Assembly: GCF_000974785.1 (NCBI RefSeq)
Contig: NZ_BBWV01000001.1
Span: forward strand, 1,798,001 to 1,862,000
Reading direction: 5' to 3'
DNA: 64,000 nt
Source of the DNA: Flavihumibacter petaseus NBRC 106054
GTDB lineage: Bacteria > Bacteroidota > Bacteroidia > Chitinophagales > Chitinophagaceae
Part shown: in pieces, positions 1-64,000 of the stretch
How the letters are laid out: each line of letters opens with the position of its first letter
Position numbering within the stretch: the first letter of the stretch is position 1
Notes under the pieces: generated by a model
Databases searched by the model: none
Told to the model about the DNA's origin: nothing
What the model saw: only the letters and a program-made list of their open reading frames with translations
Program-made: the position numbers and the translations under genes

Positions 1-1023
1 AGCGGTATTGACGTTTCGCCATACACGATTGATTTCGCTGAAGCGGTTTGCCGCTTCCATTCCGCAAAAAGGGAACAGGTCATTGACCAGTCCACGCGAG
101 CCATTTGCCAGTTTTCGCGCGGCGTAACTGGTTGCCCGGAGAAGGTCTGGGGGAATTTCATGGCCGGTTTCGAGGATATGCCAGGTTTTTTCAACCAGGG
201 CGTACAACGCCGTTCGCCATTCCTGAATTTGCTGAAGCGCTTCCATTTTACGATCTGCACCGTCTTTTCTGGGGTCGGCGAGATCAAGGAACCGAAGGCA
301 CATTCCCGAAAGATTGACTGCGATGGTAGTTTCAGCCAGCTGGAGAAATGGATATCTGTATACGGCCGCAGGTTCTATGGCGTAAGCCGGATCGATCGTA
401 AAGCATTGCTCTGCAGGTACAAATACGTTTTCAAGGGCAAAGGAATGGCTGGCAGTAGCCACCATACCTATGGCATTCCAGGTGGGAAGAAGATTAACCT
501 GGTTCCTGGGCACCCAGGCGGTTAGCAATTGCTCTTCCCCTTTTTCATTTTTTACCGCGATCCCATTGTTTTCCACCCTGGCGTTGAACGTAAAGACGGT
601 GGCCTGCAAGGCGCCGCTGGCATAGGGCCAGTATCCTGTGAGCTGCCATCCGTTTTTAACCGGCGTGGCAACCCCGGAAGGCATGCCGCTGCCGCCGATA
701 CAAGCCCTGGGATCAGCCCACCATTGCCGGCACACAGCATCTTCGAGAAATCCACTGAACCACCCGGCACCGCTGCATAACGTAACCGTCCACCCGATAC
801 TGCCATCCACCCAGGCAAGTACTTCCTGAAGCCGCAGACCCTCGGGCAGATTGGCGTCCAGACCGCCGTAAATCTTTGGCACAAAAAGCCGGAACCAGTT
901 CTTGCGGTAAATAATTTCCAATTGTTCGGGGTGCAGCTGGCCCAGCCGTTCCGCTTCGGCGGCGTGGCTGCGCAGGGAATCCACAGTATCAGGAGAAAGA
1001 TAGGCGGAAGGATGCACGGGCAT
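1..1023 (-). CDS. acyl-CoA dehydrogenase family protein (3' end outside window)
   Basis: An uninterrupted reading frame of 341 codons runs from an ATG at 1023 to the left window edge, so the C-terminal end is missing. The N-terminal part reads like the helical domain of acyl-CoA dehydrogenases (segment RLFVPKIYGGL near residue 50), and the middle holds a beta-domain-like stretch with LTGYWPYASGA, where such enzymes carry a Trp-x-x-x-Ser loop near the flavin. This fits the acyl-CoA dehydrogenase / flavin-dependent monooxygenase superfamily (type 2 / HpaB-like). The substrate cannot be told. It is divergent from the SRPBCC gene with only 29 bp between the starts, so the promoters must overlap coding sequence or each other. 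Confidence 0.75.
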   Translation of the reverse strand, partial: MPVHPSAYLSPDTVDSLRSHAAEAERLGQLHPEQLEIIYRKNWFRLFVPKIYGGLDANLPEGLRLQEVLAWVDGSIGWTVTLCSGAGWFSGFLEDAVCRQWWADPRACIGGSGMPSGVATPVKNGWQLTGYWPYASGALQATVFTFNARVENNGIAVKNEKGEEQLLTAWVPRNQVNLLPTWNAIGMVATASHSFALENVFVPAEQCFTIDPAYAIEPAAVYRYPFLQLAETTIAVNLSGMCLRFLDLADPRKDGADRKMEALQQIQEWRTALYALVEKTWHILETGHEIPPDLLRATSYAARKLANGSRGLVNDLFPFCGMEAANRFSEINRVWRNVNTA

Positions 1024-1052
1024 ACATGCAAAGGTATTTTTATTTTTGTGTC

Positions 1053-1436
1053 ATGAAAGACTACAAAGAATACTTTATCATACCCGCTACGCCGGAAGAA
1101 TTGTACGCAGCATTGACCAATCCGGCCACTATTCAGTTATGGACAGGCGAAAAAGCTGTTATGTCAGAAGAACCGGATTCTGAATTCAGTCTCTGGGAGG
1201 ATTCGATTGTAGGTCGCAACATTGCATTTGAAAAAGGGAAAAAAATAGAGCAGGAATGGTATTTCGGCGACGATCAGCCGGAGTCGTCTATCGTTGTCCT
1301 GAAATTACATCCTCATAAACAGGGTACTTCCCTTGAAATCCGGCAATCCAATATACCGGATGAAGAATATGAAGAAATAATAGAAGGCTGGCGGGAAGTT
1401 TATGTCGCTAGCCTCCTGGATTTCTATACTGAATGA
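1053..1436 (+). CDS. SRPBCC / AHSA1-like domain protein
   Basis: A 127-residue protein beginning MKDYKEYF. The opening (YFIIPATPEELYAALTNPA) followed by a Trp-rich strand and a final amphipathic helix (GWREVYVASLLDFY) is the usual layout of the START-like SRPBCC fold of AHSA1 (Hsp90 ATPase activator homologue-like) proteins, which bind small hydrophobic ligands or act as helper proteins. Nine extra codons are open upstream (ATG at 1026), but they would overlap the divergent promoter space, and the ATG at 1053 fits the family start better. No ligand can be assigned. Cytoplasmic; no signal peptide. Confidence 0.8.
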   Translation: MKDYKEYFIIPATPEELYAALTNPATIQLWTGEKAVMSEEPDSEFSLWEDSIVGRNIAFEKGKKIEQEWYFGDDQPESSIVVLKLHPHKQGTSLEIRQSNIPDEEYEEIIEGWREVYVASLLDFYTE

Positions 1437-1448
1437 ATAATAAGCCTG

Positions 1449-1652
1449 TTACAGGCAGGTGTTGTCCTTATGCTTGATATAGCCCGATTCATGTTTGGGC
1501 ATGTTCCAGCTCGCGAAAGGATTAATAGGAACAATTTTCGTAAGGGATGGCGCTGTCGGTTTTGCCGGTATCCCCTTGCTCACGGCACCACTTCTCTTTT
1601 TTCGGGAAATGTGGTGCACCATTGTTTTTTTTTCTGTGGATAAATTTGCCAT
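1449..1652 (-). CDS. small basic hypothetical protein
   Basis: This is the only candidate gene in the 326-bp gap between the SRPBCC and aldo/keto reductase genes. It encodes 67 residues, Lys/Ser/Pro rich, with no membrane segment and no recognised motif; an internal ATG at 1622 would give 57 residues. The C-terminal half (SLTKIVPINPFASWNMPKHE) has a composition like real coding sequence rather than a shadow frame, but no promoter or ribosome site supports it. Besides this ORF the gap holds a small inverted repeat, GCCTG-TTA-CAGGC at 1444-1456, without a following T tract. It may be a spurious ORF. Confidence 0.3.
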   Translation of the reverse strand: MANLSTEKKTMVHHISRKKRSGAVSKGIPAKPTAPSLTKIVPINPFASWNMPKHESGYIKHKDNTCL

Positions 1653-1762
1653 TTGACTTACAGCTTGTTCAATTATAAGTCCAAATTCCAGGCCACATAC
1701 TAATATTCATTTGTTAAACACGATCCGCGTTGCAACCGCGATTCGCAAGACCAAAAAAATCC

Positions 1763-2656
1763 TCAATCGCGATGCAATGCGTAGAAATTGGGGTTCAATG
1801 ATTTTCGCAGTTGACCGTAGATTTCCTTAGACAAAATAATTTCATCAGCATTTAATGCTTCCCGAAGTTGCGTGGTCGTTCTCACGCCGACAATGGCACT
1901 TGTGATGGCAGAATTTTCGAGAACAAAACGGATTGCCATTGATCCCAGTGAAATTTTGTCAGTTGCCCGATGCATTGCATCCACAACAGTGGCAACAGTT
2001 TCCACATTGTGGTCAAGGTAAGGCCTCGGAGGTTTTCCACCTAGTAAACCGCCTGCAACCGTTCCTCTGGCCAACACTCCGATCCCTGCCTGATGCAAGT
2101 CCCGAAGGCAATGTTCCTCTGGGCGGAGATCGAGCATGCTGTATTGCATCATAACACTGATGATGTTCGAACGCCGGATAAATTCCCTGATTACATTCGG
2201 TCTGATAGAGGATATGCCGTAGTACCTGATCTTACCACTTTTTACAAGGTCCTCAAATGTACCGATGGTCTCGTCAATATCATCCTGGATCGTTCCGCCA
2301 TGAAGTTGGTAGAGATCGATGTAGTCGGTTTTAAGCCTTCGGAGACTATCATCAATCGACCTGAGTATATGTGATTTTTCAGGATGCCAGTCGAGTCCGC
2401 TACCGTCCGGTTTCCAGACATTTCCAACTTTGGAGGCAATTACGACTTCTTTTCTTTTTTCAGCGAGCGCCTTTCCGAGATTGGTTTCATTGATGCCGTG
2501 CTGATAGATATCTGCGGTATCAAAGAAGTTAATTCCACCCGCAATTGCTTGATGGATCAGGTAAGCGACGTTGTCAGGATTTGCGTCCAGTGACATTGCA
2601 CCAAAGCCGATACGACTGATATGAAGGCTTGAATTGCCCAGTTGCCGGTATTCCAT
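1763..2656 (-). CDS. aldo/keto reductase
   Basis: A 297-residue single-domain (beta/alpha)8 NAD(P)H-dependent oxidoreductase. Visible family features are the N-terminal LGNSSLHISRIGFGAMSL, the catalytic Asp/Tyr segment FDTADIYQHG (Asp about 46, Tyr about 51), the Lys in IASKVG, and the His in YQLHGG that completes the Asp-Tyr-Lys-His tetrad. The C-terminal cofactor-binding part (SAIVGVRTTTQLREAL) is also present. Length and motifs are complete, so it should be active; the physiological carbonyl substrate cannot be inferred. It starts at ATG 2656, with the DUF6526 stop only 2 bp upstream, so the two may be co-transcribed. Confidence 0.92.
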   Translation of the reverse strand: MEYRQLGNSSLHISRIGFGAMSLDANPDNVAYLIHQAIAGGINFFDTADIYQHGINETNLGKALAEKRKEVVIASKVGNVWKPDGSGLDWHPEKSHILRSIDDSLRRLKTDYIDLYQLHGGTIQDDIDETIGTFEDLVKSGKIRYYGISSIRPNVIREFIRRSNIISVMMQYSMLDLRPEEHCLRDLHQAGIGVLARGTVAGGLLGGKPPRPYLDHNVETVATVVDAMHRATDKISLGSMAIRFVLENSAITSAIVGVRTTTQLREALNADEIILSKEIYGQLRKSLNPNFYALHRD

Positions 2657-2658
2657 GG

Positions 2659-3096
2659 TTAAACACGCAGGTAATCGGGTTTCCAGTTCCGGATGCTTTG
2701 TTTTATGCTGCCTGCAGACAGTTTTTCTTTAATGGCCCGGTCTGTCAGGTCTGGAAATTCTTCGTCTCCCGCGAACCTGAGGGCGGCCAGCTGCCGCATA
2801 GAAAGTTGATGTTCCACGGGTGAAAAGTCTTTTCCTGTCAAAATATAATAACGAAGGCGCATTTCATTTCGCACCAGCCTGTCCTGCAGTGTAAGGGCAT
2901 AATGCTGACGAGTCATGTAAGAAAGCCACCCGATGACAATAAACAATATTCCCAGTATTAACCATTCCATTTGCTGTTCTGGGTGCCGGCTGCTTTCAAA
3001 AAAAGAAAATATGGTACCCGCCAATATAACCGGATAAAAAACAAAATGGTGTGGCGGATAGTATCGGATATGGTTGCTGGCATCCTGTCTTTTCAT
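2659..3096 (-). CDS. DUF6526-like membrane protein
   Basis: A 145-residue protein with two hydrophobic segments near its N-terminus (around HFVFYPVILAGTIF and MEWLILGILFIVIGWLSY) and a charged cytoplasmic tail. The opening MKRQDASNHIRYYPPHHFVF and the tail motif RNEMRLRYYILTG match what I recall of the DUF6526 family of Bacteroidota. Function unknown. The ATG at 3096 was chosen over one 36 bp further upstream because the extra 12 residues do not belong to the family pattern. The ATG overlaps, on the opposite strand, the ATG of a possible leader ORF. Confidence 0.7.
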   Translation of the reverse strand: MKRQDASNHIRYYPPHHFVFYPVILAGTIFSFFESSRHPEQQMEWLILGILFIVIGWLSYMTRQHYALTLQDRLVRNEMRLRYYILTGKDFSPVEHQLSMRQLAALRFAGDEEFPDLTDRAIKEKLSAGSIKQSIRNWKPDYLRV

Positions 3097-3148
3097 GAAA
3101 AAAAATTTGATTTTAAAATTAGTGTATTGCAAGTACTTCTATTTTTAA
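3095..3148 (+). CDS. possible 17-aa leader ORF before META gene
   Basis: A 17-codon ORF, MKKNLILKLVYCKYFYF, ends 1 bp before a strong intrinsic terminator and lies upstream of the META-domain gene. The C-terminal run of Tyr and Phe codons resembles attenuator leader peptides, but the region is AT rich, such ORFs arise by chance, and there is no convincing promoter upstream. Low confidence. Confidence 0.22.
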   Translation: MKKNLILKLVYCKYFYF

Positions 3149-3149
3149 G

Positions 3150-3176
3150 GCCGCTGCCCATGCAGGCTTTTTTTTT
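3150..3176 (+). terminator. intrinsic terminator or attenuator upstream of META gene
   Basis: Stem GCC(gc)TGC / GCA-GGC with loop CCAT, followed by nine T residues on the plus strand. No plus-strand gene precedes it closely, so it either ends a short leader transcript (attenuation) or an unannotated RNA. The META start codon is 37 bp downstream. Confidence 0.5.
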
Positions 3177-3212
3177 GCATTGAACCCGCTAGCAAGAATA
3201 AAGATTTGAATT

Positions 3213-3680
3213 ATGAAACAGCATCTTCTCTATTTACTGCTGCTTCCACTAGCGGTTGCTATCGCAGCCGGTACACAGCGCCCCGGAGTTGAACCGACTA
3301 TAATCTTCCGGCAAAAGGATACAACAAAAATACTGGTGACCGGTACCTACTGGCGGCTCACAGAACTGATGGGCAGATCGGTTGGTGCGGCTGCTGCCAA
3401 CCGAAAAGAGGTTTTTATCCGGTTTAGACCTGATGGGCGAATGGAGGGGTTTGCGGGATGCAATGATATCGGTGGAAATTATGAATTAAAAGGGAAAGAC
3501 AGCATTATTATCACGAATGTGGTGGGTACACTGATGGCCTGCCCGCAAACAGAAACGGAGAATAGTCTTGTAGACATTCTCAAAACCTGTGACAGCTATT
3601 TGTTGAAAGATAATCAGTTGGTACTGAACCGGGCAAGGATGGCATCACTTGCCCGGTTTGAAGCAAGAAAATTGCCTTAG
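3213..3680 (+). CDS. META domain-containing secreted protein (HslJ-like)
   Basis: A 155-residue protein with an N-terminal signal sequence (LLYLLLLPLAVAIAAGT) and no lipobox Cys. The mature part is a META domain: YWRLTELMG at the start, FAGCNDIGGNYEL in the middle (conserved GC-N motif), a second Cys in LMACPQTE, and the closing LLKDNQLVL. META/HslJ proteins are periplasmic or outer-membrane associated and linked to novobiocin resistance and heat shock in enterobacteria; the molecular role is unclear. A TTG-N18-AAGATTTG element (3180-3208) lies only 4 bp before the ATG, so the mRNA is either leaderless or starts upstream of the terminator at 3150-3176. The 3' end overlaps the convergent DinB gene by 4 bp. 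Confidence 0.88.
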   Translation: MKQHLLYLLLLPLAVAIAAGTQRPGVEPTIIFRQKDTTKILVTGTYWRLTELMGRSVGAAAANRKEVFIRFRPDGRMEGFAGCNDIGGNYELKGKDSIIITNVVGTLMACPQTETENSLVDILKTCDSYLLKDNQLVLNRARMASLARFEARKLP

Positions 3681-4201
3681 CCAGCTGTAGCTGCCTTTGC
3701 TTCCATCTCCATTTCGTCTGCACTTGGCCCATAGCTACCCGGTATGGGTATATCAAGCAGGCGAAGAAAGACACCCAATTGAGCCCGGTGATGAACAGTC
3801 TGACTGAAAGCCATTCGGACTACTTTTCCTTTGGGAGAAACATCATAGATCGTTTCACCGCTACGGAGAGTCCAGTTGGGAACAAGATCCGCCACCGAAG
3901 CTTTGGCGAGGGCAGCTTTACTTACTGCAAGTTGTTTTTCAAAATAGGCAAGCACTTCTGCCCTGTTGTTCAGATCAGGGTATTCGTAGTCTCCCATATT
4001 CTCGAAATCGAGCTGCTCTGTCCGCAAAATAAGGTCCGGCCAACCGGCGAGATCAGCAAGGTGCGTTGACAACGTTTTTATGTCCATACTTTTTTTGTGA
4101 GGCTTCCAGCCAAACTTGTCATCGGGAATTTTTTCCAGCATTTTTCTGGTGGTTGCTGCCTCCATTTCAAGTTCAATCAGAAATTCTTGTGGCGTGATCA
4201 T
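3677..4201 (-). CDS. DinB family protein
   Basis: A 174-residue four-helix-bundle protein of the DinB/YfiT metalloenzyme superfamily. The candidate metal ligands are His47 (LSTHLADLAGW) and the His pair in QTVHHRAQLGVFLRLL near residue 136, the typical C-terminal signature. Bacterial DinB-like proteins include thiol transferases, for example bacillithiol- or mycothiol-dependent ones, but many have no known substrate. Full length, cytoplasmic, stand-alone. It converges on the META gene with a 4-bp overlap and no terminator between. Confidence 0.9.
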   Translation of the reverse strand: MITPQEFLIELEMEAATTRKMLEKIPDDKFGWKPHKKSMDIKTLSTHLADLAGWPDLILRTEQLDFENMGDYEYPDLNNRAEVLAYFEKQLAVSKAALAKASVADLVPNWTLRSGETIYDVSPKGKVVRMAFSQTVHHRAQLGVFLRLLDIPIPGSYGPSADEMEMEAKAATAG

Positions 4202-4307
4202 AACGATAAGTTTTTTGTTCTGACAAAGTAACGAAGGGGTAATGACAGCCTTATGTCAGCAGGATAAAGGAAAAATAAAATCAGGGGGTTACATGTCTGA
4301 CCTTTAG

Positions 4308-4362
4308 GCAGAAAACGGGGAACGACTACCGGAAAACCGGGAACGTCCCCCGAATGTTCTGC
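4308..4362 (-). terminator. inverted repeat downstream of rtcB, likely terminator
   Basis: A nested hairpin begins directly after the rtcB stop codon: outer arms GCAGAA/TTCTGC, middle arms CGGGG/CCCCG, inner CCGG-AAAA-CCGG. On the minus strand the middle stem is followed by TTTTCTG, which would serve as a modest intrinsic terminator. It is nearly symmetric and could act on both strands. Confidence 0.5.
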
Positions 4363-5508
4363 TTATTTGTCCATACGGACGATCACAGGCTGAAAAGTAC
4401 CGATGACCTCCACAAGTTCCTGTTGTTGTAACATTACTTTATGGATGTCTTTATAGGCATGAGGCGCTTCGTCAGTACCGCCACCCAGCAAGGTGACTTT
4501 CGCTTTTTGCAAAGCCTGGTTCAATTCTTTTGCGGAGATCGCAGCACGCGCTTTCGATCGGCTCATTTTTCGTCCTGCACCATGTGAAGCAGATTGCAAT
4601 GAACTCGAATTGCCCCTACCGCTAACAATAAAACCGGGCGTCGTCATCGATCCGGGAATAATACCCGCCACTCCTTTTCCTGCAGGAGTGGCCCCTTTTC
4701 TATGCACTACACTGGTGATGCCGTCGATCGTTTCCTTCCAGGCAAAATTGTGGTGGTTGCTTACAGTGGCTACCGGCCGCTGTCCCAATTCCCGGGCAAG
4801 TTTTTCATGGATCACCTCATGGCAGGCGGTCGCATACCTTCCTGCCAGCTGCATTGCTGCCCAGTATTCAGCGCCTTCCTGTTCATGAAGCCAGAGCCAG
4901 CTCAGGGAACACAGGTCCTGGTTGAGCTTTCTTTTCCTTGCGGCCAGGCGGGTGAAGTAATTGGCAATATTGGCTCCGAGTGCGCGGGAGCCGGAATGTG
5001 ACAACAGGCCGATAAATTCCCCCGCCGGTAAATCAGGATGATTGGGATGGTGCTGCAGGGTAACTTTGCCCCACTCTACAAAGTGGTTGCCACTTCCCGA
5101 ACTTCCAAGCTGCTTCCATGCTTTTTTTTGAAGTTCTCCAATCCATTTCACTTCCCGGAAAAGCGGGTCTTCCATTATTGCATGATTGCTTGCTTTTTCA
5201 AATTGATTACCACTGCCGAAACAGGTGCTTTCCAGGAGAGCATTGGTGAAAAAGTAGCTTCTTTTATCCAGTTTTCGTGGAGTTATATCAAAAAGACTAA
5301 GATGCATGCGACATCCGATGTCAACACCCACAGCAAAGGGGATGACTGCATCTTCCACAGCAAGAACACCGCCAATTGGCAATCCATACCCCGCATGTGC
5401 ATCCGGCATTAATGCACCGGCCGTGCTGACCGGAAGCTTCATGGCCTGGTGCATCTGGTGCAACGCAACAGATTCAATATGTTGTTGTCCAAAAATATTC
5501 AGTTTCAT
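4363..5508 (-). CDS. rtcB: RtcB family RNA ligase
   Basis: A 381-residue RtcB-type 3'-phosphate (or 2',3'-cyclic phosphate)/5'-OH RNA ligase; the family uses GTP and Mn2+ and seals broken tRNAs or mRNAs. All signature blocks are visible: PDAHAGYGLPIGGV, GVDIGCRM (metal Cys), GSGNHFVEW, HSGSRALG, HNFAWKE, HRKGATPAGKG, PGSMTTPGFIVSG, and the guanylylation-site block SASHGAGRKM (His about 304), closing with LGGGTDEAPHAYKD. It should be catalytically intact. It follows the AAA ATPase gene with a 9-bp gap, so the two form one operon. No archease or prfH gene is adjacent. The operon is preceded by a leader ORF and terminator (6629-6745) suggestive of attenuation. Confidence 0.95.
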   Translation of the reverse strand: MKLNIFGQQHIESVALHQMHQAMKLPVSTAGALMPDAHAGYGLPIGGVLAVEDAVIPFAVGVDIGCRMHLSLFDITPRKLDKRSYFFTNALLESTCFGSGNQFEKASNHAIMEDPLFREVKWIGELQKKAWKQLGSSGSGNHFVEWGKVTLQHHPNHPDLPAGEFIGLLSHSGSRALGANIANYFTRLAARKRKLNQDLCSLSWLWLHEQEGAEYWAAMQLAGRYATACHEVIHEKLARELGQRPVATVSNHHNFAWKETIDGITSVVHRKGATPAGKGVAGIIPGSMTTPGFIVSGRGNSSSLQSASHGAGRKMSRSKARAAISAKELNQALQKAKVTLLGGGTDEAPHAYKDIHKVMLQQQELVEVIGTFQPVIVRMDK

Positions 5509-5517
5509 TTTTTTTGT

Positions 5518-6603
5518 TTAATTGTTCGATACTTCCCTTCTGAATCCGATCACCTCCATCCGTTGTGTTGTTGTTGTTGTACCCGGATTTGTGATCTCAG
5601 CAAGGGTGAGCGGCGCAGTGATCCTTTGGTGTAATCCCAGGTGATCACTCAGTCGCTGTGCCTTTGTTGTTTCAAGTTTGCCAAACGCATATTGCGCAAT
5701 GAGCCGGCCTTTCCGTAGAAAGGCCTGATCCAGCAACTGGATGGAATTGTTGAAGGTGCAGACGAGCTGAATGTTAAGGCAATCATTAAGCAGTCCGTCG
5801 CTGATATTTAACAGGTTACTGACTGTATTGCTGTAAGTGATTTTTCTGTCCATCAGGATATTCTCCGCATCTTCTATTACCAGTACTGAATCCGGATGAT
5901 CAAGTAATAACTCCATCAGTTCGGGCCGCGCAAGGTCACCTGCCATAGTTGGGGAAAGGAATAATACTTTCTTGCTGAGGCTTCCGATCAGATGGCGCAG
6001 GTAAGTAGTTTTACCGGTGCCCGGAAGACCGTGCAGTAACACGATGCCCTTGCCTTTCGGTTCGCTGAGACAGGCCTTGACAGTTTTATCAACAGGTTTG
6101 AAATCATCATTGTAATACAAATCGATGTCAAGTTCAGTCGGTTCAATGGGCAAAGACCTTAGATCCAGTCCATGGTTCCCGTTAACGATAATGTTGATCC
6201 TGTATTCACCTGACACTTCACTTTCAGGGTATTGCAGGATGCATTTGTACATTTCCGTTACCAAAGCTTCTGACGATTCAGCGGAGTAGATAAAAACGCG
6301 ATCTGAATCAACGTCTATTACTAGTTCCTGCCGGAACACAAGTATGGTATCACCAGCTGATAGCTGTTGTTTTTCCCAGTCGTGATATTGCCTGCTGCAA
6401 ACTTTGACAATGTGATTGCGCCACCTGTCCAGTAAAAACCGCAAAACTTTTTCTCCGTCAAGGCGCGTGATGACATGCATGTTCGGAATGCTGCCAAACC
6501 TGCTGTAGAAAAGCTTTCTGCCATCCACGTAATAGTCTGTGAATAGATTGGCCGGCTGTGCAACAGTCAATAAGTTGCGCAGCCACCGTTGAATTATGTT
6601 CAT
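5518..6603 (-). CDS. BCS1-like AAA family ATPase, partner of RtcB
   Basis: A 361-residue protein with a unique N-terminal half (residues 1-170) and a C-terminal AAA+ core. Walker A is GLPGTGKT (about 190-197), Walker B VLVIEDAE (about 233-240), sensor 1 CTFNN and the arginine-finger-like segment LDQAFLRKGRL. The spelling of Walker B and of the RKGRL segment recalls BCS1/YjoB-type AAA proteins. No membrane segment is seen, unlike mitochondrial BCS1. The ATG at 6603 is preferred over a start 39 bp upstream, which lies inside the terminator region. It sits 9 bp upstream of rtcB; by context it may remodel RtcB, its RNA substrate, or a damaged RNA-protein complex. The exact role is unknown. Confidence 0.85.
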   Translation of the reverse strand: MNIIQRWLRNLLTVAQPANLFTDYYVDGRKLFYSRFGSIPNMHVITRLDGEKVLRFLLDRWRNHIVKVCSRQYHDWEKQQLSAGDTILVFRQELVIDVDSDRVFIYSAESSEALVTEMYKCILQYPESEVSGEYRINIIVNGNHGLDLRSLPIEPTELDIDLYYNDDFKPVDKTVKACLSEPKGKGIVLLHGLPGTGKTTYLRHLIGSLSKKVLFLSPTMAGDLARPELMELLLDHPDSVLVIEDAENILMDRKITYSNTVSNLLNISDGLLNDCLNIQLVCTFNNSIQLLDQAFLRKGRLIAQYAFGKLETTKAQRLSDHLGLHQRITAPLTLAEITNPGTTTTTQRMEVIGFRREVSNN

Positions 6604-6628
6604 GGTGATTGAATGAAAAATGAGCAAT

Positions 6629-6653
6629 AAAAAACCCCGCAATCGCTGCGGGG
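6629..6653 (-). terminator. intrinsic terminator/attenuator upstream of AAA-rtcB operon
   Basis: Perfect 7-bp stem CCCCGCA/TGCGGGG, 5-nt loop, then six T residues on the minus strand. The T tract ends 25 nt before the AAA start codon, leaving no room for a normal promoter between terminator and gene; the operon promoter must lie upstream, so the terminator has to be read through. It could in part also end the potassium-channel transcript, whose stop is 166 nt away. Confidence 0.7.
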
Positions 6654-6685
6654 CCTTTACTATCTTGAATCCTTAATGTTATCGG

Positions 6686-6745
6686 TTAGAAATAGGTTGC
6701 CCGCGTCGCGAGGTGACTTTTGTAATTGAATGGAATGCGGGACAT
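6686..6745 (-). CDS. putative 19-aa leader peptide of the AAA-rtcB operon
   Basis: An ORF encoding MSRIPFNYKSHLATRATYF, ending in TAA 32 nt before the terminator hairpin. Hardly any codon is repeated: it samples Arg, Ile, Pro, Phe, Asn, Tyr, Lys, Ser, His, Leu, Ala and Thr. Three segments can pair alternately: GTCCCGC at the ORF start, GCGGG inside the Thr-Arg-Ala codons, and CCCCGC of the terminator. That is the geometry of a ribosome-controlled attenuator. Translation is not shown; the ORF could be fortuitous. Confidence 0.45.
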   Translation of the reverse strand: MSRIPFNYKSHLATRATYF

Positions 6746-6765
6746 AGCTGACAAATTTTGATGCG

Positions 6766-6796
6766 CAAAGGTTTAAAAAATATTTCATCTATGCAA
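6766..6796 (-). promoter_or_regulatory. candidate promoter for leader-AAA-rtcB transcript
   Basis: On the minus strand a TTG (6794-6796) is followed after 20 nt by AACCTTTG (6766-6773), one mismatch from the Bacteroidota -7 consensus TAnnTTTG. It lies 20 bp upstream of the leader ORF. Confidence 0.4.
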
Positions 6797-6818
6797 GAAG
6801 AAGCCAGAAAATTTTTTG

Positions 6819-7799
6819 TTACGCTTTTTGGTAACTGCAGTTATCAGGTAGCGGCAATTCATCATAGGCATTGAGAAGATCGAGTTCAAGGACCGTTGCA
6901 GTCTGGGTTTCATTCGGATGATACATTGCCCTGAACTTTGCTCCGTAAACAAAATCTTCAGCATTATACGATGTCTTCGAGATCACGGTGTTGGAAAAAC
7001 TTTCATCAAATCCTTCAACAAACACGAGCATTTCCGCTTTGGATGCCAGAAGATCCTGATGGGTTAAACCATACAGCGGACTTTCTTCATTGATGACGTG
7101 CACAAGTGTCCAGTTGGCAGTAAGTGTGTTGGCGCGCGACAATTGCAGGGGAAGGGAATAAAACCGGTTTTTGGCAACGCCGTCTTCCAGTTCCTGAATC
7201 GCCAGCGTTGTTCTCACTTCAACATTAACCAGGTAGTTTCTGGTAAAAGGTACCATGCGGAACATGATGGCTAGTCCGCCCTGGAAAGGGGCGAACAATG
7301 CCTTCTCACTAAAACGGATAAACGCTCTCGGCCGTGCAAATCGCCCATACATGAGACCTGTCACCACCGCAAAACTCATGAGACCTGTAAGGGCTTCCAG
7401 GGAGGCTACAAAGCTCGCGGCAATGCCAACAGGATTGATCCTGCCGTAACCCACAGTCGTAAAAGTCTGCGCACTGAAAAAATAAGCTTCCCCGAATTTT
7501 TCACTCCAGGTGTTGGCAACCATTCCACTCAGGTGATCAAGTCCGATCCAGATGTAGACGCCCGCAAACAGAAGGTTCACCGACAGAAAAAAGATAACGA
7601 CCACCACCAGGAACTTCCATTGGGGCATGGTCAGCAGGCTATGGTAGATGTTAAGTCTTTCCATCAGCCGCATGCCCCGGATATGCATATTGGGTTGGCC
7701 ATTTTTGTGGAAAAAACGGCCACCATTGAGCGCGGTATTCGTACCCAGGCCAGTTTCCAGGTTCTGCCTGGCTTTGCGGTTGGTTTGTTTGAGTGCCAT
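6819..7799 (-). CDS. inward-rectifier (KirBac-type) potassium channel
   Basis: A 326-residue Kir-type K+ channel. Order: basic cytoplasmic N-terminus, TM1 (FLVVVVIFFLSVNLLFAGVY), pore helix and selectivity filter TVGYG (about residues 114-118), TM2 (around ALTGLMSFAVVTGLMYGRFA) ending in the RFARP gate region, then a beta-rich cytoplasmic IRK domain of about 190 residues. The filter is intact. The start at 7799 (MALKQTNRK) was chosen because the 23 upstream codons are not Kir-like and an A/T-rich leader precedes it. Inner membrane; passive K+ flux with ligand gating through the C-terminal domain is the family role. It is divergent from the cytochrome gene. Confidence 0.93.
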   Translation of the reverse strand: MALKQTNRKARQNLETGLGTNTALNGGRFFHKNGQPNMHIRGMRLMERLNIYHSLLTMPQWKFLVVVVIFFLSVNLLFAGVYIWIGLDHLSGMVANTWSEKFGEAYFFSAQTFTTVGYGRINPVGIAASFVASLEALTGLMSFAVVTGLMYGRFARPRAFIRFSEKALFAPFQGGLAIMFRMVPFTRNYLVNVEVRTTLAIQELEDGVAKNRFYSLPLQLSRANTLTANWTLVHVINEESPLYGLTHQDLLASKAEMLVFVEGFDESFSNTVISKTSYNAEDFVYGAKFRAMYHPNETQTATVLELDLLNAYDELPLPDNCSYQKA

Positions 7800-7926
7800 A
7801 ATCAAAATTAGCGATGCAGCATTGGTTCTCAATACCGGAAATGATGCTCCTGCCGCACTCTTCATCACTGCCGGGGGTTGACAGTGCAGATTTTTATTTG
7901 GACATTGTAGTTAATAACCCCTCAAC

Positions 7927-8886
7927 ATGAAAAAAGTCCTGCGCTGGGCTGCCCTGATCCTGGGCATCCTGCTTCTTTCTATTGTTATCGCCGTAGCGAT
8001 GCGCCAGCACCGCGTTTTTGAAGCCCCTTATCCCGAGCTCCATGCAATTAAAGATTCCGCCGTTATTGAAAAAGGCCGGAAATTGGTGATGGGTCCTGCC
8101 CATTGTGGACACTGTCATGCTTCCCCCGCGTCATTTCCAGACGTGCTTGCCGGAAAAGAAGTACCGCTTTCCGGCGGCTTTGCATTCAAAATTCCGCTGG
8201 GAGATATTTATGCCAAAAACCTCACCCCTGATCCGACCGGTATTGGTAATGTATCAGATGGTGCCATAACAAGGGCATTGCGCCATGGTGTAGGATTCAA
8301 GGGAGAAGCATTATTGGGCATCATGCCTTTTCAACACATGAGCGATTCAGACATGGTGGCTATTCTTTCTTATCTCCGCGCCCAGAAACCTGTTGCCAAT
8401 ATTGTTCCGGACAATAAGTTTTCAGTTCCGGGAAAGCTTGTAAATGCATTTCTGCTGAAACCGGTTGGCCCTACTGAACCTATCCCTGTTTCCGTCACAC
8501 CTGACAGTACTGCAGCCTATGGCAAATACCTGGCGAACAGTGTTGCCAACTGCCGTGGCTGCCATACCAATCGTGATCTGATGACCGGCGCATTTGTCGG
8601 TGAACCTTTTGCCGGCGGATTCGAAATGGATACACCCACAGATTCCGGAACCTTCCTGATCACCACGCCGAATCTTACTTCAGGAAGCGGTAGTGTAATC
8701 CAGGACTGGACACTGGAGACTTTCAAGGCGAGAATCCGGGAGGGCGCCCGCATCCCGCAGTCTCATATGCCGTGGGGACCATTCAGCAACATGACAGACG
8801 GCGACCTGACGGCGATTTACCGGTATCTGAAAACGCTAACGCCTGTCGATAGAACAGTCAATTCTTCTTTGCGCAAAAAAGAGTAA
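7927..8886 (+). CDS. dihaem cytochrome c
   Basis: A 319-residue protein with an N-terminal hydrophobic anchor or signal (WAALILGILLLSIVIAVAM) and two haem-binding motifs, CGHCH at residues 60-64 and CRGCH at 209-213, each followed by a Met-containing segment that can give the sixth ligand (GIMPFQHM and HMPWGPF). The duplicated domain layout is that of membrane-anchored electron carriers that donate to oxidases or accept from dehydrogenases. No partner oxidoreductase is next to it. The start ATG is close to the divergent channel gene and the promoter lies in the 127-bp gap. Confidence 0.9.
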   Translation: MKKVLRWAALILGILLLSIVIAVAMRQHRVFEAPYPELHAIKDSAVIEKGRKLVMGPAHCGHCHASPASFPDVLAGKEVPLSGGFAFKIPLGDIYAKNLTPDPTGIGNVSDGAITRALRHGVGFKGEALLGIMPFQHMSDSDMVAILSYLRAQKPVANIVPDNKFSVPGKLVNAFLLKPVGPTEPIPVSVTPDSTAAYGKYLANSVANCRGCHTNRDLMTGAFVGEPFAGGFEMDTPTDSGTFLITTPNLTSGSGSVIQDWTLETFKARIREGARIPQSHMPWGPFSNMTDGDLTAIYRYLKTLTPVDRTVNSSLRKKE

Positions 8887-8896
8887 GCGGGTGTGA

Positions 8897-9577
8897 TTAC
8901 CGGCTGGCCGAAGTGTGAGAGTCGTTATTGCCGGATACTACTTTCTGTGTTTGGGCGGCAACCGGAAAGATCCTGTTGGCCGTTGATTTCCGGATCAACC
9001 GCCATTTTCTGCGCAGATAACGGGTGAACCGTTTATCCGTAGGATAATGCCGGTTGGGAGTAAGGTTGTTGAAAACCATCGCCACGATATAGAGAATCAG
9101 GGCCCCGGAGAGTACGGGTGAAAGCACATAAGCGTAACCGAGGGCCTTCACTTTTTCCGATCCGATCACCGCGATCAGCGCTGTCGCTCCACCGGGAGGA
9201 TGCAGTGACTTGGTCACCTGCATGGCTACGATCGACCAGGCGACTGCCAGCGGGGCAGCGAGCCATATGATATCTGGCAACAGCTTATGAAAAGTAACCC
9301 CGATAACAGCGGACACAACATGCCCGAGGATAAGATTTCTAGGCTGTGCCAGCGGGCTCTGGATAGCACCGTAAACCAGAACGCTGGAAGCACCGAAAGA
9401 ACCAATCAGAAAGAGATTATCCGGCTGTGTGAGTGACCGGCTCTGAAGAAAAGCGATCAGGCCGATCCCAACAAAAGACCCCAGAAATGACCAGGCATGC
9501 TCCCGGAAATCCACCAGCGTCTCCTTATACAGGATATACCTGGAAATGCGCAGGCTTCTTTTGATCCGTTTTTTCAT
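8897..9577 (-). CDS. HPP family membrane protein
   Basis: A 226-residue integral membrane protein with four predicted helices and the two family signatures: SFGASSVLVYGAIQSPLAQP and the eponymous loop LHPPGGATALIAVIG. HPP proteins are found in bacteria and chloroplasts; a plant/cyanobacterial member was linked to nitrite transport, but the role in heterotrophic bacteria is not settled. The C-terminal 50 residues are basic and hydrophilic. It ends 10 bp from the convergent cytochrome stop. Confidence 0.9.
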   Translation of the reverse strand: MKKRIKRSLRISRYILYKETLVDFREHAWSFLGSFVGIGLIAFLQSRSLTQPDNLFLIGSFGASSVLVYGAIQSPLAQPRNLILGHVVSAVIGVTFHKLLPDIIWLAAPLAVAWSIVAMQVTKSLHPPGGATALIAVIGSEKVKALGYAYVLSPVLSGALILYIVAMVFNNLTPNRHYPTDKRFTRYLRRKWRLIRKSTANRIFPVAAQTQKVVSGNNDSHTSASR

Positions 9578-9609
9578 TTCGGTTTTCTTACCAGGCAGCG
9601 AAGGTACGG

Positions 9610-10266
9610 TCAGATCCGCGAGAGCTGTAACATTTCCTGCTGCAGGTTTTCACGGGCTGCCTTTTCATACCGGTCAAAGAAATGGGGGGTTTTGTAGATC
9701 CGCTCCATGTGAAGGAAATGGGACAGTACCCTCCTCCGGCCGGGCCCGTAAGCGAGATCGGGGAAAAATTTGTATTCCCGGCGGATATTGGCTGCATAGG
9801 CTGCAAATACCGGCGAGGGCTGCCCCAGAATAGACAGGTCTGCGTCAGTGAAATAATTAATATCACTGCTGTTTCCCGGCTGGTGCGATCTGGTTGCGAG
9901 TATGCAATCGTAACACGCCATCGCCCTGTCTTTTGGCCAGTGAAGCAGGTTCAGTTTGTCCACAGCGACCTTGGCGCTTTTTTCTTCGTTATCCTTTTTC
10001 AGCGGATTGTAAACAAAATCATGGTACACAGTAGCGAGTACCAGCATATCCCAGTCCTGAATTTGTTCCTTGACTGCCAGCAGCTCACCAAACAGGTCCT
10101 CCAGGTGCTGCAGGTTGTGGTAGGTTCTTGCGGGACGGCTATAGGCAGCCTGAACCTCATTCCAGAGCTGGGTAGCCAGCCCCGGTTCGGGATTGTCTGT
10201 GGAAGCTGTCGCAGTTTGAATGACTGTTCTGAAGGCACTTTCCAGGCCGGATATTGGTTTTGGCAT
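9610..10266 (-). CDS. HD-superfamily metal-dependent phosphohydrolase-like protein
   Basis: A 218-residue all-helical protein of the COG4339 type (predicted metal-dependent HD phosphohydrolase). Metal-ligand candidates are HNLQHLEDLF (His about 50 and 54), the HD pair in VYHDFVYNP (about 82-83) and FTDADLSILG (Asp). ARTYHNLQH and the final YKTPHFFDRYEKAARENL are the family's usual landmarks. The substrate is unknown, probably a small nucleotide. It starts 32 bp upstream of the HPP gene start and may share its transcript. Confidence 0.85.
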   Translation of the reverse strand: MPKPISGLESAFRTVIQTATASTDNPEPGLATQLWNEVQAAYSRPARTYHNLQHLEDLFGELLAVKEQIQDWDMLVLATVYHDFVYNPLKKDNEEKSAKVAVDKLNLLHWPKDRAMACYDCILATRSHQPGNSSDINYFTDADLSILGQPSPVFAAYAANIRREYKFFPDLAYGPGRRRVLSHFLHMERIYKTPHFFDRYEKAARENLQQEMLQLSRI

Positions 10267-10427
10267 GCTGTTGCGTCAATTGTAGGTTATCATGATACTG
10301 TAGTCACTTCTCCCAAAATTGAACAGGAATATGCCCCGCAGGTGCTGATTTTGGATGATATTGGGGTTTGATGTTATGAATGGTAATGCTTCCATCCGGC
10401 AATTCTCAGGACCGGAAATTACACCAT

Positions 10428-10841
10428 TTACTTTTTCAATGGAAGATTGAACAGCCAGGGAATACCGAACTTGTCTACCAAAGATCCAAACAAGTCACCC
10501 CAGAACATCACCTGAAGCTGATCAGCTATTTCTCCACCCTGGCTCAGGTTATTGAAAAATCGCCGGATCTCCTCTTCACTGCTGCAATGTACAGCCAAAG
10601 TGATATTGTTTCCGGTAGCAAAGGGCCCCCTGGTCAGGTCAGATGCCATAATCTTTAAGTCACCACTGGTCAGGGTGCTGTGAACGATCTGATCTTTCAT
10701 TGAAGGAGGCATCTGGCCGGCAACCGGGGATTCGGCAACAGTCTGAAATTCAAGTGTACCGCCGAGCGATTGTTGGTAAAAAGTCATGGCTTCCCGGCAT
10801 TTACCGTTAAAATTGATGTAAGCGGAAATATGTGTGCTCAT
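10428..10841 (-). CDS. VOC family protein (PhnB/glyoxalase-like)
   Basis: A 137-residue single-module VOC protein. The start MSTHISAYINFNGKCREAMTF and the features SLGGTLEF, HSTLTSGDLKIMASD and the closing MFWGDLFGSLVDKFGIPWLF are typical of the PhnB/3-demethylubiquinone-like branch. These form homodimers with a cupped metal site; many are of unknown substrate. A much longer open frame upstream is discounted because it overlaps the divergent YihY gene. The 161 bp between its stop and the HD gene start hold no convincing gene, only the HD gene's promoter space. Confidence 0.9.
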   Translation of the reverse strand: MSTHISAYINFNGKCREAMTFYQQSLGGTLEFQTVAESPVAGQMPPSMKDQIVHSTLTSGDLKIMASDLTRGPFATGNNITLAVHCSSEEEIRRFFNNLSQGGEIADQLQVMFWGDLFGSLVDKFGIPWLFNLPLKK

Positions 10842-10971
10842 ATAGAATAATTTGTTCATTAAAGTTCTTTGACGACCATGAACCTTAACTGGTGCGTTCG
10901 CGACAAAATAAGGGCGTTCCTGGTATGGTATGGTTTGTGTAAACCCCGTTGTAAACCTGTTGTTGTCGGCC

Positions 10972-11928
10972 ATGACGAAAAAATTTGCGATAAGGGATAT
11001 ACCCCTGCTGGCGAAAGAAACTTTTAAAGGATTTCCGGAAGACAAGATCCCGAAACTCAGCGGGGCGCTGGCATACTACATGGTGTTTTCAATGGGACCG
11101 CTGTTGGTAGTGGTCATTTCCCTTTGTGGCATTTTCCTCGGTCGGGAAGCAGTAGAAGGTCAGGTCTTTGTCGTTTTACAGAATTTCCTGGGAAAGGATA
11201 CTGCAGCAACGCTTCAGGATATTATCCGGAACGCTGCTATAACCGGCGAAAGCAGGCTCGCCGCGATCATCGGTATCGTTACACTGCTCATTGGGGCGAC
11301 AACAGTATTTGCTGAGATCCAGGAATCCATCAACGGAATCTGGGGAATCAAACCCAAACCCCAACGCGGTTTTGTTCAGTTGCTCAGGAACCGGGTCCTT
11401 TCCTTCTCGATTATCGTCAGTCTCGGTTTCCTGCTCCTGGTATCACTTGCTGTAACCGGTCTGATAGAAGTACTGAGCCGGCACCTGCAGGCAAAGTTTC
11501 CTGATCTTGCGGTGACGCTTTTCTATATTCTGAACCTGCTGCTGACACTTGGTGCCAGCGCCCTCATTTTCGGTGTGATCTTTAAGGTGCTGCCAGACGC
11601 CAGGATCAGGTGGAGGGACGTCCGCACCGGTGCGCTGGTCACCGCAACGCTATTTCTACTCGGAAAATTTGCCATCTCATTTTATATCTCCAAAACAAGG
11701 GTCGGAAGTACCTACGGTGCAGCCGGGTCACTGGTCGTTTTACTGGTTTGGATTTATTATTCGTCAATCATCCTGTACCTCGGAGCCCGGTTTACCAAAG
11801 TGTTTGCAGTACACTACAGTGAACCCATAATACCTAATGATTATGCTGTCACTACCCAGCAGGTGGAGGTCGAAACCGGAAAAAAAAGCGTGCAGCATAA
11901 GGAAAAGATCGTCAAAAAGGTTCCCTGA
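10972..11928 (+). CDS. YihY/virulence factor BrkB family membrane protein
   Basis: A 318-residue inner-membrane protein with six predicted helices. Family landmarks: LSGALAYYMVFSMGPLLVVVIS early, the polar IQESINGIWGIKPKP segment after helix 2, and TYGAAGSLVVLLVWIYYSSIILYLGA near the end. YihY/BrkB proteins were once called ribonuclease BN in error; their role is unclear (possible transporter or envelope factor). The ATG at 10972 (MTKKFAIRD) is chosen over 10930 because the upstream codons are not family-like. The hydrophilic C-terminal tail (residues 285-318) is Lys rich. Confidence 0.9.
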   Translation: MTKKFAIRDIPLLAKETFKGFPEDKIPKLSGALAYYMVFSMGPLLVVVISLCGIFLGREAVEGQVFVVLQNFLGKDTAATLQDIIRNAAITGESRLAAIIGIVTLLIGATTVFAEIQESINGIWGIKPKPQRGFVQLLRNRVLSFSIIVSLGFLLLVSLAVTGLIEVLSRHLQAKFPDLAVTLFYILNLLLTLGASALIFGVIFKVLPDARIRWRDVRTGALVTATLFLLGKFAISFYISKTRVGSTYGAAGSLVVLLVWIYYSSIILYLGARFTKVFAVHYSEPIIPNDYAVTTQQVEVETGKKSVQHKEKIVKKVP

Positions 11929-12035
11929 CTATATATCCCCGCCCGGTGCAATGCAGGACAGCCATTCCCCGCTTTCTGGATACTTTTAAAGCAGTAATTA
12001 GCAAAGTGCAGGACAACGGGCACGTCCAGGCAGAA

Positions 12036-12043
12036 TAAATTTG
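12036..12043 (+). promoter_or_regulatory. candidate -7 element of lut operon
   Basis: TAAATTTG matches the Bacteroidota -7 consensus TAnnTTTG, 17 bp before the lutA start. No clear TTG -33 element is seen at the right distance, so support is moderate. A small inverted repeat GGAC...GTCC precedes it. Confidence 0.35.
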
Positions 12044-12060
12044 AACGCAGATTCGAGCAT

Positions 12061-12801
12061 ATGAAAGTCGGGTTATTCATTCCTTGCTATATAGATCAGT
12101 TTTATCCCCAGGTAGCTGTAGCTACCCTGGAGCTGCTGGAGCGTTTGGGTTGCGAAGTCCATTATCCCCTGCAGCAGACCTGCTGCGGACAACCAATGGC
12201 CAATAGCGGTTTCTCCCATCTCTCGCAGGGCTGTGACAACAATTTCTTCCGGAATTTTGAGGGATATGATTATATCGTTTGTCCATCGGGAAGCTGTACG
12301 TTACACGTAAAAGAACATTTTCAGCAACCCGGAAATGAACAGGCCGCTGTCCACTTGAGGAACAGCGTCTATGAACTGACAGAATTTCTCACCGATGTTT
12401 TGCAGGTCACCAGCCTGGAGGCTGAATACCGGCATCGGGTGGGGCTTCACGTTAGCTGTCATGGCCAGCGGGGATTACACCTCTCTTCGATGACGGAAAC
12501 CATGACTCCCGCATATTCGAAACCCGAAAGACTCTTGTCATTGGTGGATGGCCTTGAACTGGTTTACCCTGACCGCCCGGATGAATGTTGCGGCTTCGGC
12601 GGCACCTTCTGCGTGTTTGAAGAAGCAGTAAGTGCCAAAATGGGTAAAGACCGGATTCGTGAGCATGAAGAAAAGGACGTAGAAGTGATCACGGCTGTCG
12701 ATATGAGCTGCCTCATGCATCTTGAAGGTATCCTGAAACGCAATGGTAGCAAGGTACAGGTTAAGCATATCGCAGAAATTCTAAACAGCCCCTCATCATG
12801 A
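12061..12801 (+). CDS. lutA: lactate utilization protein A, (Fe-S)-binding CCG-domain subunit
   Basis: A 246-residue protein of two CCG (DUF224) modules: TCCGQPMANSG near residue 40 and DECCGFGGTFCV near 180, each binding a [4Fe-4S] or non-cubane cluster in relatives such as heterodisulfide reductase B. Together with LutB and LutC it forms the LutABC (LldEFG) L-lactate dehydrogenase complex that oxidises L-lactate to pyruvate and feeds electrons into the membrane chain. First gene of a three-gene operon; its TGA overlaps the lutB ATG by 4 bp, implying translational coupling. Full length. Confidence 0.95.
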   Translation: MKVGLFIPCYIDQFYPQVAVATLELLERLGCEVHYPLQQTCCGQPMANSGFSHLSQGCDNNFFRNFEGYDYIVCPSGSCTLHVKEHFQQPGNEQAAVHLRNSVYELTEFLTDVLQVTSLEAEYRHRVGLHVSCHGQRGLHLSSMTETMTPAYSKPERLLSLVDGLELVYPDRPDECCGFGGTFCVFEEAVSAKMGKDRIREHEEKDVEVITAVDMSCLMHLEGILKRNGSKVQVKHIAEILNSPSS

Positions 12802-14165
12802 GTCTACACGCGGAACTGGCGGAACAATTCAATGCGGATGAGGACCGCACCAACTGGCATGACCAGACGCTATGGTGGGTCAGGCAAAAAAGAGATCTGT
12901 CCGCCAGGCAATTACCGGAATGGGAACAGCTCAGGCAGCTGGCTTCAGACATCAAGGCGCACACACTCTCCAACCTGGATCAATACCTCGAGCAGTTTGA
13001 ACGGCAGGCTAACGCCAATGGGGTCACTGTCCACTGGGCAGCTACTGCTGAAGAACACAATGCTGTTGTCCTGGAATTGTTGCAGAAAAACCAGTTGCAG
13101 CATATAGTGAAAAGCAAAAGCATGCTGACGGAGGAATGTCATCTCAATCCCTTCCTTAAAAAACACGGTTATGAAGTGGTGGATACAGACCTGGGGGAAC
13201 GGATTGTTCAATTGAGAAATGAACCTCCCAGTCATATTGTTTTACCGGCGATCCACCTTAAAAAGGCAGATGTCAGCGAAACCTTTCATCAGCATCTCCA
13301 TACAGAGGCAGGTAATGAGGATCCCCAATACCTGACACATGCGGCAAGACTCGACCTGCGCAAGAAATTCATAGAAGCAGATTGTGCCATTACCGGCGTG
13401 AACTTTGCCATTGCAGAGAACGGGGCAGTGGTAGTGTGCACCAATGAAGGCAATGCAGACATGGGGGTTCACTCGGCCAGGTTACATATTGCCTGTATGG
13501 GCATTGAAAAGATCATCCCCAGAATGGCAGATCTGGGCGTATTTACACGGCTGCTGGCAAGGAGTGCTACCGGGCAATCTATTACAACTTACACCAGTCA
13601 TTTTCAGAAAGCAGGTCCGGGTAAGGAGATGCACATTGTTATTGTCGACAACGGGCGTTCCAGGCAGCTGGGGAGAGCAGATTTCAGGAACTCCCTGAAA
13701 TGCATCCGTTGCGCTGCCTGTTTCAATACCTGTCCGGTTTACCGGCGCAGCGGCGGCCACAGTTACCATACTGCAGTGGCAGGGCCAATCGGGTCCATCC
13801 TGAATCCGAACAATGACCTGAAAGCGAATGCAGATCTCCCGTTTGCTTCAACACTTTGTGGTTCCTGCTCCAATGTTTGTCCCGTTAAGATCAATATCCA
13901 TGAGCAACTCTGGAAATGGCGGCAGGTAGTCGTGAAAGAAGGGTATGCAGAGCCGGCCAAAAAAGCCGGAATGAGCGCCATGGCGAAATTATTTGCGCAT
14001 CCCGCACTTTTCAGATTGGCCGGAAGTGCAGGACGACGGATGATGCGGTGGTTTCCGGCTCTGGCAAAACAGAAAAAATTTAATCCCTGGTATAAACAGC
14101 GGGAGATGCCGGAACCGCCAGCAGACAGTTTCCGGGACTGGTACTTACAAAACCGAAAGAAATGA
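12798..14165 (+). CDS. lutB: lactate utilization protein B, iron-sulfur subunit
   Basis: A 455-residue LutB/LldF protein: N-terminal LUD domain (about 60-290, with ITGVNFAIAENGAVVVCTNEG) followed by a ferredoxin-like region carrying two [4Fe-4S] motifs, CIRCAACFNTCPVYR and LCGSCSNVCPVKI, and a C-terminal helical tail. All cluster cysteines are present. It is the electron-transfer subunit of the L-lactate oxidising complex. It overlaps lutA upstream and lutC downstream by 4 bp each, so the three are made in a fixed ratio. Confidence 0.96.
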   Translation: MSLHAELAEQFNADEDRTNWHDQTLWWVRQKRDLSARQLPEWEQLRQLASDIKAHTLSNLDQYLEQFERQANANGVTVHWAATAEEHNAVVLELLQKNQLQHIVKSKSMLTEECHLNPFLKKHGYEVVDTDLGERIVQLRNEPPSHIVLPAIHLKKADVSETFHQHLHTEAGNEDPQYLTHAARLDLRKKFIEADCAITGVNFAIAENGAVVVCTNEGNADMGVHSARLHIACMGIEKIIPRMADLGVFTRLLARSATGQSITTYTSHFQKAGPGKEMHIVIVDNGRSRQLGRADFRNSLKCIRCAACFNTCPVYRRSGGHSYHTAVAGPIGSILNPNNDLKANADLPFASTLCGSCSNVCPVKINIHEQLWKWRQVVVKEGYAEPAKKAGMSAMAKLFAHPALFRLAGSAGRRMMRWFPALAKQKKFNPWYKQREMPEPPADSFRDWYLQNRKK

Positions 14166-14722
14166 GCAGTCGCAATTCCATTTTACAGCAGGTAAAATCC
14201 AATAAGGGCGAATTCATTCCCCTGCCCGAAATACCTGCATTTCCACCGGCAGTGGAAGGAACTGCGGTGAACGAAGGACTGCTTGAGGCTTTTGTTGCGG
14301 CTGTGCGAAAAAACGGAGGGGACGTGTTGCTGGTGAATAGTGAAGCGGAAGAAGCACCGCTAACCGGCACGCTGTCTCCCTTGCCGCAGGTGCGCGCGCA
14401 CAACCCCGTGGAATTGGAACAATTGGACACTTACCTCACGGAAGGCTTATGCGCAGTTGCGGAGAACGGCGCTGTCTGGATCAATACGAATGCCATAGAA
14501 GGCAGAATTCTTCCGTTTATCTGTGCCCGTTTGCTGGTACGAATCAGCGCCACGTCCATAGTTGCCACCATGCATGAGGCATACGCGCGGGTAACCATTC
14601 CCGGGGGTGGTTTTGGTGTATTCATTGCGGGCCCTTCCAAGACTGCTGATATTGAACAATCGCTCGTAATCGGGGCACACGGACCCTTACAACATACGGT
14701 GATCGTCAGGGTAGATATGTAG
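14162..14722 (+). CDS. lutC: lactate utilization protein C, LUD domain protein
   Basis: A 186-residue LUD-domain protein of the LutC/LldG family. Landmarks: CAVAENGAVWINTNAIEGR and the late GGFGVFIAGPSKTADIEQSLVIGAHGP, which matches the conserved phosphate-binding-like loop of the family. It completes the lutABC lactate-oxidation operon. No lactate permease or LutR-type regulator lies nearby, so uptake must be encoded elsewhere. The peptidase gene starts 36 bp downstream and could be read through. Confidence 0.94.
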   Translation: MSSRNSILQQVKSNKGEFIPLPEIPAFPPAVEGTAVNEGLLEAFVAAVRKNGGDVLLVNSEAEEAPLTGTLSPLPQVRAHNPVELEQLDTYLTEGLCAVAENGAVWINTNAIEGRILPFICARLLVRISATSIVATMHEAYARVTIPGGGFGVFIAGPSKTADIEQSLVIGAHGPLQHTVIVRVDM

Positions 14723-14757
14723 GTATATTTTTGTATATTCAGGTACAAGCTTTTGCC

Positions 14758-17067
14758 ATGATAATCCAGTCGAGAAGTGTGTTTCTCCTGGTGCTCGCCA
14801 TGCTGGTTTGTTTCCTTTCCGTATTCCTCGTTTCACCTCGTTCCATTGTTGCTGAAAACAGTTCATTGCAAGACTTTTCAGCCGCGCGAGCTGCCAGATA
14901 TTTTCCCCGTGTAGCAACCCGGCCGCATATGGTCGGAACTGCTGAACATGCGCGGGTACGCGATTCCATCATTGCTTTCTGTAACGGATTCCAACTGGAA
15001 ACCCGAGTCGATACGGGCGTGGGGATCCGGCGAATCGGTGGCATTGTTTCCGGCGCACGAAGTTTGAATATCCTGGCCAGGTTAAAAGGCAGTCAGCAAG
15101 GTAAGGCCGTATATGTTGTAGCGCACTATGATACGCAGCCCAATACTCCCGGCGCCGGTGATGATGGCGCAGCAGTTGTGGCCATGATGGAGTGCATCCG
15201 TGCGCTGAAAGCCGATGGTAAAACACTGCGCAATGATGTCGTATTCCTCTTTACCGATGCGGAGGAACTGGGACTCCTGGGAGCAACGGCACTGACTACC
15301 AATGCTGCCACAGACAGCGTTAAACAGAATATGGGCATTGTACTGAATTTTGACGGTACCGCTGTACGTGGCGCAAATATGCTGATCGGATCAAGTGCAG
15401 GCAACCGGGAACTCATCGGCCATTACCTGCAGGTTCCACACCCCCTCGGCACTTCTTTAAGTGCTGCAATTAAAAGGATCGCTCCGGGAGATGTGGATTT
15501 TACCGTGTTCAACAATGCCGGCATTCCGGGGCTATCAATGGTGACTGCTGAAGGCAGGAGCCACTACCATAGCCTCGTGGATCGCTATGAATGGTATGAT
15601 CTCCGTACACTGCAACAAACCGGCGACAATATGCTGTCACTGGTGCGGAGCTTTGGAAATGACGACCCGGCAAAACTACAGGGGCCACAAATCACATATT
15701 TCAATTTGTTTGGGAAAAATATGGTGGTGTATCCCGCTTCCTGGAATGGGCCAATACTCCTGGTGGCTAACCTCCTGTTCATTTTTAGCTTGTTCGCGTT
15801 TGTGAGAAGGGAAAGGGCCGGGGAAAGAAATGTCTGGCTGGAATGGACCGGTGGAATTCTTCGCTACCTGGTTGTGCTCCTGATTGCTGGAGTCTTAAGT
15901 TTTTCCCTGATACTCGCTATCCGTTATGCCTATCCGCAAAACAGCAATTTTTATGGGGCAGAGGCTTACAATGCTTGGCTTTACTATATCGCCTTGTTTT
16001 CAGTTGGAGCCGCAGTATTCGGCCTTGTTTATGCTTCGGGGCGCGGGAAACTGACGCTGCCTTCTTTGATGATGGGATTTCATACAGTCGTGTTAGCCCT
16101 GGTGAATGTGTTGTACTTTTATGTGCCGGAGGCAATTTATTTTTTATTATTTCCGCTGATATTTTCAATGCTTGCCCAGATCATTCCCTGGACCCGTTAC
16201 AGTGACGGGCAGCCAGGGTGGGTAGAAGCAGTTTTTCAGTTTTTCGGAGCTATGCCTGCCTGCCTGTTATTGCCCATACTCTTGTATTTCAGTTACGCAG
16301 GCACCTTTGGCCTTTCCACCATGACAGCCTATACCGGGATCTACGGATTATTATTGCTGGGATTTATGCTGCCGTTATGGCGGGCAGCGGATAATCTGCT
16401 CCCTGGATGGCTCGCTTCCATTGCATTGATGAGTATCTTTACCTGCCTCGTGATGGCGCATATTTCTTCACGGTTTACGGGCAGGCACCCGCTTCGGTCC
16501 AGCCTCTATTACCGTTTTGATGCTGATGAAAAAAAAGCTGTCTGGATCAGTGATTTCCCGTTGACAAACCGGTGGAACAAAATATACCTGGGTCCACTGG
16601 CTACACCAAAAAGCAATGACCCCACCACCTATTACCCGGGGCAGCCCGCAGAAGGCCAACTCACCAATCCGGCATTACCGATCGATTATCCATTGCCGGA
16701 AGTCGTCGTGCTGAAGGACAGCGTTATCGGGAGCCGCAGGCACCTGCAGTTGGCAGCTTTTTCGGGTCGGGCAGCGCCCAGCCTGCGATTGATCTTTGAT
16801 CCGAAATCGATCCCCGAAGACCTTCGGCTTAATGGCCGGCCAGTACCGGCAGACCTGAGCAGGATGATTTTCTTTGCCGGTCTTGGTACCGATTCACTGA
16901 AGATTGAATGTCGCCTGCCCTATGGTAAAACGTTGCAGATCCAGGTGATCGACTGTTCCGTGGGACTACCACCGGAAGCTGAAACAGTCATCAGGCCGGA
17001 TGACATCATTCCCGCTGCCGGGTATAACGACAACACCACGCAAATCATCAGACGATACCAGTTTTAG
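14758..17067 (+). CDS. M28 family metallopeptidase with C-terminal membrane domain
   Basis: A 769-residue protein: N-terminal anchor (VFLLVLAMLVCFLSVFLVS), an M28 zinc aminopeptidase domain (about 40-310) and a second half with about eight membrane helices and a soluble C-terminal beta domain. Zinc-site motifs are HYDTQPNTPGAGDDGAA (His123, the DD pair near 137) and TDAEELGLLG (catalytic Glu), with the distal His in GRSHYHSLVD. The layout equals ER metallopeptidase 1 (Fxna)-like proteins of eukaryotes and their Bacteroidota homologues. The peptidase domain should face the periplasm. The start ATG at 14758 begins the signal-anchor directly; codons upstream are not needed. Confidence 0.9.
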   Translation: MIIQSRSVFLLVLAMLVCFLSVFLVSPRSIVAENSSLQDFSAARAARYFPRVATRPHMVGTAEHARVRDSIIAFCNGFQLETRVDTGVGIRRIGGIVSGARSLNILARLKGSQQGKAVYVVAHYDTQPNTPGAGDDGAAVVAMMECIRALKADGKTLRNDVVFLFTDAEELGLLGATALTTNAATDSVKQNMGIVLNFDGTAVRGANMLIGSSAGNRELIGHYLQVPHPLGTSLSAAIKRIAPGDVDFTVFNNAGIPGLSMVTAEGRSHYHSLVDRYEWYDLRTLQQTGDNMLSLVRSFGNDDPAKLQGPQITYFNLFGKNMVVYPASWNGPILLVANLLFIFSLFAFVRRERAGERNVWLEWTGGILRYLVVLLIAGVLSFSLILAIRYAYPQNSNFYGAEAYNAWLYYIALFSVGAAVFGLVYASGRGKLTLPSLMMGFHTVVLALVNVLYFYVPEAIYFLLFPLIFSMLAQIIPWTRYSDGQPGWVEAVFQFFGAMPACLLLPILLYFSYAGTFGLSTMTAYTGIYGLLLLGFMLPLWRAADNLLPGWLASIALMSIFTCLVMAHISSRFTGRHPLRSSLYYRFDADEKKAVWISDFPLTNRWNKIYLGPLATPKSNDPTTYYPGQPAEGQLTNPALPIDYPLPEVVVLKDSVIGSRRHLQLAAFSGRAAPSLRLIFDPKSIPEDLRLNGRPVPADLSRMIFFAGLGTDSLKIECRLPYGKTLQIQVIDCSVGLPPEAETVIRPDDIIPAAGYNDNTTQIIRRYQF

Positions 17068-17095
17068 AGAATTTAAATAATTACTACTCTATAAA

Positions 17096-17126
17096 TTTGG
17101 TAGACAAATAATTTTGTATAGTTTTG
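17096..17126 (+). promoter_or_regulatory. promoter of the SusCD-DoxX operon
   Basis: TTTG (17096-17099), 19-nt spacer, TAGTTTTG (17119-17126): a perfect match to the Bacteroidota primary-sigma consensus TTTG-N19-TAnnTTTG. An overlapping TAATTTTG at 17109-17116 is a second possible -7 box. Transcription from here gives a 5' leader of about 375 nt before susC. Confidence 0.65.
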
Positions 17127-17261
17127 CTATTCGTTAAGATTTTCCTTGATAGCTGCTGAACAGAATGTACCAGTTTTATATCATAGACCTTTCATGTCAC
17201 CGATGTTGTCGCTTCTGACGAGATAACAGATCGGTTCATCATCATTTTATTACACACAACC

Positions 17262-17327
17262 ATGCATACTAACCTGAAAAGGTGCGGCGGAGACCCGTTT
17301 GCCCCATTCGGACGCGCGGGCCCGTGA
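17262..17327 (+). CDS. putative 21-aa Cys-containing leader peptide
   Basis: A short ORF inside the long susC leader, starting ATG-CAT-ACT and ending TGA at 17325-17327. Residues 6-18 read KRCGGDPFAPFGR: one Cys in an RCGG context and a Pro/Phe/Gly-rich end. It is followed 19 nt later by a strong hairpin. Position, length and the sulfur theme of the operon suggest a regulatory leader peptide; it is not an end fragment of a larger gene. No experimental support; chance occurrence possible. Confidence 0.4.
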   Translation: MHTNLKRCGGDPFAPFGRAGP

Positions 17328-17346
17328 GCAATATCTAAAACAAAGA

Positions 17347-17375
17347 GGCCGGAAACTGGTGCAACAGTTCCGGCC
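17347..17375 (+). promoter_or_regulatory. leader hairpin upstream of susC-like gene
   Basis: Arms GGCCGGAAACTG and CAGTTCCGGCC pair over 11 bp with one bulged A, loop GTGCAA. No T tract follows, so it is not a classical terminator. The remaining 134 nt to the susC start contain a weaker CAGGT/ACCTG hairpin and no gene. With the leader ORF this fills the 440-bp non-coding gap. Confidence 0.55.
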
Positions 17376-17509
17376 AGATTCAAGGCCATTGAGATTGCAT
17401 CCAGGTATTTCGGACCTGAAGGCTGCCTATTGTCCATTTCAAATATACATCCAATCGGCAACCGATGCTTTCTCTGGTTACATCCCATTGACCCACAATC
17501 GAAACGATT

Positions 17510-20500
17510 ATGAGAAAGTACAGATTAATCCTCCTGTTGTTTTTGTTCGCCTTTAGTGTGCGCGCACAACAGGGAAATCCCACCATCCTCAGCGGAACCG
17601 TGGTGAACAGCAAGACAAAAGAGCCGCTGGAAGGCGCCAGCATCAGGCTGAAAGGCTCAACCAATGAAGTAATTACTGACAAAAAAGGACAGTACAAACT
17701 AGTGACTTACAAACAGGCACCACATGTACTGACCATTTCCTTTGTTGGATTTGCCAGCAGTGAAGTACAGGCTCAGGCTGATGGCAACCAGATCTCACTT
17801 ATTGAAAGCGCTACCCAGCTCAATGAAGCTGTGGTAGTGGGCTACGGTACACAAAGAAAGGCAGATCTGACCGGCTCTATTGCCAAGATCAGTGCAGCAG
17901 ATATTAAAAAGATCCCGGTATCCAGCTTTGATGGACAACTGCAGGGAAAGGCAGCTGGATTGCAGGTGATCACCAATTCCGGCGTGCCGGGAGAAGGCGT
18001 GTTCGTGCGGGTGCGCGGCACCACCTCCATCAACTCCAGCAGTGACCCCCTCTACATCGTTGATGGCGTGTTTCTCAACAACACAAGTCTGCAGACCATG
18101 AACATGGGTGGCCGCACTACCTCCCCCATTGCAGACATCAATCCGGCGGATATTGAAAGTATCGAAGTACTGAAAGATGCCTCAGCAACCGCAATCTATG
18201 GATCACGAGGTGCAAACGGTGTGGTTATCGTTACTACCAAGAAAGGCAGCTATAACAGCAAACCGAAGATCAGCTTCGATGTATCAAACGGTTGGGTACA
18301 GGCAGATAAATCCACTTTGCCCGTACTTGCATCCGGACCGGAAACAGCAGAACTCGCCAACGAGTACTGGATCAATTCCGGTATCGATAAACCATCCCTT
18401 AACCAGACCTACGCGAACAGGCCGTTCCGGCCCAAGTCCGAAGGTGGCCTGGGCCTTCCGGAAGAACAGAATACCTATGACCGTATCGGTGACCTGACCC
18501 ACAAGGGATATGTACAGGATTACAACATCGGTGTACAGGGAGGTAACAATAACTCCAAATATTATATCGGCGCAGGTTACAGCGACCAGCAATCATTTGT
18601 GCGGGTGCTGTCCTTTAACCGCGCAAGCCTGAAATTCAATTTCGACCAGAAACTGTCAGACAGGATCAGCATTGGACTGACCAACAGCCTTTCACGATCT
18701 TACCGCAACCAGGCCCGCACTGGCGATGGCCCTCAGGTAAGCCTCTGGAATTCCGCCAATTCCGCTGCTACATATACCCCAAAGTATGCGGATGATGGTA
18801 CCTCAGTAGGAGCTGACAATACTTATGTGCTGATGGAAAACTATAATGTAAATACCGTAACTCTTCGTTATATAGGAAGTATTTATGGAGAAGCCCAGCT
18901 CGCGCAGGGGCTGAAATTCAAAAGCAGCTTCAGCCTGGATCACAACAACTATGACGAATCTGCCTACTGGAATTCAAAAACCAGTATCGGTAAAGCATCC
19001 AATGGATCGGCTACATCAGCCATCACCCAGAATACTACATGGATCGCTGAACAGTTGCTGAGTTACCAGAAAAAATTCGGGCTGCATAACCTGATCTTCC
19101 TGGCCGGAAACACGATCCAAAGCAACACTATCGCACTTACTTCTGCAGATGGTCAGGGATTTGCCAATGACAATTATCAACTCATTTCTTCTGCTTCCGT
19201 TCGCAATTCCAGCCAGGGCTGGACTAGATCCACCCTCGTGTCCTTTTTCGGAAGGGCGAGTTATAACTTTCTCAACAAGTACTATGCAGAGGCAACACTT
19301 CGTACGGATGCCTCTTCCAAGTTCGGTGCCAACAGCCGCTGGGGCTATTTCCCGGCATTCAGTGCTGGATGGCGGCTCAAGGAAGAAGGCTTTCTTCGTG
19401 ATGTTAGCTGGATCAGTGACCTGAAAGTACGCGGGTCATGGGGTATCACAGGAAACCAGAGCGGCATCAACAATTTCGCTGCTCAGGGATTATGGACAGG
19501 AAGCGGCAGTTATGCAGACATAGTCGGTACACCACTTGCAGGTATCGGACCCTACCAGCTGGGGAATGACGACCTGCGTTGGGAGAAGACAGCACAAACC
19601 AACGTTGGATTTGACCTCGCGCTTTTCAACAGCCGGTTGAATGTTACCCTCGATCTCTATAAAAAATATACGTCCGACCTGCTGTTGCAACAACCCCTGC
19701 CTTCCAGCAGCGGATTCAGCAGCTACTGGGCCAATATCGGCGAGATCAGCAACAAAGGATATGAACTCACGATCAACAGCGTCAATATCCGCTCAAAAGG
19801 ATTTACCTGGACAACCAGCCTGAATATTTCAGGTAACCGCAACAGGATCGAGAAGCTGCCATCGCAGCTCACGCGATACACCCGCGACTGGGTGATCATG
19901 AAAGAAGGATATGAAATGAACTCTTTCTGGTTATATAACCAGTTGTATGTGGATCCAAAAACCGGTGCTCCGGTATTTGAAGGACAGGATGGCAACGGCG
20001 CTGTAACAGCAGATGACAGGAAGATCGTACATAGCGCCTATCCTAAATACTACGGTGGCATTTACAACAATTTTTCCTACAAAGGATTTGACCTGGGCAT
20101 TCAGTTCAATTTCCAGTACGGCAACTATTCGCTTAACCTGAACCGTTATTTCCGCGAGCGCAACCCACTTAGCGGTGGCGTGAATGCGAAAGTGCTCGAA
20201 CGCTGGACACCGGATAATATCAACACCGACGTTCCCCGCCTGACATCAGTTGGAAACAATTACACCATCGATCAGAACAGCCGCTACCTGGAAGATGCTT
20301 CTTTCCTGCGCCTGAAACAACTGTCACTCGCCTATAACCTTCCGCCGTCCGTGCTCCGCAACCTGAGGTTGACCAACGTACGCATTTTTGCCCTGGGCAC
20401 AAACCTCAAACTCTGGTCTAAATACACCGGCGATCCTGAATCCAATGTCACTTCCGATCCGACAGCGCAGGGTATTGGTTCATTTGGTACACCCCCGCAG

Positions 20501-20539
20501 CCCATGGGATTCCAGTTCGGATTCAATGTGACGCTTTAA
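17510..20539 (+). CDS. SusC/RagA family TonB-linked outer membrane protein
   Basis: A 1009-residue outer-membrane transporter. Order: signal peptide (ending VRAQQ), carboxypeptidase-like regulatory domain (about 28-105, SGTVVNSKTKEPLEGASIRL), plug domain starting at the TonB-box-like EAVVVGYGTQRKADLTGSI, then SusC signatures PLYIVDGVFL and IESIEVLKDASATAIYGSRGA, and a 22-strand barrel ending in FGFNVTL with a C-terminal aromatic-type signal. It imports a ligand bound by the SusD partner using TonB energy. First gene of a seven-gene operon whose other members are sulfur/redox proteins rather than glycosidases, so the substrate is probably not a simple glycan. No anti-sigma/sigma pair is adjacent. 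Confidence 0.95.
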   Translation: MRKYRLILLLFLFAFSVRAQQGNPTILSGTVVNSKTKEPLEGASIRLKGSTNEVITDKKGQYKLVTYKQAPHVLTISFVGFASSEVQAQADGNQISLIESATQLNEAVVVGYGTQRKADLTGSIAKISAADIKKIPVSSFDGQLQGKAAGLQVITNSGVPGEGVFVRVRGTTSINSSSDPLYIVDGVFLNNTSLQTMNMGGRTTSPIADINPADIESIEVLKDASATAIYGSRGANGVVIVTTKKGSYNSKPKISFDVSNGWVQADKSTLPVLASGPETAELANEYWINSGIDKPSLNQTYANRPFRPKSEGGLGLPEEQNTYDRIGDLTHKGYVQDYNIGVQGGNNNSKYYIGAGYSDQQSFVRVLSFNRASLKFNFDQKLSDRISIGLTNSLSRSYRNQARTGDGPQVSLWNSANSAATYTPKYADDGTSVGADNTYVLMENYNVNTVTLRYIGSIYGEAQLAQGLKFKSSFSLDHNNYDESAYWNSKTSIGKASNGSATSAITQNTTWIAEQLLSYQKKFGLHNLIFLAGNTIQSNTIALTSADGQGFANDNYQLISSASVRNSSQGWTRSTLVSFFGRASYNFLNKYYAEATLRTDASSKFGANSRWGYFPAFSAGWRLKEEGFLRDVSWISDLKVRGSWGITGNQSGINNFAAQGLWTGSGSYADIVGTPLAGIGPYQLGNDDLRWEKTAQTNVGFDLALFNSRLNVTLDLYKKYTSDLLLQQPLPSSSGFSSYWANIGEISNKGYELTINSVNIRSKGFTWTTSLNISGNRNRIEKLPSQLTRYTRDWVIMKEGYEMNSFWLYNQLYVDPKTGAPVFEGQDGNGAVTADDRKIVHSAYPKYYGGIYNNFSYKGFDLGIQFNFQYGNYSLNLNRYFRERNPLSGGVNAKVLERWTPDNINTDVPRLTSVGNNYTIDQNSRYLEDASFLRLKQLSLAYNLPPSVLRNLRLTNVRIFALGTNLKLWSKYTGDPESNVTSDPTAQGIGSFGTPPQPMGFQFGFNVTL

Positions 20540-20556
20540 CCACAAAAAACGAAAAG

Positions 20557-21924
20557 ATGAAACGACAATATATTTCAATCAGCCTGATGTTTTCTGCCGT
20601 GTTGCTGCTGGGTTCGTGCAAGAAATTCCTGGATGTGCAGCCAAAAGAGAACATTTCAGATGATGTTACCATTGTAGATGAAGCATCGGCTAAAACAGCA
20701 GTGCGTGGCATTTACAACCAACTCGCCTCAAACGGCTACTATGGATATTCCTTCCAAACCATCGGATTTTTCAGCGGTGATAATATTGAGTACACAGGTT
20801 CCCAAACAGTCAATAAGCAACTGACCAATCATGATGTAAAATCTGATCTCGGCGTACTGGCCACGTCCTGGTCGGCTATCTACAACACGATTAACCGTGC
20901 CAACAACGTGATCGCCAAAGTGCCCGTATTGGCAACCACCGGAACCTTTACCGACTCGGTTAAAAATGGCTTGTTGGGTGAAGCCTATTTCATCCGCGCA
21001 CTCGCCTATTTTGACCTTGCGCGGACCTGGGGAGGTGTTCAGCTTGTGTTGGAGCCTACTGCATCTGCCGGAAGCAGGGAGTCGACCCCGCGGGCAACTT
21101 TGCAGGAGACTTACGCCCAGGTGCTGAAAGACCTGGTTACTGCAGAAGGCCTGTTGCCGGAAAAGGTAAACCGGATCCGCGCCAGCAAACAAACCGTCTG
21201 GGCTTTAAGGGCCAGGTACCACCTTTACCAGCAGCAATGGGCTGAAGCAGAAGCCTATGCCAGCAAACTGATCGGCGACATCCAGAACTACCAGTTGCTG
21301 AGTCCTTACAATGCCTTCTTTGCCAACAATGCGTTGGCTACAAAGGAATCGATCTTTGAACTCTACTACAGCACCACGTCCACCAACAACCAGGCGTCAC
21401 AATGGTTGCCCACCACCAAAGGCGGTGTGGGCTGGATCAAACCAACCACCAAAGCCATCGGGTTGCTGAATGATCCCGCTGTTGGCGGAAACCGCAATTC
21501 CCTCCTGCAGGTGGTATCCATCAATAGTCTGGATACCTGGTGGGGCAATTTGTATTACAGGATCGTTTCCAGCGGGGGGACTGACCCAGCCTACCTCATC
21601 CGGGTAGGGGAAATGTACCTGATCCGTGCAGAAGCCCGTGCGCAGCAGGATAAGCTGGAAGATGCCGCATTCGATCTGAATGCCATTCGCCGCCGTGCAG
21701 GACTGGAAGCAACGACCGCCGCCAACCGCGACGACCTCCTGCTGGCGATCGAAAATGAGAACCAGGTTGAATTTGCCCTGGAAAACCACCGCTGGTACGA
21801 TCTCCTGCGTACAGGTCGGGCACAGACAGTGCTGGGCATCAGTGACCCCAACAAACTGCTGTTGCCCATTCCCTATAGCGAAGTACTGGTCGATCCGAAT
21901 CTGCCACAAAACCCCGGCTATTAA
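20557..21924 (+). CDS. RagB/SusD family nutrient-binding outer membrane lipoprotein
   Basis: A 455-residue SusD homologue with a lipoprotein signal (VLLLGSC, Cys about 21) followed by KKFLDVQPKENIS, the usual SusD opening. TPR-like helices carry family marks such as EAYFIRALAYFDLARTWGGV and the C-terminal RVGEMYLIRAEARAQ, NAIRRRAGL and ENHRWYDLLRTGR. It would sit as a lid on the SusC barrel and bind the imported ligand on the cell surface. It is short for the family (most are 500-600), suggesting a small ligand-binding face. 17 bp after susC. Confidence 0.94.
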   Translation: MKRQYISISLMFSAVLLLGSCKKFLDVQPKENISDDVTIVDEASAKTAVRGIYNQLASNGYYGYSFQTIGFFSGDNIEYTGSQTVNKQLTNHDVKSDLGVLATSWSAIYNTINRANNVIAKVPVLATTGTFTDSVKNGLLGEAYFIRALAYFDLARTWGGVQLVLEPTASAGSRESTPRATLQETYAQVLKDLVTAEGLLPEKVNRIRASKQTVWALRARYHLYQQQWAEAEAYASKLIGDIQNYQLLSPYNAFFANNALATKESIFELYYSTTSTNNQASQWLPTTKGGVGWIKPTTKAIGLLNDPAVGGNRNSLLQVVSINSLDTWWGNLYYRIVSSGGTDPAYLIRVGEMYLIRAEARAQQDKLEDAAFDLNAIRRRAGLEATTAANRDDLLLAIENENQVEFALENHRWYDLLRTGRAQTVLGISDPNKLLLPIPYSEVLVDPNLPQNPGY

Positions 21925-21941
21925 ACCAAATCGATTCTCCC

Positions 21942-23261
21942 ATGTCTAATCCTTCAACAGCATACCCCGTTACACACACATGGGGATCGAAGGAAACCTT
22001 TGCATTCCGCACGGGTTTCCTCTTTCTCCTGTTACTGAGTATTCCCTGGGATCCGGGCTTTTACAAAAGCCTGTTTACGCTGAATGCCGACAGGCTACAG
22101 CAGCTTTATGAAATCGGTTATGCAGGACCGTTTGCCAATACTTTTGGTCTTTTTTCCGGATGGCTGATCGCCGCAGTGCTCGCCATTGCCGGTGCTGCCA
22201 TCTGGACCAATCGGTCGTCCGGAAAAGCATTGAATTACGACCAGCTGTTTTACTTCACCAGAGTGGTATTGCGATACCGGCTGGCCTGGGCCTTCATCGG
22301 TTCGGGACTGGTGCTGCTACTGCCTTTTCAGTTGCCTGCACCTTCCATCAGCGACCTGCATACTGCCTATGGTGACTTCCTTCCCTGGAAGATCTATTAC
22401 CATTCCACCGCTGTTTCTTCAGCCGGTTATCGCCAGACCCTGGGCGCTTTTGAACTCTTCGGTGCAATACTGTTGTTATTCCGCCGCACCGCCGCAATCG
22501 GCGCCCTGTTGATCGCTTTCCTGCTGGGCAATATCGTGCTGGTCAATTTCGCTTATGATCTGGGCAGCCAGGTTTACAGCAGCTACCTTTTGCTGGTAGC
22601 CCTGTTTCTGCTGATATATGATTTTCCCCGTTTTTATGCCGTGCTCGTTACAGGATCCGCCATTGTTGCAGATCGCTTCCGGCCCGAAACCCGTTATGGC
22701 TTCTATCGCTGGCGAACTATTCTGAAAGGTAGTTTCCTCGCCATCACGCTTTTGCTGACCGGTTTCGCTTTCGCGCGGTTTTCAGGCGATAACTGGCCTT
22801 ATCCCCAAACGCCGGGACTTGCCGGTGCCAGTGGCTATTACCAGGTAGACAGCTTCCAGGTGAATGGCAAATTGATACCACCCTCCTACACAGACGATAC
22901 CCGCTGGCGGGATGTGGTTTTTGAGAAATGGAACACCTTCAGCATCCGGTACAATCAACCGCACCAGCCCCCTCCCGAACGTCCGCAGATTGCTTTCCGC
23001 GACGACACAAACCGAAACTATGAATGGATCGGCAACGGTGGCCGCAACTTTTACCGGTATACCGTCAGTGGCGATTCCATTCTCGGCATCAACCCGGCCA
23101 ACCCAGCCGACAAAATGAATCTCAGGCTGCAAAGACCAGACGAAAAAACGATCACCCTACAGGGCAGCAACACCCGGGGTGACCAATTTTCGGTTACACT
23201 GCACCGTGTCAACAAGAAATACCTGCTGTATACCGGCAGGAGAAAACCTGTTTCCATTTAA
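21942..23261 (+). CDS. DoxX-like membrane protein with C-terminal soluble domain (copy 1)
   Basis: A 439-residue protein with about eight membrane helices (residues 20-280) resembling DoxX/DoxD-like families, and a C-terminal beta-rich periplasmic or cytoplasmic domain of about 150 residues starting GASGYYQVDSFQVNG. It is paralogous to the next gene: both share the YDLGSQVYSSY/YDGGVHVYSSF helix motif and the RWxxVxFEKWxT segment in the tail. DoxD/DoxX form part of thiosulfate:quinone oxidoreductase in Acidianus, and DoxX is a superoxide/thiol-homeostasis factor in mycobacteria. The exact reaction here is unknown. Second-layer inference from operon context: electron transfer from a sulfur compound. 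Confidence 0.75.
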   Translation: MSNPSTAYPVTHTWGSKETFAFRTGFLFLLLLSIPWDPGFYKSLFTLNADRLQQLYEIGYAGPFANTFGLFSGWLIAAVLAIAGAAIWTNRSSGKALNYDQLFYFTRVVLRYRLAWAFIGSGLVLLLPFQLPAPSISDLHTAYGDFLPWKIYYHSTAVSSAGYRQTLGAFELFGAILLLFRRTAAIGALLIAFLLGNIVLVNFAYDLGSQVYSSYLLLVALFLLIYDFPRFYAVLVTGSAIVADRFRPETRYGFYRWRTILKGSFLAITLLLTGFAFARFSGDNWPYPQTPGLAGASGYYQVDSFQVNGKLIPPSYTDDTRWRDVVFEKWNTFSIRYNQPHQPPPERPQIAFRDDTNRNYEWIGNGGRNFYRYTVSGDSILGINPANPADKMNLRLQRPDEKTITLQGSNTRGDQFSVTLHRVNKKYLLYTGRRKPVSI

Positions 23262-23271
23262 ATCGAAACAC

Positions 23272-24696
23272 ATGTCAATCTTAAACATCGACATCGCCTT
23301 ACCGCCGGAAAAGGAAATCACGCGGCACCAGGCCGGTAAGTGGACTGAAACCCATAAGTTCCTGGTGAGAATCCTCTTCCTGATCACCCTGCTTTTTGTA
23401 GTCCCGCTGGAAGGAAGGTGGTACACACAATTCTTCAACTCCAGGGGATTTTTCTGGTACCTGTCATCACTGGCAGGATACCGGCCGAATTTTATTCAGG
23501 TCACATCAGAGTCCGGCCGCTGGGGCATTGGCGCTTACGCTTCCTGGGCAATAGCAGCAGGCATCGCCTTGGGTGGTGCTTCGATCTGGACCTTACTGGG
23601 CCGCCGGTTTGATCGCATCAATTATGATGCATTGTATTACTGGACACAGGTATTGATCCGGTACCGGATAGCAGCAGGCCTGATCGCATTCGGATTTCTT
23701 AAAGTGTACCCGATGCAGATGCCCTACCCGCCACTCTCAAATCTGCTTACAGACTTTGGAGATTACAACACCTACAAGATCTACTGGCAACATGTCGGCA
23801 TCAGCACCTGGTATGAGATCGTACTCGGGTTCGTTGAGGTCATCGGGGGGATCCTGATGTTTTTCCGCGGAACCACCGCCCTCGGTGCAATCATCAACGC
23901 CGGTGTATTGTTCAATATCGCGCATGCGAACCTGGCCTATGATGGCGGCGTGCACGTGTACAGTTCCTTCTTTGTACTGTTTTCCCTGTTATTGCTGGTT
24001 CCCTATATCATCCGGCTGTGGAAACTGTTTGTCAAGGGTGAAGACCTGAAAGCTCTTCAATACGCGCCTGTGCTGAATACGCCGCTGAAAAAATACCTGT
24101 TCTATGGAACCAAGTTCGTTGTCGTCTTCCTGTTTACAGTTCTATATGCCTGGGGCCGCTACAAGGTCCATTACCAGGAAGGCTACCTGAAAGAACCGAT
24201 CAACCCCGCACTCCCCGGCATTGCAGGAATCTACAACGTGACCAGCTTCAAACTGAACGGTACCGAACTTCCCTACAATCCTTCAGACAGCATTCGCTGG
24301 CAGGAGGTGATCTTCGAAAAATGGGGTACCATGGTATATCACGTGAATAAGCCATTCCCGATCTCGCTGGCGAATGGAACCCCGAACCCCAGCAATGTTG
24401 ACCGCCGCTACGAACTGGCCGGTATTGGCGGTGGCCGGCGATTCCTCTATTATGAAGCCGACACGGCTAAACATCTGCTCCACTTTCAGGATAAGAACAA
24501 AAAAGGCGGAGAAGAGGGTGAAAGTCGGAACAACAGTAAAAAGAAAGAAAAACCACAGATACTCACCTGGCGCTACAGCCGTCCCGATGATACGCATTTC
24601 GTTCTCGACGGCCTGAATGAACATAAAGATTCCATTCATGTGGAACTTGAAAGGATAAGCCGCGATTTCCCCATTCAAACTCCTTCCAACCAATGA
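23272..24696 (+). CDS. DoxX-like membrane protein with C-terminal soluble domain (copy 2)
   Basis: A 474-residue paralogue of the preceding protein, begun at ATG 23272 (MSILNIDIALPPEKE). Roughly eight helices, with landmarks YYWTQVLIRYRIAAGLIAFG, FVEVIGGILMFFRGTTALGA and HANLAYDGGVHVYSSFFVLF, followed by the same type of C-terminal domain (GIAGIYNVTSFKLNG). A charged Lys/Glu-rich insert (around residues 410-430) is absent from copy 1. The two copies probably form a heteromeric membrane complex. Its stop overlaps the next start (ATGA at 24693), showing translational coupling. Confidence 0.75.
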   Translation: MSILNIDIALPPEKEITRHQAGKWTETHKFLVRILFLITLLFVVPLEGRWYTQFFNSRGFFWYLSSLAGYRPNFIQVTSESGRWGIGAYASWAIAAGIALGGASIWTLLGRRFDRINYDALYYWTQVLIRYRIAAGLIAFGFLKVYPMQMPYPPLSNLLTDFGDYNTYKIYWQHVGISTWYEIVLGFVEVIGGILMFFRGTTALGAIINAGVLFNIAHANLAYDGGVHVYSSFFVLFSLLLLVPYIIRLWKLFVKGEDLKALQYAPVLNTPLKKYLFYGTKFVVVFLFTVLYAWGRYKVHYQEGYLKEPINPALPGIAGIYNVTSFKLNGTELPYNPSDSIRWQEVIFEKWGTMVYHVNKPFPISLANGTPNPSNVDRRYELAGIGGGRRFLYYEADTAKHLLHFQDKNKKGGEEGESRNNSKKKEKPQILTWRYSRPDDTHFVLDGLNEHKDSIHVELERISRDFPIQTPSNQ

Positions 24697-25454
24697 AAAA
24701 AATTCTGACAATTCTCGCGCTGTTCATAACAGCAACCAGTTTTGCGACACCAACCAGGCTACTGGTCAGGGTGAAAGCAAAAGACGCCAAATTTATCGGA
24801 ACCGGTATCGGTGGTGCGTATGTTGTGGTACGCAATCACCTTTCCGGGGATGTTCTCTCTAAAGGAGTGACTACCGGTGCATCCGGCAACACTGACCTGA
24901 TCATGCTGTCGGCGCATCAGCGTAACCAGCGCCTGACCGATGCTAAAACAGCAGGCTTTGAAGCCAGCATCGATATTTCTGAGCCGTTGCTGGTGGATGT
25001 TGAGGTAACGGCACCGCTTAGCCGAAAGAATGCAGCGGTAAACGGCAGTACCCAGCTCTGGCTTATCCCCGGCAAACACATCGAAGGTGAGGGACTGGTA
25101 ATTGAACTGCCGGGCTATATTCTGGATATCCTTTCCCCCACAACGCACGCCTTCCTGACACTTCCTGCATCCGGATCACTGACGGTTGACGTGAAAGCCA
25201 GCCTCACCATGCTTTGCGGTTGTACGATCACCAAAGGCGGTACCTGGAATGCAGACGATATAGAAGTAGTAGTCCTGATCAAAAAAGATGATAAACCGCT
25301 GCGCGAACAGCGCCTGCAGTATTCCGGCACAGCAAATATTTTTTCATCACCAGTAGCATTGACTGAAAAAGGTGCATATGGTTTGTCGGTTTATGCCTAT
25401 GATCCGAAGACCGGCAATACCGGGGTGGACAATATCAATTTTGTAATTCAGTAA
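24693..25454 (+). CDS. secreted hypothetical protein of the SusCD-DoxX operon
   Basis: A 253-residue protein with a clear signal peptide (ILTILALFITATSFATP). The mature part is beta-rich and looks like two or three immunoglobulin-like or carboxypeptidase-regulatory-like modules (TRLLVRVKAKDAKFIG, SGDVLSKGVTTGASGNTDL). A single Cys-Gly-Cys pair occurs in TMLCGCTITKGG at about residue 172, which could bind a metal or a sulfane sulfur. No family recognised. It is coupled to the DoxX gene before it by a 4-bp overlap and lies 3 bp before the persulfide dioxygenase-like gene, so it belongs to the same system. Confidence 0.7.
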   Translation: MKKILTILALFITATSFATPTRLLVRVKAKDAKFIGTGIGGAYVVVRNHLSGDVLSKGVTTGASGNTDLIMLSAHQRNQRLTDAKTAGFEASIDISEPLLVDVEVTAPLSRKNAAVNGSTQLWLIPGKHIEGEGLVIELPGYILDILSPTTHAFLTLPASGSLTVDVKASLTMLCGCTITKGGTWNADDIEVVVLIKKDDKPLREQRLQYSGTANIFSSPVALTEKGAYGLSVYAYDPKTGNTGVDNINFVIQ

Positions 25455-25457
25455 CCC

Positions 25458-26957
25458 ATGAGAAAAGTGAAACCGAAGAAAGACAGGAAGCGGAAGGGAA
25501 GAAGACAGTTTATAAGAAATGTCGCCAGCCTCGGGGTATTTACAGTAGTATCACCGGCACTGGTTAAAGCAGCAGGAAGATTACAACAGGCAGACAAAAA
25601 AGAAACCGACAGATGGTCAGTACAACAATTTAAGGATGCGGGACTCGCACACTTCAGTTATGCCTTACTGGTAGATAAAAAGATCTACCTGGTGGATCCC
25701 GCCCGCGACGCAACGCCTTATTTTGACTATGCCCGTGCGAATGGTGCCAGCATAGCCGGTATCATCGAAACCCACCCGCATGCCGACTTTGTGAGCAGCC
25801 ACCTGGAGATCCATCGCCGTACCGGCGCCCCCATTTATGTATCCAGGCAACTGGCACCTGCCTATATGTTTACGCCGTTCAACCAGGATGACCGCCTGGA
25901 ACTCGCGCCCGGCATCTTCCTGCGAGGACTGGATACACCTGGCCATGCACCGGATGGGATCTCTGTCGTTCTGGAAGAAGATGGGAAAGACAAGCTGGTT
26001 TTTTCCGGTGATTCATTGCTGATCGGTGATGTCGGCCGCCCTGATCTGCGGGAATACAACGGCGACGTATCGGCCAGGCGGGAGCTCCTGGCCCGCCAGA
26101 TGTTCATCACCCTGAAACTGCGTTTTGCACCCCTTGCCGATGATGTCATACTGTATCCGGCACATGGTGCGGGATCTCTATGCGGCAAGAGCATGCGTGA
26201 CGCCGCGAGTTCCACTATCGGGGAAGAAAAACGAAGCAACCCGGCTTTCCAGATCGCGGATGAAACAGCTTTCGTAAAACACCTGCTGCAGGATCTGCCC
26301 GCAGTTCCGGAATATTTTCCTTTTGATGTGGCATTGAATGTAAAAGGAGCGCCTGACCTGAAAGGAAGCCTGAAAAACATACCGCTTGCCAGCGAAGGGT
26401 TTCGTCCGCCGCTGAACGCGATCATCATTGATGCACGTCCGGAAACAACATTCCGGTTCTCCCACCTGTCGGATGCCTACAACCTGCAGGACGGCTCCAA
26501 ATTCGAAACGTGGTTAGGTAGCATCATTGCACCCGGACAACGATTTTTCCTGGTGGCCGGCGACAAGGCAAAACTTGCGTCGCTCGCAGGAAAGATTGCA
26601 AAGATCGGTTATGAGGCCCAGATCGCTGCTTCCCTTGTATACACCGCAACGGATGGACGCAGGTCTCCCGAAATAGACAACGCGGAAGTGCTGGCACATC
26701 CGGAAAAATTCACCATCATCGACGTACGCAGTGCCCGTGAAGCCGCAAATAGCCAGTTGTTCCCATCGGCCCTGCTGATCCCGGTTAATGAATTAGCCAA
26801 AAGGCAGTCCGAAATTCCGCAGGGAAAGCCGATCGTAGTACATTGCGCATCAGGTTATCGTTCCGCACTGGGCAGCAGTATGCTGCAGCGGTTCTATCCG
26901 TCTGCCGAAATTTATGATTTCGGTACAGCAGTGACGAACTACCTGAAGCATCCATGA
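25458..26957 (+). CDS. persulfide dioxygenase-rhodanese fusion (MBL fold), Tat-exported
   Basis: A 499-residue protein. The N-terminus has a twin-arginine-type signal (GRRQFIRNVASLG). Residues 50-280 are an ETHE1-type metallo-beta-lactamase domain with ETHPHADFVSSHLE, the GHAPDG turn and YPAHGAGSLCG; the second metal site has Phe after the Asp where ETHE1 has His, as in some homologues. Two rhodanese-like domains follow: the first (IIDARPETTFRFSH) has no catalytic Cys in its loop, the second carries HCASGYRS with Cys463. Such fusions oxidise glutathione- or protein-persulfide to sulfite and move sulfane sulfur. Export through Tat would put the reaction in the periplasm, matching SusCD import and DoxX electron acceptors. 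Overlaps the next gene by 4 bp. Confidence 0.88.
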   Translation: MRKVKPKKDRKRKGRRQFIRNVASLGVFTVVSPALVKAAGRLQQADKKETDRWSVQQFKDAGLAHFSYALLVDKKIYLVDPARDATPYFDYARANGASIAGIIETHPHADFVSSHLEIHRRTGAPIYVSRQLAPAYMFTPFNQDDRLELAPGIFLRGLDTPGHAPDGISVVLEEDGKDKLVFSGDSLLIGDVGRPDLREYNGDVSARRELLARQMFITLKLRFAPLADDVILYPAHGAGSLCGKSMRDAASSTIGEEKRSNPAFQIADETAFVKHLLQDLPAVPEYFPFDVALNVKGAPDLKGSLKNIPLASEGFRPPLNAIIIDARPETTFRFSHLSDAYNLQDGSKFETWLGSIIAPGQRFFLVAGDKAKLASLAGKIAKIGYEAQIAASLVYTATDGRRSPEIDNAEVLAHPEKFTIIDVRSAREAANSQLFPSALLIPVNELAKRQSEIPQGKPIVVHCASGYRSALGSSMLQRFYPSAEIYDFGTAVTNYLKHP

Positions 26958-28399
26958 TGACGCCTACAGATTATGATGCAGTGGTGGTCGGGTCGGGGCC
27001 GAACGGCCTGGCTGCAGCCATCACCTTGCAGAAACAGGGTAAATCCGTTTTTTTGCTGGAAGCAAAAGACAGCATCGGTGGTGGGATGCGCACTGCAGAA
27101 CTGACCCTTCCCGGCTTCCGCCATGATATCTGTTCGGCAATTCACCCGATGGCGGTAATGTCTCCGTTCTTCAGCCGCCTCCCCCTTGAACAGTTCGGAC
27201 TGGATTACCTGTACCCTGAAGTAGCCGCTGCCCATCCTTTTGATGACGGTACCGCGGCTGCACTTTCCGGAACGCTGGAACAAACTGCTGCCAGTCTTGG
27301 TACAGATGGACCTGCTTACCGCCGGCTGCTTGAACCCGTAATCAATTCCTGGCAGGATATCAACCAGGAGATCCTGGGACCATTACAGTTTCCCCGCCGG
27401 CCGCTTGACCTTGCTGCCTTTGGCCTCAAAGCCTTGCTGCCGGCATCTTCTATCGCCCGGAGGTTCCGCACCGAAGCGGCCAAAGGACTGTGGGCAGGGA
27501 TGGCAGCGCATTCTATCCGGCCGCTGGAGGCAGCGGTAACCGCAGCAATAGGCCTGGTGCTTTTATCGGCAGGACATATCAAAGGATGGCCTGCCGCCAG
27601 CGGGGGCTCAGAATCCCTGGCAAAAGCACTGGGCGCTTATTTCATATCCCTCGGCGGAAATATTCAGACTGGGATTACTGTCCGCTCGCTGAAGGATCTT
27701 CCCTCGTCAAAAGCTGTTTTATTTGATCTGACGCCGCGCCAGCTGCTGGCGATTGCGGGGCACAAATTTTCTTCCACCTATAGCTGGCAACTGGAACGTT
27801 ACCGTTACGGCATGGGGGTATTTAAAGTAGATTGGGCACTCGATGAACAGGTGCCCTTCACAGCAGCAGCTTGCCGGAAAGCCGGCACTGTTCATCTTGG
27901 GGGAACTTTTAGTGAGATTGCCTTAGGTGAAAGAGAAACCGCAGCCGGAAAACAAACTAAAAAGCCTTTCGTCCTGCTGGCCCAGCAAAGCATTTTCGAC
28001 AACTCCCGCGCTCCTGAAGGCAAACATACTTTATGGGGATATTGTCATGTACCTCATGGCTCAAAGGCCGATTATACCGCCGCGATCGAAGCCCAGGTAG
28101 AAAGATTTGCCCCGGGATTCCGTGAGCGCATCATCGGTCGGCACGTCATGAGCCCGACAGCCATGGAAGCTTACAACCCCAACTATATCGGCGGCGATAT
28201 CAACGGCGGACAGCTGGATCCCACACAATTGTTCACGAGGCCGGCATTACGCTGGTCGCCTTACAGAACATCTGCAAAAGGTATTTATATCTGCTCTGCC
28301 TCAACCCCTCCCGGCGGCGGCGTGCATGGCATGGGCGGATACCACGCTGCACGCCGCGCGCTGAAGGATATTTTCGGGATCAGTACGGATCTTAGTTGA
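26954..28399 (+). CDS. NAD(P)/FAD-dependent oxidoreductase, phytoene desaturase/PYROXD2-like
   Basis: A 481-residue flavoprotein with an N-terminal Rossmann dinucleotide site (VVVGSGPNGLAAAITLQKQG, about residues 11-30), the following acidic strand end LLEAKDSIGGGMRT, and a C-terminal FAD motif in ICSASTPPGGGVHGMGGYHA, as in the phytoene desaturase-like / PYROXD2 branch. The substrate is unknown; carotenoid genes are not nearby. It is last in the operon, with ATGATGA overlapping the previous stop (ATG at 26954 or 26957). Convergent with the SIMPL gene, overlapping it by 8 bp. Confidence 0.88.
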   Translation: MMTPTDYDAVVVGSGPNGLAAAITLQKQGKSVFLLEAKDSIGGGMRTAELTLPGFRHDICSAIHPMAVMSPFFSRLPLEQFGLDYLYPEVAAAHPFDDGTAAALSGTLEQTAASLGTDGPAYRRLLEPVINSWQDINQEILGPLQFPRRPLDLAAFGLKALLPASSIARRFRTEAAKGLWAGMAAHSIRPLEAAVTAAIGLVLLSAGHIKGWPAASGGSESLAKALGAYFISLGGNIQTGITVRSLKDLPSSKAVLFDLTPRQLLAIAGHKFSSTYSWQLERYRYGMGVFKVDWALDEQVPFTAAACRKAGTVHLGGTFSEIALGERETAAGKQTKKPFVLLAQQSIFDNSRAPEGKHTLWGYCHVPHGSKADYTAAIEAQVERFAPGFRERIIGRHVMSPTAMEAYNPNYIGGDINGGQLDPTQLFTRPALRWSPYRTSAKGIYICSASTPPGGGVHGMGGYHAARRALKDIFGISTDLS

Positions 28400-29108
28400 G
28401 AATGAAAATGGTATTAACACCGACAGAAACAGGAATCTTTTCAAATTCAATTTTCGGGGGTTCCAGTTTGTCTTTATTAACTGTTCCGTATCCTCTTACC
28501 ACTACACCAGCTATCCTGCCTTCCAATGCATTCCTGACTGGCGCAACCGACACATCAGTGATCTGAATGGCCCGGCCAATGTTCTGCCCCAAAGCCTGAG
28601 ACATGGCATTTGCCTTTTCCTTCGCTTTCAGCACAGCACGGATCCTGCAGGAATTACGAATTGCTTCCAGTTCTGTATGATCCACATGGTCTATCGACGT
28701 GTTCGATATATCCAGGTCTTCCAGGGTCATAAAAACTTTACTGGCTGTTGTGGCGTCATTTATTTCCAGTAGATATTGCTTGGTCTTGATAATATCACGC
28801 GACTTCATGAAATAATACTTGTAATTGCTGATCTGGTCACTGGTGCGAAGTTTTGTGTCAGTGTTGACGCCGAGCGATTTAAGAGCATTTACCATTTTGA
28901 TTTCCATCTCTTCCAGGGAAATTTTATCCTTCGTGTCTTTCTCCGACAATATGATGCGGATGAAGATCTGGTTAGGGGTCACCAGGCTGTCGGCTTCACC
29001 ATGCACCTCCAGGTAAGGCTGGTCAATAAAGTTCTTCGATTGTCCGCATACGACAGACACACTGCAACCAAAGGCAATTAACGCGAGGGCGAGGGTTTTT
29101 CTGATCAT
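28392..29108 (-). CDS. SIMPL (DUF541) domain-containing periplasmic protein
   Basis: A 238-residue protein with a signal peptide (ALALIAFGCSVSVVCGQ) followed by a SIMPL/DUF541 domain: YLEVHGEADSLVTPNQIFI at the start, the swapped-helix EMEIKMVNALKSLGV, and the typical RIRAVLKAKEKANAMSQALGQ helix near residue 160. SIMPL proteins form ring oligomers in the periplasm and are tied to oxidative-stress protection and to membrane-associated assemblies. Stand-alone gene; the stop is 65 bp upstream-facing from the aspA stop region and no terminator is evident. Confidence 0.9.
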   Translation of the reverse strand: MIRKTLALALIAFGCSVSVVCGQSKNFIDQPYLEVHGEADSLVTPNQIFIRIILSEKDTKDKISLEEMEIKMVNALKSLGVNTDTKLRTSDQISNYKYYFMKSRDIIKTKQYLLEINDATTASKVFMTLEDLDISNTSIDHVDHTELEAIRNSCRIRAVLKAKEKANAMSQALGQNIGRAIQITDVSVAPVRNALEGRIAGVVVRGYGTVNKDKLEPPKIEFEKIPVSVGVNTIFILN

Positions 29109-29173
29109 CCTTTTGAATTTCCTTTTGGATGACAGAAACGCAGCGATTACATAAGCCGCTCCTAAAAGTTATG

Positions 29174-30583
29174 TTAAGACGTGATGAATTTCGGATGAAT
29201 GAGATTTTCCAGCGAAAACACCTCATCCCATTTCTGCTGGGTGATAAGTTTCTTCTCTGTAACAACCAGGTTGTGAATGGATTTGCCGGAAGCCAGTGCC
29301 TCCCGCGCCACTGCTGCACAGGTTTCATATCCAAGAATGGGATTCAACTGTGTTACAATCCCGATACTATTCATCACCATTTCCTTCGCATGTTCCGCAT
29401 TGGCGGTGATGCCCACCACGCATTTCTCGCGGAGCGTGTTGCATGCTTTCGTCAGGTATTCCAGCGACGTGAACAGTGCAAACCCCAGGACTGGTTCCAT
29501 TACGTTCAGCTGCAACTGGCCGGCTTCGGCTGCCAGTGTTACGGTAAGATCAGCACCGATCACATAAAAACATGCCTGGTTCACCACTTCCGGAATTACA
29601 GGATTCACTTTCCCGGGCATGATGCTGGAGCCGGGCTGTAACGGTGGCAGGTTGATCTCATGCAATCCACACCGGGGACCACTGCTCAGCAGGCGGAGGT
29701 CATTGCAGATCTTGCTCAGCTTGATGGCGCTCCGTTTCATGGTACCACTCAGCTGAACAAACGCACCCGTATCATAGGTCGCCTCAATCAGATCAGGGGC
29801 CAGGGTTACCGGCACATCACTGATCTCCGCGAGGTGTTTCACACAAACAGCCGCATAATTCGCCGGCGCATTTACCCCGGTGCCAATAGCGGTAGCGCCC
29901 ATGTTTACTTCTGTAATCAGCTTTTCAGCCTGGCGCAGCTGTACCACATCTTCGCCGATGGTGGTGGCAAACGCATTGAATTCCTGCCCCAGTGTCATCG
30001 GAACAGCGTCCTGCAACTGGGTACGGCCCATCTTGATCACATCCTTAAATTCTTTTCCCTTGTCATAGAAGGCCTGCTGCAACTGACACAAAGCCTGTGC
30101 AAATGATTCCATTTTCAGGTAGAGCGCAATCCTGAACGCGGAAGGATAAGCGTCATTGGTGCTTTGCGAAAGGTTTACGTCATTGTTCGGGTGAAGAAAT
30201 TCATAGGCGCCTTTTGGCTTCCCCATTTTTTCAAGACCGACATTGGCGATCACTTCATTCGCATTCATATTGGTGGAGGTGCCTGCACCGCCCTGGATCA
30301 GGTCACTAATGAACTGGTCCAGGAATTCGCCGGCGATCAACCGGTCACAGGCATACACAATGGCGCCTGTCTTTTCCGGTGAAAGCACACCGAGTTCCCT
30401 GTTAGCCAGCGCCGCCGCCTTTTTCACATATCCGAATGCTTTTATAAAAAGTGGCTCTTTCCCTATGGAGATCCCCGTTATATCAAAATTCTCTTTGGCG
30501 CGAAGCGTCTGGATGCCATAATAACAGTTGTCAGGAATCTCTCTTTCTCCCAGGAAATCGTGTTCAGTTCTTTTGCCGGTCAT
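29174..30583 (-). CDS. aspA: aspartate ammonia-lyase
   Basis: A 469-residue member of the fumarase/aspartase superfamily, cytoplasmic homotetramer, converting L-aspartate to fumarate and ammonia. Signatures: GGAGTSTNMNANEVIANV (substrate binding), HPNNDVNLSQSTNDAYPSAF, and the mobile active-site loop GSSIMPGKVNPVIPE near residue 320. Length and the EHDFLGEREIP opening fit aspartase rather than class II fumarase. Monocistronic, facing away from the PagL-like gene across a 74-bp divergent gap. Confidence 0.93.
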   Translation of the reverse strand: MTGKRTEHDFLGEREIPDNCYYGIQTLRAKENFDITGISIGKEPLFIKAFGYVKKAAALANRELGVLSPEKTGAIVYACDRLIAGEFLDQFISDLIQGGAGTSTNMNANEVIANVGLEKMGKPKGAYEFLHPNNDVNLSQSTNDAYPSAFRIALYLKMESFAQALCQLQQAFYDKGKEFKDVIKMGRTQLQDAVPMTLGQEFNAFATTIGEDVVQLRQAEKLITEVNMGATAIGTGVNAPANYAAVCVKHLAEISDVPVTLAPDLIEATYDTGAFVQLSGTMKRSAIKLSKICNDLRLLSSGPRCGLHEINLPPLQPGSSIMPGKVNPVIPEVVNQACFYVIGADLTVTLAAEAGQLQLNVMEPVLGFALFTSLEYLTKACNTLREKCVVGITANAEHAKEMVMNSIGIVTQLNPILGYETCAAVAREALASGKSIHNLVVTEKKLITQQKWDEVFSLENLIHPKFITS

Positions 30584-30630
30584 GACGGTGAATTTTTTTA
30601 AAGGTACCTATGCAATTAACCCACGTGAAC

Positions 30631-30638
30631 TATTTTTG
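30631..30638 (+). promoter_or_regulatory. candidate -7 element of the PagL-like gene
   Basis: TATTTTTG fits TAnnTTTG and lies 19 bp before the start codon at 30658. No clear -33 TTG at the expected spacing. Confidence 0.35.
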
Positions 30639-30657
30639 TTTGTAAGACGAAACTGCT

Positions 30658-31854
30658 ATGGGTAAATTTTTAACGCGCGGAACCAAACTGCTGGTCCTGT
30701 TGTCGGGAATATGTTTGAGTGCTGCTGCTCAGGACACTTTCAAAGTGAAGGACAAGTTCCGTTTCTTCAGTCTCAAACTTCACACCGGTAACCACTACTA
30801 TACCGGAACTGAGTTGGAAGACAAATTAAAAAATGGCTATGGCTCTATAGAACTCCGGTACGGCTGGCAATCCACCGGTAAGGCAGGCTGGAATGCCGAA
30901 CACCTTTATCCATCCTATGGAATTGGTTGGTACAGCGGATACATTGGGGATGTTGATATTTTCGGAAGTCCCCATGCCTTTTTCGGCTTTATTACATTAC
31001 CGATTACCCACAGCCGTAGAAACATCTTCCAGGTAGAACCGGCATTGGGGTTGACTTATAACCTGAAGCCCTATGATCCGGAGACCAACGTAACCAATGA
31101 TGCCATCGGGGCAAAATTTGCCGTATATTTTTCTATTCATGCAGGAGGAAAGTATCGGCTTACCAGGGAAGTAGACCTGCTGTACGGGATCGACCTGACA
31201 CACTTTAGTAATGGCCGTACAGTAACACCGAACCTCGGATTGAATATGTTCGGCATCAGCGTTGGCGGCCGCTATAACTTCAATGCCAGCCAGCGGAAAG
31301 TTGATAATACAGAACATCCCCAGACGGTGCTCCAGGCACGGCCCGTTCTCGATTACAGCAACACCCGGCCCAGACCGATCCGCGAATCAAGTTTGTCGCT
31401 TTACCAGGCATTCGGAACAGTGCAGAACAAAATAGACGCCGGCACCAATCATCGCTACCTGACCTCATCCACAACGATAGAATGGCAGCATAAATTCAAT
31501 ACAAAACATGGATTGTCGGTTGGCTTCGATGCTTTTGTTGATCCAAGTGCCAGGGACACCTCGGAATACCCGGAAAATAAGGAAGCCATGATGGTCTTTT
31601 TTCCTGGCCTGCATGCAGGCTATGATTTCCTGATAGACAGGCTCAGCATCCGGCTCCAGGTCGGTTATAACCTCAACAGTACTGCGAGAACGATTAAAGG
31701 GAATTCCTATGTTCGGGCGGCAGTCCGCTATGAACTGACCAACCGCCTGTTCGGACAGATCGGGCTGAAAACGATGAATGGCGCCACAGCAGACTGGATC
31801 GAATGGGGCCTGGGGTATAAGGTGTTCCGTTCTGTTTACCGCAAATCCCCCTGA
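30658..31854 (+). CDS. PagL-like acyloxyacyl hydrolase / lipid A 3-O-deacylase
   Basis: A 398-residue outer-membrane protein with a signal peptide (ending SAAAQ). The N-terminal 220 residues form the PagL-like beta-barrel with the catalytic His-Ser pair in THFSNGRTVTP (His182, Ser184), preceded by LLYGIDL. The family removes an acyl chain from lipid A. The C-terminal 170 residues repeat a barrel-like pattern (SLSLYQAFG, GLSVGFDAF, RLQVGYNLN) and may be a second small barrel; such length is common in Bacteroidota members. It converges on the erythromycin esterase gene with a 19-bp overlap. Confidence 0.8.
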   Translation: MGKFLTRGTKLLVLLSGICLSAAAQDTFKVKDKFRFFSLKLHTGNHYYTGTELEDKLKNGYGSIELRYGWQSTGKAGWNAEHLYPSYGIGWYSGYIGDVDIFGSPHAFFGFITLPITHSRRNIFQVEPALGLTYNLKPYDPETNVTNDAIGAKFAVYFSIHAGGKYRLTREVDLLYGIDLTHFSNGRTVTPNLGLNMFGISVGGRYNFNASQRKVDNTEHPQTVLQARPVLDYSNTRPRPIRESSLSLYQAFGTVQNKIDAGTNHRYLTSSTTIEWQHKFNTKHGLSVGFDAFVDPSARDTSEYPENKEAMMVFFPGLHAGYDFLIDRLSIRLQVGYNLNSTARTIKGNSYVRAAVRYELTNRLFGQIGLKTMNGATADWIEWGLGYKVFRSVYRKSP

Positions 31855-33110
31855 TTCTGCTGGATACAGGAATACATGTTCCGGATGTAAAAGATACCAT
31901 CAAACACCTGGTTCCACTCTTTTTTAAAACGGGATTGATGCCCGAGGCCTTTTAGTTGAAACACTTCCCGGGCAGTGTTGGTACAGTTGAATTTTTTAAA
32001 ATCGACAAATGCATATTCCCAGGAGGGATCAATCCATGTTTCAAAGCCATTTTTTTCAGGTGCCGGAACTTTGTATTGCTGCATGGTGGTCATCCGGCCG
32101 GCTTCGCCGGAATAACTCGTGAAGCCTAATACATAAGTCTCCCGCGACAATGCCGTATCGCGGGTAAACAGGTATCCCATTGCCACTAACTTTTTGTCCC
32201 GCTTGCCCGAGCTGTCCGCATACCGGCCCACATGTCCATTGGCGGCCCAGACGATGATCTTTTCTCCGGAATATTTTTTAGTTGCCAGCCACCGCAGGTT
32301 GTCAGCCATCTGAACATCCCTCGCATTAAAAGATTGATGATAGTCGGATCGCAGGTATTGGTATTGTATCCTTTCCGCAATCATACTGTTGATGAGCAGC
32401 AGGCCATATTCATCTGCCTTGCCTCCCTGGATCGCTTGTTCACGGATGATTCGCAGGTAACCGTCGATCCGGGGAAAATTGCCCGGGTCCTGGTAGGTCA
32501 TTTTCTTGCCCAGGGAATCCAGAAAGGGTAGTACGGCGCTGTTATAATCCGGAGCCTTTGTAATGGGAAGTTCCCAGGCCCGAAAACAACTGTCAAGGTA
32601 ATGGGTTAGTTGCAGCGAAGCATACCGCAGGATCATCTGGTTGTCGAATCCGCTGACCACAAGAGGATGGGGAGTGGCAAGGGTGGCGGGTATGTACTGG
32701 TAGAAAAGGTTGTCGCAGGCCTTGCAGAGTGTCCAGATAGGAAAAATGTTGACCCGTAAAAAGGCCGCGACGGAATCCGGATTTTTATCCAGCCGGTCCC
32801 ACCCGGTGTTGAGACCAAAGACATCACTTTCAAAGGCGAGTACGTTGAATCCCTTTTTCTCATGCAGGTAACGGATCATCCGGGTTTTTGCCAGGAAAGC
32901 AGGCGCATCGCCATGATCCTGTTCTCCCAGCATAACGATCCTGGCATCCCCAATAGCATCCCCAATGCCTGCGAGATCGTCATCATTGGTCTCTTCCGGC
33001 GACACAGAATTGATGCGCACCACATTAGCCATAACATAGGCCTTGATGGCACGCTGCGGATACGCCGCCAGGCAGCAGCTCAAAGAAAGAAATAGTAACA
33101 GGTATCTCAT
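31836..33110 (-). CDS. erythromycin esterase family protein, exported
   Basis: A 424-residue protein with a signal peptide (LLLFLSLSCCLAAYPQ). The EreA/B-like catalytic features are present: VMLGEQDHGDAPAF (Glu and His, near residues 62-65), FNVLAFESDVFGLN, and the later WAANGHVGR. Family members are metal-independent hydrolases; true Ere proteins open macrolide rings, but secreted Bacteroidota homologues are mostly of unknown substrate, so resistance should not be assumed. It overlaps the DUF1028 gene upstream by 4 bp (ATGA), forming a two-gene operon. Confidence 0.9.
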   Translation of the reverse strand: MRYLLLFLSLSCCLAAYPQRAIKAYVMANVVRINSVSPEETNDDDLAGIGDAIGDARIVMLGEQDHGDAPAFLAKTRMIRYLHEKKGFNVLAFESDVFGLNTGWDRLDKNPDSVAAFLRVNIFPIWTLCKACDNLFYQYIPATLATPHPLVVSGFDNQMILRYASLQLTHYLDSCFRAWELPITKAPDYNSAVLPFLDSLGKKMTYQDPGNFPRIDGYLRIIREQAIQGGKADEYGLLLINSMIAERIQYQYLRSDYHQSFNARDVQMADNLRWLATKKYSGEKIIVWAANGHVGRYADSSGKRDKKLVAMGYLFTRDTALSRETYVLGFTSYSGEAGRMTTMQQYKVPAPEKNGFETWIDPSWEYAFVDFKKFNCTNTAREVFQLKGLGHQSRFKKEWNQVFDGIFYIRNMYSCIQQNQGDLR

Positions 33111-33817
33111 AGTTGAGGGTGTTTACTCTTCCAGCGCTCAAGTTTCGCCCTGAGCATCGTCACGGCATTTTGCCCGCCTTTCGGCTGATTGAATATGCTC
33201 AGGTTAACGGATGGCCGCTTGTCATCCGGCATTGCCACCATCAGGAAGGCACTGGTTGCCCGCTGGTCGCCGCAACGCTTGTCGCCCCCTGCCAGGCCTC
33301 CTGCCTCGAGCGCAATCATCAGGATCTCTGGAAGCGACAGTTTTGCCACCTGACCTTTAATGAGCGCGTTCATGATCTGCCGGAGCGCTTCCTCGTTGGC
33401 GAGTGTATTTCCCTGTACTGAAACACCCGGAGCCGTAAGTGTTCCATTAAAGGGATGAGTCGAGTCACCGGTATAGGTGGCAGGTTGTTGCAGAAATTTA
33501 ATGGTCACCACGGCGTATTGCTGCCTTTCCGGATCATACTGCGGATCACGTAAGGCCCGGACAATGGTTTCCGGGGAAGCTTCAGCAACAATCATCTCCA
33601 TGCCTGCTTTTCTTGCAGCACTATTGCTCATTGCCTGTACGATGATGGCGCCCATTCCCGGCACTATGCTTCCAATGCCATAGCAGTTTGGCGTGCAGGA
33701 AGCTCCGGCGATACCGATTGCTTTTGTTTCCGGATCAATCACGATGATCGACCACGTGGCAAATGCTTTAGAAAGACCACATAACAACAGGACCGCAAAG
33801 AGCACATATTTTTTCAT
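33107..33817 (-). CDS. DUF1028 domain-containing exported protein
   Basis: A 236-residue protein with a signal peptide (VLFAVLLLCGLSKAFA) directly followed by TWSIIVIDPETKAIGIAGASC, the DUF1028 start; Thr22 after the cleavage site lies where Ntn hydrolases carry their catalytic nucleophile. Also typical: GSIVPGMGAIIVQAMSN and DKRCGDQRATSAFLMVA. DUF1028 proteins resemble Ntn amidohydrolases such as proteasome-like enzymes; the reaction is undefined. It is the first gene of an operon with the erythromycin esterase homologue. Confidence 0.88.
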   Translation of the reverse strand: MKKYVLFAVLLLCGLSKAFATWSIIVIDPETKAIGIAGASCTPNCYGIGSIVPGMGAIIVQAMSNSAARKAGMEMIVAEASPETIVRALRDPQYDPERQQYAVVTIKFLQQPATYTGDSTHPFNGTLTAPGVSVQGNTLANEEALRQIMNALIKGQVAKLSLPEILMIALEAGGLAGGDKRCGDQRATSAFLMVAMPDDKRPSVNLSIFNQPKGGQNAVTMLRAKLERWKSKHPQL

Positions 33818-33932
33818 GAAATTGACTGACGGTATTTTTCAGTTCAGTGTCTTCACAAAAGTTAACAATTCACCCGCAATCCACCACTTGACAACGACTC
33901 CTATTTTCAATAATTTTAGGAATAACCGTTTT

Positions 33933-34469
33933 ATGTGCTTCTTCTTTGTGCTTGTTTCCTGTTTTTTGATCAGCCGGGCCGCCACTGCTCAATCACATCG
34001 TGTGGTAGCGCATTATGGTTATGGGAAAGCAGACATATCAGAACAGGAGCGTCGCTGGCTCATGAAACAGCTCGACAGCCTGATTCCCGAGGATTGTTAT
34101 GTAGATACCGTTCGACTGATTGGATTTACTGACACGATCGGGAGCCTGCCTTTCAACACGCGGCTTGCGCTGAAGCGGTCAGGCAACATGATCGGAATAC
34201 TGCACGACCTGGGCTGGTTCCATGAACGGACCACCTGGTATTTCTCCGCCAGTGGCGAAGATCTTTCCACCCAGCCGGACAGTCTCAAGCGAAGGGTCGA
34301 GATCCGGATCAGCCTCCGTTGTTCCAAAAACTACCTGGAAGCAAAACAGCCGGTTAACCCAGCGCGAAATCAATTGCCGCCTGCGCATGCAACTGCGTGG
34401 TATCGAATAGGGGAACATTTACATCTTCGGGTAATACCACCAACGGAAGTTCTGTACAGCCCAGGATGA
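33933..34469 (+). CDS. OmpA-like domain secreted protein
   Basis: A 178-residue protein with a signal peptide (CFFFVLVSCFLISRAATAQ) and a shortened OmpA C-like module: YGYGKADISEQERRWLMKQ, VRLIGFTDTIGSLPFNTRLALKRSGNM and SLKRRVEIRISL, the pattern that binds peptidoglycan (Asp in GFTD, Arg in RRVEI). The last 39 residues are antisense to the 3' end of the racemase gene (116-bp overlap) and are unlike the family, so the ancestral stop may have been lost. The ATG at 33933 is used since the long upstream extension has no signal peptide. Confidence 0.72.
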   Translation: MCFFFVLVSCFLISRAATAQSHRVVAHYGYGKADISEQERRWLMKQLDSLIPEDCYVDTVRLIGFTDTIGSLPFNTRLALKRSGNMIGILHDLGWFHERTTWYFSASGEDLSTQPDSLKRRVEIRISLRCSKNYLEAKQPVNPARNQLPPAHATAWYRIGEHLHLRVIPPTEVLYSPG

Positions 34470-35043
34470 CACTGTCCGCGCCTTTGGCGATCAGTTCCCG
34501 GATGATGGTAAGGTAGCGGGCTTTGGTTTCCGCTGTTACAATGCCTTTCCCCAGTTCATCGAAGATCGTCTGGTGAATGAAAGCGCGGTCTTCCTCACCA
34601 GGAATCAGCACTTCTATGCCGCCGGCAAACAGTTTGGACCGGAAGAAGTCGAGTTCCATGGTAAACTTTGTTCCGAGCAGGGCCACTTTCCTGCAACCGC
34701 TTTTCTCAATAGCCGCTGCAGTTACTGTAGCGATGTGGATCAGCGGGATCTGAATGACTGCCTGTAACCGGTCGGCAATATTGTGCATGGTATTGGCGCA
34801 AAGGATAATGGCCGACGCGCCGCTATCCTGCAGGTGCAATGCAGCCTTGCTGAGCATCTGGAACGTTTTGTCCCAGTCATTGCTGTCGTTATTGCGCTTG
34901 ATATCGCCATAATTGAATGAATAGATCAGACATTCAGCGAATTCCAGTCCGCCGAGTTGCTTATTGATGCCCTGGTTGATCAGGCGATAATAATCTGCAG
35001 TGGAAACCCAGCTGATGCCCCCGATAAGTCCGATGATTTTCAT
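34354..35043 (-). CDS. aspartate/glutamate racemase family protein
   Basis: A 229-residue cofactor-independent amino-acid racemase with both catalytic cysteines: CANTMHNIAD (Cys about 82) and GCTELPLVV (Cys about 195). The opening IGLIGGISWVSTADYYRLIN is typical of the YgeA/broad-specificity Asp/Glu racemase branch rather than MurI. It interconverts D- and L-amino acids, cytoplasmic. The gene overlaps the OmpA-like gene tail on the opposite strand. Confidence 0.92.
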   Translation of the reverse strand: MKIIGLIGGISWVSTADYYRLINQGINKQLGGLEFAECLIYSFNYGDIKRNNDSNDWDKTFQMLSKAALHLQDSGASAIILCANTMHNIADRLQAVIQIPLIHIATVTAAAIEKSGCRKVALLGTKFTMELDFFRSKLFAGGIEVLIPGEEDRAFIHQTIFDELGKGIVTAETKARYLTIIRELIAKGADSVILGCTELPLVVLPEDVNVPLFDTTQLHAQAAIDFALG

Positions 35044-35072
35044 GGTGTAACAATAAGCGGCAAATTTACCGG

Positions 35073-35492
35073 CTATTCTGTTTTGCGGCGCATCGATTTC
35101 AGCAGGGGAATGCCGTGCAGTAGCACCAACACTGATGCCGTGCAGTACAGCAGGAAAAGGTGAGGTCCGTAGAACCTGTGATCTGCGATTTGAATATAAC
35201 GCTGGGGATAAATCGGTCGACGTAAAAAGAGATTGCTGACCAAAACGATAACAGCAGTTATCATGAGCAGGAGTAGCTGGTATTTTCGCGACAACGTTTT
35301 CAAACGAGTGAATTTGTGTAATAGGGCAATGACAAGCAATAGTACAGTTACTGTTAGCTTATAATGCAGCTGGCTGGGTGACATAGTATATTTACCAGGT
35401 GTGCTTACGCCATCAACGATCAGTAACCACCAATTGACCTGGAAAGCCGCAAGTATTAAGTAGTAAATCCAGAAACCAAAAATCCTGCTCAT
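35073..35492 (-). CDS. hypothetical four-helix membrane protein
   Basis: A 139-residue protein with four predicted membrane helices (IYYLILAAFQVNWWLLIV, KLTVTVLLLVIALLHKF, LLLLMITAVIVLVSNLF, LFLLYCTASVLVLLHGI). No known family recognised and no functional residues stand out. It lies between the racemase (29 bp from its start) and a secreted unknown (13 bp), all on the minus strand, so it may be co-transcribed with them. Confidence 0.6.
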   Translation of the reverse strand: MSRIFGFWIYYLILAAFQVNWWLLIVDGVSTPGKYTMSPSQLHYKLTVTVLLLVIALLHKFTRLKTLSRKYQLLLLMITAVIVLVSNLFLRRPIYPQRYIQIADHRFYGPHLFLLYCTASVLVLLHGIPLLKSMRRKTE

Positions 35493-35505
35493 AAGGTAAA
35501 GTTTA

Positions 35506-36123
35506 TCAGAGACTCAACTGAACTGATTCCATAAAATAACGATAGATGTCTGTACAATTCTCATCTGTTTCGTTGTCCCGCAAATCAAAATTTATAACGT
35601 AGTCACCGACCAGCACCAGGTAATAGCGGGATCTCCGCAAGGCTGTTGTGCTTCCGAAAAGTTGATTTAAATACCTGACACTGTAGTATACTGCCGGGTA
35701 ACCACCAACAGTCGTTTCCTGGATCTCATCTATCGTCTGAACTTCACGGAAAAGTTTTTTTATGTTGGTCGCAATGCCCGACATTTCAACCCTGAGGCCC
35801 AGCAGTGTTTGCCATTCTTCCTTCCTGGACTGCACCGAAATGCTTGGGTTATACCTGTCCTGCCCGTCATATTTGATAAAACTGTACAACAATGTGGTGT
35901 TGTCGGGCTGCTTTGAGGCCTCCTTATATTTTTTTCGCATTTCCCTGCTCATCATAGCCGTTTTATAGAATTCCGTTGTCCAATAGCCTTCCGGAGTGGC
36001 ATACCAACCGGTTGGTCGCTGCAGCCTGATGGTGAAGGATTTTTCTTCCGGGTCCTGGGCTTGGACGGTAATTGACAAAAAGCTCAGTATAACGAACAGG
36101 GGGAACGGGATAGGATTTCTCAT
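35506..36123 (-). CDS. hypothetical secreted protein
   Basis: A 205-residue protein with a signal peptide (PFPLFVILSFLSITVQAQ). The mature part has a PsbP/DcrB-like flavour: an early RPTGWYATPEGYW, a long charged helix, a Tyr-rich strand GGYPAVYYSVRYL, and closing VGDYVINFDL...YFMESVQLSL, as in small surface lipoproteins that sense or bind ligands, but I cannot assign a family. The ATG at 36123 is chosen because it begins the signal peptide; the 65 upstream codons are not plausible. Confidence 0.65.
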   Translation of the reverse strand: MRNPIPFPLFVILSFLSITVQAQDPEEKSFTIRLQRPTGWYATPEGYWTTEFYKTAMMSREMRKKYKEASKQPDNTTLLYSFIKYDGQDRYNPSISVQSRKEEWQTLLGLRVEMSGIATNIKKLFREVQTIDEIQETTVGGYPAVYYSVRYLNQLFGSTTALRRSRYYLVLVGDYVINFDLRDNETDENCTDIYRYFMESVQLSL

Positions 36124-36173
36124 GATAAGGTTTGAACGGGCAGTAAAGTAGGAACTTTTTAATTCCCGGGCAA

Positions 36174-36587
36174 TTACCGCAGGCCTGAAAGGAAAAATAA
36201 AGCGGACAGATAACTCCAAAGAAAAATGAAAAGAACATGCACAGTGGTTTCGAACGGCTTGCCCTTCCATGTGCCACGGGAATAACCGAAAAATTGTGTA
36301 AGCAACCGGACCAGCCAAAAAACACCGAGTGCTGCACTGATCTTCCTGCCCAATGGTGTACCGATGAGCTCATTCGAAGCTGTTACACACAATAACCCGA
36401 TCCCCAGCACCACCAGTGCAATAAAAAAGGAATGGACATACATGATCTCCCGGTTTACGAGGCTCAATGTTGCGAGCTCTGCTTTCCACCGGAAGTATTT
36501 GGGAAAAACGCCATGTAACAATGCCAGAATAATAAGCACAACCCCTGTACCCTGCAATAAATATGATAATGTGTTGGCAGTGGGCAT
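36174..36587 (-). CDS. hypothetical membrane protein in methyltransferase operon
   Basis: A 137-residue protein with four predicted helices (LLQGTGVVLIILALLHGVFP, HSFFIALVVLGIGLLCV, ISAALGVFWLVRLLTQFFGY, HVLFIFLWSYLSALFFLSG). Family not recognised. Its ATG at 36587 overlaps the methyltransferase stop (ATGA), a coupled start; a GTG one codon upstream is also possible. It is last in the operon DoxX-like / DUF2071 / methyltransferase / this gene. Confidence 0.68.
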   Translation of the reverse strand: MPTANTLSYLLQGTGVVLIILALLHGVFPKYFRWKAELATLSLVNREIMYVHSFFIALVVLGIGLLCVTASNELIGTPLGRKISAALGVFWLVRLLTQFFGYSRGTWKGKPFETTVHVLFIFLWSYLSALFFLSGLR

Positions 36588-37351
36588 CACGCGGTACAGT
36601 TAAAAACAGACATAAAAGGGGTGAACTTGGTTTCCTTCATATCGGCAAATCCGGCATCGGTGAATGCTTTCTTCCAGGTATCACGGGAAAAGAAATGCGT
36701 AAACCCAATGGTGAATGCCAGGAAATTGGGAAAATCTCTCAGGTGTTCCACCATAATTACTTTTCCGCCGGGCTTGCAAATGCGGCGGCATTCTTCCAGC
36801 AAACGCGCTTTTTCTTCATTCGAGCGAATCTCATGCGCGGCAGATAAAAGAAAAACAAGATCGGCTGCTTCTTCCCCCAGCGGGATGGCATTGGTTGCTA
36901 TCCGCGCGGTATCGGGAAATTCCTGGGTAACTTTTCTTGCGCGCACTATCGCTGGCTCCGTGTGTTGCTTTGCGTTATAAAAATCAAATACCGTCACTTC
37001 CGCCTTCGGAAAATGCCGCTGCAGGATAAAACTGGTTTCGTCAAAACCCGCATTGATATTCACGATTCTGCCCACCGCATTGGGCTCCTCTACTTCCTTT
37101 TGCAGCCAGTCGAAATGATAGTAACCGGAAAAATCATAGACATAAGCTGATACCAGCAGCGGCATGACCAATCCATAGGTATAGGCCGCAAGTAGTATCC
37201 AGGTGGCTGTGGTCATTACAGGCGGTGTCAGCGGCAGCAGCCTTATCGCGAGCATTAACAATCCCAGAGACAAGAGCCCGTACACATAGAAATGCCGGTT
37301 AAAACTCAGGATGTTCAGGACACCCTGGAAGGGTCTTCTTTTGGCTTCCAT
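36587..37351 (-). CDS. membrane-anchored class I SAM-dependent methyltransferase
   Basis: A 254-residue protein with two N-terminal helices (YVYGLLSLGLLMLAIRLL, TATWILLAAYTYGLVMPLLVS) and a C-terminal Rossmann methyltransferase domain. SAM-site elements: AVGRIVNINAGFDETS (motif I, with NAG instead of the common GxG), AEVTVFDFYN (acidic end of strand 2), DLVFLLSAAHEIRSNEEK and CKPGGKVIMVEHLRDFPNF. Its substrate is probably membrane-bound or hydrophobic. It starts inside the end of the DUF2071 gene (37-bp overlap) and its stop overlaps the next start, so the operon is tightly packed. Confidence 0.82.
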   Translation of the reverse strand: MEAKRRPFQGVLNILSFNRHFYVYGLLSLGLLMLAIRLLPLTPPVMTTATWILLAAYTYGLVMPLLVSAYVYDFSGYYHFDWLQKEVEEPNAVGRIVNINAGFDETSFILQRHFPKAEVTVFDFYNAKQHTEPAIVRARKVTQEFPDTARIATNAIPLGEEAADLVFLLSAAHEIRSNEEKARLLEECRRICKPGGKVIMVEHLRDFPNFLAFTIGFTHFFSRDTWKKAFTDAGFADMKETKFTPFMSVFNCTA

Positions 37352-38082
37352 GATTCAAGCTTTCCTTTTTTCCAGTAATAAGGGATATCGCGGATGATAA
37401 ATGCATTGGCCAGCCGGGCTTCCGGTAGTTTCTTCCTGTCGAAAAAGCTGAACTGCTGGTGCAGCACGCTAACAGGTTCAGGATTCCATTGCTGCCGCAC
37501 GCCTTCAATGATCAGCACGGAACGGTTCGCCGGGTTATAGGTAAAAGTAAACGGCAGGGGGCCAGCATAGCGCCGGGCAGTTTTCCAGTCAGGAAAGGGG
37601 GATTCTTGCGGCAGTCCCGGTAGTTCAGCACCAGGCAGTTCTACTGCAACATTGAAACCGGAACGGCTGGACTGCACCGTCATCAGCCCGTTCTTGATCT
37701 TCTGGCTGATGTCTGTTGTCGAATATTGGTAGTGGGTGAAAATGTTTCCGAAGAATTCCATTTTCTTTTTATCTGTCTCCGATTGAAGAATATACAGCCC
37801 GCGAAGGTGCTTTCCCCGCTGGTCGGTATAACGCACAAATACGCGGTAGCCAATGAGGTGAAAATCATTTCCCATAAATTTCGGAAAACCTTTTGGCCGC
37901 AGGTCGCGGGTCTGCACCATGGCGACAGCAACAAAGGCCCATTGATTGTCGTAGGTATCCAGTTCAAGACATTCAGGGATCAGCGGTTGGACGCGTTCAA
38001 TCGGAAGGGCATAAGTGAGAACAAGTGAGTTCTCAAAGAATGCTTCCACCGCAAAAGGGTGGTTTTGAAGGAAGGAAAGCAT
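37315..38082 (-). CDS. DUF2071 (YqjF-like) domain protein
   Basis: A 255-residue cytoplasmic protein of the DUF2071 family, a beta-barrel fold related to acetoacetate decarboxylase. Landmarks: LTYALPIERVQPLIPECLELD, WAFVAVAMVQTRDLRPKGFP and YRVFVRYTDQRGKHLRGLYIL. The family is of uncertain function; a role in binding small ligands is often guessed. It lies 12 bp after the DoxX-like gene and overlaps the methyltransferase gene by 37 bp. Confidence 0.82.
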   Translation of the reverse strand: MLSFLQNHPFAVEAFFENSLVLTYALPIERVQPLIPECLELDTYDNQWAFVAVAMVQTRDLRPKGFPKFMGNDFHLIGYRVFVRYTDQRGKHLRGLYILQSETDKKKMEFFGNIFTHYQYSTTDISQKIKNGLMTVQSSRSGFNVAVELPGAELPGLPQESPFPDWKTARRYAGPLPFTFTYNPANRSVLIIEGVRQQWNPEPVSVLHQQFSFFDRKKLPEARLANAFIIRDIPYYWKKGKLESWKPKEDPSRVS

Positions 38083-38094
38083 TTTTCAGGCGGA

Positions 38095-38457
38095 TTAGGT
38101 TTCGGTTGCGGGTCGCCGTAAGCCGGTGAACCCGATCAACAAGATAAACAAAAAAGCGAAAAATGCGTTGAATTTTCCCCACAACAGGAGGTCCGGCACC
38201 AGTATGAATTCCAATAGGTTCATGCTGGCAATCACCACCACCTGGACTATTGTATTCAGCCGCGGCCGCAAACCACTGATGATCCAGACCGCCATCCCGA
38301 TCTCGGCAAAACCGATCAGCTTTGTAAACAGGGCCGCATGCTCCGTTCCCAGAATGCGGCCAACAATCTCCTGGTGACGCGGTACCTGGTTCAGCACTTT
38401 GCAATAAAGTCCGTTGATCAGCCAGACTGCGGCGATTGGATATTTCAGGTTATTCAT
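38095..38457 (-). CDS. small DoxX-like family membrane protein
   Basis: A 120-residue four-helix protein: PIAAVWLINGLYCKVLNQVP, HAALFTKLIGFAEIGMAVWIIS, NTIVQVVVIASMNLLEFIL and FNAFFAFLFILLIGFTGL. The GFAEIGMAVWIISG motif and length match the DoxX-like family common in Bacteroidota, often encoded beside DUF2071 genes as here. Exact role unknown. It overlaps the preceding minus-strand gene end by 8 bp and probably leads the four-gene operon or is read from further upstream. Confidence 0.8.
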   Translation of the reverse strand: MNNLKYPIAAVWLINGLYCKVLNQVPRHQEIVGRILGTEHAALFTKLIGFAEIGMAVWIISGLRPRLNTIVQVVVIASMNLLEFILVPDLLLWGKFNAFFAFLFILLIGFTGLRRPATET

Positions 38458-39166
38458 GGAAGCGCCAGAATTTGCTGGCGCCGTAGTCTTCCGAATACAT
38501 CACCAAAGTGTCCTTTTTCATCCTGAGTGTTGCCTTATAGGTGAAATCAGGATAAATGATGGTTATGGTGTTTTCTTTGAGCCGGTATGGATAGCTTTCA
38601 CCCTGGTCAGTATAGTAAATGCTGTCCTTCATTATGTGAAAGCTTGCAAATTCGTTGGTGCCGTCTGTCCACACACCAATTATTGAATCTGGAGAAATCG
38701 AATATGACTTTTCAATACTTGGTGTTGTTGCAGTTGCTGCCGGAGTAATCTTCACCGAAGGCTCATATTCATGGATTGTAGCCCCAACGATAAATGGCGT
38801 AATGAAGATGCCAATAAGCAACAACGCATTCAATACTCCGTCCACATACCAGCGATAGCCTTTGGGAATAGTCTCACCTCTTGAAACAAATATTAAATCC
38901 CGGTTTAACAGCCAATAGGGTAAACTGTTGGCTATTGCGATCATGACCAGGGTAGTCAGCGGTACTAAAAATCCGAATTCAAAGGCTGAGTAATAGAGGC
39001 ACCTGTAAATACCCAAACCCGCCATCGGCAACGCCAGCACAAGGTGAAAATATAAAGCGGGCCTGGAGAAGAATCTCCTGAACAGTGATTTTTTCGGTCG
39101 GAAGTGGTTGTTGACTACGACCATTATGAAATATCCCGCTAATACGAAAAATGAAAGAATAGTCAT
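38450..39166 (-). CDS. hypothetical membrane protein with extracytoplasmic domain
   Basis: A 238-residue protein with about four membrane helices in the first 125 residues (ILSFFVLAGYFIMVVV, YFHLVLALPMAGLGIYRC, FLVPLTTLVMIAIANSLPYW, VLNALLLIGIFITPFIVGA) and a soluble C-terminal beta domain (SIIGVWTDGTNEFASFHIMKD ... TLVMYSEDYGASKFWRFHE), which resembles a lipocalin-like or META-like small barrel. No family recognised. It is followed directly by the small DoxX-like gene (8-bp overlap). Confidence 0.62.
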   Translation of the reverse strand: MTILSFFVLAGYFIMVVVNNHFRPKKSLFRRFFSRPALYFHLVLALPMAGLGIYRCLYYSAFEFGFLVPLTTLVMIAIANSLPYWLLNRDLIFVSRGETIPKGYRWYVDGVLNALLLIGIFITPFIVGATIHEYEPSVKITPAATATTPSIEKSYSISPDSIIGVWTDGTNEFASFHIMKDSIYYTDQGESYPYRLKENTITIIYPDFTYKATLRMKKDTLVMYSEDYGASKFWRFHE

Positions 39167-39174
39167 GTCAGTAA

Positions 39175-39612
39175 TTATCTCCTTCCTGGTTCAGTTCCCG
39201 TAAATCCGATCCTTTTGAATATCATGAACGACTGTCCCGGCCTGTATAGCACAAGCGATGTATCGTTAACCTGGTGAATTACCACAGTATCCTGCTCTAT
39301 CACCAGCAAATTATCCGGAAGCAGGGCATAGTCCGCGATCTTGTTATTCTCCTCCAACCCGCCGGGCTGGTCAGATTCAAATTCCCGCGATGGTGAAAAC
39401 CTTATGGTCAGTCCTGAATTAGTCTGGTTGACAGTATCCTGAAACTTTTTGCCCTCATCAGTCATGGCATCATAACCTTCCAGTTCAATGCTTTTGTATT
39501 CCCACTTGCCGATTATGGCATTGGGTGAACTGGTATTTGGGGATGGAACAGACAGCTGGCAGGCTGCAAAAGGCAATGAAAGGGCGACAATGCAGGCCGG
39601 TAATTTTTTCAT
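39175..39612 (-). CDS. lipocalin-like lipoprotein
   Basis: A 145-residue protein with a lipoprotein signal ending in the lipobox-like LPFAAC (Cys18). The mature part begins IIGKWEYKSIELEG, a WxxxS(I/E) opening of lipocalin-like domains of Bacteroidota, and ends in a strand pattern VNDTSLVLYRPGQSFMIFKR. Probably an outer-membrane lipoprotein, function unknown. It lies 8 bp upstream of the preceding membrane-protein gene and shares with it the theme of a small beta-barrel module, so the two are likely co-expressed. Confidence 0.68.
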   Translation of the reverse strand: MKKLPACIVALSLPFAACQLSVPSPNTSSPNAIIGKWEYKSIELEGYDAMTDEGKKFQDTVNQTNSGLTIRFSPSREFESDQPGGLEENNKIADYALLPDNLLVIEQDTVVIHQVNDTSLVLYRPGQSFMIFKRIGFTGTEPGRR

Positions 39613-39653
39613 GGTAAGGGTTGGTGTTACCCAAAACTATAGTATCACACGCA

Positions 39654-42266
39654 TCAATCCTCATCCATCTCCAACAATAAATTCGCGATCAGTGCCGTCC
39701 AGCCCGTCTGATGCGAAGCCCCCAATCCCTGGCCCGTGTCCCCATGAAAATATTCGTAAAAAAGATGATGTTCTTTGAAATGAAGATCACTCCATTCTGT
39801 GTGATCCTCCCGGTGGTAACGGAACTTGCCATCACCATTAACCGAAAAGATCTTCAGCAACCGGCGCGTCAGCTCATTGGCCACCTGCTTCAGGGTGAGC
39901 TGCTTACCCGATCCTGTCGGAAACTCCACCGTATACGCATCTCCGTAATAAGTGTAATATTTCCGGATCGCATGGATGATCAAATAATTGATCGGAAACC
40001 AGATCGGCCCCCGCCAGTTGGAATTGCCACCAAACATCGAGCTGGTGCTATCTCCCGGCTCATACTGGATCCTGTAGGAATTACCCTGGTAATGGAACTC
40101 AAAGGGTTTGTCCTGGTAACACTTCGACAAAGACCGGATGCCATAGTCCGACAGGAACTCCGCCTCATCCAGCAGTCTCTTCAACAGGTGTTCCAGGCGG
40201 TCACCTACCATGATGGCGAACAGGTAATTGCCATCCTTGTTCTTTTGTTCAATATCAGAAATGATCCGGGTAAGATCCGGACGTGTCAGGCGGATCACCT
40301 CCAGGCGGGTATTGAATTCGCGCAGTTTTTCAAACACACTGGTGTTCATGATCTCCACGGCCAGCAAAGGAATAATCCCCACCAGCGACCGGATCTTCAA
40401 CCGCTGGCTGCTACCGTTCTCGAACTGGATCGCATCGTAATAGAAAGCATCTTCCTCATCCCAAAGCGAAATGTCTTTCTTGCCCATATGATGCATGGCC
40501 CAGCCGATATTGAGAAAGTGCCGGAAGAACTTGGAAGCAGATTCTTCATAGGCCCGGTTGTGCTGGGCCAGCTCCAGGGATATGCGCAGCATGTTGATCG
40601 CATACATCGCCATCCAGCTGGTTGCATCGGCCTGTTGCAGCTTTTTGATGCCATGGGGCATCTGGTTGCGGTCAAATACCCCGATATTATCCAGTCCCAG
40701 GAAGCCACCTTCAAATATGTCGATGCCGTTGGCATCTTTCTGATTCACCCACCAGGTGAAGTTCATTAATAGCTTCTGGAAGGCGCGTTCCAGGAAATCC
40801 CAGTCGGCCACACCGGTCTTGTTCCGGTCGGTTTCAAAAACATACCAGACGGCCCACGCATGCACGGGTGGATTCACATCACTGAAGTTCCATTCATATG
40901 CCGGGATCTGGCCATTGGGATGCATGTAGTATTCCCGCAACACCAGCTGCAGTTGCTGTTTGGCAAATGCGGCATCCACATGTATAAAGCTGGCCGCGTG
41001 AAAAGCAAGGTCCCATGCCGCAAACCAGGGATATTCCCATTTGTCGGGCATCGAAATGATATTGCGGGAAGTCAGGTGCTGCCAGTCGTAGTTGCGCTGG
41101 TGGTTGCGGTATGGAGAGTTCTCATTGGGCTCTCCGAACAGCCATTTGAACACATCCAGGTAATAAAATTGTTTCGTCCACAACAACCCGCCAAGCGCGC
41201 TGCGCAACAGCGAACGGTGATCGCGCGACAGCCTTTCCGGGGCATGCTGGTGATAGAAAGCATTAGCCTCTGCTATTCTCTTTCCGAACACCAGGTCAAA
41301 ATCATCCCACGGCGCATCATTGTGCACCTTGGATAGCCGGACCCGGAAAACAGCCGATTCTCCGGATGCCAGGCTTCGCTGGTACCAGACAGCGCTCTTT
41401 GTTCCTGTCTTTTTAATGTTGACCGATTTCGAACCATGCACCACGAAATTGTTGATACCGTCCTTCACAAACGCAGTATCGTTGGGACGATGATACATCC
41501 GCTGGTTGTTGGTTTCATTGTCGCAGAACAGCTGTTCACCCGCTTCATGGTAGAGGTAGTAACTACCATTGCGGGTCGATTGCGCCAACAGCGACAGGTC
41601 GTTCAATGCACTGAGCTCAGGTTTTTCAAAACGGGGATTATGCCGCCAGAAGTTGCGGTACCAGAGATGAGGGAGCACATGTATGTCGGCCGGATCCGGA
41701 CCGCGGTTGATCACCGTGACCTTCATCAGGATATCATCAATCGATGCTTTTGCATATTCAATGATGCAGTCGAAATACCGGTTCTCCCGGAACACGCCTG
41801 TATCCATCAGCTCAAACTCCTGCTGGTGCCTGTCCCGCTGGTTATTTTGGATGAGTTCGAGGTACGGAAAAGCCGCCTGCGGGTATTTGTACAGAAACTT
41901 GCAGTAAGTATGGGTGGGAGAAGAATCCAGGTGGAAATAGAGCTCCTTCACATCCTCTCCGTGATTGCCCTCGCCATTGGTGAGACCGAAAAGGCGTTCT
42001 TTCAGCAGGGGATCATTACCATTCCAGAACGCCGGTGCCAGGCAGAGTACCTGGTCGCTGTCGCAAAAGCCTGCAATGCCATCTTCGCCCCAGCGGTAGG
42101 CATAGCTGCGGGCGAGGTCATGGTTCACGTAATTCCATGTATTGCCCTCGGGACTATAATCTTCCCTTACAGTTCCCCACTGTCGTTCTGAAATATAGGG
42201 ACCCCATTTTTTCCAGTGCTTGCTGCTGGCGGACAGGGCAAGGCGCTCATTTTCTGCGTTGGACAA
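39654..42266 (-). CDS. GH63-like glucosidase
   Basis: An 870-residue cytoplasmic enzyme of the (alpha/alpha)6 GH63 / MGH1-like clan. Visible marks: WGTVREDYSPEGNTWNYVNH near the N-terminus, RNFWRHNPRFEKP, the barrel segment EYPWFAAWDLAFHAASFIHVD, GQIPAYEWNFSDVNPPVHAW (candidate acid Asp/Glu region) and WRGPIWFPINYLIIHAI with the base-side Glu/Trp environment. Related enzymes hydrolyse alpha-glucosides or mannosylglycerate-type substrates; exact specificity is not decidable. There is no signal peptide. The frame opens at a TTG codon (42266) with an in-frame stop 12 bp upstream and no nearby ATG, so TTG is the likely start. The orphan LytTR regulator lies 82 bp upstream. Confidence 0.88.
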   Translation of the reverse strand: MSNAENERLALSASSKHWKKWGPYISERQWGTVREDYSPEGNTWNYVNHDLARSYAYRWGEDGIAGFCDSDQVLCLAPAFWNGNDPLLKERLFGLTNGEGNHGEDVKELYFHLDSSPTHTYCKFLYKYPQAAFPYLELIQNNQRDRHQQEFELMDTGVFRENRYFDCIIEYAKASIDDILMKVTVINRGPDPADIHVLPHLWYRNFWRHNPRFEKPELSALNDLSLLAQSTRNGSYYLYHEAGEQLFCDNETNNQRMYHRPNDTAFVKDGINNFVVHGSKSVNIKKTGTKSAVWYQRSLASGESAVFRVRLSKVHNDAPWDDFDLVFGKRIAEANAFYHQHAPERLSRDHRSLLRSALGGLLWTKQFYYLDVFKWLFGEPNENSPYRNHQRNYDWQHLTSRNIISMPDKWEYPWFAAWDLAFHAASFIHVDAAFAKQQLQLVLREYYMHPNGQIPAYEWNFSDVNPPVHAWAVWYVFETDRNKTGVADWDFLERAFQKLLMNFTWWVNQKDANGIDIFEGGFLGLDNIGVFDRNQMPHGIKKLQQADATSWMAMYAINMLRISLELAQHNRAYEESASKFFRHFLNIGWAMHHMGKKDISLWDEEDAFYYDAIQFENGSSQRLKIRSLVGIIPLLAVEIMNTSVFEKLREFNTRLEVIRLTRPDLTRIISDIEQKNKDGNYLFAIMVGDRLEHLLKRLLDEAEFLSDYGIRSLSKCYQDKPFEFHYQGNSYRIQYEPGDSTSSMFGGNSNWRGPIWFPINYLIIHAIRKYYTYYGDAYTVEFPTGSGKQLTLKQVANELTRRLLKIFSVNGDGKFRYHREDHTEWSDLHFKEHHLFYEYFHGDTGQGLGASHQTGWTALIANLLLEMDED

Positions 42267-42348
42267 GCGAAAAGGTTAAAGTGACAAAAGCGGCTTGCAA
42301 TCGTTGATGGAGAATAAGGCAGTTGTTGTAGCTAATATAGCAATTCCC

Positions 42349-43122
42349 TCACTTTCCCAGCCATTTCTTGAAGTCGTTGGCGCGAAGGCGGCTGATCACA
42401 ATGTCTTCATAAGCGGAAGGGGTGACGGTAAGTTTGAGTTTTCCGTCAAACCAGGGATACACCTCATGAATGGACCGGTAATGGGCAATGAACTGCCGGT
42501 TCACGCGGAAGAAGTTATCCGGATCAAGCTGGGTTTCTATTTCGTCTAGATGGTTGTCGATCAGGTAGTCGGCACCGGAAAAAGTCTTGATGAAATTGTC
42601 GCGCCCCTTTTTGTACACGAGGGCAACTTCCGCGGTATCGATGCTGAACATCCGGGTTGCTTTTTTGACCAGGAACCTCGATTTGTAGGGTCTGGCCTGT
42701 TCCTTCAGGTTACTGACCAGGTCCTCGAGTTGTAAGTGCTGCAACTGCAATTCCTTCCTTGCCGCCCGGTGCAGGGATTTCCATTTTTGGATGGCCTGTT
42801 CCAGCTGCTCGCGGCGCAGCGGCTTCAGCAGGTAGTCGATACTGTTATACCGGAAAGCCCGGATGGCGTGGGTGTCCAGTGCTGTGATAAAGATGATGGC
42901 GCTGTTGGTCGTCACCTGTTGGAGGATATCTAAGCCTGACCCCTCGCTCAGTGCGATATCCATAAAGATCATCTCAGGCGGCGGGTGCTGCTGCAGCCAT
43001 GCTATAGCTTCTTCCACACTGTCCAGCCATTCAAGGATCACCGCACCCGGTTCAATTTCACCCAGCAACCGGATCAGTCTTTTTGCTGCCAGCTTTTCGC
43101 CATCAACGATCAGCACTTTCAT
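42349..43122 (-). CDS. LytTR family response regulator (orphan)
   Basis: A 257-residue regulator: receiver domain (1-120) and LytTR DNA-binding domain (about 150-257). The phosphoacceptor Asp is in MIFMDIALSEGSG, the switch Lys in YLLKPLRREQ. The acid pocket, normally Asp-Asp or Asp-Glu, reads IVDGEKLAAKRL, with Gly in place of one acidic residue, which may weaken Mg2+ binding. The LytTR part shows the usual KKATRMFSIDTAEVALVYKK and FFRVNRQFIAHYRSI. No LytS-type histidine kinase is adjacent. It precedes the glucosidase gene on the same strand. Confidence 0.9.
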   Translation of the reverse strand: MKVLIVDGEKLAAKRLIRLLGEIEPGAVILEWLDSVEEAIAWLQQHPPPEMIFMDIALSEGSGLDILQQVTTNSAIIFITALDTHAIRAFRYNSIDYLLKPLRREQLEQAIQKWKSLHRAARKELQLQHLQLEDLVSNLKEQARPYKSRFLVKKATRMFSIDTAEVALVYKKGRDNFIKTFSGADYLIDNHLDEIETQLDPDNFFRVNRQFIAHYRSIHEVYPWFDGKLKLTVTPSAYEDIVISRLRANDFKKWLGK

Positions 43123-43205
43123 GGCCCAATTTTAGGAAATCCCGATGCTGAAGCCGGATTAAATGGGATGACCGGTAATTGCCAGTAGTAAATCCGAAAT
43201 CCAAT

Positions 43206-45209
43206 ATGTATTTTCCGGTCATGATGGCACCTGTCAGGTTACTATTTATGTTTTGGTTTACACTGCTCACCGTGGTTGTGGCAGCCCAACCGCGAACTGC
43301 CGGCTACCAGTTTACAGTTGATCTCAGGGCTGTGGACTCCGACCGGCTGATGGTGCATGTAAAATTGCCGGCACTTTCCGGCGTGGGATCAAAACTGGTC
43401 TGGGCTTTTCCACGGATCATCCCGGGTACCTATCGGATCAGTGATTTCGGACAATTCATTTCGCAGGTAAAAGCGTATGACCGGCAGGGAAGGCTATTGC
43501 CGGTGAAAAAAATTGATACCAACCGGTGGCAGATCAACGGTACTGCTCAACCCGAACGGATCACCTACCTGGTAGACGATATTGTTGACACGGAAAAGAA
43601 ACATAACATCTATGCCATGTCGGCAAGCAATATTGAGGCGGGAATGAATTTTGTGCTGAATACGCCGGCATTTTTCGGTTACCTCGAAGGATACACGCAG
43701 TTGCCCGTTCGCCTGGAGATCAGTAAACCCGAAACTTTCTATGGTGCGACCAGCATGATGCCAATAGCACAAACGAACACGAGCGATGTGTTCGAAATGA
43801 GCAGCATTGACGCCCTGTACGACGGGCCATTATTGTATGCCGTTCCAGATACTACTGTGGTAACCGTGGGCAATTGTCGCGTGCTGGTTGCCGTGTATTC
43901 ACCGAATCATAAGATAACATCGGCGCAGATCGCTTCCTGGCTGGAGCCGCTGCTGCGCGCCACGCAGGCTTTCCTGGGAGGGAAGTTGCCCACCGACCAG
44001 TACGCTTTCCTGTATTATTTCAGGGATCCCAATCTGAAGCATTCCTTTCCGAATCAAAACATGGGCGCACTCGAGCATACCCGGAGTTCTTTTTACTACC
44101 TGCCTGAAATGTCGGCTGATGCCCTGCAGAAAGACGTGACTGATATGTCGTCGCACGAATTCTTTCACATCATCACGCCGCTGACCATTGCGTCGAAAGA
44201 GATCAAACAGTTCAATTTTTCGCGGCCGGTGCTGTCACAACACCTGTGGCTGTATGAAGGGGCTACAGAATATTTTTCACGCCTGGTGCAGGCACAATAC
44301 GGGTTGAAATCAACAGAAACATTCCTGGGTGAATTGGTGCGGAAAATAGTCATGTCGCGGAACCAGTTCAATGATAAACTTCCCTTTACGGTATTGAGTA
44401 AAGAGAGTGCCGGAAAATATGCTGACCAGTATGTGAATGTTTACCAGAAGGGCGCACTGATCGCTGCCTGCCTGGATTTGCAGCTGTTGCACCGTTCGCA
44501 GGGCCGGTATGGCCTGCGGGAGCTGGCACGCGACCTTGGTAATCGTTACGGGAAGGATAGCGCGTTTAATGATGCGGAATTGTTCGGGGAGATCGGGCGG
44601 CTTACCGGGCCGGAAACGGAAGCATTTCTGCAGCGGTATGTGGCAGGCGGGGAGCCCATCCCTTATGAATATTATTTGGGACTTGCGGGCGTAAAATATG
44701 CCGCAGAGGCCCGGGAAGAGGTGTATACGCTGGGTGGATTTGGTACCTATCAGGATGCCGGCGGATGGCTGTGGGTGGATGACACGTCGGAGCTGAATGC
44801 ATTTGGTAAGAAGATGGGATACCAGCCGGGAGATAAGATCGTGTCGGTCAACGGTGAGCTGATGCGGGGCAACCAGGTGCCTTCCCGCCTGAGTAATGTC
44901 AAAAAGCAGTTGCACCTGGGTGATACCTTACGGGTAAGGGTGGTGCGTAAGAGTGATTCCATTTGGCTGGTACAGCCTGTTGAGAAAGTCACCGTCATCT
45001 ACAAAAACCAGATCTCCCTGCAGGCCGATGCGTCCGCTGAAGCGCTGGTGGTGCAGCAGGCCTGGCTCAAGCCGGCGGCGTCATTTACAACAACCGGTTT
45101 TGTGCCACAGGATACAACCCAGGTGGGATCCACTGACGCGTATCCGGACAGTGGAGCCGCATTACCAGTTCCGGCTGATCTTAGGACTGAAGGCGAAATA
45201 CATCGATGA
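43206..45209 (+). CDS. M61 family metallopeptidase with PDZ domain, exported
   Basis: A 667-residue glycyl-aminopeptidase-type protein. Signal peptide LLFMFWFTLLTVVVAAQ, N-terminal beta domain, then the gluzincin site HEFFH (His317-His321) with the distal Glu in LWLYEGATEYFSRL, and a C-terminal PDZ domain (about 530-620; KKMGYQPGDKIVSVNGELM). Zinc ligands and catalytic Glu are intact. It should act in the periplasm. The ATG at 43206 was chosen over 43179; 43221 (MMAPVRL) is equally possible since it opens the signal peptide. It overlaps the zinc-ribbon gene by 4 bp. Confidence 0.92.
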   Translation: MYFPVMMAPVRLLFMFWFTLLTVVVAAQPRTAGYQFTVDLRAVDSDRLMVHVKLPALSGVGSKLVWAFPRIIPGTYRISDFGQFISQVKAYDRQGRLLPVKKIDTNRWQINGTAQPERITYLVDDIVDTEKKHNIYAMSASNIEAGMNFVLNTPAFFGYLEGYTQLPVRLEISKPETFYGATSMMPIAQTNTSDVFEMSSIDALYDGPLLYAVPDTTVVTVGNCRVLVAVYSPNHKITSAQIASWLEPLLRATQAFLGGKLPTDQYAFLYYFRDPNLKHSFPNQNMGALEHTRSSFYYLPEMSADALQKDVTDMSSHEFFHIITPLTIASKEIKQFNFSRPVLSQHLWLYEGATEYFSRLVQAQYGLKSTETFLGELVRKIVMSRNQFNDKLPFTVLSKESAGKYADQYVNVYQKGALIAACLDLQLLHRSQGRYGLRELARDLGNRYGKDSAFNDAELFGEIGRLTGPETEAFLQRYVAGGEPIPYEYYLGLAGVKYAAEAREEVYTLGGFGTYQDAGGWLWVDDTSELNAFGKKMGYQPGDKIVSVNGELMRGNQVPSRLSNVKKQLHLGDTLRVRVVRKSDSIWLVQPVEKVTVIYKNQISLQADASAEALVVQQAWLKPAASFTTTGFVPQDTTQVGSTDAYPDSGAALPVPADLRTEGEIHR

Positions 45210-45500
45210 GCAACCAGGAGGCTGGCATTAATCAGATTGCAGTTTTATCTGTTGATGAGTATCTGGTTCGTTGTGCTAGTTGTGAAAGTGACTCCCGGGC
45301 AGATGTGATGATTGTTTCCGAATACTGGCATATTTACTGGATCCCGATATTTCCCATCGGGAAGGAGGCCAATGTGATCTGCCAGGAATGCGGACTTAAA
45401 CGCTGGGTCCAGGTATCGTCACCGTTGGTTCCTGTATATTGGCGGCGCAATTATCGCGGCTGTTGTTTTACTTGGCATATTGATTACGGCGATAACCTGA
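45206..45500 (+). pseudogene. zinc-ribbon protein with C-terminal TM, frameshifted
   Basis: The first 68 codons encode a zinc-ribbon protein: CASCESD (CxxC), the conserved HIYWIPIFPIGKEANVICQECG segment with the second CxxC, as in zinc-ribbon proteins of Bacteroidota. In the starting frame the protein then turns into atypical sequence and stops at 45523. In the +1 frame from about 45414 the expected tail appears: YRHRWFLYIGGAIIAAVVLL, a clean membrane helix, ending at TGA 45498-45500. So a single extra base near 45408-45415 splits the gene: a real mutation, a sequencing error, or less likely programmed frameshifting. Coupled to the M61 gene by an ATGA overlap. Confidence 0.7.
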
Positions 45501-45536
45501 TCCGGTGTTGGCTATATTTATGATCCAATCAGACTT

Positions 45537-45941
45537 ATGAACATCAACTATTATTCAGACCGGATACCCGCAGCGGAACAGGTCATAGCGCTATACGATC
45601 TCGCCGGACTACCACGCCCGACCAACGATCCCGCACGCATACAAAGGATGATCGACAATTCAGACCTGATCGTCACTGCCTGGGATGGCGATTTACTGGT
45701 CGGTGTCTCCCGTGCCATCACTGATTGGGTATGGAGCTGTTACCTCGCCGATCTGGCGGTACACCCCCATTATCAGCAAAAAGGAATCGGCAAACAACTG
45801 GTAAATCTCACAAAAGAAAAAGTGAGCGAGCAGTCTATGGTGCTGTTGCTTTCCGTTCCTTCGGCTATGGAATATTATCCGAGGATCGGCATGGAAAAGT
45901 TGGACAATGCTTTCCTGATCAACCGTAAACCCTGGCAATAA
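45537..45941 (+). CDS. GNAT family N-acetyltransferase
   Basis: A 134-residue single-domain acetyltransferase. Strand 4 and the acetyl-CoA pyrophosphate loop are seen as YLADLAVHPHYQQKGIGKQL (Q-x-x-G-x-G), followed by the usual EYYPRIGMEKLDNAFL C-terminal strand. Substrate unknown. It starts 36 bp after the zinc-ribbon gene's corrected stop and could be read with it. Confidence 0.9.
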   Translation: MNINYYSDRIPAAEQVIALYDLAGLPRPTNDPARIQRMIDNSDLIVTAWDGDLLVGVSRAITDWVWSCYLADLAVHPHYQQKGIGKQLVNLTKEKVSEQSMVLLLSVPSAMEYYPRIGMEKLDNAFLINRKPWQ

Positions 45942-45968
45942 GGCTCTCCGCTTCCAGGCAAAATTTTG

Positions 45969-47222
45969 CTATTTCAGTTTCTGACGGAGTTCCTCAATAT
46001 TGTTTTCCATATAGGAGTAAGGGAGAATTGATAGCGGAAAACGTTCATCCATTTCCTTCAACAGTTTTTTCGCCTCAGCAGTTTTACCTTTTGACAGCAG
46101 GAACCCTATATTCGTGCAGTAAGTTGACCGATACAGGTTCAACAGCGAAACGGCATCCGGGGATCTTCTTATATCGCTTTTATTCAAGTATTTGATAGTA
46201 TACGCCGACAAATTTTCTGATAGAATTGCCCTGGGATCATTGATGTCATTTTTGTCTGTAAGAACTAGGTCAACAAGGCCATCATCAACGATATAGTCAG
46301 TCAGGAAAAGATTAATAGAAGTATCCGCGCCACTTGAAAAATAAAGGTCTCTGTCAAACATGTTTTTCCTGAAAATATCCAGCAGAATCCTGTCTCCCCT
46401 GAGTACGTATTCGCCATAGTAGGTGGCGTTCATTGTCCAACTAACAGCTTTTCCCGCGAACCTGGGGTTGGGAATAGTGATCCGTTGAGGTGACCATAGC
46501 GCGTAACTCAGTGTATCAAGCTGATCATTGGCATACCCCATTTTGAGTTTCTTTTCCTGCTTCAGAAATTGCGGGTACCAGACAGTATTGAGTAAAGTCG
46601 CATCCACCACAGTTATATCCGTCCTGTATTGTTCAATTGTTTGCAGATACCAGGCGGGAAATGTGATGATATCGCCATAAGTAACCAGTATGGCATTCTT
46701 ATGACAACTATTCAGTAACTGCCGGCTGATTGAAAGGACGGGTTCGATGAACCCGCCTCTTCTTTTGCCTTCGCGGAATGCCCATTTTGCTGAATCCGGC
46801 TGGCCCTTTGTCAGGTATGCCTGTGCGAGGCTTGCCCAGGTTGATGTGAGTTTGGAATAGGGGTCCAGCAAAATCCTTTCACCCATATATTCCGGTTCAA
46901 GCTGATTGACCAATTCAAACTGAGCACTTATCTTTTCTGCCCGTGATCTCGACGACAATGTGAGACCACGACCATCAAAAATGGTCATGCGATCCATTGC
47001 ATAACCGAGAAAATAGTGTGCTTCAGCGTTTTGGGGATCCAGTTTTACTGCGCTATCCAACTGTAGAAAAGCACTACTATAGTCAGCGGTGTCCGTTCTT
47101 TGGGATTCGGCTTTAAACGCAGTAATACCACTTCTTAAGAGGGTCTGAAAGTTACTAATTTGAGAATAGGATAGCTGAAATGCAAGGACCAACAGAGCCG
47201 CAAAAAGGTTCTTTTTCATCAT
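45969..47222 (-). CDS. exported TPR protein resembling the periplasmic part of DUF2723 proteins
   Basis: A 417-residue protein with a signal peptide (LFAALLVLAFQLSYSQ). TPR-like helices follow (AFLQLDSAVKLDPQNAEAHYFLGYA). The middle resembles the periplasmic segment of DUF2723 membrane proteins: AILVTYGDIITFPAWYLQTIEQYRTD and VVDATLLNTVWYPQFLK, but the membrane part of that family is absent, so this is a soluble relative. The C-terminus has another TPR pair (SKGKTAEAKKLLKEMDERFP). Two ATGs in tandem (47222 and 47219) can start it. Divergent from the HTH gene across 55 bp. Confidence 0.72.
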   Translation of the reverse strand: MMKKNLFAALLVLAFQLSYSQISNFQTLLRSGITAFKAESQRTDTADYSSAFLQLDSAVKLDPQNAEAHYFLGYAMDRMTIFDGRGLTLSSRSRAEKISAQFELVNQLEPEYMGERILLDPYSKLTSTWASLAQAYLTKGQPDSAKWAFREGKRRGGFIEPVLSISRQLLNSCHKNAILVTYGDIITFPAWYLQTIEQYRTDITVVDATLLNTVWYPQFLKQEKKLKMGYANDQLDTLSYALWSPQRITIPNPRFAGKAVSWTMNATYYGEYVLRGDRILLDIFRKNMFDRDLYFSSGADTSINLFLTDYIVDDGLVDLVLTDKNDINDPRAILSENLSAYTIKYLNKSDIRRSPDAVSLLNLYRSTYCTNIGFLLSKGKTAEAKKLLKEMDERFPLSILPYSYMENNIEELRQKLK

Positions 47223-47277
47223 AAGGTGCGTGTAATATAGGGAAGATTCGAGTCAACTGATTTCCCTAAATTGCTGC

Positions 47278-47976
47278 ATGCCCAAAAGCAAAGCATTTCA
47301 CCGAAGAATCCAGGTGCTGGATCGTTGCCTGCGCCGCCGTCAGCGGTTGTGGACGGTCAATGCTTTGCTGGGGGCAACCAATGAACATCTCACGGAAAAC
47401 GGCTACCCGGAAGTTTCCCTAAGAACCATCTATGACGACCTGCAATACCTGCAGTCGACGCTCGATGCCCCTGTAGAACGCTTTCAGCAGGGCAAATCAG
47501 TTTGTTACCGCTACAGCGACCCGACCTATACGCTGGTCAACTCGCCGTTGTCTCCTGGGGAGAAAGAAATGCTCCGGAAAATGCTGGCCTACCTGAAGGC
47601 AAACAACTTGCCGATGCAGGTTGAACTGGAAGGGCTGCTGGATCGGCTTGGCATGCTGGAGCTGGAGGAAGCAAAAGCAGATCAACGTGCTGCCCGCGAA
47701 ATCAATCCTGATCTGGCTCCCGGACGCAGTCCATTTGAAGAACTTTCTGCTCCGCCAGCCGCCGCACCGGCTTCGTCAGAAGTACATTATTCTCTGCGAA
47801 AAAAATCGGAAAGTGCACCGGCAAAACCTGTAGCTGTTTCCGCGAAAATTGTCGTTGCAGTGCCTTCAATTGAGGAGCTGATCCTGAACCGGCTCGTCCT
47901 GCGTATGGAAGACGATAGCTATTCAGGCTTCTCAAAAGAATTCTGGCTTTGGCTGGAAGATGAATCTGACGATTAA
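47278..47976 (+). CDS. WYL-family-type HTH protein lacking the WYL domain
   Basis: A 232-residue protein. Residues 1-95 match the N-terminus of WYL-domain transcription regulators: HRRIQVLDRCLRRRQRLWTV, EVSLRTIYDDLQYLQ (recognition helix) and LSPGEKEMLRKMLAYL. Instead of the WYL sensor domain there is a coiled-coil stretch, an Ala/Pro/Ser-rich linker (about 145-190) and an acidic, aromatic C-terminus (YSGFSKEFWLWLEDESDD). This is either a truncated or a re-wired regulator. It lies 61 bp upstream of a VWA-domain gene on the same strand and may control it. Confidence 0.7.
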   Translation: MPKSKAFHRRIQVLDRCLRRRQRLWTVNALLGATNEHLTENGYPEVSLRTIYDDLQYLQSTLDAPVERFQQGKSVCYRYSDPTYTLVNSPLSPGEKEMLRKMLAYLKANNLPMQVELEGLLDRLGMLELEEAKADQRAAREINPDLAPGRSPFEELSAPPAAAPASSEVHYSLRKKSESAPAKPVAVSAKIVVAVPSIEELILNRLVLRMEDDSYSGFSKEFWLWLEDESDD

Positions 47977-48037
47977 TTTGGTTTGCAGATAGGCTGCAAA
48001 CATGCCTTTTAGGTTTGTATCAACAAAAACTGATACA

Positions 48038-48679
48038 ATGCCAGCAATCAAAAAAATCTACAACCTCATTATCCTTGATGAAAGCGGTTCAATGGCTTCG
48101 ATCCAGCAGCCTACCATGAACACGTTTAACGAACTGATCCAGTCCATCGTTGGCGAAACCACCCGTAAATCCGACCCGGAACAATGGATCAATTTCTTCA
48201 GTTTCAACGGAAATGGCATCAAGGAACAGATCCCGCTACAGAAGGTATCCAGCCTCAACCTGCTGAACGAAGACAATTACCGGCCGGATGCGTCAACCCC
48301 GCTGTTCGATGCCATCGGCCATGCTGCGGGGAAGCTCAGGCAGGTTGCCGAAAAGGAAAACGACTACGCTGTGTTGGTAACTATCCTGACAGACGGCGAG
48401 GAAAATGCTTCAAGGGAGTATTCAGGAGAGAAGATCAGTGCGCTCATTAAGGAGCTGAAGAAAAAGAACTGGGTATTCACTTACATCGGCACCAACCAGG
48501 ATGTTGCCAGGGAAGCTGCAAAGATCAGCATCACCAACCACCTGTATTTCGCCGCACCCGAAATGGCCAGCAAGGCGGTGCTGTCAAAGGAGCTGAACGC
48601 AAGGAAAAGGTTTTACAAAAAGCTGGAGGAGAATCCCGGCAGTGCGATGCAGGACAGCTATTTTGATCCGGAGAGCTAG
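48038..48679 (+). CDS. VWA domain-containing protein
   Basis: A 213-residue cytoplasmic protein consisting of one von Willebrand factor A domain. The MIDAS metal site is complete: DESGSM (residues 12-17), the Thr in DASTPLFDAIG, and the Asp in TILTDGEENASREYSG. Relatives in bacteria act with MoxR/AAA chaperones or in conflict systems; no AAA gene is immediately adjacent here. It starts at 48038 (MPAIKKIYN), since the 12 upstream codons are not family-like. No signal peptide. Confidence 0.9.
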   Translation: MPAIKKIYNLIILDESGSMASIQQPTMNTFNELIQSIVGETTRKSDPEQWINFFSFNGNGIKEQIPLQKVSSLNLLNEDNYRPDASTPLFDAIGHAAGKLRQVAEKENDYAVLVTILTDGEENASREYSGEKISALIKELKKKNWVFTYIGTNQDVAREAAKISITNHLYFAAPEMASKAVLSKELNARKRFYKKLEENPGSAMQDSYFDPES

Positions 48680-48708
48680 CATCGGCGGGCTTTTGTTGGT
48701 TGTCAATT

Positions 48709-48872
48709 CTACCCTATTGGTATCCTGATGCCACCCCAATGCATAGCTGTTGGTACCCCGGCCCTTAGCCAGAATTTACCCGGATTCTACCCGGTTTTCA
48801 TAGGTAAAACGGGTCAATTCCGGGTAAAACCAGGGGTGCCAATGGGGTTCCAAAGACTTATCAACAGGGTAG
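48709..48872. repeat. 164-nt imperfect palindrome / large hairpin
   Basis: Five nested complementary segments in order: CTACCCT (48709-48715) with AGGGTAG (48866-48872); ACCCCA (48733-48738) with TGGGGT (48843-48848); TTGGTACCCC (48750-48759) with GGGGTGCCAA (48833-48842); TTTACCCGG (48775-48783) with CCGGGTAAA (48820-48828); ACCC-GTTTT (48789-48798) with AAAACGGGT (48806-48814), loop CATAGGT. It fills most of the 383-bp gap between the VWA gene and the next promoter. No ORF or T tract. Confidence 0.7.
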
Positions 48873-48912
48873 TATTGTGGATGATGTAGAAAAAGATAAA
48901 GGTTCATCTTGC

Positions 48913-48943
48913 TTGTTTCATATTAAATGAAAATATAATTTTG
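48913..48943 (+). promoter_or_regulatory. promoter of the 187-aa hypothetical gene
   Basis: TTG (48913-48915), 20-nt spacer, TAATTTTG (48936-48943), matching the Bacteroidota consensus. The predicted leader is about 110 nt and contains a hairpin at 48965-48997. Confidence 0.6.
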
Positions 48944-48964
48944 CGGCCGGTTTTTGAAAAGTGG

Positions 48965-48997
48965 ATGGTCGCAGGAACCATGGGAGTGCGACCCCAT
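48965..48997 (+). promoter_or_regulatory. 5'-leader hairpin
   Basis: Stem GGTCGCA/TGCGACC with a 13-nt loop, extended by an outer AT/AT pair across two bulged C residues. It sits in the untranslated leader of the following gene and could stabilise the mRNA or regulate it; no T tract follows. Confidence 0.4.
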
Positions 48998-49062
48998 GTT
49001 CTTTCCGCCGCTCAGAAACCACGTCGGAAACAATATTTTTTAACCATTTAAATCCAATTTTT

Positions 49063-49626
49063 ATGGCAACTGTAAATGACAGTGTTGTAACTAAAGGGTG
49101 GAAAGGCATGCTCAACAAGGAGGTCGTGCTCCGCAATTGGGATAACAAAACCGTGGTGTCTAAAGCACCGGGAGCGCGCGAGGGAGATCCTACACAACAC
49201 CAGGTGCGGGTGCAGGACAGGTTCCAGATGGCTTCGCGGTATGGCAGGGCTATACTGGGCGATCCCGACCTCGCTGAAGCATACGCCAGGGTATTAAAAC
49301 CCCGGCAGAATGTGTACAGCAGGGCAATGCAGGACTATCTCAACCCGCCCAAAGTCGTGGGGATCTCTACCAGGGATTACAACGGCAATGTGGGGGATCA
49401 GATCAGGATAAAAGCCTGGGATGATTTTCGGATTACGAATATGTATGTGGAAATATATGCACTCAATGGCGCCCTTCTGGAGAAGGGCAAAGCCTTGATC
49501 GATACGTTTACGTACGATTGGTACTATACCGCCAGGCAACCGAATATCGAGTTGCAGGGGATTAAGATCATCGCTATCGCAACCGACCTTCCCGGAAATG
49601 AAGGCATGCTTGAAATCACACTCTAA
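49063..49626 (+). CDS. hypothetical protein, probably Bacteroidota-specific
   Basis: A 187-residue protein, no signal peptide or membrane segment. The N-terminal half is basic (VTKGWKGMLNKEVVLRNWDN, RVQDRFQMASRYGRAILGDP) and looks nucleic-acid or coat-protein like; the C-terminal half is a beta-sandwich (GNVGDQIRIKAWDDFRITNMYVEIY ... GIKIIAIATDLPGNEGMLEITL in strand pattern). I do not recognise the family. It forms a well-defined single-gene unit with a consensus promoter, a structured leader and an intrinsic terminator, suggesting real and possibly strong expression. The ATG at 49063 follows an A/T-rich leader typical of the group. Confidence 0.7.
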   Translation: MATVNDSVVTKGWKGMLNKEVVLRNWDNKTVVSKAPGAREGDPTQHQVRVQDRFQMASRYGRAILGDPDLAEAYARVLKPRQNVYSRAMQDYLNPPKVVGISTRDYNGNVGDQIRIKAWDDFRITNMYVEIYALNGALLEKGKALIDTFTYDWYYTARQPNIELQGIKIIAIATDLPGNEGMLEITL

Positions 49627-49639
49627 GGAGTTTGGACCA

Positions 49640-49671
49640 CAGGTGCACCAGCATTGGTGCGCCTGTTTTTT
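49640..49671 (+). terminator. intrinsic terminator of the 187-aa hypothetical gene
   Basis: Stem CAGGTGCACCA/TGGTGCGCCTG (11 bp, one G-T), loop GCAT, followed by six T residues, 14 bp after the stop codon. Confidence 0.85.
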
Positions 49672-49673
49672 CT

Positions 49674-49826
49674 TCAATCGAATTTGCGGGTCACTTCTAT
49701 CCTGCCGACAATATTCGAATTGAACTCATCCAGTTCTTCTGCAGGAACCCAAAACTCATTGTGGATGGCCCCACCTACATTTTGGTTTACCGGCCTGTAT
49801 AAAAAAGTTGTTTCTTTTGAAGTCAT
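49674..49826 (-). pseudogene. internally deleted ADP-ribosylation/crystallin J1-like gene
   Basis: A 50-codon ORF beginning MTSKETTFLYRPVNQ and ending in NEFWVPAEELDEFNSNIVGR plus a short tail. Both ends match, from memory, the first and last parts of the roughly 120-residue family annotated ADP-ribosylation/crystallin J1 (start LYRPVGxKEL, end YWIPAEELxEFNxNIVGxIEV), with about 70 central residues missing. It reads on without a stop, so it could still be translated as a short protein. It follows the TPR membrane gene by 17 bp on the same strand. Confidence 0.5.
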
Positions 49827-49843
49827 TCCAGGATTATTTAACT

Positions 49844-51100
49844 CTACGCTTTCCCCTCTTTGATCAGGAAAAAATTGCCGATCCACTGGAAGGCTATAAA
49901 TGCAATAACAAATATGCCCGACCACATATTGAACAATTCACCGGTAGCAAAGGTGTCTATAATGGCCAGCACACCCACCGCCGCCATGGCAATCGTGTAA
50001 ATGAATAGTACATTTTTTGGCTTTGTTGCAGAGAACATCACGCCGCCGGGCAGCATCATCGCAAAGCCGAAAACGGCAACCGCCAGGAAACGCGCATCTG
50101 ACAATGCGAAATACAGCGCTACTCCTGCCAAAAATGTTCCCAGCGCAGCGGCCACCACATTGGAACTCATCCGCTCCTTCTTATCCAGCAGCAACTGCCC
50201 GTACCGGTTGAACCGCAGGAACAGGTTGCTGATCGGGGTCATGATCCAGGTGGAAAACGCCACCAACGCCACGGCGATGATCAGCGGTGCCAGGTAAGGC
50301 CGCAGGGTTTCGTTGGATTTGGCAATGCTTCTCAGCACCCGCATGGCTACATAGATCCCGATGATCACTCCCCACTGGTACCGCGACGTGAGATTGCTCA
50401 TGAAGAAGGAATATTTCAGGAATAGCCGGTAGACGGGGTTAGAAGCCTTGATGGCTTCCAGCATACCGCTCTGCGCATAGGTGAAATTGGGATTGGTCTT
50501 CAGCGCCTCCCGGAAATGCTCCATGGCTTTTTTATGATCTCCCTTCTCCAGAAGTGCCCATCCATAATTCGCATGTGTATAGGCGTTATTCGGATCCTCC
50601 CGCAACGCACCCTCGATGGTAGTGAAAGATTCCTCTTTCCGGTTGAGTTTCAGCAATGCCGTGCTGCGTATATTCAGGCCAAGCAGGTTCTCGGGGTCGA
50701 GGCTCAGGGCCTCATCGGCCTGCTCCAATGCACCTTCGTAATCCTTTTTAGCCAGCCGTACATTGCCCAGCATAGCGAAATAGTCCGCATCGTATGGGTC
50801 AAGGGCGAGCGCCTGGCGCAGGGAACTTTCGGCCGAAGTATAGTCATCCTGCTGGATAAAAATCCGCGCCCGCAGATAATACAGGTGGGGAGAATCAGGC
50901 GATATCCCGATGGCGCGTGCGATGATCTCGCCGGCAACATCAAATTTATCCTGCTGCAGGTTGACTTCGGCCAGCAGGCCCAGGTATTGAATATTGTTAG
51001 CGTCTGTAGCCAGCAGGTCCCTCAGTTCTTTTTCGGCGTCTGCAAATCGTTGTTGTTGTAAAAGGATGTCAATCCGGGATAAGGTCAGGTCAGTGCTCAT
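49844..51100 (-). CDS. TPR protein with C-terminal membrane domain
   Basis: A 418-residue protein. Residues 1-215 form about six TPR repeats (for example AEKELRDLLATDANNIQYLG, AESSLRQALALDPYDADYFA, AMEHFREALKTNPNFTYA). Residues 240-418 hold roughly six membrane helices (WGVIIGIYVAMRVL, LAPLIIAVALVAFSTWIM, VVAAALGTFLAGVALYFAL, AVAVFGFAMMLPGGVMF and two more). No signal peptide; TPRs face the cytoplasm. It starts 1 bp after the AAA-TPR gene's stop, so the two proteins are surely made together and likely interact through their TPRs. Confidence 0.85.
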   Translation of the reverse strand: MSTDLTLSRIDILLQQQRFADAEKELRDLLATDANNIQYLGLLAEVNLQQDKFDVAGEIIARAIGISPDSPHLYYLRARIFIQQDDYTSAESSLRQALALDPYDADYFAMLGNVRLAKKDYEGALEQADEALSLDPENLLGLNIRSTALLKLNRKEESFTTIEGALREDPNNAYTHANYGWALLEKGDHKKAMEHFREALKTNPNFTYAQSGMLEAIKASNPVYRLFLKYSFFMSNLTSRYQWGVIIGIYVAMRVLRSIAKSNETLRPYLAPLIIAVALVAFSTWIMTPISNLFLRFNRYGQLLLDKKERMSSNVVAAALGTFLAGVALYFALSDARFLAVAVFGFAMMLPGGVMFSATKPKNVLFIYTIAMAAVGVLAIIDTFATGELFNMWSGIFVIAFIAFQWIGNFFLIKEGKA

Positions 51101-51101
51101 G

Positions 51102-52409
51102 TTATTTTTTGATTTTCATATAGGCCAGGATCTCGTCATACAGGCCGTTGTCATTGGCAAAAAGGGCAAAATTCCGCGCTGTCAGGAACCATTCCTGTGT
51201 ACTGGGCTGATGTTTTTTCAGCGCTGCCAAAAGATCTTTAGTTTCAAGAGGTTTGGGAATGCCATCGGCAAATGCCGCTTCCAGCTTGCCTTCAATGGCG
51301 ATGTCGATTACGGCATCTATATCGGCGCCGGAATAGTGTTCCGCTTTTTTGGCAATGCTGCTGACATCAATCGCTGAAGTCGGTTTGTTTTTCAGTTTGA
51401 GGCGGAAGATGGATTCGCGGCTGGGCAGATCCGGTGGCGGCACAAAGATGATGCGGTCAAAGCGGCCGGGACGGCGAAAGGCCGGATCCAGGTTCCAGGG
51501 GGTGTTGGTGGCGCCGAGCACCAGGATGCCTTCATTGCTGCTGTTGATCCCGTCCAGTTCCTGCAGGAACTGGTTGATCAGGTGTCTGCCGGAAGACTGT
51601 TTCATGTCGCTGCGGCTGGCGCCCAGGGCATCGATCTCGTCGATGAACAGCACACAGGGACTATTTGCCCGGGCCAGTTCAAAGATGTCGTGCAGGTTCT
51701 TTTCACTGTTGCCGATCCACATGTCGAGAATATTGGCCAGGCCCACATTGATGAATTTCGCATTGACCTGTCCCGCGGTGGCTTTGGCCAGGTAGGTCTT
51801 TCCGCAGCCGGGAGGGCCATACAACAGGATCCCGCCCCCGGTCTTTTTACCGTAGGCTTTATAGAGATCGGGATGCAGCAGCGGTTTGATAATCTTGAGT
51901 TCAATTTCCTTTTTTACGGCATCCATGCCGCCGACATCACTGAAATTGATCTCCGGTTTTTCCAGGAAACGGTTGTCGATCTCCTCGTCTTCTTCATCGA
52001 CTGCCTCGAAAATATGCCGTACCCGAAGCTGGTCGTCCAGCTCGGGATCGCCGGCAGGATCAAGCAGGATGGCCTGCTTATAGGCTTCCCTCGCTTTGCC
52101 GATCGCGTTTTCACGGATCAGCGCTTTGGCATAAAGGATAAAGATCCCTGCATTGGCCCTGCCCTGTTCGATGGCAGCTTCCAGGATCACCACGCAGGCC
52201 GAGATATTGCCCTTGCGGAAAAAGATATCGGCCAGCGCGGCTTGTGTATCGGCATCGTTGGTGTATTTCAGGAGGATGGCATATTCTGTTTCTGCCTCGT
52301 CGAGCCGGTTGGCTGCCAGCAATGTTTCTGCCAGCAGGCGCCGGAGGGGTATATTGTCCGGGGAATGCTTCAGCGCTTCCCGGAGGCTATTGATGGTGGT
52401 TTCGTTCAT
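51102..52409 (-). CDS. AAA+ ATPase with N-terminal TPR domain (Cdc48/FtsH-type module)
   Basis: A 435-residue protein: TPR-like helices (1-125), an acidic linker (AVDEEDEEIDN), then one classic AAA module. Walker A GPPGCGKT (about 195-202), Walker B CVLFIDEIDALG (about 250), sensor 1 LVLGATNTPWNLDPAFRRPG including arginine fingers, as in p97/FtsH/Vps4-type ATPases; no protease domain. It starts at 52409 (MNETTINSLREAL); the longer frame upstream is not TPR-like. Together with the TPR membrane protein it could form a membrane-tethered remodelling machine of unknown target. Confidence 0.88.
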   Translation of the reverse strand: MNETTINSLREALKHSPDNIPLRRLLAETLLAANRLDEAETEYAILLKYTNDADTQAALADIFFRKGNISACVVILEAAIEQGRANAGIFILYAKALIRENAIGKAREAYKQAILLDPAGDPELDDQLRVRHIFEAVDEEDEEIDNRFLEKPEINFSDVGGMDAVKKEIELKIIKPLLHPDLYKAYGKKTGGGILLYGPPGCGKTYLAKATAGQVNAKFINVGLANILDMWIGNSEKNLHDIFELARANSPCVLFIDEIDALGASRSDMKQSSGRHLINQFLQELDGINSSNEGILVLGATNTPWNLDPAFRRPGRFDRIIFVPPPDLPSRESIFRLKLKNKPTSAIDVSSIAKKAEHYSGADIDAVIDIAIEGKLEAAFADGIPKPLETKDLLAALKKHQPSTQEWFLTARNFALFANDNGLYDEILAYMKIKK

Positions 52410-52619
52410 GGTGTATACTGAGGTGAGCGGGCTTCCGTAAGGAAGAGACAAAAATGATATATGAAGAAATACTTCATGGAGGGGTATAGGGATAGCTACC
52501 AGGTAAGGTTTGCGTGCAAAATAAGGGAAAGTAGCCGACCGTGCAAGCGCACCGGAATGACACATTGAAACGCTCTGCCTATCCAGAATGATACTGTTTG
52601 TTATAGTCAGCTGAATGAG

Positions 52620-52817
52620 ATGAAAACACTTTCGGCTGCAGCAACAGACAGTCTTACGGATATCCTCTATAATGTCGGATACAAAGGACCCGTGCAGTTT
52701 CGGAAAGTTGTTTGCCTATATAGAAATCTGTTTTCAGTGCAGTCGATACGAAACAAGCTCAGTACAGGCCAGCAAAACGAATACAGCAACAAGTGGTATT
52801 TTTCGCAGCACTTGTAA
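52620..52817 (+). pseudogene. fragment of an AraC-type DNA-binding domain
   Basis: In the 461-bp gap between the AAA gene and the ZU5 lipoprotein, a 65-codon ORF contains SLTDILYNVGYKGPVQFRKV followed by a degenerate YRNLFSVQSIRNK, which aligns with the second helix-turn-helix of AraC regulators (pattern DIAxxVGFxDxxxFxRxFKxxxGxxPxxYR). The rest of an AraC protein is absent on both sides, so this is a decayed remnant. The other part of the gap (52410-52619) holds the AAA gene's upstream region and nothing else I can support. Confidence 0.5.
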
Positions 52818-52870
52818 ATGTAATATTTGCGTGACCGTGATTTACCTGAATTGTGTTGAAAGGTAACTGT

Positions 52871-54217
52871 CTACAATGACCGTATCGTCCTGAAACGGAC
52901 CGTTAGCCTCTGCTTGTCGTACTGTTGGCAGCCGTCAGGCCCGATCCCTTTGCCAGTATAGAGCAGTCCACCGAATTCACCTTCCACGGGTTCGCCTATG
53001 CCACCCAGTTTGCGCAGCACCAGTGTTCCGCTGGAATAGGCAGCATGCGGCGTGGGATCACATTCCTGATACTGCGACCCAAAGCTGAAAGAGGTAGAGG
53101 GATTCAGGCTGTAATTGGCAGTGGTCATGCTGTTTCCGGGGATCGTCATATCGCCTGACGGAAATCCGGAATCGGTGGTGCCATTGGTTGTAAATCCAAC
53201 GGAGATATTAGTGCCGTGAGCGGAGATGTTGATCTTGTCATTTACCACCAGTGCTGTCACATCACTGATGTTAATGTCAACTGGTCCGAAAGTGCCGATC
53301 ATATACGTATTGGCTACCAGGTCGATCGGGGTTGTCAGGATCATCTGCTGAAATTCACGTTTGCCTCCCGGTGCCAGGGAGTCGGGGATGGTGATCTTTC
53401 CGTCTACAGCGACGGCGATCACCGCCTTACCGGGACCGTTTACGGGTACTGGGGCGTGATATTCCATTGCAGTGATGAAATTTCCGGATCCGGCGTTGCC
53501 ATCTGCCATTCCCAGATTGCCGGGGCCTTCCCACACCTTCCAGTCCCGCACGGCTGAAATGTTGCCGCTCCAGCCCGACGGGCTAAGTACAGCCAGCAGG
53601 TCTTCGTCGTCGTGGTTCACCCCCATGATCATCACCCGGGAATGTTCCCCGGCGGCCAGGGCGTGATAAACAGAAGTGAGCCAGAGTTCACCCGTAAGCA
53701 GCCAGTCGGAAAAATGCGTAGTGGAAAGAGAAAGCGTGTGTGTGGTTTTATTCAATGCAGACGGAACTGCCTTCCAGGAGCCATCAGGTTGCTGCCAGGC
53801 AGCAACAAGCAGGTCTTCAGGGATGCGGTCCAGGTCCTGAGCATCGTAGTGAAAACTCAACTGCACCGGATGAGTGAAGGTTAGTCCCTCCGGCAAAAGG
53901 CGGTAGGCGGGTGCGGGCATATTGGTATCGAGTGTATTCCGGATCGGCTGGATGCTGAAGGTCGTATTGCCGCTGACCGCACCGGGCGGAACGGTCAGGG
54001 AGATCCGGCCATCGTCACTGGTCAATGAACCACCGGCAGCGCCAATGGTGGCGGTGACCGGTGACCCGGTTGCATTTCCTTTTGGGGTAATGATCGGAGA
54101 TGGGCCAACAGGTGTTTCTCCCGGGTTTTTGCTGCAGCTGGTAAACAGGAAAGGAATTGAAAACAGTAGCAGGAGGATCAGGCGACGGTACTGGTTAACC
54201 GGAAATTGATGGCGCAT
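52871..54217 (-). CDS. ZU5-domain surface lipoprotein
   Basis: A 448-residue protein with a lipoprotein signal (LLLLFSIPFLFTSC, Cys about 28). Residues 50-170 are a ZU5-like domain: ATIGAAGGSLTSDDGRISLT, VPPGAVSGNTTFSIQPI and GLTFTHPVQLSFHYD. The rest is beta-rich without a known family, including a cysteine pair (YQECDP, GPDGCQQ) near the C-terminus. Likely exposed on the outer membrane. ZU5 modules in eukaryotes mediate protein binding; in Bacteroidota they recur in surface proteins of unknown role. It faces away from the TIGR02117 gene. Confidence 0.82.
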   Translation of the reverse strand: MRHQFPVNQYRRLILLLLFSIPFLFTSCSKNPGETPVGPSPIITPKGNATGSPVTATIGAAGGSLTSDDGRISLTVPPGAVSGNTTFSIQPIRNTLDTNMPAPAYRLLPEGLTFTHPVQLSFHYDAQDLDRIPEDLLVAAWQQPDGSWKAVPSALNKTTHTLSLSTTHFSDWLLTGELWLTSVYHALAAGEHSRVMIMGVNHDDEDLLAVLSPSGWSGNISAVRDWKVWEGPGNLGMADGNAGSGNFITAMEYHAPVPVNGPGKAVIAVAVDGKITIPDSLAPGGKREFQQMILTTPIDLVANTYMIGTFGPVDINISDVTALVVNDKINISAHGTNISVGFTTNGTTDSGFPSGDMTIPGNSMTTANYSLNPSTSFSFGSQYQECDPTPHAAYSSGTLVLRKLGGIGEPVEGEFGGLLYTGKGIGPDGCQQYDKQRLTVRFRTIRSL

Positions 54218-54295
54218 GGTTGTAGATTGGTTCCTGCAAAGACAAAAACAAGTAAGGAGGGCCATGCTGTTCAGCATCTGAAATGACCGTTTTGC

Positions 54296-54325
54296 TTGCT
54301 GAAGTGGTACAATTGGTTACTTTAG
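54296..54325 (+). promoter_or_regulatory. candidate promoter of the TIGR02117 gene
   Basis: TTG (54296-54298), 19-nt spacer, TACTTTAG (54318-54325), one mismatch from TAnnTTTG, 24 bp before the start. The same octamer TACTTTAG occurs at 55606-55613, before the TTG-start gene at 55632. Confidence 0.5.
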
Positions 54326-54349
54326 TCGCCGAACCGTAAACCACCTGGA

Positions 54350-55024
54350 TTGAAACGGATTTTGAAAATTATAGGATATGCCCTGCTGGGCTTCATTGCC
54401 TTCGTGGGCTGCTATCTTCTGATTGCCTTTACACTTTCCCGGATCACGATCGACCGGGAAGCCGGGGCAAACGGCGATGTAGCGATCTACATTATGACCA
54501 ATGGCGTGCACACCGACCTGGTGGTTCCGGTAAAAAATGACCAGGTGGACTGGAGCAAAGAGATCCGGTTCGACAACACGACTTCAAAAGACTCAACGGC
54601 GCAATTTCTCGCTATGGGATGGGGGGATAAAGGTTTTTACCTGGAAACGCCGACCTGGGCCGACCTGAAATTCCGCACGGCCTACCGCGCGGCTTTTGGG
54701 CTGGGAAGTACAGCGATCCATGCGACTTTCTACAAAAACGTAACTGAAAATGCCAGTTGCCGGAAGATCATGGTGAGCCGGGATCAGTACGCCCGCCTGG
54801 CCACCTATATCACCAGCAGCCTGCAGCATGATGAAAATGGCCACGCTATTCCTATTAAGACCAATGCCAATTATGGCAAAACAGACAGTTTCTACGAAGC
54901 CAATGGCAGTTACAGCATGTTCAGAACCTGTAACAGCTGGGCCAACAGGGGACTGAAGGCCAGCGGACAAAAATGCTGTTTATGGACCGCGTTTGATACC
55001 GGCATCTTTCTCAAATACAAATAA
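54350..55024 (+). CDS. TIGR02117 (DUF2459) family protein
   Basis: A 224-residue protein with an N-terminal membrane anchor (IIGYALLGFIAFVGCYLLIAF) and the family motifs NGVHTDLVVPVKN, FLAMGWGDKGFYLETPTWADL, IHATFYKN and RTCNSWANRGLKASGQKCCLW. TIGR02117/DUF2459 proteins are found in proteobacteria and Bacteroidota, some in polyhydroxyalkanoate clusters (no pha genes here); the conserved His, Cys and Asn suggest a cysteine-peptidase-like fold. The initiation codon is TTG at 54350; there is no better ATG nearby in frame. Confidence 0.85.
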   Translation: MKRILKIIGYALLGFIAFVGCYLLIAFTLSRITIDREAGANGDVAIYIMTNGVHTDLVVPVKNDQVDWSKEIRFDNTTSKDSTAQFLAMGWGDKGFYLETPTWADLKFRTAYRAAFGLGSTAIHATFYKNVTENASCRKIMVSRDQYARLATYITSSLQHDENGHAIPIKTNANYGKTDSFYEANGSYSMFRTCNSWANRGLKASGQKCCLWTAFDTGIFLKYK

Positions 55025-55045
55025 TGCCGGACCTGCTGGCGGTTA

Positions 55046-55555
55046 TCATATTGTCGGATGCTGTTCGTGTAATGTCCAGAGTTGATTTTTCGTTTCGGTA
55101 AATGTTGCCAGGTAAACCGGGTCATTCGTGCCGGCACTGGCGCTCATGGTCATATACAGACCAGTATTCTTGTGCCGGATGCGATACTGGTCTTTTCCTG
55201 CCGGAATAAATTCATACAACTGGCTGGCACTGCCTTTTTGAACCTGCTGTTCAAAAAGTTCCTGTGCACTGGCTTGTTGCTTCGTGTGGTTACTGCCGGC
55301 AAGTCCCAGTGTCTTATGTGAAAAGAGGTTGACCAGCTGCCAGGTAGTTCCTGCATCAGGTTTTAATTCCCAGGTAACACATTTCCAGTTCACAGGATCA
55401 TAGGCAACGATCGGTGTTCCTTCGGCGCTATTGGCATCTTTGATGCGCACATACATGCCGGTCTCCACATTTTTCAGGGCGAAAGTTCCGGGCTTTACCT
55501 GTGCGAGTGCATCGTTTGTTAAGAAGAGGAGGAAAGAAAATAGTATTGCTTTCAT
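55046..55555 (-). CDS. secreted ricin-type beta-trefoil (RICIN) domain protein
   Basis: A 169-residue protein with a signal peptide (AILFSFLLFLTNDALAQ) and one beta-trefoil of about 140 residues: GTFALKNVETGMYVRIKD, TWQLVNLFSHKTLGLAG and QYRIRHKNTGLYMTMSAS...QLWTLHEQH, where the QxW-like closing motif appears as QLW. Such modules bind carbohydrates. No catalytic domain is attached. It converges with the TIGR02117 gene with a 21-bp gap. Confidence 0.78.
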   Translation of the reverse strand: MKAILFSFLLFLTNDALAQVKPGTFALKNVETGMYVRIKDANSAEGTPIVAYDPVNWKCVTWELKPDAGTTWQLVNLFSHKTLGLAGSNHTKQQASAQELFEQQVQKGSASQLYEFIPAGKDQYRIRHKNTGLYMTMSASAGTNDPVYLATFTETKNQLWTLHEQHPTI

Positions 55556-55631
55556 ATACAGAATTTGTACAGACAGCAGCTATTCCAAGATACAGAATAA
55601 ATGGGTACTTTAGTTACAAACCTGAACTCCT

Positions 55632-56366
55632 TTGAATTTCTGCGAAACCTTTCACAATCGTGTACGTGTATCACTGGTCACCCTTTTTGTAGCTCAATCG
55701 ATTAGTGTCAATGCACAAGATTTCCGCCCGGTGGATAAAAAGGAATTTAAACAATGCCTGAAGGTGCTTGACCAATTCGACACCACCGATGTTTTCAAAA
55801 ACTATTTTTGCGAAAACGCTTCAGAAAGGATTGGAGACTATTACCATGAAAAAGGTGATTTTCTCAAAGCAATCGCCTACTATGATTCTGCTGATAACAA
55901 GTACAGGAATGCAGCCCAATTCTGCGGAAATGGGGATTATATTTTTTTCGTACCCAGAAAATTCAAGGTTTCAAAATGTTATAAGCTTCTTGGAGATACG
56001 AAAGCGGCGCTTGCTGTGATAACTCCCCTTGTCTTTGATGAATTCATTTCAGGATATGTTGACAGTACAATGTTGGAATACTATGTCTCCTTGCTTTACA
56101 GCCAATTCACCCGGGAGGAGATCAGGAAGGAAATTCAGATTACCGTTAATCAGCTGGCTTATATCACTGAACCGGTTTCGTTGGGAGACGGCCCCAAAGA
56201 TTATATTAAGATAAGCTGCACCCTGAAGTTTTTTGAATACAACCTGGAATTCGCCACGCATATTTTTAAGTCTTCGGCTGCCGGGAGTATGCCATTGCTC
56301 TTCACCCGAACCTATTACCTGGAACAGGTACCGAATTTGCCAATCTACAAGCGAATAATGGAATGA
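55632..56366 (+). CDS. hypothetical secreted TPR-like protein
   Basis: A 244-residue protein starting at TTG 55632; the first 30 residues end in a signal-peptide-like SLVTLFVAQSISVNAQ. The mature part is helical with a TPR-like motif (GDYYHEKGDFLKAIAYYDSA and KCYKLLGDTKAALAVITPL). No family recognised. An upstream TACTTTAG box (55606-55613) is a plausible -7 element. It converges on the cyclase gene with a 22-bp gap. Confidence 0.6.
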   Translation: MNFCETFHNRVRVSLVTLFVAQSISVNAQDFRPVDKKEFKQCLKVLDQFDTTDVFKNYFCENASERIGDYYHEKGDFLKAIAYYDSADNKYRNAAQFCGNGDYIFFVPRKFKVSKCYKLLGDTKAALAVITPLVFDEFISGYVDSTMLEYYVSLLYSQFTREEIRKEIQITVNQLAYITEPVSLGDGPKDYIKISCTLKFFEYNLEFATHIFKSSAAGSMPLLFTRTYYLEQVPNLPIYKRIME

Positions 56367-56388
56367 TTTTCGGGCTGTTGGTCGCGAA

Positions 56389-58194
56389 TTACTTCTCCCA
56401 CATCTCTTCTACACCATCCCAGTCATCAGGCACACCCGTGCTGATGTATTTGGCTGTTTTTCCCAGGAAGAAATGTGCAGTGAGATCGTCGGGATTCTGT
56501 TCGATCACCTGCTGGAAGGAAAGGAAGGCATTGGTGAAGGAGCGATGCAGGTAACTGTTGATAGCATGATTGAACAACTCCAGGGTCGCCAACTTTTTCG
56601 GCTGGGCGATGTCGGTGCGCGTACCATTCGACGAAACGCCCGATGTTTCGGCAGGTGCGGTCGCTGAAGGGGGTTCAGGGTAACTGCTGCGTCTGGGTTG
56701 TTCAGCAATATGGGCGGAGGGTTCGGCGATAAAGCAATCAAAAATCCCGATGGATTCTTTTTTTCCTTTCACCTGTACCTTGCCCAGCGGCCGTAAATGG
56801 AATGGCGCGTCTGTTTCAATGCCACGGGCACAGGCTTCCGTCACCAGTATATCTGCTTTATAATACTTGGTCAGGCTCTCAATGCGGGAAGCCGTATTGA
56901 CGGTGTCGGAGATCGTGGCGGCATCCAGGCGCTCGTCATCACCTGTAATTCCCATGATGAGCGGGCCAGTATGCATGCCAATGCCGATCTGGATATGCGG
57001 ATAATTCTTTTCGTGCCGGCGGCTGTTCAGGTCGGCAACCGCCTGCTGCATTTCCAGCGCCGCTTCAATGGCGTCCTGTGGCACCAGCGGGAAGATCGCC
57101 ATGATGGCATCGCCCAGGTACTGGTTGATAAAACCATTGTGCTTCCGGATGATCGGTCCCATCTTTTCATTGAAGGAACAGATAAACCCGAAATTGTCTT
57201 CCGGTGTCATCTTTTCCGAGAGCGTCGCGAAACTCCGGATATCCGTAAATAGAACGGTCACCACTTTCTCCACCTGGTCGCCCAGTTTCACATCCGTAAT
57301 CCGTTCATGTCCGAGTGACCCGATAAAGGCATACGGCACAAATTTCTCGGCTGCCTGGTATACCCGCCGCATGGCCTGTTCCCGCTCCTGGGCCTCGCGG
57401 ATGCTTTTCTCATACAACAATGAGTTTTCGATAGAGGCCGAACATTGCAGTGCGAAAGTCACCAGCAATTTGAGATCAGAAGCTGTAAAGGCGGGAGATT
57501 GATGTGCAGCCAGTATCACGGCGCCCATCACACGATGTTTCACTTTCAGGGCAGCGTACAAAATGGTTTGTACTTCCGGCGGCACCAGGTTGGCGCTCCA
57601 CTCCGGATGGGAGCTGTCTATAATCTCAGACTGCCCGCTCTTAAAGATTCGCACCAGGGCATCGAGGTGCTGGTTGAGGTCTTCGCCTTCGGGAAAGAAT
57701 TCACCTCTTCCGGCAGCCAGCTCCAGTTGCTGCGTGGTCTCGTTCCACAATACGATCGCTGCCCGGTCGTAAGGAATCACCCGTTGCGCTTCTTCCAGGG
57801 TTGTCATGGCAATGGCATTCAGACCGATGGACTGTGCCAGCTTCTCAGAAAAGTTAAAGATCTGGTTTACCTCCCTGTACAGGCTCAGCACCTCATTGCC
57901 CACTTTTTTCCGCTCCGCTTCCTTGTCCGCAAAAAGGCTGATCAGCGCTGCCACCAACTGTGCCTGCGGATTGCCGTTCACCCACCCGATCGTTTCTTCG
58001 TCGCAGCAGATGGGAAATCGACTGGTGTTGTCAGGAAAGGGTGTGCCACCAGGTAAAGGGTCGACAGCCAGCAGCGATGTACCGGCCAGATCCTCCACAT
58101 TCACGGGAATGCCCATGCGCTCGATCAGCGAGAGCAGCTTCGCGGACGCGGCATGCCGCCGGTGGATGATATTTTTCAGCTGTATCGGTGCCAT
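56389..58194 (-). CDS. class III adenylate/guanylate cyclase with GAF and TPR parts
   Basis: A 601-residue protein: N-terminal region (1-115), GAF domain (about 118-265; QRVIPYDRAAIVLWNETT), coiled linker, class III cyclase domain (about 310-480) with metal Asp residues in LFTDIRSFA and QYLGDAIMAIF, the transition-state region SDTVNTASRIESL, and closing VQVKGKKESIGIF; then a Pro/Ala linker and a short TPR tail. Both metal-binding Asp are present, so it should make cAMP or cGMP. ATG at 58194 overlaps the response-regulator stop (ATGA); a GTG just before is possible. Forms a signalling operon with the regulator and probably the hybrid kinase. Confidence 0.9.
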   Translation of the reverse strand: MAPIQLKNIIHRRHAASAKLLSLIERMGIPVNVEDLAGTSLLAVDPLPGGTPFPDNTSRFPICCDEETIGWVNGNPQAQLVAALISLFADKEAERKKVGNEVLSLYREVNQIFNFSEKLAQSIGLNAIAMTTLEEAQRVIPYDRAAIVLWNETTQQLELAAGRGEFFPEGEDLNQHLDALVRIFKSGQSEIIDSSHPEWSANLVPPEVQTILYAALKVKHRVMGAVILAAHQSPAFTASDLKLLVTFALQCSASIENSLLYEKSIREAQEREQAMRRVYQAAEKFVPYAFIGSLGHERITDVKLGDQVEKVVTVLFTDIRSFATLSEKMTPEDNFGFICSFNEKMGPIIRKHNGFINQYLGDAIMAIFPLVPQDAIEAALEMQQAVADLNSRRHEKNYPHIQIGIGMHTGPLIMGITGDDERLDAATISDTVNTASRIESLTKYYKADILVTEACARGIETDAPFHLRPLGKVQVKGKKESIGIFDCFIAEPSAHIAEQPRRSSYPEPPSATAPAETSGVSSNGTRTDIAQPKKLATLELFNHAINSYLHRSFTNAFLSFQQVIEQNPDDLTAHFFLGKTAKYISTGVPDDWDGVEEMWEK

Positions 58195-58574
58195 CACGAT
58201 AATCCCAGTACAGAACGCGCTTTGCTGAGGATTACTTCGGGGTCAAAGGGTTTGGTCATGTAGATGTCCGCACCCACGTCCTGCCCTTTTTGGCGATCGA
58301 GTTCCTGCCCCTTTGCCGTCAGGAGGATGATGTACACATCAGTCAGCGATAATTCCTTTTTTACGCGGCGGCAAACCTCCATGCCATTGAGCTTCGGCAT
58401 CATCACATCAAGAAAAACCAGCTGGGGTTGCTCCGCCTGGATAATCTCCAGCGCTTCTTCACCATTTGAAGCGGTGAAGAACAATACGCCGTCATCTTCC
58501 AGTTCTTCCAGGGTTTGCTCGATCAGCATCCGGATGTGTGGTTCATCGTCGACGATCAGTATTTTTTGGTCCAT
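58194..58574 (-). CDS. single-domain response regulator (CheY-like)
   Basis: A 126-residue stand-alone receiver. Acid pocket IVDDEPHIRM (Asp8, Asp9), phosphoacceptor Asp in QLVFLDVMMPKLNG (about 54), Thr/Ala and Lys in ILLTAKGQELD (Lys about 104). No output domain; by position it hands a signal from the hybrid kinase to the cyclase, whose start codon overlaps its stop. Confidence 0.95.
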   Translation of the reverse strand: MDQKILIVDDEPHIRMLIEQTLEELEDDGVLFFTASNGEEALEIIQAEQPQLVFLDVMMPKLNGMEVCRRVKKELSLTDVYIILLTAKGQELDRQKGQDVGADIYMTKPFDPEVILSKARSVLGLS

Positions 58575-58615
58575 GCTTAATTTCAGTTTATAAGTTTAGC
58601 GGTTTAATTGATTCG

Positions 58616-58641
58616 CCCACCTACGCTAAAGCTTCGGTGGG
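58616..58641. repeat. REP-like palindrome CCCACC...GGTGGG
   Basis: A symmetric 26-nt element: arms CCCACC/GGTGGG, an internal loop TAC/TTC, inner GC/GC and a TAAA tip. It sits between the hybrid kinase and the response regulator genes. Its plus-strand translation gives PTYAKASVGD, a string I recall from spurious ORFs in many Bacteroidota and other genomes, which suggests a dispersed repeat. A partial copy, ACGCTAAAGC, occurs at 63690-63699 near the start of the kinase gene. Confidence 0.55.
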
Positions 58642-58660
58642 TGATATATTGCAGAAGTGG

Positions 58661-61600
58661 TTATTGATAGACGAGGAAGAGTACGTTCTCCATGCCTTTT
58701 TCGAAGCGGAGCGACTGTACGATTTCCTGGTTGCCTGACAGCAGTGAATTGATGATCACAATATCGGGCTGTGCAGAAACAACTTTTTCGGCTAGTTCCT
58801 GCCCGTCGGATTCCACCACTACATATCCTTTCGCCTGCAATACTTCACTCAGTGTTTTGATGGCCGCACTGTCTTCATCTACCACCAATACTTTCTTCCT
58901 CGATTTACCCTGTTCGAGTAAGTGTCCCACTTCTGCAAACAGCTCAGCTGTATTGATCGGCTTGGTCAGGTAGCGGTCTACCCCGATGCGATACCCGCGG
59001 GCCTTGTCCTGCACGATAGACAATACAATGATCGGGATGTCCATGGTCTGCGGATCATTCTTCAGGATCGCGGCCACATCAAAGCCATTCATCTCGGGCA
59101 TCATCACATCGAGGATCACAAGATCCGGCCGTTGTTTACGGATCGCGGCAATGGCTTCCTTACCATTAGTTGCAGCATCCACCTGGTAGCCGGCATCACT
59201 GAGCTCCTGCTGCAGTAATGACCGGATGGAATTGTCGTCATCCACCACGAGAATGGTTGCTGTGCCATTGTGCAGGGCAGTGGCGGCCATCTGTTCGCGG
59301 AGTTGCTGCAACAGTGAATCGAACTGCAGGGGCTTCCGGCTTCCGGCGGTCTCCTGGATCAACGGAAGCGAAAAGATGAAGGTACTGCCCTTGCCGATCT
59401 CGCTTTCCAACCAGATTTTACCACCGTGGTGTTCGATAATTTCTTTGCAGATGGGCAATCCCAGGCCGGTCCCTTTTGGCTTGTCGGTAAGCGTATCTCC
59501 GCCCACCTGCTTGAATTGTTCAAACACAGCGTCATGATCTTCCGGCGCAATACCGATACCCGTATCGTGCACACTCATTTCCAGGTGATCGCCATTCACC
59601 CTGGCACTGCAGGTAATCTTACCATCGCCGGTAAACTTAACAGCATTTGAAATCAGGTTTACTACCACCTGGATCAGTTTGTCGTGGTCGCCTGTCACGA
59701 AAGGCAAATCGGCCGGAATATCCTTTTCAAGGGGTAGTTTTTTCTGTTCAAAGAGAGAAGACGTTGCGGCAATAGCCCTTTCCATCACTTCGCCCATCGA
59801 CACCTGTCCCATATTCCATTCCATCTTTCCGGCTTCAATCTTGGCCAGGTCCAGCACGTCATTGATGAGGTTGGTCAGCCGCTCGCCTTCAGAGATCACT
59901 ACATCGAGGTTCTCGCTAACCTGTGCGGCAGTTTTACCGGTACGGGGATCAGACGCATCGATATTCGGGAACACTTTTTCTTCCAGGCGTTTCTTGATGA
60001 TCTTGGCAAACCCCAGCACAGAAGTGAGGGGCGTGCGGAGTTCATGGCTGACGGTACTCAGGAAGGCGCTCTTGGCAGTATTGGCTTTTTCGGCGATCTG
60101 GCGGGCTTCTTCGGCCTCCAGCTTGGCAGATTGCACCTCATCAAAAAGTTTGGCTTTGCGGATCGCCATCCCTACCGATGCCGCGATCGTGGTGAGCAGC
60201 CGCTGGTCATCGGACGTGAACCGGTTGGCCTGGGAGGTGGACTGCACGCTGAGCACGCCGATCACTTCTTCCCCCACCGGAATGGGCACCCCGAGATAGG
60301 AAGCGGCAGGTATGCCCACCGGTGCAATACCCAGCCGGTCGCCGGCACGGGTCACATCGCCATTGATCAGGAGCGGTTCGCCGGAATTGATGATCCTGGA
60401 GGTCAGTCCTTCTCCGAGTCGCAACGGCGCCATATTATCCCCAACCTGGTACGGGAAGGAGATGATCTGGGTCTTTCTGTCGAGCAAAGCAATATAAACG
60501 ATGTCGGCTTTGAAGAGTTCCAGCAGGTGATCACCCACCAGCTTGATGAGTCCGTCGAGACTAAGCTGCGACACGAGCGCTTTGCTAATATGGTTCACGG
60601 TGCTGAGCTCACTGGCGCGCTGGGTGGTTTCGGCAAAGAGCCTTGCATTCTGGAGGGCAACACTAAGGCTGTTGGCCAGGGTTTCCACCAGGCGGATATC
60701 CGGTTCCGTAAAGGCATTTTCCTTGTTGTGGTCGATGAGCCCGATATAGTGCGTGATGTTTTCTCCTGTGGTGAGCGGAATATAAAAGGCTGATTTAGGC
60801 GGGGTGGAGGATGCACTGAGCGATGCCGCACCTTGTGAACCGTTGGTGATCACTTTCTGGTTTTGCCGGAACAGGCTCGCCCTTTCGGGATCCAGCTTGC
60901 GGGGTTCCGGATAGATCCTTTTCCCGTTTTCGGCTGCATAGGCGAAGGATTCCCGGCTGGTTTGCGGGTCAATTTGTGCGATCACCACTTCCTGGTTACT
61001 AAATACCTCACGAAGGCGGTCGCCGACCAGTTCATAGATGTTCTGCACTTTCATTTCCCGCACGAGGGCTTCCTGTACGCTGTTGATCACGGCCAATTCT
61101 TCCACGCGCTGGCTGAGCTGGTAAGTGCGTTCAGATACGATCTTTTCCAGTTCCTTATGCTTATCACGCAGGTGCCGGGTGCGGTAACGAATCAGGCCAT
61201 ACAGAATACCGATCCCCACCAGTGCATAAAGGGCATATGCCCACCAGGTGCGCCACCAGGGTGGCAGGATGGTAAACGAATACACTGCTTCTTCACTCAC
61301 TTTCCGGAATACGTTTTGGGCGCGTACATGGAAATGATAGGTCCCTTCCGGCAGGTTGGTGTATTCCTTGTAATAGGTATTGTCCCAGCTGCTCCATTCT
61401 GATTCAAAGCCTTCGAGCCAGCTCTGGTAAACCGTCTTGTCTTCTTTTTCATAAAACGGTGCGGCAAATTCAAAACGGAGGGCGTTATCCTTATACGGAA
61501 GAGAAATGGACTTCTCCTGTGCGGGACCTAGTTCAACCGGCTGGTTATTGGCGGTAACACGCCTGATCAGGGTGGAATATGACTGGTCAAAATCCTTTTG

Positions 61601-63634
61601 GATCTTGCTGTCGAACCGTACGATTCCGTCGGTGGTACAAAACCAGATGATGCCGTCCTTATCGGGATAGATCTTGGAAAGGGTGGACTGTTCAGCAATG
61701 GGCAACAGGGTGCGGCTGTCAAGTGCATACCGGCCATCTGCCTGTTTTGTGGCGATCACCGTTTCGGTACCGAACCTGATCCAGATCCGACCGGTCTCAT
61801 CTTCCACCATTTCGAATTGTTCCAGGCCCTTTCCGCTCCATTTGCCGAAAAGGGTGTCTTTGTAAAATTTTTCAGTTTGCCGGTCAAACCGGTAGATGGC
61901 AGAATCTGCAGGAAAGAAGTTGTCACCCGCTACCCGCCAGACACCACCTAGCGCTGATTTTAGTCCCTGAGCCTCTCCGAACTGCCGGTAGGTGAATCTC
62001 CCCAGGTCGGGATAACCATTCTGATCAAAAGCCGGCATAATCATATAAGCGTTGCCGTTCTGGGAACCGGCCCAGAAGGTGCTGTCATTTTTACCGGCAT
62101 GTTCTGCGAAAGTCCAGATCTGATCCTGCAGTTTGGGAACCCTGCCGATATATTTAAACACCTCCCCCGGCTTATCCCTTGCAAAGACCGCTACGCCGAA
62201 GGTGGATCCGGCCAGCATCATGTTCGGATACATTTGCGGATGGACGTTTCCCGTGATCTGCAGGTCGCCGCCATTGGATGCGGCGACTACTTTCACCTTG
62301 CCGTTTTCTATCATGAACATGCCATCTGAAGGCACATACAGTCTGTTGTCAGATTGCGTGAGATTGAAGGTCTGGTTTTGCGGAATGTCGTTGACTGGCT
62401 CGAAAAACCGGCGGGATGAATCGAACCTGATCAGTCCGTTGGTGGTTCCGACCCAGAGTGCTCCCTGGTAGCGGATCATGCCCAGTGTTGCAGTGACGAC
62501 GCCGCTCTGGATATTAAAAGTGGAAAACGGGGAAGCCAGTTCCACTTTAGAAATTCCGTTGTCCAATGCCAGCCAGATATTGCCTTTGCTGTCGGGGTAC
62601 ATGGCATACACCGATTCATCCTGCATACCTGTAGCGCGGTTCAGCATCTGGATGATCTTTCCAGTACTGTCTACGATGGCCAGGCCCCTGCCTGTAGTGG
62701 AAAAGGCATAATTGCCATTGGCGAACTGTAGACCTTTGTACAGGGTTGAGTTAGTCACCAGGTCGTTAACGTCCGACCGGAAGGGCGTGAAAGTAGTTCC
62801 ATCATAAAGATAGAGTCCGCTATAGAAGAGGCCGATAAGGTATTTGTCTTTTCCGTAAGGCACCATTACCTGCATGCGCTCCTTGCCGGCGAATTCACTG
62901 CCGGGGATCAGCTGGAGTTTGTCGTCGACCAGTTGCAGAATTCCAACGTTCTGTTCGTGAACGAAGAATTTACCATTTACATAAAAGGAATACATGAACC
63001 GGGTAGAAGGTGTCCAGGTTTTGACCTCATTTTTTGCATTGATGCGGAAGATGCGTTCGCGGCTCTGAAAATAGATGCCTTCGTCGGAGGTGTAAATGGA
63101 CCAGACATCAAAGAAGTTGCGGAGCGAATCAGGTACCAGGTGCAACAGCGAGACAAGGCTTGTCTGGCCCACACTGTCTTTGTCGAGATACCCGAAATTG
63201 CCCAGGTCGCCGAAGTAGATCCGGCCGTTTTTGTCCTTTGCGAAGCAGCGGATAAGGCCGTTTCCGGTAGCGTTGGTAAAGGTTTTGCGCCAGCGGACCC
63301 CGTCGTATTCCAGCAGGTTGCTCTGTACGCCGAAGTACATGATGCCATCATTTCCCTCGATCACTGAAAAGCTCTGGGAGGATGCCTTATACGTTTTCGG
63401 ATTGTAGTTGGTGATGAAGGGCAGGCCCTTTTCCGGGTTATTCTGTGCGCGGGCGGGAACCGGCAGCAGCGTAGTCAGGGTGGTCAGGCTGATCAGGATG
63501 ATCGGGATGGTCAGACTGACAGCGATTCTTTTAACAGCAATACAGGTAGCGGTCAGAAATGCTTTTGCGGGCCGGCGGCAGGGCGATGGCAGCAACGGGC
63601 AGGGTTGTCCCATGGTGTAGGCGTTGGTTAACAT
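58661..63634 (-). CDS. hybrid sensor histidine kinase with propeller, Y_Y_Y, two GAF and receiver domains
   Basis: A 1657-residue protein. Order: signal segment (about 35-64), periplasmic two-bladed-propeller region of Reg_prop repeats (about 70-700; e.g. MYPDSKGNIWLALDNGIS), Y_Y_Y domain (about 705-790), TM (about 795-815; WWAYALYALVGIGILYGLIR), coiled coil, GAF1 (about 845-1005), GAF2 (about 1015-1165), HisKA with phospho-His in STVSHELRTPLTSVL (about 1200), HATPase_c (about 1310-1425), receiver 1 with ILVVDDD and LVILDVMMPEMNG (about 1460-1575), and a short receiver-like end (about 1581-1657). Unlike typical hybrid two-component regulators it lacks an AraC DNA-binding domain, so output must go through the adjacent regulator and cyclase. 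Confidence 0.93.
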   Translation of the reverse strand: MLTNAYTMGQPCPLLPSPCRRPAKAFLTATCIAVKRIAVSLTIPIILISLTTLTTLLPVPARAQNNPEKGLPFITNYNPKTYKASSQSFSVIEGNDGIMYFGVQSNLLEYDGVRWRKTFTNATGNGLIRCFAKDKNGRIYFGDLGNFGYLDKDSVGQTSLVSLLHLVPDSLRNFFDVWSIYTSDEGIYFQSRERIFRINAKNEVKTWTPSTRFMYSFYVNGKFFVHEQNVGILQLVDDKLQLIPGSEFAGKERMQVMVPYGKDKYLIGLFYSGLYLYDGTTFTPFRSDVNDLVTNSTLYKGLQFANGNYAFSTTGRGLAIVDSTGKIIQMLNRATGMQDESVYAMYPDSKGNIWLALDNGISKVELASPFSTFNIQSGVVTATLGMIRYQGALWVGTTNGLIRFDSSRRFFEPVNDIPQNQTFNLTQSDNRLYVPSDGMFMIENGKVKVVAASNGGDLQITGNVHPQMYPNMMLAGSTFGVAVFARDKPGEVFKYIGRVPKLQDQIWTFAEHAGKNDSTFWAGSQNGNAYMIMPAFDQNGYPDLGRFTYRQFGEAQGLKSALGGVWRVAGDNFFPADSAIYRFDRQTEKFYKDTLFGKWSGKGLEQFEMVEDETGRIWIRFGTETVIATKQADGRYALDSRTLLPIAEQSTLSKIYPDKDGIIWFCTTDGIVRFDSKIQKDFDQSYSTLIRRVTANNQPVELGPAQEKSISLPYKDNALRFEFAAPFYEKEDKTVYQSWLEGFESEWSSWDNTYYKEYTNLPEGTYHFHVRAQNVFRKVSEEAVYSFTILPPWWRTWWAYALYALVGIGILYGLIRYRTRHLRDKHKELEKIVSERTYQLSQRVEELAVINSVQEALVREMKVQNIYELVGDRLREVFSNQEVVIAQIDPQTSRESFAYAAENGKRIYPEPRKLDPERASLFRQNQKVITNGSQGAASLSASSTPPKSAFYIPLTTGENITHYIGLIDHNKENAFTEPDIRLVETLANSLSVALQNARLFAETTQRASELSTVNHISKALVSQLSLDGLIKLVGDHLLELFKADIVYIALLDRKTQIISFPYQVGDNMAPLRLGEGLTSRIINSGEPLLINGDVTRAGDRLGIAPVGIPAASYLGVPIPVGEEVIGVLSVQSTSQANRFTSDDQRLLTTIAASVGMAIRKAKLFDEVQSAKLEAEEARQIAEKANTAKSAFLSTVSHELRTPLTSVLGFAKIIKKRLEEKVFPNIDASDPRTGKTAAQVSENLDVVISEGERLTNLINDVLDLAKIEAGKMEWNMGQVSMGEVMERAIAATSSLFEQKKLPLEKDIPADLPFVTGDHDKLIQVVVNLISNAVKFTGDGKITCSARVNGDHLEMSVHDTGIGIAPEDHDAVFEQFKQVGGDTLTDKPKGTGLGLPICKEIIEHHGGKIWLESEIGKGSTFIFSLPLIQETAGSRKPLQFDSLLQQLREQMAATALHNGTATILVVDDDNSIRSLLQQELSDAGYQVDAATNGKEAIAAIRKQRPDLVILDVMMPEMNGFDVAAILKNDPQTMDIPIIVLSIVQDKARGYRIGVDRYLTKPINTAELFAEVGHLLEQGKSRKKVLVVDEDSAAIKTLSEVLQAKGYVVVESDGQELAEKVVSAQPDIVIINSLLSGNQEIVQSLRFEKGMENVLFLVYQ

Positions 63635-63735
63635 ACTGTCTGGAAGTGCAGGTGAAGTTTACCAGGGGACGAGCGCGTTTTCTCTATTTTACGCTAAAGC
63701 AGGGCGGCAGATAGGGTAAGTGAATATAAGTTTTT

Positions 63736-64000
63736 TTACCAGCTTTTAAAAGGCCTGCGGCTCAGGCTGGCATTGTAATATTTTTCTTCTTCGGTTACTT
63801 CGCGGCCGATCCAGCCTGGCAGTTCAAATTGCTCATTTTCATCGTCCAGTTCAATTTCCGCAACAATGAGGCCTTCGTTGTCCCCCAGGAAAACATCCAC
63901 CTCCCATGTTTGCCTGGCGTGTTCAACCAGGTAGCGCCTTTTGGCGATGATATTGTCACAGAGGGTGTCCAGCAGAGTTTCCGCGTCTTCCCTGGGGATG
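63736..64000 (-). CDS. CYTH domain-containing protein (5' end outside window)
   Basis: The last 88 codons of a gene entering from the right edge. Readable strands RYLVEHARQTWEVDVFLGDN, GLIVAEIELDDENEQFELPG and WIGREVTEEEKYYNASLSRR match the C-terminal half of the CYTH domain (tunnel-fold triphosphatase), with the alternating Glu/Asp pattern used for metal and the EVT-x-(E/D)-x-(K/R)-YYNxxL ending. In-frame stop at 63736. Substrate is inorganic triphosphate in characterised NE0304/YgiF-type relatives. It lies 101 bp upstream of the hybrid kinase start on the same strand. Confidence 0.88.
   Translation of the reverse strand, partial: IPREDAETLLDTLCDNIIAKRRYLVEHARQTWEVDVFLGDNEGLIVAEIELDDENEQFELPGWIGREVTEEEKYYNASLSRRPFKSW

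Follow-up and report, generated by a model that had tools for sequence, protein, structure and literature searches.

A mixed-codon leader peptide and a probable ribosome-controlled attenuator ahead of RNA-repair operons in Chitinophagaceae

Classical amino-acid attenuators of the trp/his type combine a short open reading frame (ORF) with a competing antiterminator and an intrinsic terminator; the position of the ribosome decides between the two structures, and each leader listens to one or few amino acids. These ribosome-mediated transcription attenuators have been reviewed (PMC11550727). In actinobacteria, whiB7/wblC has an upstream ORF (uORF), a Rho-independent terminator and an antiterminator, and several antibiotics as well as amino-acid starvation induce it (PMC11550727, PMC12121999). 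For the toiL uORF of topAI-yjhQP in E. coli, stalling anywhere has been proposed to suffice, and several stresses are sensed (PMC12121999). These two uORF systems are the closest regulators to the leaders described below. As for the controlled genes, the RtcR-controlled rtcBA is an RtcB operon regulated by damaged tRNA (PMC7790460), and in Anabaena TrcR represses a trn array, rtcB, slipin and an AAA gene, which respond as a set, the trn array being silent and induced by translation antibiotics (PMC10272220). The titles and abstracts of the open-access literature searched contained neither a leader-peptide attenuator of rtcB nor a 20-amino-acid leader.

The locus compared here with these systems lies on the minus strand of a 64-kb stretch of Flavihumibacter petaseus DNA (the window; Table 1). 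A leader ORF, a terminator and an AAA-rtcB operon had been placed there in a preliminary description, and their positions proved correct when checked on the sequence and with Pfam. The sequence reading puts the AAA start codon 25 nt past the T run of the terminator, and 9 nt separate the AAA stop codon from the rtcB start. With no tRNA genes, this operon represents the minimal form. A Kir-type potassium channel gene (Pfam IRK_C) lies upstream on the same strand and ends at 6819. The minus-strand terminator was read by eye, the program's pattern scan having given a hairpin on the plus strand only. The leader promoter is absent from the program's promoter scan, which covers sigma-70 hexamers only; we take the motif to be a Bacteroidota-type -33/-7 promoter.

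Table 1. Leader and operon features in the F. petaseus window
Feature	Position	Strand	Remarks
Leader promoter-like TTG-N20-AACCTTTG	6766..6796	-	Read from sequence; TTG 6796-6794, AACCTTTG 6773-6766
Leader ORF MSRIPFNYKSHLATRATYF*, 19 codons	6686..6745	-	ATG 6745, TAA 6686; geometry as in relatives
Segment 1, GTCCCGC, start of leader ORF	6737..6743	-	Role doubtful; with segment 2, -11.3 kcal/mol
Segment 2, GCGGG, codons 14-16, putative antiterminator arm	6700..6704	-	Pairing p=0.066 in this copy alone
Intrinsic terminator	6629..6653	-	Segment 3 CCCCGC 6653-6648, segment 4 GCGGGG 6640-6635, T6 6634-6629; -12.6 kcal/mol
AAA ATPase gene, operon gene 1	5518..6603	-	PF00004 2.6e-9; ATG 6603
rtcB, RNA ligase	4363..5508	-	PF01139 5.9e-78

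Judged from sequence comparison, this arrangement is probably a family-level ribosome-controlled transcription attenuator. RNA polymerase would start at the leader promoter, and a ribosome would translate the leader ORF. If all codons are read promptly, the ribosome would reach the stop codon, segments 2 and 3 would be kept apart, the terminator (3:4) would form and the operon would be off. An early stall (no later than about codon 19 of the 30 in relatives, or codon 10 of 19 in F. petaseus) would leave segment 2 free to form 2:3, and AAA-rtcB would be transcribed. The computed support consists of a conserved ORF, a fixed geometry, covarying arms, the amino-acid diversity of the leader and its site before RNA-repair operons; we infer that the ORF is translated, that ribosomes stall in it, that the terminator is read through and that loss of charged tRNA is the signal.

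Taken by itself, the F. petaseus copy is a short, weak member of this device, and the case rests on its relatives. The complementarity of GCGGG to the terminator arm gave p=0.066 (500 dinucleotide shuffles), the whole-leader fold has a z of -1.19, and the leader peptide holds 12 distinct residues out of 18, against 11.2 expected (z 0.57), an ordinary diversity. The strict DNA pattern defined below has no match in this genome, and the relaxed detector did not recover the leader because it required a distance of 8-34 nt from the stop, and with the longer arm the best duplex here ends at 7 nt. A DNA probe made of the 231-nt leader region found no further copy in the F. petaseus genome and gave one short match (E 7.8e-4) in 15 other genomes of the genus; conservation was therefore sought through the gene and the architecture. 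Rfam 15 returned seven matches in positions 5400-7900 (rimP, Leu_leader and others), all under the gathering score.

No close homologues of the F. petaseus AAA protein were found, the best identities being about 50%. Relatives were found in 65 of 195 genomes of its own family, Chitinophagaceae, by a single-protein search and in 123 of 394 by a profile search. Identity is 43-46% to congeners and up to 50% to other genera, and the fact that the protein is no closer to congeners suggests horizontal transfer of the unit. From 111 non-redundant AAA loci, 22 were picked by eye and 14 distinct leaders with a clear ORF were kept; four of the 22 were dropped without a clear ATG ORF (L036, L043, L058, L021) and four as repeats or look-alikes (L118, L124, L116, L111), and L015, L042, L051, L097 and L099 were left out, with a hairpin only 87-160 nt upstream. 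In all 14 leaders before AAA, the gap between stop codon and hairpin is 22-32 nt, and a stretch complementary to the 5' arm of the hairpin ends 9-32 nt before the end of the stop codon. This complementarity has a Fisher p of 7e-10, with 7 of the 14 leaders singly below 0.05 (500 dinucleotide shuffles each). The six Flavihumibacter genomes with AAA (G000, which is F. petaseus, and G001, G002, G010, G011 and G014) all have this layout, with rtcB downstream.

A strict DNA pattern, GCGGGG-N25-55-CCCCGC-N3-12-GCGGGG-TTTT, occurs at 59 places in 58 of the 394 family genomes, and its reversed form at none. Examination covered 57 of these places, G002 and G010, which share the leader peptide of G001, being left out. 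At 56 of the places examined a leader ORF was called, with exactly 30 codons in 36, a uniformity favoured by choosing the length nearest 30 among alternative starts (L218 was assigned a GTG start); L181 has no ATG ORF and stands outside the 56, with a 29-codon GTG ORF seen by eye. The stop codon lies 22-39 nt before the hairpin (24-34 nt in 53 of 56), and 20 nt separate segment 2 from the end of the stop codon in 38 of the 56. A 42-codon variant of the leader is kept in G210, G322 and G294.

A relaxed detector was run on 40 more regions that lie upstream of AAA. It called 42 units, spread over 28 of the regions, and on the reverse strand it called none; some of the 42 may be chance, e.g., two that lie about 5 kb or more from AAA (L248, L249). 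A peptide profile, which makes no demand on the RNA arms and for which one best ORF per region was retained, found leader-like peptides in 20 of the 40 regions, and in each of the 20 a T-run hairpin lies 22-30 nt past the stop. Units also occur in tandem: the relaxed detector called at least two in 13 of the 40 regions, and a further unit lies within 1500 nt at 21 of the 57 pattern loci (0 in the reverse control). The peptides of these second leaders differ from those of the first, and their arms are often CGACCGG/CCCGGTCG. A narrower pattern, which other arms would escape, matched 6 of 298 genomes of the order, each of them in the own family, and 0 of the 213 genomes outside it. Rfam 15 gave tRNA matches only on L233, L186, L256, L211, L225 and L003. 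The layout among relatives is far beyond chance, a chance layout being argued against by the zero counts for the reversed pattern and in the reverse-strand controls. The leader ORF and terminator that had been proposed before the operon thus recur in the same arrangement in relatives, with ORF, geometry and pairing kept.

These relatives also support the claim, made at the outset, that the leader has a promoter of its own: a relaxed TTTG motif, (TNNN or NANN)TTTG, precedes the leader ATG by 14-50 nt in 51 of 56, compared with 5.5% of control positions. Only 2 of 56 have the strict form, TAnnTTTG.

RNA-repair genes lie downstream on the same strand (up to 9.5 kb) at 55 of the 57 pattern places, which indicates that the device heads the whole operon and that AAA is directly next only in short operons. 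The remaining two loci, L183 and L191, are near contig ends, with 449 and 3294 bases of sequence. RtcB is present at 42 of the 57 loci, AAA at 40, an RNase H-like protein at 33 and SPFH/Band 7 at 27, while TROVE/Ro60-like proteins and RlaP nucleotidyltransferases occur at 4 each; in L211-L214, rtcB follows the leader and AAA was undetected. A scan of 42 loci (34 of the pattern loci plus 8 others) found tRNA genes in 22 of them, with 2-18 per locus. Sets of RtcB, RlaP, Ro60-like, SPFH and tRNA genes resemble RNA-repair operons elsewhere. RtcR (PF06956) has no match in the F. petaseus genome; among 14 control genomes, E. coli alone was positive.

Several further features of these loci were observed. 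Arrays of up to 18 tRNA genes in leader-headed operons (L224:6945-8623, L171:1147-3074, L186:7449-8804 and others) often include Gln, His, Arg, Lys, Asn and Phe tRNAs. Right after the leader, L205:973-1527 and L206:825-1475 encode proteins that match the N-terminal part of AAA only, with no ATPase part. A second short ORF, M(R/L)xxVMK*, lies about 70-135 nt before AAA (L006, L011, L033, L037, L076, L081, L091, L093 and others), downstream of the tRNA array or of the preceding gene; immediately ahead of the AAA start there is often an inverted repeat, GAAATAG...CTATTTC, that contains the TAG of this ORF. Searching 89 loci with a regular expression recovered the ORF in 23, one of them (L032) in the wrong frame, and it may be a further control layer. 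The F. petaseus genome has a second rtcB (L169:2903-4348, plus strand) beside a divergent gene (1678-2706, minus strand) that by eye resembles a WYL-type regulator. An AAA relative with 38% identity is encoded on a viral contig of 334,326 bases (L068:4001-4993).

The terminator arms covary clearly and the antiterminator arms moderately. In alignment A2, made of 33 leaders found without the pattern (L025 omitted), standard pairs fill 93% of the 3:4 cells, compared with 42-56% in slid alignments, and 0 of 500 shuffles reach the covariation score. For 2:3, the share is 83% versus 33-47%, and the score was reached by 6 of 500 shuffles; several variant arms are misaligned in A2, which lowers the paired share. 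The 2:3 covariation rests on few columns, since the columns with two-sided changes (3) and the pair types (9) are not above the shuffles (157 and 126 of 500). Across 34 leaders, pairing with the own terminator arm is stronger than with the arms of others (mean -12.8 versus -11.1 kcal/mol, P = 5e-5), a result against which the four arms cut too far 5' (L242, L249, L261, L267) are biased. In the 16 leaders without CCCCGC in the 9-nt arm window, the own arm was no better than the common one (-11.7 versus -12.5), partly because arms were cut.

Folded without a ribosome, 61 leaders gave a mean of 0.96 for 2:3 and 0.03 for 1:2, L226 being an exception in which 1:2 wins (0.96). Failed initiation may therefore also turn the operon on, and the role of 1:2 as a protector stem is doubtful because 2:3 forms without a ribosome in most leaders. 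The start of the ORF is nonetheless enriched in complement to segment 2, and 37 of 56 leaders have CGC as their third codon. Of the alternate pairing suggested for the three segments, the competition of 2:3 for the 5' arm of the terminator holds up in the relatives, and the 1:2 part is weak. The ribosome footprint extends about 12 nt ahead of the A site, the value used for folding with a stalled ribosome. In this model, relatives form 2:3 when the ribosome stalls no later than codon 18-19 of 30, and F. petaseus does so, at about 0.9, up to codon 10; in L101, 2:3 is low for stalls at codons 10-15. The sharp edge at codons 19-20 is a property of the model, because any overlap of ribosome and segment 2 was set as no pairing. 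A ribosome that has finished the ORF was expected to cover GCGGG; in F. petaseus it would do so, whereas in most relatives segment 2 would lie just behind the ribosome (it ends 20 nt short of the end of the stop codon in 38 of 56).

The majority consensus of 34 thirty-codon leaders, MLRIQLHIETVNWFSPKGDYTVCGACYAEE, contains all 20 amino acids. The 56 leaders have on average 17.45 distinct residues (start Met excluded), compared with 14.07 in ordinary 29-mers from proteins of the same loci, 13.9 and 14.0 in the other two frames and 14.3 in base-shuffled leaders. Twenty distinct residues occur in 3 of the 56 leaders and in 0 of 108,079 ordinary 29-mers. The suggestion that the leader samples many tRNAs, made for the F. 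petaseus ORF, is supported in its relatives by this diversity and by the complete consensus. Kinship among leaders inflates these comparisons, and a set of 18 leaders mutually less than 30% identical guards against it: these have 15.8 distinct residues versus 14.6, with 0 of 4000 shuffles as high, and a Stouffer z of 5.6 against proteins. Repeats are likewise avoided beyond the leaders' own composition in 25 clusters (16.96 versus 14.91 ± 0.27 distinct residues). A head/tail union test (17.48 versus 17.07) is confounded by kinship and carries little weight. Before codon 20, Cys occurs in only 11% and Tyr in only 27% of leaders, and the model expects later stalls to go unsensed.

Because the leaders avoid repeats and hold most or all of the 20 amino acids, a shortage of nearly any charged tRNA should turn the operon on. 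Such a broad trigger would suit an RNA-repair operon, which mends cut RNA and often carries spare tRNA genes. Sampling of tRNAs is the best account of the leader peptides, and we lean towards a universal codon tester, in which every amino acid occurs about once per leader, almost any lack of charged tRNA would lift termination and tandem units would form a stricter gate. A tentative alternative keeps the same attenuator but takes general ribosome trouble as its signal (antibiotics, damaged ribosomes or failed initiation), as in whiB7/wblC or toiL, so that the mixed peptide would merely reflect stalling anywhere. This alternative fits the antiterminator that forms on folding without a ribosome, and also the Anabaena trn/rtcB set, induced by translation antibiotics (PMC10272220), but it leaves unexplained the avoidance of repeats, seen both in the clusters and in the set below 30% identity.

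It is improbable that the leader is an arrest peptide sensing one ligand or state through the nascent chain: many of the 34 leaders with thirty codons have a core similar to HIETVNWFSPKGDYT, but the leaders of L126, L020, L030 and L016 share little of it and keep the geometry, the arms and the diversity. Less probable still is an ordinary terminator of the potassium-channel gene combined with a chance ORF. In its favour, the channel gene shares its strand with the leader and lies upstream of it, and the statistics of the single copy are weak. The congeners G003 and G004, however, have the channel (68% and 66%) with no AAA match, and by eye the 420 nt after it contain no CCCCGC-type terminator; the gene that follows the channel in G003 is a homologue (56%) of the F. 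petaseus gene at 3132-2662. Furthermore, the same layout precedes AAA-rtcB in five congeners. The preliminary description had asked whether the terminator ends only the channel transcript; judging by G003 and G004, it does not go with the channel. In G011, about 280 nt beyond a channel copy that is more distant (45%), there is a different terminator-like hairpin.

Single-base codon differences in the leader frame are synonymous in 41% of cases versus 28% expected, and in the other frames in 22% and 26%, near the expected 26% and 25%; this synonymous excess is the mark of purifying selection on the leader frame. Substitutions are distributed 339/443/441 over the three codon positions, and the lack of enrichment at third positions indicates that the peptide itself evolves freely. 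That the ORFs are small functional proteins beside ordinary terminators is the least likely explanation of all, being in keeping with the selection on the frame and the retained 42-codon variant but at odds with leader sequences that differ widely while stop position and arm complementarity stay constant.

If tRNA sampling is correct, the leader would be a general sensor of translation capacity made from RNA alone and wired to RNA repair and replacement tRNAs. It would offer a testable signal for RtcB induction in the family, F. petaseus having a genome without an RtcR match. Leader-headed operons are predicted to respond to tRNA-cutting toxins, and the leader could serve as a reporter for loss of any aminoacyl-tRNA.

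Compared with the known systems, many of the Chitinophagaceae operons combine a tRNA array with rtcB, SPFH and AAA genes, like the TrcR set of Anabaena; that set, in contrast, consists of scattered genes with a protein repressor at their promoters, and a leader peptide is not described in the available part of the source (PMC10272220). Similarly, rtcBA is under a protein activator, RtcR (PMC7790460). The toiL uORF differs in having eight codons and in acting on translation and Rho instead of an intrinsic terminator (PMC12121999). The uORF, terminator and antiterminator are shared with whiB7/wblC, which controls an antibiotic-resistance regulator and for which the accessible portions of PMC11550727 and PMC12121999 do not describe an all-amino-acid leader. 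Like the trp/his-type attenuators, the Chitinophagaceae leaders have a short ORF, a competing antiterminator, an intrinsic terminator and, as proposed here, a logic based on ribosome position. Unlike them, they have mixed codons and not runs of one regulatory amino acid, carry the antiterminator arm inside the ORF, upstream of the stop, and head RNA-repair and not biosynthetic operons. On the best reading, they would represent a new form of trp/whiB7-type attenuation in which many aminoacyl-tRNAs are polled at once.
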